This document shows positions 1-31,372 of a DNA stretch of 31,372 nucleotides, in pieces; positions within the stretch are counted from its first letter, which is position 1; every line of letters starts with the position of its first letter. The notes beneath the pieces are model-generated. The model was given only the letters and a program-made list of their open reading frames with translations, searched no databases and was not told the DNA's origin. The DNA lies in IMG/VR virus record IMGVR_UViG_3300037140_000092, positions 1-31,372 of that record; one strand, 5' to 3'. The DNA comes from a virus. A program made the position numbers and the translations under genes.

Positions 1-45
1 GATGTTCGACTGGACAAGCTGTTCAGTGCTATTCCAAACGCCCAT
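1..45 (-). CDS. Partial gene, N-terminus only, runs off the left edge
   Basis: An ATG on the minus strand at 45 is preceded by AAGGAG seven bases upstream. The visible protein begins MGVWNSTEQLVQSNI and leaves the window. It is the next gene of the leftward late operon, 11 bases beyond the stop of the preceding gene. Its position downstream of capsid genes suggests a head-tail or tail protein, but 15 residues are too few to name it. Confidence 0.55.
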   Translation of the reverse strand, partial: MGVWNSTEQLVQSNI

Positions 46-56
46 GATCGAGCTCC

Positions 57-287
57 TTAGAGGTCAGCGCCGTATATCTCGGGGAGATCACCACCAAGTT
101 CCGGGCACGCGAACTTGTCCGCCGCGATGTGAAGGAACTCCGCGATTTCGCGCCGGGTCCAATTCTTCGTGAGGTCGATACGGATTTCGATGTCGGTGGA
201 ACCCGAAGAACTAGCGCTGGTCGTCAAGTCCTTGGGGATCAGACCGAGCGAGGTTCCGCGATTGGCGCCGTAATATGCTGAAGCCAT
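57..287 (-). CDS. Small late protein, unknown function (76 aa)
   Basis: I chose the ATG at 287 because TAAGGAG lies at good spacing before it. Longer upstream versions of the frame would run into the preceding gene, which ends at 298. The protein begins MASAYYGANRGTSLGLIPKD, is Ser/Thr-rich around residues 20-30, and has a charged helix-prone half containing a WTRREIAEFLHIAAD segment. There is no signal peptide or membrane segment. It lies in the block of small genes after the capsid gene and could be a virion component. I do not recognise the family. Confidence 0.7.
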   Translation of the reverse strand: MASAYYGANRGTSLGLIPKDLTTSASSSGSTDIEIRIDLTKNWTRREIAEFLHIAADKFACPELGGDLPEIYGADL

Positions 288-297
288 AGTCAACTCC

Positions 298-594
298 TTA
301 TTTGAGGCCGAATGAACTGCGGAATTGGTCAACGATCTTAGCGAAGGCCACTTGCAACTCATAGACGGAAGTGATGACCGCCAAATTGACATCGACCAGA
401 ACGGGGGCCGTAATAGCTGCGGCCGTGACGAGGGTCTGAACTGCCGCGATCTGGGTGGTCACAGTCGCGTTGGCCTCCGAGGCCGAAGTGCGCGCAGTGC
501 CCACTGCCGTGACAGCCGTAGTCATCGCCGTATACGCGGTGTTCAAATCGACCACCACCGGGTTGCCACTGAGCTGGACCGAAACGCGAGCCAT
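298..594 (-). CDS. Small Ala/Thr/Val-rich late protein (98 aa)
   Basis: The gene has an ATG at 594 with AAGGAT seven bases upstream. The protein is rich in Ala, Thr and Val and looks like one long amphipathic helix with heptad-like spacing (residues about 20-65), ending in a QVAFAKIVDQFRSSFGLK-like tail. It has no cysteines or signal peptide. Stop to next start is 10 bases. A strong GC hairpin lies just upstream. It is probably a small structural or assembly protein because of its place in the late operon. The family is not recognised. Confidence 0.7.
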   Translation of the reverse strand: MARVSVQLSGNPVVVDLNTAYTAMTTAVTAVGTARTSASEANATVTTQIAAVQTLVTAAAITAPVLVDVNLAVITSVYELQVAFAKIVDQFRSSFGLK

Positions 595-614
595 CGGATC
601 ATCCTTAAATTGGT

Positions 615-637
615 CCCCGGAGCCTTGGGCTCCGGGG
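615..637 (-). terminator. Strong GC hairpin between late genes
   Basis: A perfect 10-bp stem (CCCCGGAGCC / GGCTCCGGGG) with a 3-base loop lies between the 236-aa gene and the 98-aa gene. On the minus strand it is followed by ACCAATTTAAGG, so there is no real U-tract. It may be an attenuator or an RNA-processing or stability hairpin rather than a full terminator. Confidence 0.5.
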
Positions 638-676
638 TCGTTCTAACATCACCGATGTTAGTAGTGCAGACCGATG

Positions 677-1387
677 TTACTCGGCGTAGGTGAGCTGCGC
701 GAAGATGTTCGCGCCATGCTGCGTCGTCGCAGCCGTGATCACCTTGCAGTAGAGATCGAAGTACCCGGCCGCAGCCCACGGAACGCCAGTCGAAGACTGG
801 AAGCCCAGAAGGTTGATCAGCGGAGTTTCCATTGCCGTGAGCACAGTCGGGGCGCCCGAAACAGTCGGGGTGCCGTAGTTGGTAAGGCCGGCGAAGGCTT
901 TGGTCGAGGGCGATTGGTTTGTGAGCAAATCCTCGATCAGGATGGCTGCCTGCGCGGTTGGCTGCGCGATCAGCGTGCCAAACACGTCATTGAAGCCAGT
1001 GGAGGTGGGCACCGTAACCGTAGTGCCGAGGCCCGAGGCATTCGGAACGAGACCGCGGACGCCCGTCGGGGTGCCGTCAATCGTGCTGTCCGAGAACATC
1101 ACGCCAAACGACAAAATCTGAACTGCCGTGGTCACGGTATTGTCGATGATGCCATCGGTCCAGATGCGAAGCTTCTTGACCTTGGCGGTCGACGGGAAGC
1201 GCAGCAACTTGAACCAGGAGCCGGCATCCATGTTCGTGCTTGGAAACGCGAACATATCTTCGATCATCTTGACGCGCGCCGGGGCGCCTTCGCCCGCGGA
1301 GAGGGTCGGGACACCGGCATAGCCGGTAGCGGGGGCAACGTCGAGAACCGTAAGGTTCACCGCTTTGCCTGTAATTGTCGCACTCAT
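677..1387 (-). CDS. Putative virion structural protein (236 aa)
   Basis: This is the gene immediately downstream of the major capsid gene. The ATG at 1387 has AAAGGA about seven bases upstream. The protein is rich in Gly, Thr, Ala and Val with little charge, typical of beta-rich virion proteins. It contains an AFPSTNMDAGSWFKLLRFPS region and a PVWAAAGYFDLYCKVITAAT-like C-terminal part. There are no membrane segments. Position and composition suggest a head decoration, head-completion or abundant structural protein. Hairpins on both sides could set its level separately from the capsid. The exact family is not recognised. Confidence 0.7.
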   Translation of the reverse strand: MSATITGKAVNLTVLDVAPATGYAGVPTLSAGEGAPARVKMIEDMFAFPSTNMDAGSWFKLLRFPSTAKVKKLRIWTDGIIDNTVTTAVQILSFGVMFSDSTIDGTPTGVRGLVPNASGLGTTVTVPTSTGFNDVFGTLIAQPTAQAAILIEDLLTNQSPSTKAFAGLTNYGTPTVSGAPTVLTAMETPLINLLGFQSSTGVPWAAAGYFDLYCKVITAATTQHGANIFAQLTYAE

Positions 1388-1458
1388 TGGGTAGTCCTTT
1401 CAGTACGTTCTGGCTTTCGCCATCGACGACCTTGGGGGTTCCCAGGGCCGATAGGGTT

Positions 1459-1508
1459 CCCCCTACTGAGGGGGAAGTAGGCCGGCCCAGGAAAGTTCCC
1501 TGGGCCGG
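1459..1508 (-). terminator. Two tandem hairpins after the major capsid gene
   Basis: The 134-bp gap after the capsid stop holds two hairpins. One at 1482-1508 has a perfect 10-bp stem (CCGGCCCAGG / CCTGGGCCGG) and a 7-base loop. The other at 1459-1474 has a 6-bp stem (CCCCCT / AGGGGG). Neither is followed by a long U-run on the minus strand. They probably attenuate or protect the capsid mRNA 3' end. Confidence 0.55.
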
Positions 1509-1521
1509 TAAGATTTCACCC

Positions 1522-2481
1522 TTACGGGTTGATGTCGGCGCCGGTCGTGTCGGCGCAGTTGACTTGGAACACCTTGCCGAGCTGGGTACGGGTCGCACCG
1601 TACATCGCCTGGGTGTAGAGCTGCCAGGGCTCGCTCGACAGATCGAGGCGCTGGGAGACGTTGTTCATCAGGTCGCGCCAGATGCCGAGATAGACACCGG
1701 ACTTGACGAAGGAGACGCAACCGCGGGTCGTACCGACAGTGCTCTGAGGAACTCGTTCCATAACCACGATGTCGAAGCCGAGGAACCGCTTGAGGCTGCC
1801 GTCCTTGAGGACCGGCGCATCATTGTAGTCGCGGCTGACGATCTGCTGCTGCGAGAGCAGGTTGGCTTCTTGCTGCGAACCGATGATCAGCACGGCGCCC
1901 TCTTGATCGAGGTCAACGTGGAACTTGCGATACGCGCGCTTCAGCTCGATCAGCTTCGCCACCGTCAGACCAGTCGCGGCAGAGGCGCCGAAACTGTCCT
2001 GGATGATGTAGCCCATCGCAGTGTCAGTCGTGTAGTTAGTGGTGCTCGTCCCGAAAGCTTCCGAGCCGAGGTTGCCGGCATCGACGCCGGTAATCGAGGC
2101 CGCAGTCGCCGCAGTCAGGATGCTGTCGTCATAGGCGCGGCCGATCGCATTGGCGGCATTCTGAGTGTAGCCAGACTTCGGATCAACGATGGTCTGGAGC
2201 TGGTCGAAACCGTCCAAGAGCTGGTTCACGTCGAGTTCTGACGGGAACACCCAGCGTCGGACGAAGGTCGCCTGCGTGTTGTCCTTGGGAGCGAAACGCC
2301 CAGCGGGGGCCTTCGCGGTGATGGGCGCAATTTGCTGGATGGGCGAAGCCATCTTGCCAACGTGCGCGCCGGTATCGACGAAGCCGCGGAGCTTCGAACC
2401 CTTTTGCTGCAAGAGCAATTCGAGGTTCGTGCTGTACTGCGCGGTGTAGAGAGGGACTAGCCCTGCGTCATAGCTTGCCAT
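1522..2481 (-). CDS. Major capsid protein
   Basis: This 319-aa protein would form the phage head shell. It follows portal, Bbp19-like and scaffold genes in canonical head order. The sequence fits podovirus-type capsid proteins: an N-terminal LYTAQYSTNLELLLQQKGSK region, a long central part with AAIGRAYDDSILTAA, and a C-terminal stretch ending near YTQAMYGATRTQLGKVFQV. There are no membrane segments or signal peptide. AGGAG lies before the ATG at 2481. It has its own candidate promoter and structured leader upstream and two hairpins downstream, consistent with very high separate expression. The call rests on gene order, length and capsid-like sequence style. Confidence 0.85.
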   Translation of the reverse strand: MASYDAGLVPLYTAQYSTNLELLLQQKGSKLRGFVDTGAHVGKMASPIQQIAPITAKAPAGRFAPKDNTQATFVRRWVFPSELDVNQLLDGFDQLQTIVDPKSGYTQNAANAIGRAYDDSILTAATAASITGVDAGNLGSEAFGTSTTNYTTDTAMGYIIQDSFGASAATGLTVAKLIELKRAYRKFHVDLDQEGAVLIIGSQQEANLLSQQQIVSRDYNDAPVLKDGSLKRFLGFDIVVMERVPQSTVGTTRGCVSFVKSGVYLGIWRDLMNNVSQRLDLSSEPWQLYTQAMYGATRTQLGKVFQVNCADTTGADINP

Positions 2482-2554
2482 TTGAGGCTCCTGTTAGAAT
2501 AAGACCACGAGAATTACGATGTGGCCTTATCCAAAACAGGGGGCCGATCAAACC

Positions 2555-2589
2555 AGTCCGCCGCCATAGGGTTCTGACGGACTTTTTTT
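2555..2589. other. Hairpin in the capsid mRNA leader, terminator-like on the plus strand
   Basis: AGTCCG and CGGACT form a 6-bp stem around a 17-base loop, followed on the plus strand by seven T. Read rightward it resembles an intrinsic terminator for antisense RNA. Read leftward it forms a hairpin close to the predicted 5' end of the capsid transcript and could stabilise it. Confidence 0.4.
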
Positions 2590-2597
2590 CCGAAGGC

Positions 2598-2627
2598 ACT
2601 ATAGGCCAAGACGACCTATTATGTCAA
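2598..2627 (-). promoter_or_regulatory. Candidate promoter for the capsid gene
   Basis: On the minus strand TTGACA (2627-2622) is separated by 18 bases from TATAGT (2603-2598), a near-consensus sigma70-type promoter in the 193-bp gap before the capsid gene. The predicted start is near 2591, giving a leader of about 110 bases. The 11-base core GCCTATAGTGC is shared exactly with the candidate promoter at 5987-6015. Confidence 0.6.
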
Positions 2628-2633
2628 GAGATG

Positions 2634-2670
2634 CGCGAGCGCGTATAAAACTGAGTTATGCGCGCTCGCG
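2634..2670 (-). terminator. Long hairpin directly after the scaffold gene
   Basis: An inverted repeat of 15 pairs with one wobble (CGCGAGCGCG plus TATAA against TTATG plus CGCGCTCGCG) and a 7-base loop begins five bases beyond the scaffold stop. There is no U-run on the minus strand. It probably attenuates read-through from the portal-scaffold transcript just before the capsid promoter. Confidence 0.5.
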
Positions 2671-2674
2671 TATA

Positions 2675-3526
2675 TTACTTGCCAGCCGCCAAGAGGACGG
2701 TCTGAACCGCCAGCATCTCGCGGAGTTCGGTTTTGCCACCAGCCTGGTAGCGAGCAGTCCAGGCACTGTCGGAAAGCAGTTCCGCCTTACGTGCGGAAGC
2801 CTGTTCGCCAGACATCAAACCAGTACCACCGGGGGCGGTGTTACGAACGAAAGTGTCCTCCCCCATCTTGGAGCCGATGTTGAGAAACATCGCCATGACC
2901 TTGGCATAACCCATGCCGTCCATCTTTTCGAGGGCATCGACTTGTTCCTTGGAGACACCAAGGGCCTCAGCCGTCCGGCGAATAGTGAACAGGTTTGCCG
3001 CTTCATTGGCTCCCCAGTCCTTCTTCAAGGCATCGCGTTCGGTGTTAATAGCCGCAGTATTGTCCGCCAGTGTGGCAGCCGCCGCCTTCGCCGCATTCGC
3101 GACTACATTCTGCGCCAGGACGAGAGCCGCATTCTGGTTCAGATGCAACGCTGCCGCTTGCGCGCGCACGAAGTCACCTTGAGCTGGGTCAGCAAAAGTC
3201 ACCTTGGAGAAGTCATAAGCCTTGGCGTCCGAGGGGGCACCGAGGCGTTCGTAGAAAGATTTCCAGCCCGCTTCATCATTGGGCTCTGGGATGCGCGCCA
3301 CCTTCTCGGGCGGATGCCCGATCAGCTTGGCGGCAGCCTGGTGCGATTGCACCGCAGCCAGGGCAGCTTCAGTCGGGGTCTTCGTATCCCAACCGTGAGA
3401 TTGTAAATGGCCAATGAGGGAGGCTTCAGCCCCGTCATACCATTTTGCAGCAGGAGCAGCCGTTGTCGCCGCAGCAGTTGTCGCTGCTGGGGCAGCGGCC
3501 GTTGTGGTTGTGTCAACATTACTCAT
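2675..3526 (-). CDS. Scaffolding protein
   Basis: This 283-aa protein is helical and Ala-rich and lies between the portal block and the capsid gene, the usual place for a capsid-assembly scaffold. It has a low-complexity Ala/Thr N-terminus (residues 5-27), then WYDGAEASLIGHLQSHGWDTK and a PNDEAGWKSFYERLGAP segment, long predicted helices, and a C-terminal helix ending LLAAGK. The FYERLGAP-type segment is characteristic of phage scaffolds. Start choice is uncertain. The ATG at 3535 has AAAGGA only two bases away, and the ATG at 3526 has it 11 bases away. I took 3526, which overlaps the end of the preceding gene. Confidence 0.8.
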   Translation of the reverse strand: MSNVDTTTTAAAPAATTAAATTAAPAAKWYDGAEASLIGHLQSHGWDTKTPTEAALAAVQSHQAAAKLIGHPPEKVARIPEPNDEAGWKSFYERLGAPSDAKAYDFSKVTFADPAQGDFVRAQAAALHLNQNAALVLAQNVVANAAKAAAATLADNTAAINTERDALKKDWGANEAANLFTIRRTAEALGVSKEQVDALEKMDGMGYAKVMAMFLNIGSKMGEDTFVRNTAPGGTGLMSGEQASARKAELLSDSAWTARYQAGGKTELREMLAVQTVLLAAGK

Positions 3527-3833
3527 CGTCTTCATCGTCCTTTGGCGCTGTGGATGGTTGGAAACCCGACCCGTTATACAGCGCGAATAACTGGTTGTCG
3601 GTTAGATTGACGTGTTGCTGGATGCGGCGGATCATGTCCTGACGGCCGATAAGCCGCCATGTTTGGAATTGATCAGGGTCGGCCGGGCCCTGAGCGTAGC
3701 GCGAGAACTTCAGGAGATCGCCGTACATCATTTGGCCGGCCGGCGAAGTGATCGCCAGCTTGTAGGCGGTGGACCGATCACGAAGAAAGACCATCGTGTT
3801 GTCGATGACCTTCTGCACCGTTAAGCGTGCCAT
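3519..3833 (-). CDS. Bbp19-like small phage protein (104 aa)
   Basis: The pattern of SPAGQMMYGDLLKFSRYAQ, then GRQDMIRRIQQHVNLT and QLFALY matches the Bbp19 family first named in Bordetella phage BPP-1, which lies beside portal genes in podoviruses. Its role is unknown. The C-terminus is strongly acidic (KDDEDDE). The ATG at 3833 directly follows the portal stop (TAA ATG), and its GGAGG lies inside the last portal codons, so translation is probably coupled to portal. The family call rests on recognised motif layout and position. Confidence 0.7.
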   Translation of the reverse strand: MARLTVQKVIDNTMVFLRDRSTAYKLAITSPAGQMMYGDLLKFSRYAQGPADPDQFQTWRLIGRQDMIRRIQQHVNLTDNQLFALYNGSGFQPSTAPKDDEDDE

Positions 3834-5585
3834 TTACATTCCTCCAGGTTGTGGTCCTTGCTGTGGTTGCGGGCCACCCATGCCACCTTGGCCAGGGGCT
3901 ACGCCGGGTTCGTTCTTGTGAACAACGGCCTGTGCTTTGATCATCGCGGCCTGCGCCGGCAGCGCTTGGATTTGCTGCTGCGCCTGCTGCGCCTTGGCGC
4001 GGTTCTGGCGCTTGGCCATGATCTCTTGTGCCGTGGCCATCCAGCTTTCCGGCACAGCCTGGATTTCCGCAATGGCTGGAATGGCTTTGTCGAAATTGAA
4101 TGGATCAAGAAGGCTCGGGTCACCAGTGATATTCACCAGTTCTTTAACACTTTCCACCGTGCGTATAAAGCCCGAGGCTTCTTGTGCCTTCATGGCCCGA
4201 GAAATTGGGGACGTGTACTCGACTTCGTATTCGGCCTTCGCCTCGATCAACTCTTGCGGAGGCGGCGGCAGCAGGCGAAGCTGAACCATCAGGTCCAACT
4301 CGCGCTCGATCAGTGGGCCGAGGTATTCGGATTGCTGGCGGCCAATCGTGGGCGCCAGGAGGATGCCCTTTTCATTGGTGCGCTCGATCACTTCGGTCGC
4401 CGTCATCTGCGGCGTCTCGGTCATGATCTGGAACAGCAGCACAAGGAAGGCGTCCTTGATGATGGCCACTTCCATGTCCATCATTTTTTCGGTGATCTGA
4501 ATTTGTCCTGAAGGAAGAATGCCGACGAGGGGTTTGCCGTCAGGCGACATGCCCCCCTTGTTCATTGCTCCAGGTCGGAGCGATAGATCGAACAATCCAT
4601 CGTCGGCTGTTAGTAGTACAGGATCACTCGCTCGGTGGCCTTGTTTGAGGAACACCCGCTTCTCTGCATTGAGGGTCTTGAGCGAGGGCAGAACTTGCAT
4701 CGCAGGAGAACGACCGTACACTTCCCCAGGGGCCTGCGTGTACCGAGTGATCGGAAGTGGGAACGTGCGGTAGCCGCCTTCACTCAACAGCGTGTGGCTG
4801 GTGAGGCAGATGTAATACGAAGCATAGGGCATCTTCTTCGCGGCCAGGCTCTTGGGGTCCCAGTCGTACCGAGGAACGACGCGATGAATGAAATCAAACT
4901 TGGTCTGGCTGCGCTGATCGAGCGCGGCCTGGAGCTGCGGCGGGAAACTTTCCGGGAATTGTTTCTTGGCCTGGTCAGCCGTCAACCGGAACCACCGGAC
5001 AAAGCCATCGACTCTCCCCTGGTGATTTTCGCGTATATATAGTTCCCCAAGTGGGATGGCTTTGTACCTTAATCCCCGCTTGCCTTCCAGTGAATGCAAT
5101 TTGTCCACAAACATGCCACTCGTGCCATAGGCGCCGAGGCCCTGGAAGATCATCTGATTTTGAGAAGCGAAGTTCGCCGTATCGGTATACCGGGCTTTGA
5201 ACATCGCGTGTTGTGCTTGCTCTGTCCATAGGCGCACCTTTCGGTTCTTCATGAGCTGCTTGGGGAAACTGAGCCCATGCCAAAACATATTGCGCGGCGT
5301 CAGCAGACTGTCGCAGATGGCAGAGAATTTGTCGAGTGCGAGCTGACCATTGCTGTCAACCTGGCGGTCGGTTTTCTTCATGCCAGGCCAATTGGCTGTG
5401 CCGAAGAAGAACGTATTGCGGTGGGCAGGGATCAGGAGGGCAGCGATTTCTTCGCACTGCTCGGCAGTGGCGGAACGCCAGGACTGCATTTCTGCGAACT
5501 CACGCAGACTGTCAATCACGATGTCTTGCGCGCGGCCGTTCTGCATCATCGCGGTTGCAGTGATCTCTTTGAGTTCGTCGGCCAT
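3834..5585 (-). CDS. Portal / head-to-tail connector protein
   Basis: This 583-aa protein forms the dodecameric ring through which DNA enters and leaves the head. Length and sequence match the podovirus head-to-tail connector family (T7 gp8 type, usually 500-600 aa). Landmarks are an N-terminal EIAALLIPAHRNTFFFG segment, DKFSAICDSLLTPRNMFWHG, a GTSGMFVDK stretch, and a middle part with VYGRSPAMQVLPSLKTLN, which is highly typical. The last 60 residues are Gln/Ala-rich and then Gly/Pro/Gln-rich. The ATG at 5585 overlaps the end of the previous gene (TAATATG) with only weak SD, suggesting coupling. Confidence 0.9.
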   Translation of the reverse strand: MADELKEITATAMMQNGRAQDIVIDSLREFAEMQSWRSATAEQCEEIAALLIPAHRNTFFFGTANWPGMKKTDRQVDSNGQLALDKFSAICDSLLTPRNMFWHGLSFPKQLMKNRKVRLWTEQAQHAMFKARYTDTANFASQNQMIFQGLGAYGTSGMFVDKLHSLEGKRGLRYKAIPLGELYIRENHQGRVDGFVRWFRLTADQAKKQFPESFPPQLQAALDQRSQTKFDFIHRVVPRYDWDPKSLAAKKMPYASYYICLTSHTLLSEGGYRTFPLPITRYTQAPGEVYGRSPAMQVLPSLKTLNAEKRVFLKQGHRASDPVLLTADDGLFDLSLRPGAMNKGGMSPDGKPLVGILPSGQIQITEKMMDMEVAIIKDAFLVLLFQIMTETPQMTATEVIERTNEKGILLAPTIGRQQSEYLGPLIERELDLMVQLRLLPPPPQELIEAKAEYEVEYTSPISRAMKAQEASGFIRTVESVKELVNITGDPSLLDPFNFDKAIPAIAEIQAVPESWMATAQEIMAKRQNRAKAQQAQQQIQALPAQAAMIKAQAVVHKNEPGVAPGQGGMGGPQPQQGPQPGGM

Positions 5586-5586
5586 A

Positions 5587-5775
5587 TTACTGTTCCGGTG
5601 AGGGCGAAGCGTTACCCAGCAACATCATCATGCCAGACGAACTAAGAGCGTCCGGCTTGATGCCCTTTTTCTTGCGTTCAGCTTCCTGCTGATCAAGCTG
5701 GGATTGCACCCGGTCACCAAGTCCCATGTCCATGCCGGACATACCGGAGAGGCCCACGTTCTTGGAGTTCATCAT
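5587..5775 (-). CDS. Small late protein upstream of portal (62 aa)
   Basis: The short ORF begins at ATGATG immediately after the stop of the preceding gene and ends against the portal start. The protein is Met/Gly-rich at the N-terminus (GLSGMSGMDMGLGDRVQ), then has a charged helix with DQQEAERKKKGIKPD and a second Met-rich patch (SSSGMMMLL). It has no clear membrane segment. Tight packing supports coding. The function is unknown, and no strong SD is visible, so translational coupling is likely. Confidence 0.65.
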   Translation of the reverse strand: MMNSKNVGLSGMSGMDMGLGDRVQSQLDQQEAERKKKGIKPDALSSSGMMMLLGNASPSPEQ

Positions 5776-5949
5776 TTACTTGAGACCCATCGAGCCAGAA
5801 ACAGTTTCGGGGGCGATGGAGCCCGCGGCGCCGGGGGCGGCCTTCTCGGTGCCCGTCTTGTACGCAGAGATCGCGGCCGTGTGGGCTTTGTAGAACGCAT
5901 CGAGATGCGCTTGCAATTCGGGTGGATTGCCGGGGGACTGTTCAGCCAT
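5776..5949 (-). CDS. Small late protein (57 aa)
   Basis: I chose the ATG at 5949. GGAG lies nine bases upstream, and the only longer in-frame start (GTG at 5988) falls inside the -10 box of the candidate promoter. The protein is Ala/Gly/Pro-rich with an early helix (PPELQAHLDAFYKAHTAAI). It has no cysteines or membrane segment. It is the first gene of the promoter-led unit that continues into portal. Family not recognised. Confidence 0.65.
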   Translation of the reverse strand: MAEQSPGNPPELQAHLDAFYKAHTAAISAYKTGTEKAAPGAAGSIAPETVSGSMGLK

Positions 5950-5986
5950 AGGGATGTGCTCCGCGCAAGAATGTTGCGTTTCGAGC

Positions 5987-6015
5987 ACTATAGGCTAATT
6001 TTATTGCGCGGTCAA
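5987..6015 (-). promoter_or_regulatory. Candidate promoter upstream of the portal unit
   Basis: On the minus strand TTGACC (6015-6010), 17 bases, TATAGT (5992-5987). The predicted start is near 5981, giving a leader of about 31 bases before the ATG at 5949. It shares the exact 11-base GCCTATAGTGC with the capsid promoter. It overlaps only the last codons of the 74-aa gene. Confidence 0.55.
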
Positions 6016-6236
6016 TGCCGGGGCCGGCGCCGAGCCTTGTGGTGTGGAGGGCGCAAGCACCTCCTCCCGAACGCAATCTGCGCGGGCGTAGCCGCAGCTA
6101 CATAGGAGGCCAACAGATCGGGGGACATATTCTTCACTGCCCAGCGCACCTGCGAGCATGTGAGTGCGCTTGCACTTCCGGCGAAGCCAATCAAAAAAGC
6201 CAGGGCCAGAATACATTTTACTTGTACTGCGGGCAC
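6012..6236 (-). CDS. Small secreted protein of the lysis region (74 aa)
   Basis: The start is a GTG at 6236 with GGGAG nine bases upstream, overlapping the end of the lipoprotein gene by 19 bases. Residues 1-24 form a classical signal peptide (VKCILALAFLIGFAGSASA). The mature part starts LTCSQVRWAVKNMSPDLLAS and includes GRRCL, so two cysteines could form a disulfide in the periplasm. The tail is very basic (HHKARRRPRH). Short secreted proteins with a TCxxVR...RRCL pattern are common in phages of alphaproteobacteria, with unknown function. Its place after lysozyme and lipoprotein suggests an envelope role. Confidence 0.65.
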   Translation of the reverse strand: MPAVQVKCILALAFLIGFAGSASALTCSQVRWAVKNMSPDLLASYVAAATPAQIAFGRRCLRPPHHKARRRPRH

Positions 6237-6454
6237 TTGAGTTTTCTCCCGATCTCATTGCGCTGGTGAATATCGAGAGCCAGTAGGTAAGCAGCGTAGC
6301 GTTGCGACATTTTGTTGCGCGTGTTGTAGGAGATTGGGCCAACCAGGGCGGCGCAGATTGGTGCGATGCTGCTCGGAGGCAGGTCCTTCACATCACAGCC
6401 TGATAAGGCAAACCCTATAATCAGGGCACAACCTGATAAGATAAAGCTTCTCAT
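6218..6454 (-). CDS. Small lipoprotein, candidate outer-membrane spanin subunit (78 aa)
   Basis: I chose the ATG at 6454, with AAGGG about eight bases upstream and the stop of the preceding gene one base away (TGA A ATG). The N-terminus is a lipoprotein signal with lipobox LSGC, giving Cys20 as the lipidated residue. The mature part is 59 residues: DVKDLPPSSIAPICAALVG, then a charged helical part ending RKLKCPQYK. A lipoprotein after lysozyme and a membrane protein fits an Rz1-like o-spanin, but there is no proline-rich stretch and no overlapping-frame arrangement. The spanin role is inference only. Confidence 0.65.
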   Translation of the reverse strand: MRSFILSGCALIIGFALSGCDVKDLPPSSIAPICAALVGPISYNTRNKMSQRYAAYLLALDIHQRNEIGRKLKCPQYK

Positions 6455-6455
6455 T

Positions 6456-6803
6456 TCAGTTTCCCTTCCGGTCCCATCGATCCCGCGGAGCCTTATGGCT
6501 CGCGGCCGGCTTCGGGGTCGTCTGCGTAACAATCTTCTCCACCGCCTTGTCCAGTACCGCCTGTTTGGCCTGCCACTGCAAGTTGGTGTCGTGCTGAATG
6601 TGGGCTCCCCACAGGAGCATCGCTATGAGAAGCGCTGCCGCCCATAACAGGTCCGCGCGGAACTTCGTGAGGAAAGGTCCGACCACCGGGATAAACTGGG
6701 ACAAAAAGGCCAGGGCAATCAGGCCCCCAGCGAGTACCGAGAGAGCACTGTAATCGGCAACCAGATGGCCGATCCCAGCGACGGCAAGTTTGAGGGCTAT
6801 CAT
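6456..6803 (-). CDS. Two-helix membrane protein of the lysis cassette (115 aa)
   Basis: The ATG at 6803 follows the lysozyme stop directly (TGA ATG) with GGAG six bases upstream. Hydrophobic segments lie at about residues 19-46 (ALSVLAGGLIALAFLSQFIP) and 52-66 (LLWAAALLIAMLLWG). A charged helical tail (QAKQAVLDKAVEKIVTQ) and a basic end follow. It lies between lysozyme and lipoprotein genes, so it may be a holin, a pinholin-like protein or an inner-membrane spanin. A separate holin-like gene sits at 29826-30173. The sequence alone does not decide. Confidence 0.65.
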   Translation of the reverse strand: MIALKLAVAGIGHLVADYSALSVLAGGLIALAFLSQFIPVVGPFLTKFRADLLWAAALLIAMLLWGAHIQHDTNLQWQAKQAVLDKAVEKIVTQTTPKPAASHKAPRDRWDRKGN

Positions 6804-7292
6804 TCAATTCTCCATTAGGCAATAGGTTCGCTCCGCACGGCGCCTGTTCTCCAACCCCTGAAGCACCCGATGGTTCGCCACATCGTACTTCATAAAATCG
6901 TTGCAGGCCATGACCGTCATGCCGTCATTCATGTCCCGCTTGATGCTCGATTTCTTCAGTGTACCCTCCCCTTCGTTGTATGTAAAGGACAAAACCGCCG
7001 AATAGCGGTGGGGAGGCATGGCCACCTTGATCTGTCGGTCGACCATTCGCAGGTAGCGGGGGAGTTCGCCGCGCAACAATCTGGCGCACTCGGCGTCAGA
7101 AAAGACCTCACCAACCCGTACATCAGGGTTGTCATAGTTCGTAAGGCCGTTGCAATACGTGATAACCCCTGACGGGTCAATGGCTTGGTGGCGGGCAACA
7201 TGGTCGATGCCTTCCCATAACCCAAGAAAAGGGATCGTGATGGCGAGGACGGCGGCGACTGGGCCGGAACTTCTAGGGGCTGGGGTGTCCAT
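6804..7292 (-). CDS. Endolysin, GH24 lysozyme, possibly signal-anchored
   Basis: This 162-aa muramidase would cleave peptidoglycan at lysis. Visible motifs are Glu27 in LWEGID as candidate catalytic acid, then Asp39 and Thr45 in IDPSGVITYCNGLT, matching the E...D-x5-T layout of R21/P22-type lysozymes. The E-to-D gap is three residues longer than usual. Further on are SAVLSFTYNEGEG and a C-terminal GLENRRRAERTYC helix. Residues 12-26 (VAAVLAITIPFLGLW) are moderately hydrophobic and sit just before the catalytic Glu, as in signal-anchor-release endolysins. GGAGG precedes the ATG at 7292. Lysozyme call firm; secretion mode inferred. Confidence 0.88.
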   Translation of the reverse strand: MDTPAPRSSGPVAAVLAITIPFLGLWEGIDHVARHQAIDPSGVITYCNGLTNYDNPDVRVGEVFSDAECARLLRGELPRYLRMVDRQIKVAMPPHRYSAVLSFTYNEGEGTLKKSSIKRDMNDGMTVMACNDFMKYDVANHRVLQGLENRRRAERTYCLMEN

Positions 7293-7362
7293 ACATTTCC
7301 TCCAGTGAGACCCGCATCCCCTCTTGCCATAACGCTACCCAGAAAATGTAGAGCTGGATCAT
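7273..7362 (-). CDS. Possible 29-aa hydrophobic peptide between protease and lysozyme
   Basis: An ATG overlaps the protease stop (ATGA) with GAGAAG five bases upstream. The peptide begins MIQLYIFWVALWQEGMRV and ends inside the lysozyme gene. The hydrophobic first half and coupling make it plausible as a small membrane peptide, but it could be chance. The region also contains the lysozyme SD. Confidence 0.25.
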   Translation of the reverse strand: MIQLYIFWVALWQEGMRVSLEEMYGHPSP

Positions 7363-8087
7363 GAGCACTTCTCGGCGGCGTAGCCTTTCACGAAAGCTTG
7401 AACGTCTGATAGCGGAACTGATAGCGCTATGCCAGGGGAACCGCGAACCACCACGCCAATAATTTCACCACGATCATTATAAAGAGCGCCACCTGAGCTG
7501 CCGCCGCTAATCGAGGTGGTTGTTTGGGTGAAACCATTGTCGCTGTCGATCCCGATCATTCGGTAGTTACGCTGGGTGCTGGCGACGATCCCTTCCGAGA
7601 CCGAGGCATACAAGAACACCAATGGGTTGCCGACCGCATAGGCCTTATCGCCGCGTACCGGCTGTGCGCAGGCTATTGGAGCGTCCTGCGTGTTGGGGAG
7701 TTTCGAGACGACTTGGACCAAGGCCAGGTCGGTGGCCGCATCACTCTTGATGACCTTGACCACATAGATAGCGCGGGCGATTTCGTCCGGGCCGTTGAAG
7801 ATCAATTGAGTGACAGTGCCCGGCACCGCAACCCGAACCTTCTCGGTAGTGACCTTGCCATTGGCGTCGTAGGTGTCGCGGTCAACGATGGTGTACTGAT
7901 CCGCCACACAATGGTTGGCCGTCAGCAGATAGCCCTTGTCTTTGTTGACCAAGGTAGCGGAACAATTGGCGTTACTGAGGAAGTTGGTCTGGTCGATCTG
8001 CCGGTTCATCGGCTTCTGTTCCCACGCATGTGCGTAGTGAACCCAGCCGAGCACTATCCCAGCGACTGCGAAAGCGGTTTTGAGCAT
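7359..8087 (-). CDS. Secreted trypsin-like serine protease
   Basis: This 242-aa protein has a signal peptide (residues 1-21, cleavage after HAHA-type site YAHA) and a complete chymotrypsin-fold triad. His59 lies in LLTANHC, Asp120 in TDLAL, and Ser198 in SGGSSGGAL. Cys42 and Cys60 could form the disulfide next to His59 typical of the family. The C-terminal strand GEIIGVVVRG matches HtrA/S1-type proteases, with no PDZ domain. It lies directly upstream of lysozyme in the lysis block, so it probably acts in the periplasm or cell envelope. The ATG at 8087 has an AGGGGGTGG purine tract upstream. Protease call strong; target unknown. Confidence 0.85.
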   Translation of the reverse strand: MLKTAFAVAGIVLGWVHYAHAWEQKPMNRQIDQTNFLSNANCSATLVNKDKGYLLTANHCVADQYTIVDRDTYDANGKVTTEKVRVAVPGTVTQLIFNGPDEIARAIYVVKVIKSDAATDLALVQVVSKLPNTQDAPIACAQPVRGDKAYAVGNPLVFLYASVSEGIVASTQRNYRMIGIDSDNGFTQTTTSISGGSSGGALYNDRGEIIGVVVRGSPGIALSVPLSDVQAFVKGYAAEKCS

Positions 8088-8114
8088 GGCACCACCCCCT
8101 CTCAGGAAACTTTC

Positions 8115-8351
8115 TTACTTGCCTTCAATCTTGTGGACGAGCGCCGCGACCCCGGCTTCAAACGACTGAAGAACCGAAGGAGCAGGAGCAGCAGGAGCAG
8201 CCACAGGCGCAGTGACAGCAGCCACAGGTGCAGCGACAGGCGCAGCGGCTTGGGCAGCCTTCGCCGCGGCCGCAGTGTGCGCGGCAATATTGGCAGCGCG
8301 CTCTTTGGCGTAGTTCGGGTCGTTGCGCGGATCGGACGGATCATTTGGCAT
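8115..8351 (-). CDS. Ala/Pro-rich small protein (78 aa)
   Basis: I chose the ATG at 8351, which has GAGGAG about seven bases upstream. A longer GTG start at 8387 would fall within a hairpin and lacks an SD. The protein starts MPNDPSDPRNDPNYAKERAA. Residues 30-58 are a low-complexity Ala-Pro-Val stretch (APVAAPVAAVTAPVAAPAAP), and a short helix ending HKIEGK follows. The DNA shows a degenerate GCAGCNACAGGNGCAG repeat. There is no signal peptide or known domain. The extended Ala-Pro linker suggests a tethering or spacer role, but that is speculation. Confidence 0.65.
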   Translation of the reverse strand: MPNDPSDPRNDPNYAKERAANIAAHTAAAAKAAQAAAPVAAPVAAVTAPVAAPAAPAPSVLQSFEAGVAALVHKIEGK

Positions 8352-8497
8352 CAGCTTCTCCTCAGGGCTTGTCCGAAATTTGTACACAAATTTCTGACAC
8401 GAATTTCTTCCAGGTCTGGGGCCGCGTATATTCCCAGCGTTTACGGGCCCTCTCCTAGACTGGAGGTACAGGGAGAACCTGGACTGACATTAAGGGG
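8352..8497 (-). other. Intergenic gap with palindromic hairpin
   Basis: The 146-bp gap between the terminase large subunit stop and the Ala/Pro-rich gene holds a near-palindrome at 8375-8394 (GAAATTTGT / ACAAATTTC around two bases). It also has short partial repeats of CTGGA type at 8455-8490. I see no convincing promoter or U-tailed terminator. Confidence 0.4.
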
Positions 8498-9946
8498 TTA
8501 ATCGAGATCAAAGTCAATGTCGCGGGCCATCGTCTGCCGATTGCGGCTAAACTTTGAACCGAGCTGCGCGGGCGCCGCGAAGCGCCGCATCATAATTCCG
8601 ATGCGCGTAGCCGACATCAAATCGTCGTTGACCTTTTCAATTGCGCCGTTCTTGTCGCGATGCAGATTGCGAAACTCTTCGAACCAGTCGGACAAGTGCG
8701 CCGCTACTTTCAGGCGGCCGGTGGTGATGCGCCCATCCATCTCGGCGTAGCCGGCCTCGGTCGAGTAGCCGCCATCGGGGAACGTCGCATGGTTCGCCAG
8801 CATCTGCAAACCCTGTGCGCGATAGATGGATGACAGTGGCTGCCCGCTGCCGTGTTCGCGCGCGGTGCCGTCTTGAGGCCAGGCGACTTTCACCGCTGCA
8901 GCGTATGTCTTCATGGCTGCCGCGTGATGGATTGGCTGCTGATCCTTGACCCGGATGCAGTGCAGGATGTGGACCACATCGTTGTCGCGGTCCCAGGCGT
9001 ACAAGACGGCCGCGAACGGATGCGCGATCCCGAAGTCGATGCCCCATAGCTTGACCCACGCTGGCGGGATGTAGTCGAGATAGGGCTCTTTCAGGGTGTT
9101 TTCGTCGTACGGGAAGACGCGGCCAAAGCCGGCCATCGGGATGCCGAGGCGCCGCGTCTCGCGTTCATGCGCCGGCCAGGAGGCAACCAGTGCTCGCTTC
9201 TGTTCGGCCGTGTAATGCTCGGCATCATCCAGGATCATCTGCACCATCGCGCGATCCGGTGACACCTCTTTGGTGAACTGGTCGACCAAGGTGTTCAGGA
9301 GTGGCGTGGCCGTGACAAGCATAATGCCTTCGCCAGCAAGGCGCGTGAGGAACTCAGGGTATATGTCCGCTTGGGTTTGCGTGGGCATTTCGTCGCACCA
9401 CCCGAAGTCGAGGGCTGTTCCCTGAAATTTGTCTCTACCTTGCTCATAGCTCTTGAAACTAAACGACGAGATGCCATCTTTCACTCCATCTGTAAAATGT
9501 TGTACACGCAATGTATCGAACGCATTGGAGACGCCTCGGGCCAGGGTGTAGCCCAGCAAGAACTCTTTCGGGATCATTCCGGTTCCATGTAGGGAGGTAA
9601 TGCCGGCTTCACCACAAAGCTTCTCCTGCATGACTTCTCGAACACTGAGAGACGTGATGCCGGCTCCCCATCCTTTGGTAGGATGATCGAAGCGTTTACC
9701 GTTCCACCAGTCGGGATACAGACCCGTAAGGTGGCAAGCCACTTCAAAGCCTCCAGTTTCGGTTTTCCCGACACGGTTACCTGCCATGAAGAGACGCTCA
9801 CGTTTTGTTGCTCCTAGATCGAGGAAGAGTTTCTGCTTCGGGTACGGGTGGAAGTACGACAGCTTGTTGAACCGCCGATGGTCCTCCATCGCGTCGAGCA
9901 ACGCAAGGGTGTCCTTCAGCTCCTGCGGAGTGGGTTCAGACGACAT
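8498..9946 (-). CDS. terL: Terminase large subunit
   Basis: This 482-aa packaging motor and nuclease has a Walker A motif AGNRVGKT at residues 55-62, a Walker B region LDFGWCDEM around residues 178-187, a coupling motif TATP about 30 residues later, and a C-terminal nuclease domain starting with the acidic motif WGIDFG near residue 300 and DDLMSATRIG near residue 450. Length and motif order are typical of phage terminases. It lies after the small subunit with two small genes between. The ATG at 9946 lies within the end of a 26-codon ORF, suggesting coupled translation. No strong SD is seen apart from GGGA. Confidence 0.95.
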   Translation of the reverse strand: MSSEPTPQELKDTLALLDAMEDHRRFNKLSYFHPYPKQKLFLDLGATKRERLFMAGNRVGKTETGGFEVACHLTGLYPDWWNGKRFDHPTKGWGAGITSLSVREVMQEKLCGEAGITSLHGTGMIPKEFLLGYTLARGVSNAFDTLRVQHFTDGVKDGISSFSFKSYEQGRDKFQGTALDFGWCDEMPTQTQADIYPEFLTRLAGEGIMLVTATPLLNTLVDQFTKEVSPDRAMVQMILDDAEHYTAEQKRALVASWPAHERETRRLGIPMAGFGRVFPYDENTLKEPYLDYIPPAWVKLWGIDFGIAHPFAAVLYAWDRDNDVVHILHCIRVKDQQPIHHAAAMKTYAAAVKVAWPQDGTAREHGSGQPLSSIYRAQGLQMLANHATFPDGGYSTEAGYAEMDGRITTGRLKVAAHLSDWFEEFRNLHRDKNGAIEKVNDDLMSATRIGIMMRRFAAPAQLGSKFSRNRQTMARDIDFDLD

Positions 9947-10016
9947 GCGCCAGGTCCCAGCATATCCCGAGCAGCAGCAAAAGCCAAAGCGTGGCAGCGA
10001 ACAGGAATGATTTCAT
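9936..10016 (-). CDS. 26-aa hydrophobic peptide coupled to terminase
   Basis: The ATG overlaps the stop of the 93-aa gene (ATGA) and has ACGGAG six bases upstream. The stop lies eight bases inside the terminase large subunit gene. The peptide is MKSFLFAATLWLLLLLGICW followed by DLAHVV: a short basic start and one membrane-spanning segment. It fills a gap that would otherwise be empty in a tightly coupled operon. It could be a membrane peptide or a pure coupling leader. Confidence 0.5.
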   Translation of the reverse strand: MKSFLFAATLWLLLLLGICWDLAHVV

Positions 10017-10294
10017 TTCCACTCCGTAGGTGGACATGGGAGTTCTGGCGGCGCCAGCGCTTTCAAATGGGTCGCGTGCGGTAGAAGGTCGCCCAGCACT
10101 ACAATCAAATTCATGATGGCCTTACTGTTGAGAGCCACGCAACCGGAGTTGCCAGCCATCAGAACCCCGGCGACCTCGCTCGGCCGCTGCGGACTGCGAA
10201 CGGTGAGGGTTACCTCATCATCTTCCCGATGCACCAGGAGGAAGGCCGGGTACTTCTTATTAGGTTCGTTCAACTCATAGAGAAGATGTTTCAT
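10013..10294 (-). CDS. Small protein between terminase genes (93 aa)
   Basis: The ATG at 10294 overlaps the stop of the small terminase subunit (TGATG), with GGGGGAAAG upstream. The protein is mixed alpha/beta with YPAFLLVHREDDEVTLTVRS, a GVLMAGNSGCVALN segment and a helical NLIVVLGDLLPHATHL part. It has no signal peptide or known motif. Coupling to terS suggests a role near packaging, but the family is not recognised. Confidence 0.7.
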   Translation of the reverse strand: MKHLLYELNEPNKKYPAFLLVHREDDEVTLTVRSPQRPSEVAGVLMAGNSGCVALNSKAIMNLIVVLGDLLPHATHLKALAPPELPCPPTEWK

Positions 10295-10872
10295 CAGCTT
10301 TCCCCCATCAGGGCATCGAGTTCGGGATCGACCTCGGTGTACTCTGCGGGGATTGCGGCCGTCTTGTCAACTTCCAGCATCAACCGGATTGGCTCCGGGA
10401 CCGAATTGATAAAGTCGGGATTGGCTTTGAGCCGGGCGCGGATCATTTCGAGCATCACCGTATTCTTGCCGACATCCTGGGTGACCGTGACGGAGTGCTC
10501 GGTCTTCGAATGCAGCCCAGTCCGGTTCAGGATCATCTCGGCCGCGGCGCGCCGGTCCCGCGGGGAACACTTCGGGTCGGACATCTGCTCCAGGACCACG
10601 TTGACCGCCTCGATCGCGGAGCCCCCGAGCCGTTTCGCCGCCTCCTCCAGGATCGCCGCCTGGACGTAGGGGGTGTGGGCGACCCGGAACCCGGTCACCG
10701 AGAGCTGGTGAGCATCACCTGAGTAGCCCGCCATTCCAGCGGCGCGGGTATGCTGGCCGCCGCCGATGATCAGACAGGCCAGGACAAAGCGCCTTTGGAG
10801 CGCGGTGCACCTCCGCATGGCCGGCCCGAGGCTTTCGTCGTCAATGTCTGGAACGGTCAGGTCTGTGCCCAT
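10294..10872 (-). CDS. terS: Terminase small subunit
   Basis: This 192-aa DNA-recognition component of packaging has an N-terminal helical domain with QRRFVLACLIIGGGQHTRAAGMAGYSG, which resembles the helix-turn-helix of terminase small subunits. A middle VQAAILEEAAKRLGGSAIEAVNVVLEQM helix follows, then DRRAAAEMILNRTGLHSKTEH, a pattern seen in Terminase_2-type proteins. It starts the late block with a candidate promoter so close that the mRNA may be leaderless. No SD is seen before the ATG at 10872. A downstream in-frame ATG (MRRCTALQ) is the alternative start. Confidence 0.85.
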   Translation of the reverse strand: MGTDLTVPDIDDESLGPAMRRCTALQRRFVLACLIIGGGQHTRAAGMAGYSGDAHQLSVTGFRVAHTPYVQAAILEEAAKRLGGSAIEAVNVVLEQMSDPKCSPRDRRAAAEMILNRTGLHSKTEHSVTVTQDVGKNTVMLEMIRARLKANPDFINSVPEPIRLMLEVDKTAAIPAEYTEVDPELDALMGES

Positions 10873-10878
10873 GAGAGG

Positions 10879-10907
10879 ACACTAGCCTGAGAGTTCCCCG
10901 AAGTCAA
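10879..10907 (-). promoter_or_regulatory. Candidate late promoter for terminase small subunit
   Basis: On the minus strand TTGACT (10907-10902), 17 bases, TAGTGT (10884-10879). The -10 is weak, but the -35 and spacing match the other late promoters. The predicted start falls at or next to the A of the terS ATG at 10872, implying a leaderless transcript. This fits the lack of an SD there. Confidence 0.45.
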
Positions 10908-11271
10908 GCGAATTCCCCTGCAGCATCAACACTAGCTCGGATTGGGCCGCCGCGCAATAAAATTACGCCGCGGAGACCGTCGGCGTCGCCCATTCGTATA
11001 AATTCTGCGCGAAAAATAGGAGGGGGAGCGAATAACGCGGGCGATGCGTAAGGCAGGGGTCGGCTGGCCTACGCCCCCGGTCTATTTGTCTTGATATATC
11101 AATAGGTTGCGAGTGATATTGTAATAATATATCTCATGTGACGACATATAATTGCGCGACACTATGTTGCGTGCTGTGGCTCTTGCACGAATACAGCTTG
11201 TGGTTGCTTGTGAGCTATAGAGCGCCATGCTATGCCTCGATCTGGCAATGATGCCAATAGGAGAGGACACC
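10908..11271. promoter_or_regulatory. Divergent intergenic control region
   Basis: About 360 bp without a convincing gene separate the leftward late genes from the rightward early genes. It holds an 8-bp bulged hairpin at 11046-11074 (GCGTA-GGC / GCC-TACGC), a perfect 12-base palindrome TTGATATATCAA at 11091-11102, a strongly AT-rich stretch 11090-11160 with a TATAAT in ACATATAATTG, and the first copy of the hairpin-ATAGGAG leader at 11243-11263. No clean -35/-10 pair is seen for the rightward direction. Early promoters may need an activator or be non-consensus. Confidence 0.5.
11243..11271 (+). promoter_or_regulatory. Hairpin-ATAGGAG leader, copy 1
   Basis: TGGCA-ATGA-TGCCA forms a 5-bp hairpin at 11243-11256, followed at once by ATAGGAG (11257-11263) and the ATG at 11272. 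It is the same layout as copies at 11745, 12368, 12630 and 12834. Stems differ in sequence but keep pairing. Confidence 0.6.
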
Positions 11272-11433
11272 ATGAAACGCAAGCCAATGCCTAAAGCCCA
11301 AGCGGCAACTAACCTAGCCACCGCAAAGGAAGCATATGCCGATATTCAGCTACAAGTGCAACCTGTCATTAATCCCCATGGAATAGCCCTAGTGCAAGCT
11401 TTCTATGACTATGCCGATAGCATTGCAACCTGA
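11272..11433 (+). CDS. Small early protein (53 aa)
   Basis: This is the first gene of the rightward block. The ATG at 11272 is set by the hairpin-ATAGGAG leader, with GGAGAGG eight bases upstream. The protein is basic at the N-terminus (MKRKPMPKAQAA), then a helix (TAKEAYADIQ), and ends VQAFYDYADSIAT. It has no known domain or membrane segment. As the first gene after the control region it could act early on the host. Function unknown. Confidence 0.65.
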   Translation: MKRKPMPKAQAATNLATAKEAYADIQLQVQPVINPHGIALVQAFYDYADSIAT

Positions 11434-11466
11434 TATATCGGCTAATGCCTTGATATGATTATATAA

Positions 11467-11510
11467 AATGTGCGTGTGGGACTAGCAACCTGCACGCACA
11501 TTCATTTTTC
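11467..11510 (+). terminator. Intrinsic terminator after the first early gene
   Basis: AATGTGCGTG and CACGCACATT form a perfect 10-bp stem around a 16-base loop, followed by CATTTTTCATT. The stem plus T-rich tail fits a Rho-independent terminator for the 11272 gene. Confidence 0.65.
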
Positions 11511-11595
11511 ATTAACTATATTTAATGTGGCGTGGCAAGCCTATGATATATCACGCTAATCCCCTCTTAGGCCAGACGAAATAGTACTTTTGGGC

Positions 11596-11644
11596 TTGAC
11601 TTTGCATCTTTGTGACCTTATGTTCCCGTGGAACGGGACATAAG
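11596..11644 (+). promoter_or_regulatory. Candidate promoter overlapped by an operator-like dyad
   Basis: TTGACT (11596-11601), 17 bases, TATGTT (11619-11624). Overlapping the -10 and predicted start is a 12-bp inverted repeat at 11617-11644 (CTTATGT-CCCGT / ACGGGACATAAG, one bulged T). It contains the smaller dyad GTTCC-CGT-GGAAC at 11622-11634. The position is that of a repressor operator. A hairpin in the RNA is an alternative. Confidence 0.5.
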
Positions 11645-11744
11645 TCATCAAAGACACTGATGCCGCTTTTAGACCGCAAGTGAATTTTAACCCTATTTCA
11701 TGCTTCCCCTTGCCACCGCGATTGATTGCGAGTATGTCCACGCC

Positions 11745-11775
11745 ATCGGCACTCATGCCGATAGGAGACCACGCC
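11745..11775 (+). promoter_or_regulatory. Hairpin-ATAGGAG leader, copy 2
   Basis: ATCGGCA-CTCA-TGCCGAT is a 7-bp hairpin at 11745-11762 running into the ATAGGAG at 11761-11767, nine bases before the ATG at 11776. Hairpin and SD partly overlap. Confidence 0.6.
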
Positions 11776-11949
11776 ATGCGGACCACCCAACTCATTCTTG
11801 CAGCCATTGCCGCTGCATTCATTCTGATAGCCTGCCAAACGCGATACACAGTGCAGACTATCGACGGAATAGGGGCAATGCGCCTAGATCGGTGGACAGG
11901 TGCAGCCGTCTATGTCACAGCAGTTGAGCGTGACGGCAATGGCCGATAA
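11776..11949 (+). CDS. Small lipoprotein (57 aa)
   Basis: The ATG at 11776 follows the second hairpin-ATAGGAG leader. Residues 1-20 are a lipoprotein signal (MRTTQLILAAIAAAFILIAC, lipobox LIAC, Cys20). The mature part is 37 residues, starting QTRYTVQTIDG and containing MRLDRWTGAAVYV. An early phage lipoprotein exposed at the envelope is a reasonable candidate for superinfection exclusion or receptor masking, but that role is only inferred from location and timing. No family recognised. Confidence 0.65.
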   Translation: MRTTQLILAAIAAAFILIACQTRYTVQTIDGIGAMRLDRWTGAAVYVTAVERDGNGR

Positions 11950-11990
11950 TCACCTGTTAACCCTTTGCATGATTTCTGCTTGGCAACGGC

Positions 11991-12038
11991 TGGCATATGA
12001 TGTAGCCCATGCCAAGGCGGCAGCAACCCAAGGAGACC
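11991..12038 (+). promoter_or_regulatory. Related but divergent leader before the 63-aa gene
   Basis: TGGCAT / ATGCCA (11991-11996, 12009-12014) form a 6-bp stem, and AAGGAGACC follows at 12030-12038 before the ATG at 12045. Stem and SD are 15 bases apart, unlike the tight layout of the other copies. Confidence 0.35.
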
Positions 12039-12044
12039 AGACCA

Positions 12045-12236
12045 ATGACCACATATACCCTGCACCGATGCTATTTCAACGGCCAGCGGATCATTCTTGA
12101 CACTGGCTTAACACTGGAAGAGGCCCAAGAATGGTGCAATGATCCCGAGACATCCTCGCGGACTTGCGAAGGCAAGGAGGCCAAGGAACGGTCAATCGCG
12201 CGAGGCCCTTGGTTCGATAGCTACGATCCCGCTTAA
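12045..12236 (+). CDS. Small early protein (63 aa), ETSS-type phage family
   Basis: The ATG at 12045 has AAGGAG ten bases upstream. The protein starts MTTYTLHRCYFNGQRIILDT, has a helix LTLEEAQEWC, then NDPETSSRTCEGKEAKERS and GPWFDSYDPA. This arrangement (helix, DPETSS, charged turn, GPWFDSY) recurs in small uncharacterised proteins of many phages. Three cysteines are present. No membrane segment. Function unknown. Confidence 0.75.
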   Translation: MTTYTLHRCYFNGQRIILDTGLTLEEAQEWCNDPETSSRTCEGKEAKERSIARGPWFDSYDPA

Positions 12237-12282
12237 CAGGAGACTATCCTCGCCTGAACCCTGGCGTGAAACCAGGAACGTT

Positions 12283-12393
12283 ATGGACTATGGAACGGAA
12301 AGCGGCGGACCCAAGACGGGGCCGGGTGCGAGTTGCCACCCCTACACCGTAAAGTGCGATGTAGCGGCGGCAATTCAGCCGATAGGAGACTAG
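12283..12393 (+). CDS. Possible 36-aa protein
   Basis: The ATG at 12283 has AGGA five bases upstream, within the 3' arm of a small hairpin (CCTGG / CCAGG). The peptide starts MDYGTESGGPKTGPGASCH, and the ORF overlaps the third hairpin-ATAGGAG leader at its 3' end. It may be real or a chance ORF in a leader region. Confidence 0.3.
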   Translation: MDYGTESGGPKTGPGASCHPYTVKCDVAAAIQPIGD

Positions 12394-12396
12394 AAA
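12368..12396 (+). promoter_or_regulatory. Hairpin-ATAGGAG leader, copy 3
   Basis: CGGC-AATTCA-GCCG (12368-12381) is followed directly by ATAGGAG (12382-12388) and the ATG at 12397. One position of the 5-bp stem seen in other copies is an A-A mismatch here. Confidence 0.55.
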
Positions 12397-12594
12397 ATGT
12401 CAAAGTCCTTTCATCAAGTGTTCACGGCGGACCATGGCTTCACTAGCCACAGGGAACGCCATTTTGCCAATGCGGCGGAGTGGCAAAGACGGCTGGACAA
12501 GCTTGATCCTCGCAAGGCGGCGAAGAGCCACATGCAAGCTTTGCGGGACATCATCGCCTATGAGAACAGAATGGCGTACATCGCAATCGGGTAA
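12397..12594 (+). CDS. Small early protein (65 aa)
   Basis: Start set by hairpin-ATAGGAG leader copy 3. The protein starts MSKSFHQVFTADHGFTSHRE and is mostly helical and basic (FANAAEWQRRLDKLDPRKAAKSHMQALRDIIAYE). It has no cysteine, signal or membrane segment. A basic helical protein of this size could bind nucleic acid or a host protein, but there is no diagnostic motif. Family not recognised. Confidence 0.65.
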   Translation: MSKSFHQVFTADHGFTSHRERHFANAAEWQRRLDKLDPRKAAKSHMQALRDIIAYENRMAYIAIG

Positions 12595-12629
12595 TTGCAG
12601 TTCAAGCGGATGATGGCAGTCCGCTTGGC

Positions 12630-12658
12630 CGGCAATTCTGCCGATAGGAGACCACGCT
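12630..12658 (+). promoter_or_regulatory. Hairpin-ATAGGAG leader, copy 4
   Basis: CGGCA-ATTC-TGCCG (12630-12643), ATAGGAG (12644-12650), then ATG at 12659. Here the leader feeds an 8-codon ORF rather than the longer protein. Confidence 0.6.
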
Positions 12659-12685
12659 ATGATCGTACCCGGGAGAATTCCATGA
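12659..12685 (+). CDS. Possible 8-aa leader peptide
   Basis: The ATG placed by leader copy 4 opens MIVPGRIP and stops at TGA 12683-12685, overlapping the next ATG (ATGA). Good SD, tiny size and overlap suggest a coupling leader for the 48-aa membrane protein. Confidence 0.35.
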   Translation: MIVPGRIP

Positions 12686-12828
12686 TCGAAACTTTCCTGC
12701 AATTCGTCGGCATGCTGGCCGTGCTGTGCGCTTTCATCCATGCCTATCCGGTTGCGTCCCACGCATACCTCCCGTTGTACCTATGCAATCTATCCGGTTG
12801 TCTCCCACAACCATCCATGCCATATTAG
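12682..12828 (+). CDS. Small membrane protein (48 aa)
   Basis: The ATG at 12682 overlaps the 8-codon leader stop and has GGGAG close upstream. Residues 3-20 (ETFLQFVGMLAVLCAFIHAY) form a membrane segment. The rest is hydrophobic, aromatic and Cys/Pro-containing (YLPLYLCNLSGCLPQPSMPY). The coding DNA contains an imperfect direct repeat of TATCCGGTTG (12746 and 12791 regions). Role unknown. Early membrane peptides of phages often alter host envelope functions. Confidence 0.55.
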   Translation: MIETFLQFVGMLAVLCAFIHAYPVASHAYLPLYLCNLSGCLPQPSMPY

Positions 12829-12833
12829 CGGGG

Positions 12834-12865
12834 TCGGCGGATGGTCCACCGAATAGGAGAGGCAA
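12834..12865 (+). promoter_or_regulatory. Hairpin-ATAGGAG leader, copy 5
   Basis: TCGGCGGA-TGG-TCCACCGA (12834-12852) pairs with one C-A mismatch. ATAGGAG follows at 12853-12859 and the ATG at 12866. The stem is longer and different in sequence from the other copies, but ends at the same point. Confidence 0.55.
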
Positions 12866-13132
12866 ATGAAAAGTTACAATTTCGTCCGCCAACTTGGGGA
12901 TGGATCGACTTACCGCTTGGGCACTGCCTGCCAATATGCTGACGGCTGGCGCTTCATTTCTAATGTGTCCTCGCATAAAAGCAGCCGAAAGTTCCATCCG
13001 ACGATGGAACGGTGCCTGCCGCGCTGGCTCGGCTATCCTGATCGCTGTGAGAGCTATGCTGTCGCGTCGCCCGGTATCAATGCGCAGGTTGAGGCTCGGC
13101 ACGATCAGTTCATGGCGAAGGTGAGGACTTAG
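12866..13132 (+). CDS. Small early protein (88 aa)
   Basis: Start set by hairpin-ATAGGAG leader copy 5. The protein begins MKSYNFVRQLGDGSTYRLGT, then has a beta-rich QYADGWRFISNVSSHKSSRKFHP segment, a WLGYPDRCESYA part and a helix QVEARHDQFMAKVRT. Three cysteines. No membrane segment. Its layout is that of small phage proteins of unknown role. The gene is complete with a strong SD. Confidence 0.7.
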   Translation: MKSYNFVRQLGDGSTYRLGTACQYADGWRFISNVSSHKSSRKFHPTMERCLPRWLGYPDRCESYAVASPGINAQVEARHDQFMAKVRT

Positions 13133-13135
13133 ATC

Positions 13136-13279
13136 ATGGCACCCTTCGGCGGACAATCTCCCAATTTTCCCCGCTACATCGGCGGGGGAAACCTTTGGGA
13201 AGAGCCTATTCGTGAGCCGTTGAAATGGTGGCAATGGCTCATTCAAGCCGTCACTTTTGATCTTGTTTGTTGGTGGTAA
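13136..13279 (+). CDS. Small Trp-rich protein (47 aa)
   Basis: The ATG at 13136 lies four bases after the previous stop, with GAGG about nine bases upstream. The protein begins MAPFGGQSPNFPRYIGGGNL and has six tryptophans, most in an EPLKWWQWLIQAVTFDLVCWW end. This is an amphipathic to hydrophobic C-terminal segment that could insert into or lie on a membrane. The stop abuts the transposase start. Function unknown. Confidence 0.5.
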   Translation: MAPFGGQSPNFPRYIGGGNLWEEPIREPLKWWQWLIQAVTFDLVCWW

Positions 13280-13282
13280 GTC

Positions 13283-13942
13283 ATGATGGCCCCCGCAATA
13301 GCTGACGTTTTCAAATGGGAACACCTGCCGTTCCCCAAGTCGCTGCCGCAGTTTCAAAAGCTGTTTCCGACAAACGACGCCTGCGCCCGCTATCTTGAGG
13401 GCGCACGTTGGCCGCGCGGCTTTGAGTGCCCGCATTGCGGCAAGAAGGGTGAGCCGTTCCGCTTTGAGGCACGTCCCGGTGTGCTGCGCTGCCGGGCCTG
13501 CCGCCGTGACACGTCGCTGACGGCTGATACGGTCATGGAGCGCACCCATTCTGACCTGACGACATGGTTTTGGGCGGCCTATCTCGTTTCCAGTTTCACA
13601 CCCGGCCTGTCTGCCGTTCAATTCCAGCGCCAGCTTGGCTTGACCCGATACGAGACGGCGTTCCAAATCCTGCATAAATTGCGGGCCGGTATGGTCCGCC
13701 CCGACCGTGACGCCATCGGCGGCAATCTGGCGCGTGGCGATCATGTTGAGGTTGATGAAACGTGGATCGGCGGGGCTACCCGTGGCGAAGGTAAAGGCGT
13801 CCACGATCAAACGCTGGTTATTGGTGCGGTAGAAGTTCGCCAGCGCCCGCCTAAGAAGGGCGACAAGCCCGAACGGCGCGGCGGGCGCTACGCTGGCCGT
13901 CTGCGGTTGGTGCTCAGCGTCTTGGTCAAGAAAGCAGGGTAG
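13283..13942 (+). pseudogene. Truncated IS1595-type (ISXO2-like) transposase
   Basis: The 219-aa product has an N-terminal zinc ribbon with Cys49, Cys52, Cys70 and Cys73 and the first catalytic Asp158 in HVEVDETWIGG, both typical of IS1595-family transposases. The body up to GGRYAGRLRL is well kept. These enzymes are normally about 300-330 aa, and the second half with the remaining DDE-type residues is absent. The end (LVLSVLVKKAG) looks unrelated, and no other frame downstream carries the lost part. It is probably a recent insertion that lost its 3' end. I found no clear terminal inverted repeats or target duplication. Confidence 0.75.
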
Positions 13943-14047
13943 CCGCATGACGCAACATAAAGCGTCTGTGTGTCTAAACCGGATAAGCACGGTTTGATAA
14001 TATCCCAGGTTTCGCCCGTTTGGCTACGCTGTACTTAGGAGGCCACA

Positions 14048-14665
14048 TTGTATAAATCGCACGTCCCCATAATCAATGGCGCCATGCGGCGCGACTTTCG
14101 CACGTTCAAGCGTGGCGTCATGTTCGCCATTCTATCGGCGCGCGTGCAATTCCCGCGCGTGCCCGATCAATGCGAGGAGCTGGCGAAAGAGGGTGCCAAG
14201 GCAAAATGCCTGTGGGGGCATAAATTCGGCGCCTATCAATACATCGAGGAGCATGGCGCCACGCTATGGCATGACGTTTGCAATACACGCGATCCAGAAC
14301 AAGCGCTTTACATCCTAACCCGTATTCCGGGCCTTGGGATCGTAAAGGCCGCTTTCATCCTTCAGATGCTAGGCCATGACATCGCCTGCCTTGATGTACG
14401 CAACATTATTAGGGACGGGCGCGATCCCCGGGGCTTTGAAAGCCACAAGCATAGGGATACCCCGTACCGCAAGAAAATTGCGCGCTATGTAGAGGAGACG
14501 CGTGGCAAAGCGGAATTCTATTGGGATCGTTGGTGCGAGGAGGTAGCCAAGGACTACGGCAGCACGGCGGAACACATTAGCCGCGACCATGTTAACGCTA
14601 TAGTGCGAAAGAGCTTGCGCGATCATGCGGAACCTGTCATGCCTACAAACGAAATTCCCTTTTAG
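14048..14665 (+). CDS. Helix-hairpin-helix protein, DNA glycosylase-like
   Basis: The start is a TTG at 14048, chosen because AGGAGG lies five bases upstream; the next in-frame ATG would lose the N-terminus without a good SD. The 205-aa protein has a helix-hairpin-helix (ILTRIPGLGIVKAAFILQML, residues about 85-105) followed by GHDIACLDVRN, resembling the GPG-x-D layout of HhH-GPD base-excision enzymes. A Lys or Asp in that region could be catalytic. There is no iron-sulfur cluster. It could repair or restrict DNA containing modified bases; exact substrate unknown. The last residues NEIPF are acidic-hydrophobic. Confidence 0.6.
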   Translation: MYKSHVPIINGAMRRDFRTFKRGVMFAILSARVQFPRVPDQCEELAKEGAKAKCLWGHKFGAYQYIEEHGATLWHDVCNTRDPEQALYILTRIPGLGIVKAAFILQMLGHDIACLDVRNIIRDGRDPRGFESHKHRDTPYRKKIARYVEETRGKAEFYWDRWCEEVAKDYGSTAEHISRDHVNAIVRKSLRDHAEPVMPTNEIPF

Positions 14666-14679
14666 AAAGAGGTGAGACC

Positions 14680-15030
14680 ATGAACCTTTACGAAATTCTG
14701 CTACCAGTGCAGGATAATGCCCACAAGGATATGGCGGCCGCGCATGAATTGTTCCGCGCCTTTCTTGTGGATGAAAATGGCGGCTATTCCATGGGCCGCA
14801 TACAATCGGGCGCATGGCGCGCCGGCAACGGCATGATCATGTATGACTACATGGTTCCGTATCGCGTGGCATGCGAGCCAAACGACTGGCGCAAGATCGT
14901 TGCGCGGGCTTTCGAGCTATGGCCGGATCAAGAGACCATCTTTCATGCCCGAATTGGCGAGGCCACCATTGAGGAACGGCCGGCGCCGATGGATCATGCG
15001 GCCTACAAGGAGAAATTCTATTATGACTAA
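14680..15030 (+). CDS. Unknown early protein (116 aa)
   Basis: The ATG at 14680 has AAAGAGGTGAG upstream. The protein starts MNLYEILLPVQDNAHKDMAA and has GGYSMGRIQSGAWRAGNGMIMYDYMVPYRV, and a C-terminal EERPAPMDHAAYKEKFYYD tail. Mixed alpha/beta, no membrane segments. It resembles small phage proteins with no assigned role. The 29-aa membrane gene starts within its last codons, so the two are co-translated. Confidence 0.7.
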   Translation: MNLYEILLPVQDNAHKDMAAAHELFRAFLVDENGGYSMGRIQSGAWRAGNGMIMYDYMVPYRVACEPNDWRKIVARAFELWPDQETIFHARIGEATIEERPAPMDHAAYKEKFYYD

Positions 15031-15112
15031 TCGGGATATTCTCTTAGAGCTGGGCTTGTGGAGCAGTGTCATTGGCTTTGCCGTGATCCTGCTATTCACC
15101 CATGCCCTGTAA
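15023..15112 (+). CDS. Single-pass small membrane protein (29 aa)
   Basis: The ATG at 15023 overlaps the end of the previous gene and has AAGGAG nine bases upstream. The peptide MTNRDILLELGLWSSVIGFA continues VILLFTHAL and forms one membrane helix after a short charged head. Good SD and overlap support coding. Function unknown. Confidence 0.55.
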   Translation: MTNRDILLELGLWSSVIGFAVILLFTHAL

Positions 15113-15290
15113 GATCGACCACGATATTCCTGGGACGCTGCCGCGCGAATTGTGCCGGCATTGCTTTCCTGGCCTCAATGCTACGCCATATCGCAAGGCG
15201 CTTGACATCGCGCGCTCGCCCGTGATAGACGAGAAAGTGAAGCGGCGCCAAGAGCGGCGCGAGCGCAATCGAGTGAGACGGACATCCTAA
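15102..15290 (+). CDS. Small basic protein with CxxC-like motif (62 aa)
   Basis: The ATG at 15102 overlaps the preceding membrane gene by 11 bases. The protein has Cys/His residues (MPCKIDHD...ELCRHCF) that might bind zinc and a strongly basic tail (KVKRRQERRERNRVRRTS). It could bind nucleic acid. No clear SD. Overlap and packing support it moderately. Confidence 0.5.
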   Translation: MPCKIDHDIPGTLPRELCRHCFPGLNATPYRKALDIARSPVIDEKVKRRQERRERNRVRRTS

Positions 15291-15305
15291 CCTGGAGGTG
15301 AAACC

Positions 15306-15485
15306 ATGTTTCAAGCTTGGCTAGTGAAACGCCCGAAAGGGCGTGCGGTGCGGGTGACGGCTCAGTACTTTGTGATAGAGGCCGGCAATCTGATATTCCG
15401 CAATGCCGTTGCTGGGCGAGCGTATCCCGTTACGGTGCGTGTGTTCGCATTTAAACAATGGTGCGAAGTGGAAAAAGTGTTGTGA
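15306..15485 (+). CDS. Small early protein (59 aa)
   Basis: The ATG at 15306 has a strong GGAGGTGA seven bases upstream. The protein begins MFQAWLVKRPKGRAVRVTAQ and is basic and beta-rich, continuing YFVIEAGNLIFRNAV and ending FAFKQWCEVEKVL. Its stop overlaps the next start (GTGA). Looks like a small DUF-type phage protein. Not recognised. Confidence 0.65.
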   Translation: MFQAWLVKRPKGRAVRVTAQYFVIEAGNLIFRNAVAGRAYPVTVRVFAFKQWCEVEKVL

Positions 15486-15865
15486 AAGCAATCGGCGGAA
15501 TGGATAGCTGGCAGTGGCGGCTCCTGGAATTGAAAGACCAGGATAGCCGCCAGTGCTGCGCGATCATTCGCTCTTCACTCCACAACAACGGAGTGGGAGC
15601 ACACACTTTTCCGCGCTACGCTTACGATGCGGCGATCATAACGGAGCAAGGGGACGTAATGGCCCGCTGCGCGGTAAAACAAGGCGATCCATTCACGGTG
15701 GCATACCTTGGCCCGATCAAACCTTTGATTGACAAGTTCCGCGATCTATGCGAGCGTATGAAATTGAGCGATGCCGAACGGCTGGAAGTGTTCCTTTGCT
15801 TCCGGCAATGGTTCCGCAAGGACTATCGTGCGACAAGTAACATGGAGGATGATTACAAAAATTGA
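15482..15865 (+). CDS. Unknown early protein (127 aa)
   Basis: I chose the GTG at 15482 because it overlaps the previous stop (GTGA) and has GGA nine bases upstream; an ATG at 15458 is possible but lacks an SD. The protein has a Cys pair (RQCCAI), a FPRYAYDAAIITEQGDVMARCAV beta region and a long C-terminal helix (LIDKFRDLCERMKLSDAERL) ending acidic. No membrane segment. Function unknown. Confidence 0.65.
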   Translation: MKAIGGMDSWQWRLLELKDQDSRQCCAIIRSSLHNNGVGAHTFPRYAYDAAIITEQGDVMARCAVKQGDPFTVAYLGPIKPLIDKFRDLCERMKLSDAERLEVFLCFRQWFRKDYRATSNMEDDYKN

Positions 15866-16092
15866 AACGCAAATCGGTTTTCCATGAACGCTCGGAGTTG
15901 GTTGCGCTTATGGATCAGCGCTTCAAATCAGAGGGCTTAGGCACGGCCAAGCCCTATCACAAACCCGTTGAGGCGCCGGACGAGTGCGTGGTGTGGGCCT
16001 ATGCCGAGGCCAATCGCTCGGACCCATTCGCGGCCGGCCGTATTCGTCTTTACCTGAAGCAAGGATATGTCCTTGGATCGGAGATCAAATGA
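15862..16092 (+). CDS. Unknown early protein with TTG start (76 aa)
   Basis: A TTG at 15862 overlaps the previous stop (TTGA) with GGAGG about 13 bases upstream. Without this start the basic N-terminus (KRKSVFHERSELVALMDQRF) would be lost. The rest includes CVVWAYAEANRSDPFAAGRI and a tail RLYLKQGYVLGSEIK. Function unknown. A later ATG (MDQRF) is the alternative start. Confidence 0.6.
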   Translation: MKRKSVFHERSELVALMDQRFKSEGLGTAKPYHKPVEAPDECVVWAYAEANRSDPFAAGRIRLYLKQGYVLGSEIK

Positions 16093-16223
16093 GAAAGCAC
16101 GAATTCGGCTTTGTTCAATATAACTACGATGAATGCTGGTGCGAAGTCCGGTATGGGTTGGCATGGGCAATGGATGATCCATTTTCAACCTGGATCGTTC
16201 CCGGCACCTATCAGGAATTTTGA
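16089..16223 (+). CDS. Small early protein (44 aa)
   Basis: The ATG at 16089 overlaps the previous stop (ATGA) and has CGGAG upstream. The protein is aromatic-rich (MRKHEFGFVQYNYDECWCEV, then RYGLAWAMDDPFSTWIVPGTYQEF) with two cysteines. Clear SD and coupling; function unknown. Confidence 0.6.
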   Translation: MRKHEFGFVQYNYDECWCEVRYGLAWAMDDPFSTWIVPGTYQEF

Positions 16224-16226
16224 GCC

Positions 16227-16358
16227 ATGATCAAAGAAGACGCCCGCAAGCTGATTGAGTACAAGCGGAACCTGGCGGTCGTGGCCGGCAAGCGGCGCGA
16301 CTTCTGGCGCCGGGCATTTTTCAAATTGCTAAAACCGCGACCGATCAAAGCCAAGTGA
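16227..16358 (+). CDS. Small basic protein (43 aa)
   Basis: The ATG at 16227 lies three bases after the previous stop, with AGGA ten bases upstream. It is highly basic and helical (ARKLIEYKRNLAVVAGKRRD, then FWRRAFFKLLKPRPIKAK). It could bind nucleic acid or a membrane surface. Its 3' end overlaps the convergent SprT-like gene by 30 bases. Confidence 0.55.
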   Translation: MIKEDARKLIEYKRNLAVVAGKRRDFWRRAFFKLLKPRPIKAK

Positions 16359-16679
16359 TTTGCAGACTTGATCGGCGTAGCGATGGAAGGCGGCATTGTG
16401 TTCACCTCCACGGCCCATTTTAGGATGACAGAAAAGGTGTACATGGACCATTTCATGGGCTACAGTTTCCATCAGCGTAGCAGCTGTACCGATCCAATGG
16501 GAACTAAAGGTCAGAGTGAAATTGTGCGGCCGGTGGTGCGTGCAGGTGCCATAGCATGTTCTGTCCTTGCCCACCTTAAATTTTACGTCTTCGGCCGCGG
16601 GGAGGTTCCAGCGGCTGAAGGGCTCACATTCGTCGAGCATGGCGTAGGCGGCCCGTAGGATGGCGGGAGAAAGCTTCAT
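16329..16679 (-). CDS. SprT-like zinc metallopeptidase
   Basis: This 116-aa protein lies on the minus strand inside the otherwise rightward block. HEMVH at residues 75-79 is the zinc-binding HExxH motif. A third ligand is likely His94 in GGEHNAAF, the usual spacing for SprT-like proteins. The N-terminal half has a KVGKDRTCYGTCTHHRP beta region and the C-terminus HRYADQVCKSLGFD. Bacterial and eukaryotic SprT/Spartan relatives act on DNA-bound proteins. A role in clearing host or packaging protein-DNA complexes is inference. AGGA lies ten bases before the ATG at 16679. Divergent from the endonuclease gene. Confidence 0.75.
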   Translation of the reverse strand: MKLSPAILRAAYAMLDECEPFSRWNLPAAEDVKFKVGKDRTCYGTCTHHRPHNFTLTFSSHWIGTAATLMETVAHEMVHVHLFCHPKMGRGGEHNAAFHRYADQVCKSLGFDRSRF

Positions 16680-16682
16680 GGG

Positions 16683-16711
16683 TTGACAGTCCTATGGGCT
16701 AGGCGTAAGGT
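16683..16711 (+). promoter_or_regulatory. Weak candidate promoter for the replication block
   Basis: TTGACA (16683-16688), 17 bases, TAAGGT. The -35 is perfect and the -10 weak. It lies in the 52-bp divergent gap between the SprT-like gene and the first endonuclease gene and may serve the downstream replication genes. Confidence 0.35.
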
Positions 16712-16731
16712 GCCATCCTAGACTGTGGAGG

Positions 16732-17163
16732 TTGTCCCTGTCAACTAAATCAAAAATGGGCCCATATAGGCGGGCTTGGCGTCAAGCCAATCCTGCGATC
16801 ACTGCGCGTATGCGGGCGCAACAAGCGGCCTATCGGGCGAAGCCGGAAGTTAAGGCACGGGCGAGATATTATGAAGCGCAGCCAGAGGCCATAGCTCGAA
16901 GGATTGCATCAAAGGTTGGAATGTTTATCGAGGTGCCCAATAGACCACGGCCGGATTGGTGTGAATGCTGTGGCGACTTCGCAGGAGAAGTTTTGCATTT
17001 TGATCATTGTCACAATAGTGGGCGATTTCGAGGGTGGTGTTGTCGGGCTTGCAATACTGGCGTCGGTATTATGGACAATCCTGCCCGTTTGCGGTTGCGG
17101 GCTTTGTATGTAGAGCGCCCTTTTCAAAGTGGCCCGATTAAGTGGGTTCCCGATGCAAAGTGA
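16732..17163 (+). CDS. Endonuclease VII-like HNH protein, copy 1
   Basis: The 143-aa protein carries a recombination endonuclease VII-type core: WCECCGDF, then HFDHCH, FRGWCC, RACNTGVG, with paired cysteines for zinc and His-rich catalytic part. The N-terminal 60 residues are basic with a repeated PEVKARARYYEAQPEAIARR-like pattern, probably DNA-binding. T4 endonuclease VII resolves branched DNA; smaller relatives can be free-standing homing nucleases. Start is unsure: TTG 16732 has GGAGG directly adjacent, while ATG 16756 lacks an SD. Its 3' end overlaps the prim-pol gene. A diverged paralog lies at 19431. Confidence 0.75.
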   Translation: MSLSTKSKMGPYRRAWRQANPAITARMRAQQAAYRAKPEVKARARYYEAQPEAIARRIASKVGMFIEVPNRPRPDWCECCGDFAGEVLHFDHCHNSGRFRGWCCRACNTGVGIMDNPARLRLRALYVERPFQSGPIKWVPDAK

Positions 17164-19051
17164 ACTCCATCAAGCCGCACTTGAGTACATGGCCAAGGGC
17201 TGGCCTTTGATACCTATTTTGCCAGGGCAGAAAAAACCGTTACGAGTTGGGTGGCAGAAGCCTGAAAACAAACTGAACACGGTTGAGGATGTTGAGGCTC
17301 TTTACGCGGATGGGATTGACTATAATCTTGGCCTGGAGCCTGAAGACGTTGGTCTTTGCGTGGTCGATGCTGACTTTCATCATGAAGGGGCCACCGAAAA
17401 TTTGGCTGCCCTCAATCTTCCTGACACATTTGTAGTGCAAACTCCGAGAGGCGGGGAGCATCACTACTTCCAAGGCTCTCTGGCCAGCACGGCTGGCAAG
17501 TTGGCGGAATATGTGGATACCAGAGGGTACGGCGGATTTGTGGTTATCGCGCCGTCGATTGTTGATGGGAAAAAATATGCAGTCAAGCACGAGCGTCCCT
17601 ACGCTGTCATCCCTATTGAGTGCGAGGCTCGACTTGCGCCGCGCCATGTCAGCGCAAGCGTCAGTGTTAACTTCGAACCCGACTTACCAGGAAACATCGC
17701 AAGGGCAATCTCTTATCTACGCGATTGCGTCGAGCGAGGAGTTGTTGCAAACGCAGGACACGGAGGACATGATCTTTGCTACCGCTCTGCTGCGGTCTTG
17801 GTCCGTGATCTGGGCCTCTCCCCGGGGACCGCGACTGCACTGATGCTGGAGCATTGGTATCCCCATTGCACTCCCAACACTGATGAAAATTTTGTTCGTG
17901 AACGAGTAGAGAGTTGCGTCACCAGTGGGCAAAATCCCATCGGGTCTGACGCGACTGCGCCGGCTGCGGAAACATTTGCGGGTCTCAACCTCCCTGCAGC
18001 GTCTCCACCGCAGCCGGCGCAGCGTTCGCCCTATTACGCCCTCGGCACAGTCGATCAGCTCGACCTGCCCGACCCAGAGTGGTTAGTCAAAGATGTCCTC
18101 CCCGCCCGGCAAATCGTCCTCCTCTCAGCGACAAAAGGCCAATTCAAAACCTTCCTCGCCCTCGACCTCGGGCTTGGTGTCGCTACTGGAAAACATACCT
18201 TCGGCGTTGCACCTGAACATCGGGGGCTCGTCTTTTATGGTGACCACGAAAGTATGGAGGGTATTGCCAAGTTTCATCGCCCCGCCTGGCACTCAAGTAA
18301 TAACCTTGGCTCGCGGGACGAAACTGGTTTTTTTCTCATGCCAGGACCCCGCATCGCACGCGAAGAGGAGCAACAATTATGGGAAGCGCAAATAGCCTAC
18401 CGCCAGGAGATCGAGAAGCGGCCAGTCCGGCTGATAATCCTGGACACTTACAGCAAGTGCATGGCTGGACTAGACGAGAACGATCCGAACGACGCGCAGA
18501 AATTCATCGACTTCTGCAAGAAACTGATCGACAAGTACGGCTGTACGGTTCTAGTTCTGGCCCATGTGGGCAAGGATGCCTCCCGGGGCACCCGGGGGTC
18601 TTCAGCTCTGCCGTATGGGGTTGATAGTCTGCTGCGGGTCAATCGGGAGGGCAAGACCCTCCACGTCAAGCTGTGGGTTGAGAACCACCGATCGGCGCCC
18701 GAGCGCGCCCGCCCGTTCTCCTTCACAGGGCACCTGGTCGAGCGGTCGATCGTATTCAAGCTGGCCAGCGCCGACGAAGAAGCGGCGATGGAGGTGGATG
18801 AATTTGCCTCTACGCGCGTCGTGGGTGCGTTGCGCGCCCTGGGGGCAGTGGATGATGCCCATAGAGTATTGACCAAGCCCCTGGCTCAAACCATGACATT
18901 ACGTCAGGGGGAAGAGGGGGATGAACGATATGATGCTCGCGTGGCGCACACGGACATGACGTTGCGCCGGCTGGCCCGTACCAAGCTGAAAGGGCTATGT
19001 TTCGGTGCCGGCCAGAAATTGATGTGGGCATTGCCGAAGGAGGACGCATGA
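17153..19051 (+). CDS. Bifunctional prim-pol / RepA-type helicase
   Basis: About 632 aa. The N-terminal part (residues about 1-190) has the bifunctional primase-polymerase signature: PLIPILPGQKKPLRVGW, NLGLEPEDVGLCVVDADFH, QTPRGGEHHYF and GGFVVIAPS. The C-terminal part (from about 300) is an AAA/RecA-type helicase with Walker A SATKGQFKTF near residue 325 and Walker B RLIILDTYSK near 425, then VLVLAHVGKDASRGTRGSSAL. It should prime and unwind DNA at the fork. I prefer the ATG at 17153 (MQSELHQ), overlapping the preceding stop; GTG 17129 would add eight residues. Confidence 0.85.
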   Translation: MQSELHQAALEYMAKGWPLIPILPGQKKPLRVGWQKPENKLNTVEDVEALYADGIDYNLGLEPEDVGLCVVDADFHHEGATENLAALNLPDTFVVQTPRGGEHHYFQGSLASTAGKLAEYVDTRGYGGFVVIAPSIVDGKKYAVKHERPYAVIPIECEARLAPRHVSASVSVNFEPDLPGNIARAISYLRDCVERGVVANAGHGGHDLCYRSAAVLVRDLGLSPGTATALMLEHWYPHCTPNTDENFVRERVESCVTSGQNPIGSDATAPAAETFAGLNLPAASPPQPAQRSPYYALGTVDQLDLPDPEWLVKDVLPARQIVLLSATKGQFKTFLALDLGLGVATGKHTFGVAPEHRGLVFYGDHESMEGIAKFHRPAWHSSNNLGSRDETGFFLMPGPRIAREEEQQLWEAQIAYRQEIEKRPVRLIILDTYSKCMAGLDENDPNDAQKFIDFCKKLIDKYGCTVLVLAHVGKDASRGTRGSSALPYGVDSLLRVNREGKTLHVKLWVENHRSAPERARPFSFTGHLVERSIVFKLASADEEAAMEVDEFASTRVVGALRALGAVDDAHRVLTKPLAQTMTLRQGEEGDERYDARVAHTDMTLRRLARTKLKGLCFGAGQKLMWALPKEDA

Positions 19052-19191
19052 GTGCAGGATTGATCGGGCTAACCGGCGTGATTTATCTGGGAGTGATGGT
19101 CTCTGAATTTAGGGCTGGACATCTTGGCATGTCCCTCGTATTCTTTGGCTACGCCCTGGCGAACCTGGGGCTGCTTTTTGCATTACAATGA
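19048..19191 (+). CDS. Small two-helix membrane protein (47 aa)
   Basis: The ATG at 19048 overlaps the prim-pol stop (ATGA) and has AAGGAGG five bases upstream. Hydrophobic segments at residues 3-18 (AGLIGLTGVIYLGVMV) and 26-46 (MSLVFFGYALANLGLLFAL) suggest a hairpin in the membrane. Very strong SD supports expression. Function unknown. Membrane link of the replisome is speculation. Confidence 0.65.
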   Translation: MSAGLIGLTGVIYLGVMVSEFRAGHLGMSLVFFGYALANLGLLFALQ

Positions 19192-19203
19192 CTGGAGGCT
19201 ACC

Positions 19204-19431
19204 ATGATCGAAGTAGGAACACGGCTGTGGAACAATGAGACTGGGGTCACCGTGACGGTGGTCAGAACGGAAGGGTGGCTTAATGACACACCAGGGGTGA
19301 AGTGGGTGTACTACGTCACACCCGCCATTGGCACCCGCGGCGGGCGTCTGATCCGCATTGCGGCTGATCGTATCTTCCCCGTGCCGGCTGACGGGCGGCC
19401 TCGCAAGCGTGGCTATACAGTCGTACTCTGA
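19204..19431 (+). CDS. Small beta-rich protein (75 aa)
   Basis: The ATG at 19204 has CTGGAGG about nine bases upstream. The protein MIEVGTRLWNNETGVTVTVV is beta-rich, with GVKWVYYVTPAIGTRGGRLI and a basic end (RPRKRGYTVVL). It looks like a small SH3- or KOW-like beta barrel, though that is a guess from strand pattern. The stop overlaps the next start (TGATG). Confidence 0.65.
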   Translation: MIEVGTRLWNNETGVTVTVVRTEGWLNDTPGVKWVYYVTPAIGTRGGRLIRIAADRIFPVPADGRPRKRGYTVVL

Positions 19432-19784
19432 TGTATAAACGCAAGCGCACCTCCGCAGTGATCGCAGCCCAACGGAAGCATCGGGCCAAGCCTGACCGTA
19501 GGGCGCGAGCCATTGCATATACTACCAAGCGTCCTGTGGAAATCCCGAACCGACCTCGGCCAGATTGGTGTGAATGTTGTGGGGACTTTGCAAAAAAAAC
19601 TTTGTCCCTCGACCATTGTCATATTACCGGGCGGTTTCGGGGCTGGTGTTGCAGTGGGTGCAATACCGGGCACGGCCTGGCTGACCACCCCCATAAGCTT
19701 CGGGCTCGCCTGGTTTATTTGGAGCGCCCGTTTCTTCCCGGACCCATTAAATGGGCTTACCCAACCGGCTGGCCTCAGCTGTGA
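19431..19784 (+). CDS. Endonuclease VII-like HNH protein, copy 2
   Basis: The 117-aa protein repeats the core of the copy at 16732: PNRPRPDWCECCGDFA, LDHCH, GRFRGWCC, GCNTGHG, and the ERPF...GPIKW end. The N-terminal basic region is shorter (KRKRTSAVIAAQRKHRAK). DNA of the two copies is clearly diverged, so the duplication is not recent. The gene starts at ATG 19431 overlapping the previous stop, and its 3' end overlaps the SNF2-type helicase gene. It may aid branch resolution, or be a homing-type endonuclease lodged beside a replication gene. Confidence 0.78.
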   Translation: MYKRKRTSAVIAAQRKHRAKPDRRARAIAYTTKRPVEIPNRPRPDWCECCGDFAKKTLSLDHCHITGRFRGWCCSGCNTGHGLADHPHKLRARLVYLERPFLPGPIKWAYPTGWPQL

Positions 19785-21418
19785 AGCTGGACTGGAACAA
19801 ATCGAACGATACCTTCGTTGTGAAGGTGCCGCGCGGCGCTGATCTCAATGCGCTCATGCGAGAGCATGGCCTTGATTTCAGTGCCTCGGCATCGACCACC
19901 AAGGAAGCGGTCCTCTTCACCCGCGACCAATACGCTGCGGCTACGTTTGCGGAATTTGCAAGCCAGGATGCGCTATTACGCCTGGCACCCATCCTATTCG
20001 AGATCGGCGAGAGCTGGCGGAGTACGAGTAATGCCCATATTTCTGTCCCGGCTGACCGCGAACTTTGGCCGTTTCAAAAATCTAACGTGGAGTATGCCTT
20101 ACGGCGCCGCAATACGCTTATCGGGGACGTTCCGGGGTTGGGAAAAACGCCTACATCTATCGCGTTTTGCAATGAGGTACAGGCGAAAAAGGTTCTGGTC
20201 ATCTGTCCAGCCAATATCCGCCTCCAGTGGCACAAGCGCATCCAAGAGTGGACCACAATGCCCTACCCCGCCAACAAGTCCATCTATCCCATCTTGAAAA
20301 GTTCCAACGGCACAAATCCTCTTGCATCCTGGAATATAGTGAGTTACGACTTAGCCCGCACGCCGGCCATCGGGTCGGCACTGGCGCGGGAGCACTACGA
20401 TGTACTCATCCTCGATGAACCTCACTACCTTAAAGAGACTGATGCGCAACGAACGCGGGCTATATTTGGAGGCGGACCACGGCTTTTTCCTCCATTGGCC
20501 GAACGGGCAGAGCGCATACTTGGCCTCACTGGAACACCCCTTCCAAATCGGCCACGCGAGGCCTACACCCTCGCACGGGGCCTATGCTGGGATAGTATTG
20601 ACTGGGCTTCGGAAGACAAGTTCCGCCATCGCTATAACCCCTCGCAACGGGGGGTCACGGATGAAGGCAAGCTTTACATTGATGAAAGAAGCGGCAGGCA
20701 CGCGGAGCTGCAAAATCGCCTGCGCTCTTGGTTCATGTGCCGCCATGAAAAACATGGCCCGCGTGGTGTAATGAAGCAACTGCATATGCCCATCTATGAC
20801 TTGATCCAAGTGGAGGAAACCCGTGCCATCAAGCAAGCGCTGCAAGCCGAAAGCCTCCTCGACATCGACCCTGAAAAACTCGAAGGGGCGGATGCTACTA
20901 TGTTGGGTCATATCGCGGTCGTTCGCCGGCTCATGGGCATTGCCTTGGCACCCCAAGTCGCGGATTACGTTGAGATGCTGCTTGACGGTGGCGAAGAGAA
21001 GCTGGTACTCTTCGCCTGGCATATCGAGGTGATGAACATTCTGGAGGCCAGGCTAGGTAAGCACGGACTGGTCCGCATGGACGGCCGCACTAGCGCCGCC
21101 AAGAAGGATCGCCTGGTCAAGGAGTTCATCGCGGACCCGAGGATCAAGATTGCCCTGGGCAATACTTTAACGATGGGGACCGGAACCGATGGCCTCCAAG
21201 AAGTTTGTAATCATGCTCTTATTGGTGAGCCCGATTGGGTTCACGGTAATAACCTGCAGTGTTTTGATCGCCTTGATCGTGGAGGCCAGCGTGATCAAGT
21301 TCAGGGGGACATCTTTGTGGCCCCCGGCTCCATTGCAGAAAAAATACTTGCATCTGCTCTCCGCAAAGGGCAGACTACTCACAAGGCCCTGGACGCGCAG
21401 TATGGAGATGAAAAATGA
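19751..21418 (+). CDS. SNF2-type DNA helicase / translocase
   Basis: The 555-aa superfamily 2 protein has motif I GDVPGLGKT (residues about 124-132), motif Ia CPANIRLQW, motif II LDEPH (about 220), motif III LTGTPLPN (about 257), and C-terminal motifs with RMDGRTSAAKKDRLV, LTMGTGTDGLQEV and CFDRLDRGGQRDQV (near 505), the SMARCAL1-like layout. Such proteins remodel forks or anneal DNA. The N-terminus (residues 1-110) has a separate small domain. Motif II is DEPH rather than the usual DEAH/DECH. The start overlaps endonuclease copy 2. Confidence 0.88.
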   Translation: MGLPNRLASAVKLDWNKSNDTFVVKVPRGADLNALMREHGLDFSASASTTKEAVLFTRDQYAAATFAEFASQDALLRLAPILFEIGESWRSTSNAHISVPADRELWPFQKSNVEYALRRRNTLIGDVPGLGKTPTSIAFCNEVQAKKVLVICPANIRLQWHKRIQEWTTMPYPANKSIYPILKSSNGTNPLASWNIVSYDLARTPAIGSALAREHYDVLILDEPHYLKETDAQRTRAIFGGGPRLFPPLAERAERILGLTGTPLPNRPREAYTLARGLCWDSIDWASEDKFRHRYNPSQRGVTDEGKLYIDERSGRHAELQNRLRSWFMCRHEKHGPRGVMKQLHMPIYDLIQVEETRAIKQALQAESLLDIDPEKLEGADATMLGHIAVVRRLMGIALAPQVADYVEMLLDGGEEKLVLFAWHIEVMNILEARLGKHGLVRMDGRTSAAKKDRLVKEFIADPRIKIALGNTLTMGTGTDGLQEVCNHALIGEPDWVHGNNLQCFDRLDRGGQRDQVQGDIFVAPGSIAEKILASALRKGQTTHKALDAQYGDEK

Positions 21419-21660
21419 TTGAAGCCCTTAGCAGATTGTGTCATCTTTTCAGAACATGGAACGTGGACATCGACGACCTGGAAATTCGGTTTATCTTTAA
21501 AAAAGCGACCGCTGCCTATGCTGCGAAAGAGCATCTGCGAAAGGAAACCGCACCCATGACCATGTATATAGCGGGGCCTAATTTTACCGGCACTCAGATA
21601 CTCGGCATTCGCCTGCGCTTCCAGTGGGAAGAGCGCAAAGTAACAACGGGTGAAGCATGA
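21415..21660 (+). CDS. Small early protein (81 aa)
   Basis: The ATG at 21415 overlaps the helicase stop (ATGA) with GGAGATG about seven bases upstream. Residues 1-45 are helical (EALSRLCHLFRTWNVDIDDL), followed by TMYIAGPNFTGTQILGIRL and a charged end (FQWEERKVTTGEA). No known motif or membrane segment. Confidence 0.65.
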   Translation: MIEALSRLCHLFRTWNVDIDDLEIRFIFKKATAAYAAKEHLRKETAPMTMYIAGPNFTGTQILGIRLRFQWEERKVTTGEA

Positions 21661-21938
21661 CCGCTCGCCAATCCACTCTCATTCTCGTTACCGAAGGGGT
21701 CGCGCAGCAGACCCGGAAGCAGGGCAAACATTTCACCCTTGGGTCTGTTTACACACTGGCCAATAAAGGCCGTGCTTATTGGATGCCTCGGGAAGATTGG
21801 CCAATTGAGAGCCGGCCAGTGCCGAAGCGCCTGCCCTCCCACATGATCCCGCTGCATCTCCCGATGAAAGAGAGTAGCCCACCACATCGGGTCATCATGG
21901 CCGGCTTCACTAGAGGAAAAGGATTTCGCACTGCTTGA
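21657..21938 (+). CDS. Small early protein (93 aa)
   Basis: Start overlaps the previous stop (ATGA). The protein begins MTARQSTLILVTEGVAQQTR and has KHFTLGSVYTLANKGRAYWM, then a Pro/His-rich tail (PSHMIPLHLPMKESSPPHRV). No clear fold or motif. The stop is followed by a 177-bp gap with a candidate promoter. Confidence 0.6.
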   Translation: MTARQSTLILVTEGVAQQTRKQGKHFTLGSVYTLANKGRAYWMPREDWPIESRPVPKRLPSHMIPLHLPMKESSPPHRVIMAGFTRGKGFRTA

Positions 21939-21962
21939 CATTGGTAGCGGACAGTGTATAGC
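21935..21962 (+). promoter_or_regulatory. Candidate promoter for the 246-aa / DUF2800 / SSB / polymerase unit
   Basis: TTGACA (21935-21940), 16 bases, TATAGC (21957-21962), at the start of a 177-bp noncoding gap. The rest of the gap can fold: CAGCCG/CGGCTG and CTGGG/CCCAG stems at about 22052-22085 precede the ATG at 22116. Confidence 0.5.
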
Positions 21963-22115
21963 AGGCGGGAAGGGCTGGCCTCATGGGAGGCATCGGTGCC
22001 AAGGTGCAAAGGTCTTAGCGGGCCAACGCAACGAGGGCAACACTGATAAAACAGCCGGCGCGTGACGGCTGACTGGGCACCACCCAGCGGCCCTAATTAA
22101 ACCTGGAGGTTACAA

Positions 22116-22856
22116 ATGGCGCAGATTACTGGTGGAAGAGTTTCATTCAAGCGGCAGTTTCAGCCCGAGCAATACGGCTCTCGCGGTGCGGAAGCTGAAC
22201 TGACATTCGTGGTTGGTGAGGGCGAAGACTTGCTCAAGGCCAACGAGTGGTTCGATCGGTGTGGCAAGCTGGCACAAGAGAAGGTGATGGAGCTGGTCTA
22301 TGCCAAGGCGCCGGCTGGTGCCAAGGCGGTAGTGGCTGATCTGCCACCCGGAACGAAACTGATCCCGACCCCCGCTCTGCAGCACGCGGACCCAACCGTG
22401 AGGGTGCTAGGCGCCCTGGTGGTGGAGGCCGACAAGGCCGAGACCAAGGAGCAAGCTGCGGCCAAGATGAATGCCAAGGAGGTCGGCCCCGGCAGTGTGG
22501 ACATCAAGGCCAAGGCGAAGGCGGCCAAGGCCCTGGCGGCAATCCAGGCGAAGATCGTTGACGCCAAGCCGGCGAACCCGGACGACCCGTTTGCGCCTGC
22601 GGCGATCAGCACGGGCGAGCCCCGCGTTGATCCTGACGATCTCACCGAGCTGATGGGAGGCTCGCCTAGTCCTGCCCCCGTGGCTCTTACGCCCAAGGAT
22701 TGCAAAGATGCCGTCATCAAGAAGATGGCTGCCATCAATAATCCAAAGGCTATCAAAGTGGTGATCGGGAAGTATGTCTCCCTGCCACAGACTATCACGG
22801 ACATTCCCGTTGACAAGCGGGCGGCGTTCGTGGCAGAGATTGGTGCCCTGAAGTAG
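22116..22856 (+). CDS. Unknown replication-region protein (246 aa)
   Basis: The ATG at 22116 has TGGAGGT seven bases upstream. The N-terminal 70 residues (MAQITGGRVSFKRQFQPEQY, then a beta-rich ELTFVVGEGEDLL and a KANEWFDRCGKLAQEKVMEL helix) resemble proteins found before DUF2800/DUF2815 in phages. The middle is Ala/Lys-rich and disordered, then an acidic DPDDLTELMGG, and a C-terminal helical domain (TPKDCKDAVIKKMAAINNPK). It may bind DNA or link replisome parts; inference only. Confidence 0.7.
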   Translation: MAQITGGRVSFKRQFQPEQYGSRGAEAELTFVVGEGEDLLKANEWFDRCGKLAQEKVMELVYAKAPAGAKAVVADLPPGTKLIPTPALQHADPTVRVLGALVVEADKAETKEQAAAKMNAKEVGPGSVDIKAKAKAAKALAAIQAKIVDAKPANPDDPFAPAAISTGEPRVDPDDLTELMGGSPSPAPVALTPKDCKDAVIKKMAAINNPKAIKVVIGKYVSLPQTITDIPVDKRAAFVAEIGALK

Positions 22857-22924
22857 GGGCTGGTGCGCTCGGTGCAGACTTGGGCACGTCTTTAAAAGGC
22901 CCATCAAATTGAAAGGAGACCACT

Positions 22925-24085
22925 ATGAACACAGAGATTAGACCAGCCCACAGCCCACTAGGGGCGTCGGGTGCCGAGAGGTGGATGAATTGTCCCGGTA
23001 GCGTGGCGTTGCTGAAGGATTTGCATATCGAGGAAGACAGCGATGAGCCCGAATATCGGTCTCTTGGCACCTCGGCCCACAAGTTGGCGGACGAATGCTT
23101 GAAGACCAGCCGTGATGCTTGGGAACTGATCAATGTTGAGATGGGTAAGCATCCCGTGGATGGCCCGATGTCTTCGGCCGTCCAAGTGTACCTGGACGAG
23201 ATCGCGCGCATCAAGGCCGAGAACCCTGGAGGAAAGGAGTATCATGAGTATGGCATCGACGCTCCTGACTTTCATCCCGACTTTTATGGTACTCTTGATT
23301 GGGGCTACGTGGTTGGTTCGAAGATGTGGATCAGGGACTACAAGCACGGCGAAGGTGTTGCCGTGGAAGTCGAGAACAATCCTCAGATTATGTATTATGC
23401 GTTTGGATTGTTGCGGCATCATCCAGAGGTGGCGACTGTCGATCTGGGCATTGTGCAACCCCGCATCGTATACCTGGACCCAGTTCGGACCTGGGAGACA
23501 GCAGCAGACACGATACGCACCTGGGCTGATCGGGAACTTCGTCCGGCTATGGAACGAACGGCCTTGGATGACGACTTGGACGCTGGCGCGTGGTGTCGTT
23601 TTTGTCCTGCGAAATTGGTTTGCCCGTTGATGCACAGCCTGTTCGGCGCCGCCATGCAGACCGACCCGAAGCAAGTGATTAACTTGACCCCCAATCTCTT
23701 CGGCAAGTCCTATCAATACCTGGCCCCGCTTGAAAGCTTTGTGAAAGCGTTCAAGGCCGAGGCGTTCAACCGGCTCAACCGCGGCGACAAGATTGCCGAG
23801 ATCAAGCTGGTCGAGAAGAAAGCCGATCGGGTCTTCAAGGCCGATGCCGAGCAGGTCTTCGTTCCGAAGTACGGGAGTGAGGCCTACGTGGAGCGGGCTC
23901 TGAAGTCGCCCGCGCAGATGGAGAAGCTGGGCGAGGCTGCCAAGGAGCTGGTGAAGAGCTGGGCCTACAAACCCTCCACTGGGCTGACCGTGGCCCTGGC
24001 CACTGACCGACGCCCCGAGGTTATCAACACGAAGCCGAGCGAGACGTTCGTCGGCCTAGTTGACAACTCTGCTGGAACCGACTAG
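22925..24085 (+). CDS. DUF2800 RecB/Cas4-like nuclease
   Basis: 386 aa. The N-terminus (SPLGASGAERWMNCPGSVAL) is the typical DUF2800 opening. PD-(D/E)xK-type residues are seen in GTLDWG (about 122), IRDYKHG (about 136) and the QIMYYAFGL helix. A Cys cluster (WCRFCPAKLVCP, about 223-236) resembles the iron-sulfur cluster region of Cas4/AddB nucleases. It probably processes DNA ends in replication-recombination. AAAGGAGACC lies before the ATG at 22925. It is paired with DUF2815 and PolA, a common phage module. Confidence 0.85.
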   Translation: MNTEIRPAHSPLGASGAERWMNCPGSVALLKDLHIEEDSDEPEYRSLGTSAHKLADECLKTSRDAWELINVEMGKHPVDGPMSSAVQVYLDEIARIKAENPGGKEYHEYGIDAPDFHPDFYGTLDWGYVVGSKMWIRDYKHGEGVAVEVENNPQIMYYAFGLLRHHPEVATVDLGIVQPRIVYLDPVRTWETAADTIRTWADRELRPAMERTALDDDLDAGAWCRFCPAKLVCPLMHSLFGAAMQTDPKQVINLTPNLFGKSYQYLAPLESFVKAFKAEAFNRLNRGDKIAEIKLVEKKADRVFKADAEQVFVPKYGSEAYVERALKSPAQMEKLGEAAKELVKSWAYKPSTGLTVALATDRRPEVINTKPSETFVGLVDNSAGTD

Positions 24086-24139
24086 ACCCTTCAAGCGTAC
24101 TACCAACGATGAAACAACTAGCAACCAATGGAGCTACAC

Positions 24140-24820
24140 ATGCCCGATTTTGATCCTCGTTTTACCACCACCGAACTCGCTACCCTCCTCTGGCCGAAGG
24201 TGATCACACCGGAAGCCTACATCGACCCCAAGACCAAGAAGGCAAAGGGTGAACCGGCGTACACGACTGCGGTCATGTTCCCGGAAGCCAGTGCCGATCT
24301 CCGCGCCATCAAGGAACTGTCCATCCAGGTCATCAAGGACCAATGGCCGGGCCTCGACATCCGTGCGGCCAGGGCAGACAAGTCTCTGCATCTGCCGTGG
24401 AACACGGGCGAAGAAATGATCGCCAAGAAAACCAAGCGCCTGGAGGACCAGGGCAAGGAATATAATGGCGGCGATGACTACCAACTCGGCCACACCATCC
24501 TGAAGACCACCACCAAGCTGTCGCGGCCGGCACTCGCCGTGCTCTTGAACGGCAAGCTGGTCGATCTCTTGGATGACACCGCGATTGCTCTCCACAAGTC
24601 CAAGTTCTACTCGGGCGTCCAAGGCGCCGTTCAGATCAAGTTGAACGCGACCGAGGTGGAAGGCAAGAAGTTCGTGACGGCCTATCTGCAACAGGTTGTC
24701 TCGTCCGGCCAGGGTAAGCAGATCGGCGGCAAGCTCGCCTCTGAGACGTTCACCGGGTTCGCCGGCAAGGTGGTCGAGGAAGACCCGCAGGCAGGAATGG
24801 ACGACGAAATTCCATTCTGA
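24140..24820 (+). CDS. DUF2815-type single-stranded DNA-binding protein
   Basis: I chose the ATG at 24140, because GGAG lies six bases upstream (ATG 24128 lies before that SD). The 226-aa protein is beta-rich, with KVITPEAYIDPKTKKAKGEP and YTTAVMFP and a middle LLNGKLVDLLDD part. It ends MDDEIPF, the acidic-aromatic tip typical of SSB proteins that recruit partners. DUF2815 proteins are phage ssDNA-binding proteins. It would coat ssDNA and help the polymerase and recombination enzymes. Confidence 0.85.
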   Translation: MPDFDPRFTTTELATLLWPKVITPEAYIDPKTKKAKGEPAYTTAVMFPEASADLRAIKELSIQVIKDQWPGLDIRAARADKSLHLPWNTGEEMIAKKTKRLEDQGKEYNGGDDYQLGHTILKTTTKLSRPALAVLLNGKLVDLLDDTAIALHKSKFYSGVQGAVQIKLNATEVEGKKFVTAYLQQVVSSGQGKQIGGKLASETFTGFAGKVVEEDPQAGMDDEIPF

Positions 24821-24846
24821 TCGGATACTGCCTGGCTTATTACCGA

Positions 24847-24943
24847 GATGGGTTACTGCCCTGGAGGCTTGGTCTCCCCTCGGGCGAGTAGCCTTGGATG
24901 CCGGCGCCCATGCACCCTCACGGGCCGCTTCAAGCGCCGGCAT
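24847..24943 (+). other. Structured leader before the polymerase genes
   Basis: The 141-bp gap holds two hairpins. One at about 24853-24890 (TACTGCCC...GGGCGAGTA with inner GGAG/CTCC) and one at 24898-24943 with a perfect 9-bp outer stem (ATGCCGGCG / CGCCGGCAT). TTTCATTC follows the second, just before the SD. Could attenuate or regulate translation of the next gene. Confidence 0.4.
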
Positions 24944-24961
24944 TTCATTCTGGAGGATGAA

Positions 24962-25132
24962 ATGAAAAAGCATTTCTGGGTATTGCACACCATTATTCCG
25001 GCCGGCACCGTCTACGGTCGCTCGCCGATGATGGATATGCTGCCGGACGTTCTTGCACACAATCATCGCCTGCTTGAAAAAGTGATTGAGTGGGAATGGT
25101 CGCGTCGTTTCTTAGAACTGCTCCTGCGATGA
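24962..25132 (+). CDS. Small protein upstream of polymerase (56 aa)
   Basis: I chose the ATG at 24962 with GGAGG five bases upstream; longer versions of the frame run through hairpins. The protein starts MKKHFWVLHTIIPAGTVYGR and ends with a charged helix (LLEKVIEWEWSRRFLELLLR). The stop overlaps the polymerase ATG (ATGA). Unknown role, probably a coupling partner of the polymerase gene. Confidence 0.65.
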   Translation: MKKHFWVLHTIIPAGTVYGRSPMMDMLPDVLAHNHRLLEKVIEWEWSRRFLELLLR

Positions 25133-27135
25133 AATACTGGGTACTCCTCGATTTTGAAACTGCCAGCGCCACCGATCTGAAGAAGGCGGGCGCCTGGAAG
25201 TATTCCGAATGCCCCACCACTGAAATCCTGTGCCTCGGCTGGCAGCACCAGAAGGGGGCATCTGGTGTCTGGCATCCAGGAGAGAATGATCATCTCTTAT
25301 GGCATCTGGCGCACGATCCCGACGCGATCCTAATCGCATTCAACGCCGCGTTCGAAAAGGCGATCTGGCGGAACATCATGGTGCCGGCCTTTGGGTTCCC
25401 TGACATCCCCAATGAGCGCTGGCATGACGTTCAGGCCGTCGCGGCCATGAAGGTGATCCCCCAGGACATGGGCGGCGCTGCCCAAGTGCTCGGGCTTGAG
25501 GAACAAAAGACCGACTTCGACATTAAGAAACTGTCACGGCCTTCGAAGGCTAGGAAAACCTTGGGAGAATACGACAGGTCGCCAGCAACCCTGGCGGAAG
25601 TGGATCGCTATTGTCTGCAGGACGTGGTGACCGAAGTTGAGATGCACAAGAAGCTGGGCTGGCTGCCCGCAGGCGAGCGCGAAGTCTGGTTGCTAAATCA
25701 GAAGGTCAACGAACGTGGCATACGAATTGACTTACCTTATGTCCGAAACGCTACGAGGATTGTGGCGGATGCTTCGGCGGTTCTGCTTGCAGAGTTTCGC
25801 GGCATAACAGGATTGGCGCCCACCCAAGGGGCCAAGTTCAAGGATTGGCTTCTCGATCGAGGGCTTCTCATTGCCAGTCTTGACAAGGAACACATCGCTG
25901 ATATCCTCGGCACCGTAACTGTAGGAGATGAAGATGCCAGACAATATGCGGATGAAGACGTTGCCCATTTCCGGGTGGATATGCCTGCTGATGTCCGTAG
26001 GGTTTTGTCTATTCGTCAGTTGGTGGGCTCCTCTAGTATATCAAAGCTCGCACGGATGGAACAGTGCGTCTGTGAAGACGGCCGAGCACGTGGTCTCCTC
26101 CAGTATCATGGAACCGGCCCAGGCCGATCCGCTGGGCGCCTCCTCCAGCCTCACAACTTCCCAAAGCCGACCCTAAAAGAAGATGACGAGATCATCCCGG
26201 TCGAAAGGATCGTCGCTGCAATCATGTCGGGGAACAACCGCGTGGTTGAGGAAACAATCGGGCCAGCCATCGAAACGGTCGTGGGAGGCTTACGCCACGC
26301 CCTCGTACCGGAGAAAGAGAATACTTTCATCTCTGGAGACTACAGCGGCATCCAGGCTCGTCTTGTTCTGGCTCTGGCTGGCCAGCACGATAAGACGGCG
26401 CTCATGGCCTCGGGTGCCGATGTCTATTGTGATATGGCGGCGCAAATCTTCAAGCGGCCGATCGACAAGAAGAAAGACCCCTGGGAAAGGGGCATAGGCA
26501 AGAACAGCGTTCTCGGCCTCGGCTTCCAGATGGGGGCCCCAAAGTTCCAATTCAAATATGCCCAAGAGCAGACCCTGGAGTTCTGTACCGGAGTGGTACA
26601 GACCTATAGGACCGAATGGGCCCCAAAGGTGCCCGATGTCTGGTATGGCCTACAGAACGCCGCCAGGCGCGCTGTGTGGGATGGGGTGCCCCAAGAGGCC
26701 TATGGGGTGATCTACAAGCTGGAGGACGGCTGGCTGTCCGCCAGGCTGCCCTCTGGCCGGAAGATGTGGTACAGGAACCCCCGGAAGGGTATGTTCCCGA
26801 TGCCCTGGGACGCCGACGACATCCGGCCGGGCTGGACCTATCAGGCCACCAAGGCTGGCCAGTGGAAGACCATCAAGGCCTTCGGCGGCCAGCTCACCGA
26901 GAACGTCATCATGGGCATGGAGCGGGACATCATGACCCACGCCCAGCTCCTGTGCGAGAAGGAGGGCCTGCCCGTGGTCCTGGAGGTTCATGATGAAATC
27001 CTGATCGAGCCACGCGCTGGTCAGGCGGACGAAAAGATGCTCAAACAAATTATGCTTGACGTGCAGCCATGGGTATGCGAGATCAAGGCCCCGATAGGCA
27101 TCGACACCTGGATTGGAGATCGGTACAGAAAATGA
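25129..27135 (+). CDS. DNA polymerase, family A, with 3'-5' exonuclease
   Basis: 668 aa from the ATG at 25129, which overlaps the previous stop. Exonuclease motif I is LLDFET (Asp8, Glu10), with YCLQDVVTEVEMHKKL as a later exonuclease motif. Polymerase motif A is GDYSGIQARLVLALAG (about 402), motif B RGIGKNSVLGLGFQMG (about 455), motif C LEVHDEIL (about 618). This fits small phage PolI-like replicative enzymes without the 5' nuclease. The motif B position normally Tyr is Phe. There is no SD, so translation is probably coupled. Confidence 0.93.
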   Translation: MKYWVLLDFETASATDLKKAGAWKYSECPTTEILCLGWQHQKGASGVWHPGENDHLLWHLAHDPDAILIAFNAAFEKAIWRNIMVPAFGFPDIPNERWHDVQAVAAMKVIPQDMGGAAQVLGLEEQKTDFDIKKLSRPSKARKTLGEYDRSPATLAEVDRYCLQDVVTEVEMHKKLGWLPAGEREVWLLNQKVNERGIRIDLPYVRNATRIVADASAVLLAEFRGITGLAPTQGAKFKDWLLDRGLLIASLDKEHIADILGTVTVGDEDARQYADEDVAHFRVDMPADVRRVLSIRQLVGSSSISKLARMEQCVCEDGRARGLLQYHGTGPGRSAGRLLQPHNFPKPTLKEDDEIIPVERIVAAIMSGNNRVVEETIGPAIETVVGGLRHALVPEKENTFISGDYSGIQARLVLALAGQHDKTALMASGADVYCDMAAQIFKRPIDKKKDPWERGIGKNSVLGLGFQMGAPKFQFKYAQEQTLEFCTGVVQTYRTEWAPKVPDVWYGLQNAARRAVWDGVPQEAYGVIYKLEDGWLSARLPSGRKMWYRNPRKGMFPMPWDADDIRPGWTYQATKAGQWKTIKAFGGQLTENVIMGMERDIMTHAQLLCEKEGLPVVLEVHDEILIEPRAGQADEKMLKQIMLDVQPWVCEIKAPIGIDTWIGDRYRK

Positions 27136-27344
27136 ACATCGAAAAAGTCACTCTCAAATTTCGGCGCTGGTCCTTTGATAAGTCGCGGTTCCATGCGGAA
27201 CTTGTTGCTGTTCTGGAGAACGGCAACGAACTTGTTTCTAATCGCCTGTTTCTCCCTACGGAGCCTCTTGAGGCTTTCACGATGCTGATGCACGCTGAGG
27301 TGATGTTCCGATCATTGAAGAAGTGGGAGAACGAGCAGCTATGA
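27132..27344 (+). CDS. Small protein between polymerase and resolvase (70 aa)
   Basis: Start overlaps the polymerase stop (ATGA), stop overlaps the resolvase start (ATGA). The protein is MNIEKVTLKFRRWSFDKSRF, then HAELVAVLENGNELV and a C-terminal helix (MFRSLKKWENEQL). Basic N-terminus; no known motif. Confidence 0.65.
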   Translation: MNIEKVTLKFRRWSFDKSRFHAELVAVLENGNELVSNRLFLPTEPLEAFTMLMHAEVMFRSLKKWENEQL

Positions 27345-27778
27345 ACATCATTGCATTCGATCTGGGCGCCAACTTTGCGTGGGCCCGCAACAATCCGGGT
27401 AGCGCTGGCCATATCCTGTTTATGGGGATGCGGGCGCACCGGCAAGGGCAGCTTCTGGACTATCTGTCCACTCTTCTGAGCCGCGAGCCGACCGATTTGG
27501 TGGTATTCGAAACGCCCTTCGCCAGAGGGCGAGATGCAACCCGTTCGTTGTGGGGCAGTGCCGGCGTGATCGAGGCGGCTGCCTCTTTGGCTGGCCTTCC
27601 GGTTCTGGATGTTGCCGTGGCAACGATCAAGAAATTTGCCACGGGCAGTGGTAGTGCGCCGAAGTCCCTCATGATGCAGGCGGCCAAGAAGCTTTGGTAT
27701 TGTGGGTGTGACGAACACGAAGCCGATGCCTGGTGTCTGATGAAGTACGCAGAGCAGAATGCGGAGAAGGTGACTTGA
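27341..27778 (+). CDS. RuvC-like Holliday junction resolvase
   Basis: 145 aa from the ATG at 27341. RNase H-fold acidic residues are seen in IIAFDLGANF (Asp7), VVFETPF (Glu in the middle) and DEHEADAWCL near the C-terminus, the four-acidic-residue layout of RuvC-type resolvases. It would cut branched DNA made by replication and recombination before packaging. It starts by overlap with the previous stop and ends in overlap with the SPKG-repeat gene. Confidence 0.85.
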   Translation: MNIIAFDLGANFAWARNNPGSAGHILFMGMRAHRQGQLLDYLSTLLSREPTDLVVFETPFARGRDATRSLWGSAGVIEAAASLAGLPVLDVAVATIKKFATGSGSAPKSLMMQAAKKLWYCGCDEHEADAWCLMKYAEQNAEKVT

Positions 27779-28086
27779 GCCCGTATAATTATGAGGTGCA
27801 TCATCGGTATCAGATTTCGCCTAAAGGCATTGCTCGCCAGCGGCGTGCAGCGACTTCGCCAAAAGGGATTGAGAGCCGGCGCCGATCTAACAACTCTCCG
27901 AAAGGGCTGGCGATTAAGCAGCGATACAATGCCTCTCCTAAACGGGCAATCGTCAAGCGGAGGTATGATCAATCTCCTAAAGGTCGAGAATGTGCGCGGC
28001 GCGCTCGGGCCAAGCGCTTAGAGAAATATCGTGACGAAATCAATTTCAACCGAAGGACTAGAGCCTATGAACGCAAAGAAAACTGA
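27775..28086 (+). CDS. SPKG-repeat basic protein (103 aa)
   Basis: I chose the TTG at 27775, which overlaps the resolvase stop (TTGA) and has GGAGAAGGTGAC upstream. Residues about 12-77 are five 13-residue repeats of the form xxSPKGxxxxRRx (YQISPKGIARQRR, ATSPKGIESRRR, NNSPKGLAIKQR, NASPKRAIVKRR, DQSPKGRECARR). The tail is basic (RAKRLEKYRDEINFNRRTRAY). Such basic repeats are seen at the N-terminus of some phage HNH endonucleases, but here there is no HNH core. Probably a DNA-binding protein, or a remnant of such a nuclease. Confidence 0.65.
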   Translation: MSPYNYEVHHRYQISPKGIARQRRAATSPKGIESRRRSNNSPKGLAIKQRYNASPKRAIVKRRYDQSPKGRECARRARAKRLEKYRDEINFNRRTRAYERKEN

Positions 28087-29173
28087 TAAAGACTTCCTCG
28101 CTGATGCTTTGGAGGAAAATCGCAAACAGCAGACCAAGCTGGTTCTGCAGCAACGCGAGATCGCCAAGTTGCACAAAGAGAATGACAGCGCCGAAAAGGT
28201 GCGGACGGAAATCTATGACCTGGCTGCAATGACCCCAGACCCCCCAACATGGATCAACCACCCCAAGATCGGGGCCCATACGGTCGGGGTGCCAATCACG
28301 CTCTGGTCCGATTTTCATTGGGGTGAACGAGTGATGGAGACCCAGGTGGGTGGCCGGAATAAGTTCAATATGGCCATTGCCCGCCAGCGCCTGAAACGGC
28401 TGGTGGACAGTACCCTTGACTTAACTCTCCGACATATGATAAAGCCGGTTTACCCAGGCATCGTGATCTGCCTTGGTGGCGACATGATTACTGGGGCCAT
28501 CCACGAAGAGTTGGCCGAAACAAACGATGGCACCGTGCAGCAAGCGCTGCTCGATGTCCAAGAAAATTTAATCGCTGCCCTCACTTTGATGGCGGACAAT
28601 TTTAAGAAAGTCTTTGTACCATGCGTAGTGGGGAACCATGCAAGAGATACGATCCGGCCGAGGTTCAAAAACGCGACGTTTCATAGTTATGAATGGAACC
28701 TTTACCATCAACTCAAAAGTTATTTCCGTGCTGACCCCCGTATTGAATTCCTCATTTCAGACGAAGTGGATGCCAATTTCACTGTCCTCGGGCATAAGTT
28801 CTTATTGTCCCACGGGGACAACCTGGGGGTTCAAGGGGGCGACGGGATTATTGGGGCAATTGGCCCGATTGCGCGTGGCACGTTCAAGCTTGGCCGCAGC
28901 ACGCACTCGGTCGGGGAAGACTTCGACACGCTCCTGATCGGCCACTACCACACCTACATGCCTCGCGGTGATGCGATCCCTGTGGTGGCCAATGGCTGCT
29001 TGATCGGCTACAACGAATACGCTCACGTCAAGCTGCGGGTGCCGTACAGCCGGCCGAGCCAGGCTCTGTTCTTCATCCATCCCACGCGCGGGTTCACCGC
29101 CTCCTGGCCAATCTATCTGGATGATCTCCGCAAGGGCCATGACAAGAAAGCCTGGTGCGAGGTGCTCAAATGA
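28067..29173 (+). CDS. Metallophosphoesterase
   Basis: 368 aa from the ATG at 28067, with AAGGA nine bases upstream. Calcineurin-type motifs appear in order: SDFHWGE (about 81, D-x-H), GGDMITG (about 138), GNHARD (about 188), LLSHGD (about 247), GHYHT (about 291). A coiled helix (residues about 10-50) precedes the enzyme domain. The family hydrolyses phosphoesters of nucleotides, nucleic acids or proteins; the substrate is not evident. Placement among DNA and nucleotide genes suggests a DNA or nucleotide substrate. Confidence 0.85.
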   Translation: MNAKKTDKDFLADALEENRKQQTKLVLQQREIAKLHKENDSAEKVRTEIYDLAAMTPDPPTWINHPKIGAHTVGVPITLWSDFHWGERVMETQVGGRNKFNMAIARQRLKRLVDSTLDLTLRHMIKPVYPGIVICLGGDMITGAIHEELAETNDGTVQQALLDVQENLIAALTLMADNFKKVFVPCVVGNHARDTIRPRFKNATFHSYEWNLYHQLKSYFRADPRIEFLISDEVDANFTVLGHKFLLSHGDNLGVQGGDGIIGAIGPIARGTFKLGRSTHSVGEDFDTLLIGHYHTYMPRGDAIPVVANGCLIGYNEYAHVKLRVPYSRPSQALFFIHPTRGFTASWPIYLDDLRKGHDKKAWCEVLK

Positions 29174-29496
29174 AGAACTGGTATCTGGCTGGACCAATGA
29201 GAAATGTCCCTGACTCCAACTTCCCGGCCTTCGACTTTGCGGCTGAGAAGTTGCGGGAGGAGGGCTACACTGTCTTCTCGCCGGCTGACAATGACCGGGA
29301 GACTGATAACCAAGGGGCCTCCTTTGATATTCGCAGGGCCCTGCGGGACGACACTTCCTGGATATGCCGGCACGCAGATGCCGTTGCCTTGCTCCCTGGC
29401 TGGGAGAACAGCAAGGGCGCCAAGGCCGAGCTGGCCCTCGCGGAAGCGCTGGGGCTCACCGTAGTTGTTTTAGGAGCAGAATATGTCGAAAAGTGA
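29170..29496 (+). CDS. DUF4406 (nucleoside 2-deoxyribosyltransferase-like)
   Basis: 108 aa from the ATG at 29170, overlapping the previous stop (ATGA). WYLAGPM near the start and LLPGWENSKGAKAELALAEALG near the end are the characteristic parts of DUF4406 and of nucleoside deoxyribosyltransferase-like folds. Residues FSPADNDRE lie between them. It may handle nucleotides or nucleosides; activity untested. Ends in overlap with the next gene. Confidence 0.8.
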   Translation: MKNWYLAGPMRNVPDSNFPAFDFAAEKLREEGYTVFSPADNDRETDNQGASFDIRRALRDDTSWICRHADAVALLPGWENSKGAKAELALAEALGLTVVVLGAEYVEK

Positions 29497-29842
29497 GTGG
29501 ACTGATTTTCCGACCACCAATCCCGAAGTTCATGGCCAGTATCTACCGACTGACAGTGCCGCCAGGAAGAAGGTGCCTCTTTGTACCGGGGTCCTTGATT
29601 ACTTTCCGCTTGCCCTGGCTGCAGTGGCCGAGTTGTCCTACCAAGGCAATCAGAAGCATAATCCGGGTGAGCCACTTCATTGGGCGAGGGACAAGAGTGC
29701 GGACCATGCGGACTGCCTCCTTCGGCATCTGGTGGATCGGGGAAAGATGGATGGGCAGTCGCGGCATTCGACTGAGGTCGCCTGGCGGTCCCTTGCTATT
29801 CTCCAGCTTGAGCTGGAAGAAGCCGCTATAAAGGGGAAATGA
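29483..29842 (+). CDS. dATP/dGTP diphosphohydrolase-like protein
   Basis: 119 aa. The sequence ARKKVPLCTGVLDYFPLALA, then VAELSYQGNQKHNPGEPLHW, HADCLLRHLVDRG, and EVAWRSLAILQ matches the N-terminal dATP/dGTP diphosphohydrolase family named after the cyanophage S-2L enzyme. Acidic and His residues in the middle (DKSADHADC) could bind metal. It may trim dNTP pools. The start overlaps the previous gene by 14 bases; the 3' end overlaps the convergent holin-like gene. Confidence 0.8.
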   Translation: MSKSEWTDFPTTNPEVHGQYLPTDSAARKKVPLCTGVLDYFPLALAAVAELSYQGNQKHNPGEPLHWARDKSADHADCLLRHLVDRGKMDGQSRHSTEVAWRSLAILQLELEEAAIKGK

Positions 29843-30173
29843 CGGTCGTTGCCACCAAGGTAGCGGCCGTCACTTTCGCAGTCTCAACCACAGCAACAGC
29901 ATGAGCGGCTTGATGCCGGGCGAGTTCGAGCGCGGCAATCTCCGCTTGGGCGACGGCCTGCCTGGCGATCAGTTTGGCCAGGCGCTTCTCGCGGCACCGG
30001 TTTAGCCAATTCTGTATCCAATCCTGCACCGCTTGGTCATGATAAATCTGCAGTATGAAATAGATCAGTGAGGCCAGCGTGGCGATCGCCGGCAAGGCTC
30101 CTGCGAGCCCCGCAATTATGGTACTGACGGAGAGGGCGTCCCCGGTCCAATGTAAGGGAGATTTGTCAAACAT
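29826..30173 (-). CDS. Holin-like membrane protein (115 aa)
   Basis: One long hydrophobic segment at about residues 19-45 (IIAGLAGALPAIATLASLIY, FILQIY), then HDQAVQDWIQNWLNRCREKRL and a long Ala-rich helix (ARQAVAQAEIAALELARHQA). This is the pattern of podovirus holins: a membrane part, an aromatic turn, a charged helix. It converges on the plus-strand block and shares a hairpin with it. It would set lysis timing with the lysozyme at 6804. SD is weak (AGG at 13 bases). Confidence 0.7.
   Translation of the reverse strand: MFDKSPLHWTGDALSVSTIIAGLAGALPAIATLASLIYFILQIYHDQAVQDWIQNWLNRCREKRLAKLIARQAVAQAEIAALELARHQAAHAVAVVETAKVTAATLVATTVISPL
29840..29872. terminator. Bidirectional hairpin at the convergent gene ends
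   Basis: TGACGGTCGTTGCC and GGTAGCGGCCGTCA pair over 14 positions including wobble pairs, with a 5-base loop. The stem begins at the stop codon of the plus-strand gene and lies within the last codons of the minus-strand holin-like gene. No strong U-run, but the position suits a two-way transcription block. Confidence 0.5.
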
Positions 30174-30191
30174 TGGCCGAGGCTTACCTGG

Positions 30192-30527
30192 TTAGACGAC
30201 CGCCTGGATGCCTTCAACGGTGATCGAGACCGTGACGGCGCTGGCTTGGCCAGTGAGATAATCGGCTGATGTCATCTTGAGGCGGCCGTACCAATCGTAG
30301 ACACCGTTCGCAGCGATGGGCTGCGCGGTGAACAACGCGGAGGCGGCAGTCGAGACGCCCGTGGTGCCAAGATGCAAGTCGAACGTGGCCGGCGTAGCGG
30401 CAGTGTTGACGATATGGATATGGGTGATCACATCGAAGATCAGCGATGAAGCTTGATTGTAGATGTTGACCACGCCGCCCGTGGCAAACGCGGCGGGACC
30501 ATACGTGCGTACAATTTTGTCAGCCAT
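30192..30527 (-). CDS. Small virion-type protein (111 aa)
   Basis: The ATG at 30527 has AAGGA nine bases upstream. The protein is beta-rich and low in charge: VVNIYNQASSLIFDVITHIH, then IVNTAATPATFDLHLG and ANGVYDWYGRLKMTSADYL, ending SITVEGIQAVV. This looks like a small structural protein (decoration or tail-attached), similar in style to others near tail fibres. Family not certain. Confidence 0.7.
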   Translation of the reverse strand: MADKIVRTYGPAAFATGGVVNIYNQASSLIFDVITHIHIVNTAATPATFDLHLGTTGVSTAASALFTAQPIAANGVYDWYGRLKMTSADYLTGQASAVTVSITVEGIQAVV

Positions 30528-30533
30528 GGGTGC

Positions 30534-30698
30534 TTATTCCTTTTTCGGTTTCAGTATAGGGGGTTTCGGGTGCTGGGTCAACTGATCATTGATTTGGCGT
30601 TGTAGGGTCTGCACTACGGCCGCCACGCGGCCAAATGGGGCCGCGGAGAGGGCTTCGCTGATCACTTGCAGGTCTTGGTCGGTGAGGTCAAATTTCAT
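30534..30698 (-). CDS. Small protein (54 aa)
   Basis: The ATG at 30698 has CTGGAG about seven bases upstream. The protein MKFDLTDQDLQVISEALSAA continues as a helix (PFGRVAAVVQTLQRQINDQL) and ends with a Pro/Lys-rich tail (PKPPILKPKKE). Its stop lies seven bases before the next ATG. Strong SD and fit between neighbours support a real gene. Function unknown; could be a small virion or chaperone protein. Confidence 0.6.
   Translation of the reverse strand: MKFDLTDQDLQVISEALSAAPFGRVAAVVQTLQRQINDQLTQHPKPPILKPKKE
30553..30581 (-). promoter_or_regulatory. Candidate promoter inside the 54-aa gene
   Basis: On the minus strand TTGACC (30581-30576), 17 bases, TATACT (30558-30553). Good match, but inside coding sequence, so it may be chance. 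It would serve the 111-aa gene and the holin-like gene. Confidence 0.35.
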
Positions 30699-30713
30699 GA
30701 TCGTTCTCCAGGG

Positions 30714-31367
30714 TTACCAACATGGGATGTAGCGGATAGTACCAGCAGCATTCTTGAATGTAAACCACTCTTGGATTGCAGTGTGGGCGCCCGTGGGGCC
30801 AGCCGCCGCGGTCATCACGCAGGCGACCGCAGCATCGGCTACCGTAGGATGCCACATATAAGTACCGACGACTAAAGCACCCGCGACCCCAACGCCGCCC
30901 GCAACCGTGAGGGCACCAGTCGTAGTGGAAGTCGAGGCGGTGGTTGGATGGAAGACCGCGCCAGTCATAGTGAAGTCCGCAACGCCAGTGGTACCGGCAT
31001 AAAAGTGAACTTGGGCTCCTACGATATACATCCCGAGATCGCCCAAGGCGCCCCCGGCTAGTCCCATCATCCCGGAGAGAGTTGTGACACCATTAAAAGT
31101 CACACACCCATACGTTGTGTTGGATGAAACAGGGGCAAAGATGACCGGGTTCGTGGTGCCACCGCCGAGACCAAGATACAGGGAGCCCCCGGCTCCGATA
31201 CCGCCCCCGATCGTTAGTGCGCCGGTCGTAGTGGAAGTTGAAGCAGTGGTCGTGGCCAGATGCACGATGCCGCCAGCCGGACATAGCCATAAATCATTAT
31301 AGCCTGTGCCACTGATGTAGGGTTGGATAAAGCCAACATTCTCTGTCGTTGCAAAGCCTACCGCCAT
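30714..31367 (-). CDS. Tail-fibre-like structural protein with repeat (217 aa)
   Basis: The ATG at 31367 is followed by MAVGFATTENVGFIQPYISG. The protein is Gly/Ala/Thr/Val-rich with almost no charge. Residues about 40-61 and 141-162 carry the same TTASTSTTTGALT-GG-G--G repeat, seen in tail-fibre and virion surface proteins, and the end is aromatic (WFTFKNAAGTIRYIPCW). The DNA of the repeats is also similar, about 298 bp apart. SD lies partly off the window. Could be a tail fibre segment, spike or head fibre. Confidence 0.7.
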   Translation of the reverse strand: MAVGFATTENVGFIQPYISGTGYNDLWLCPAGGIVHLATTTASTSTTTGALTIGGGIGAGGSLYLGLGGGTTNPVIFAPVSSNTTYGCVTFNGVTTLSGMMGLAGGALGDLGMYIVGAQVHFYAGTTGVADFTMTGAVFHPTTASTSTTTGALTVAGGVGVAGALVVGTYMWHPTVADAAVACVMTAAAGPTGAHTAIQEWFTFKNAAGTIRYIPCW

Positions 31368-31372
31368 TGTTT

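Follow-up and report, generated by a model that had tools for sequence, protein, structure and literature searches.

Repeated hairpin-ATAGGAG leaders before small genes of a metagenomic phage and a candidate upstream promoter

Start-associated repeated leaders have already been described in phages of actinobacteria, and their role there is still called ill-defined. The nearest described system is the SAS/ESAS of Cluster K phages. In these phages, ATAGGAG is located at the ribosome site a few nucleotides before the ATG (PMC3203893, PMC11373665). Many copies lie before non-structural genes that belong to unrelated families, usually where the gap between genes is wide. About half of the copies have an inverted repeat just upstream, and a promoter-like element lies within the ESAS. 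The SAS is a conserved 13-mer, GGGATAGGAGCCC, and the ESAS is an imperfect 17-bp inverted repeat with a variable spacer, which overlaps a SigA-like promoter. The ESAS of Cluster K has been judged not to support RNA pairing (PMC3203893, PMC11373665). Similar motifs occur in an unrelated phage group, Microbacterium Cluster EF, where a Shine-Dalgarno (SD)-type motif and an upstream conserved element precede a subset of genes (PMC7302621). They differ from the leaders described here in their consensus, GGGAAAGGACCCC, and in an ESAS centred on GTAGAG, and no hairpin is described for them (PMC7302621). Our search of the open-access literature for phage hairpins located just 5' of the SD gave nothing beyond SAS/ESAS and the T4 operators.

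We analysed a 31,372-base IMG/VR virus record, called here the window. Its genes up to about 10.9 kb run leftward and include those of a head protein, a head-tail adaptor and the large terminase. From about 11.2 kb onward the genes are oriented rightward, beginning with small ORFs, which are followed by primase/helicase, helicase, exonucleases and DNA polymerase. The leaders are located where the rightward arm begins, with structural genes on one side and replication genes on the other. This is the usual place of early genes, and the small genes would probably be expressed early. The closest relatives of the window are other metagenomic contigs: L002 and L003 are nearly identical to it, and L005 and L004 share about 70–85% DNA identity. 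The best named matches of the terminase, about 45% identical, are from Rhizobium phages.

A sequence-only reading of this DNA had reported five ATGs, each preceded by a short hairpin and then at once by ATAGGAG. All of these sites, stems and ATGs are present where they had been placed. ATAGGAG begins at 11257, 11761, 12382, 12644 and 12853 and is directly abutted each time by a hairpin of 14–19 nt, whose 3' base is the base immediately before ATAGGAG (5/5 copies). The outer AT/AT pairs of copy 2 are formed with the AT of ATAGGAG itself. The distance to the ATG, previously given as 8–9 bases, had to be corrected: the spacers of copies 1–5 are 8, 8, 8, 8 and 6 nt. The leaders had also been assigned to five small genes. 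This does not hold for the ATG at 12659, which opens only an 8-codon ORF (MIVPGRIP, then stop) whose stop overlaps the ATG at 12682 (48 codons) as ATGA. Because of this overlap, the fourth "gene" may encode a leader peptide that is coupled to the 48-codon ORF, or else its start is at 12682. The features of the region, all on the + strand, are as follows.

11208..11236, +: promoter-like element of leader 1, TTGTGA-17-TATGCC; its score alone is weak (p = 0.25), and TTGTGAGCTATAG...GCTATGC is kept in L005 though the downstream gene differs.
11243..11256, +: hairpin 1, TGGCA-ATGA-TGCCA, abutting ATAGGAG; identical in L005.
11257..11274, +: ATAGGAG Shine-Dalgarno, 8-nt spacer and ATG of a 53-aa ORF (11272-11433).
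11467..11502, +: intrinsic-terminator-like hairpin of 14 pairs followed by CATTTTTCAT, 3' of the first ORF.
11687..11738, +: conserved block and promoter-like element of leader 2, TTAACCCTATTTCATGCTTC...TTGCCA-17-TATGTC (p = 0.055); kept in L005 and echoed at 11957-11999.
11745..11762, +: hairpin 2, ATCGGCA-CTCA-TGCCGAT; its whole-leader fold beats shuffles most clearly (z = -2.4).
11761..11778, +: ATAGGAG, 8-nt spacer and ATG of a 57-aa ORF (11776-11949).
11957..12047, +: looser copy, paralogous to leader 2; AAGGAG is at 12030 and the ATG at 12045, and an abutting hairpin is absent.
12333..12360, +: weak promoter-like element of leader 3, TTGCCA-16-TGCGAT (p = 0.12).
12368..12381, +: hairpin 3, CGGC-AATTCA-GCCG; the same hairpin is found in L004 at 7648 (minus strand).
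12382..12399, +: ATAGGAG, 8-nt spacer and ATG of a 65-aa ORF (12397-12594).
12630..12643, +: hairpin 4, CGGCA-ATTC-TGCCG; a different fold is predicted in 52-nt context.
12644..12684, +: ATAGGAG, 8-nt spacer, ATG 12659 (8-codon ORF) and ATG 12682 (48-codon ORF to 12828).
12798..12826, +: promoter-like element of leader 5, TTGTCT-17-CATATT (p = 0.007); homologous to TTGACA-17-TAGATA in L011.
12834..12852, +: hairpin 5, TCGGCGGA-TGG-TCCACCGA, with one C.A mismatch; its L011 counterpart is TGGGGCGG-TGG-TCGCCCCG, with compensatory changes.
12853..12868, +: ATAGGAG, 6-nt spacer and ATG of an 88-aa ORF (12866-13132), which has homologues in L010-L012.

Taken alone, the stem-loops of copies 1–5 have energies of -5.1, -5.7, -5.2, -6.1 and -7.8 kcal/mol. 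An abutting hairpin as stable as those of the copies is found at 0.4–1.9% of window positions, and the background at -5 kcal/mol or lower is 2.0% of all window positions. Only 1 of the 119 other SD-like starts of the window has an abutting hairpin of this stability, versus 5/5 copies (Fisher p = 3e-8, assuming independent copies, which they are not). Copies 1–4 are not independent because all of them are variants of a single sequence, YGGCAnTnnnGCCR; only copy 5 has a different stem. In unrelated phages, about 7 of 40 ATAGGAG..ATG sites (roughly one in six) carry an abutting hairpin; these sites were mostly preselected for GCCG upstream, and two L065 sites, which are L004 itself, were left out. 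This limits the strength of the hairpin claim. The window contains two more ATAGGAG sites. The site at 6102 has an abutting hairpin but lacks a suitably spaced start codon; at 11016, both the hairpin and such a start codon are missing.

We compared these leaders with those of Cluster K. They share with SAS the ATAGGAG core, the link to varied small genes and the location: ATAGGAG lies 6–8 nt before the ATG of small non-structural ORFs. The 13-mer GGGATAGGAGCCC has no match in the window at two or fewer mismatches. The best one, CCGATAGGAGACC at 11758 and 12641, has 3 mismatches, and the whole search of the window gave 8 matches versus 10.8 expected by chance. In place of the long ESAS repeat overlapping a promoter, the window leaders have a 4–8 bp hairpin, flanked by the promoter-like element on its 5' side and by the SD on its 3' side. 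The right arms of Anaya and Pixie contain 33 SAS sites, and in none of them does a hairpin abut ATAGGAG. We therefore rejected membership in Cluster K SAS/ESAS, since the 13-mer is not beyond chance and the inverted repeat differs in length and place. Thus, the window leaders are alike to this system in layout and are not members of it.

It turned out that the similarity among relatives extends over the whole leader. In L005, leader 1 is present with the identical hairpin TGGCA/TGCCA, and leader 2 has a weakened stem, CGGC/GCCG, with AAGGAG as its SD. L004 has hairpin 3 with ATGGAG, and further hairpins abut ATAGGAG there: GGGGC-CTT-GCCCC, twice in tandem, and GCCG/TGGC. A different phage, L011, has one leader homologous to leader 5 (stem TGGGGCGG/TCGCCCCG), and this leader and that of window 12853 align from the promoter-like element through to the ATG. 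Past the start codon the similarity is largely lost. The ORFs that follow the shared leaders are not homologous, either between window 11272 and L005 or between window 12866 and L011 8143. The true homologue of the 88-aa protein in L011 (64% identity) is preceded by GAAGGGGAAACGCC and has no such leader. As judged from these alignments, the whole leader is a homologous module, and the unit shared is the leader rather than the gene, because the ORFs behind it are unrelated and the L011 homologue of the 88-aa protein is without it. A looser copy had been proposed before the gene at 12045. It is indeed a paralogue of the copy-2 leader, sharing with it the TTAACCCT...TTGnCA block and AGGAGACCA, but the abutting hairpin is absent. 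In distant relatives, which were found via helicase and primase (L016, L066-L071), the arrangement is absent, and a sequence-only model (R1) run over 20 loci gave no convincing additional copies. The pattern GCCGATAGGAGACC..ATG had 27 new matches in viral contigs, apparently unrelated, and CGGCANNNNTGCCGATAGGAG..ATG had 9 scattered matches in bacterial genomes, one per contig.

Such duplicated leaders may consist of a promoter and an SD only, their hairpins having no RNA role. In that case, the palindromy would be an inherited accident of a GC-rich ancestral leader, with chance accounting for hairpins elsewhere. Several observations are consistent with this explanation: copies 1–4 are close paralogues, the leader of 12045 persists without a hairpin, GCCGATAGGAG sites of unrelated phages often have an abutting hairpin (the 7/40 above), and most whole leaders fold no better than shuffled sequence. 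The comparison of window 12853 with L011 argues against it. The eight stem pairs of these two leaders, aligned without a gap over the hairpin plus ATAGGAGAGGCAAA, are (window/L011) T-A/T-G, C-G/G-C, G-C/G-C, G-C/G-C, C.A/G-C, G-C/C-G, G-C/G-C and A-T/G-T. Thus, between this one pair of leaders there are two double-sided compensatory changes, and one mismatch is repaired. Between copy 1 and copies 2–4, the outer pair is changed from T-A to C-G. Further, in an arm-swap test no permutation of the 3' arms among distinct leaders outpairs the native one (p = 0.00015, or 1/720 when near-identical copies are collapsed), although this test leans towards pairing because the arms had been chosen for pairing. 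The zero-gap register to ATAGGAG in four different stem families is also hard to reconcile with an accident. We consider this explanation rather unlikely.

A shuffle test that allows for the hairpin search gave a combined p of 0.0006. The covariation of family 1 alone was not significant (105/500 shuffles), and this count is uninformative because 3 of the 5 pairs never vary. In 52-nt context, the best predicted fold of copy 4 differs from hairpin 4, and the Rfam covariance models had no match at E<=1 in 10880-13400. The suggestion of the sequence-only reading that RNA structure next to the ribosome site is selected thus keeps moderate support, which comes from the L011 comparison, the swap between copy 1 and copies 2–4, and the arm-swap test. 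The case is only moderate because copies 1–4 are paralogous, the stems are short (4–8 bp), most leaders fold like shuffles, and a hairpin is also common at chance GCCGATAGGAG sites.

Two of the roles proposed for this structure fared less well. Hairpins close to the SD are classic translational operators, and the hairpin with the SD may be recognised by a phage RNA-binding protein or nuclease and act as a translational operator or a processing site, as with the MS2 coat protein, T4 gp43 or RegB. The gene 43 operators of T4 and RB69 are also hairpins upstream of the ribosome site in phage mRNA (PMC3014915), and T4 RegB targets GGAG in early leaders (PMC3014915). The gp43 operators keep their top ten bases, including the loop, for the protein (PMC3014915), whereas the loops here differ (ATGA, CTCA, AATTCA, ATTC, TGG, CTT). 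A sequence-specific phage regulator is disfavoured because both loops and stems differ between the families of copies. The consensus of strong RegB sites, GGAGRAYARAA (PMC3014915), is absent from the five leaders: their GGAG is followed by AGGACACC, ACCACGCC, ACTAGAAA, ACCACGCT and AGGCAAAT. The suggested mRNA processing of the RNase III type is disfavoured by stem length. Typical double cleavage by RNase III needs longer stems than those of the leader hairpins. Taken together, an operator or processing site of this kind appears very unlikely.

We searched the 25 nt upstream of each hairpin for a pair of sigma70-like hexamers. In leaders 1, 2, 3 and 5, promoter-like hexamers with a spacer of 16–17 nt end 4–7 nt upstream of the hairpin, and the range including the L011 element is 4–8 nt. 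For leaders 1–5, the scores correspond to p = 0.25, 0.055, 0.12, 0.75 and 0.007. Taken one by one, the scores are notable for leader 5 and L011 only; over the five leaders and L011 together, they give p = 0.0017. Leader 4 has no credible promoter-like element in these 25 nt, and a stricter consensus promoter scan picks up none of the leader promoters. The hexamers of leaders 1 and 2 are largely conserved in L005. The element is larger than previously reported and includes a candidate sigma70-like promoter upstream of most hairpins. The sequence-only reading contained neither this promoter-like element at a near-fixed distance, nor the homology of whole leaders, nor the leaders before unrelated genes in relatives.

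Since the palindromes directly follow the promoter-like elements, the inverted repeat may also be a DNA operator around the transcription start, through which a phage or host repressor would time the small genes. In Cluster K, the inverted repeats of the ESAS lie across SigA-like promoters and are regarded as sites for a protein (PMC3203893, PMC11373665). An operator of this type is at odds with the half-sites here, whose sequence is not conserved (TGGCA, CGGCA, TCGGCGGA, GGGGCGG, GGGGC, GCCG). The loop lengths also vary, and the register is fixed relative to ATAGGAG. This makes a DNA operator improbable.

We prefer another explanation, to which we give a probability of roughly one in two: the leader may be a reusable cassette of a promoter, a 5' hairpin and an SD that would give small genes stable, well-translated mRNA. 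The unremarkable promoter scores of leaders 1, 3 and 4, the shortness of the stems, the shuffle-like folds of most leaders, the hairpin-less leader of 12045 and the absence of the arrangement from the distant relatives count against it. With a candidate promoter 4–7 nt before it, the hairpin would sit near the 5' end of the mRNA; at ordinary start-site spacing, transcription would begin at the hairpin or within a few nucleotides of it. The 5' leader would then be very short, with a hairpin at its end followed by a strong SD. By capping the 5' end, the hairpin may slow the decay that depends on this end, as do 5' stem-loops of the ompA/papA type. It is known that 5' hairpins stabilise some mRNAs and impede 5'-end conversion (review PMC3997798). 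The ompA and papA stem-loops resemble the hairpins proposed here as short structures at the mRNA 5' end near the SD of a short leader (PMC3997798), but they belong to single host genes with half-life data, whereas the window has a repeated phage cassette with a predicted 5' hairpin. The hairpin would also fold the upstream bases on themselves and leave ATAGGAG single-stranded. On this reading, the cassette is modular: it has been duplicated in this genome and has moved between small genes that are unrelated.

More tentatively, we suggest that these leaders are a horizontally reusable "start cassette", in which the promoter, the 5'-terminal hairpin and ATAGGAG travel and are copied together, independently of the genes behind them. 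Its hairpin would be kept by base-pairing and not by sequence, the RNA structure being the selected part. Such a cassette may be a counterpart of SAS/ESAS that evolved independently in a phage unrelated to Cluster K. A version of different structure, present in an unrelated phage and preserving its base pairs while the sequence changes, suggests a common solution, in which small genes are each supplied with a pre-built promoter and ribosome site. The short leaders also offer a direct test system for the effect of a hairpin on mRNA lifetime and initiation. The terminator-like hairpin after the first ORF would fit separate short transcripts, at least at this point.

A second kind of repeated leader, separate from the ATAGGAG-hairpin leaders, precedes several small genes in L010, L011 and L012, the contigs with homologues of the 88-aa window ORF. 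Its order is TTGACA, a -10-like stretch, TGTACGTACATCGA..., CGCTGGAGAGC and ATG. It was found at:

L011: 7785 (+), 9817 (+), 6123 (-)
L010 and L012 (9807 +, 8214 -)

GCT-GGAG-AGC of this leader could hold the Shine-Dalgarno (SD) sequence in a tetraloop. Similarly, GGG-ATAGGAG-CCC in the leaders of Cluster K mycobacteriophages could put the SD in a loop.

Within the window, at 12659-12684, MIVPGRIP*, an 8-codon ORF, lies immediately 3' of an ATAGGAG leader, and its TGA stop shares bases with the ATG of a 48-codon ORF. This arrangement makes a leader peptide translationally coupled to the longer ORF possible. At 6088-6108, on the strand opposite to the structural genes, the hairpin GTAGC-CGCA-GCTAC adjoins an ATAGGAG that is not followed by a start codon at the spacing expected of an SD. 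CGGCA-N4-TGCCG-ATAGGAG is also found upstream of two alphaproteobacterial genes of ordinary size:

L102 (bacterial contig): 7235
L110 (bacterial contig): 3241

Both sites may be due to chance among the nine genome-wide matches.

In the related contig L004, GCAGGGGCCTTGCCCCATAGGAGGCAGGATGAG occurs twice in tandem at 8440-8500 (-), within a repeat-rich stretch that also has GCGCAAGATTGTTGCGCGCAATTATATTGCG repeats. The ORF in this region is perhaps not a gene. An IS1595/ISXO2-type transposase is present at:

window 13283-13942: only 219 aa
L011 8670-9698: 342 aa
L004 6285-6456: inverted remnant
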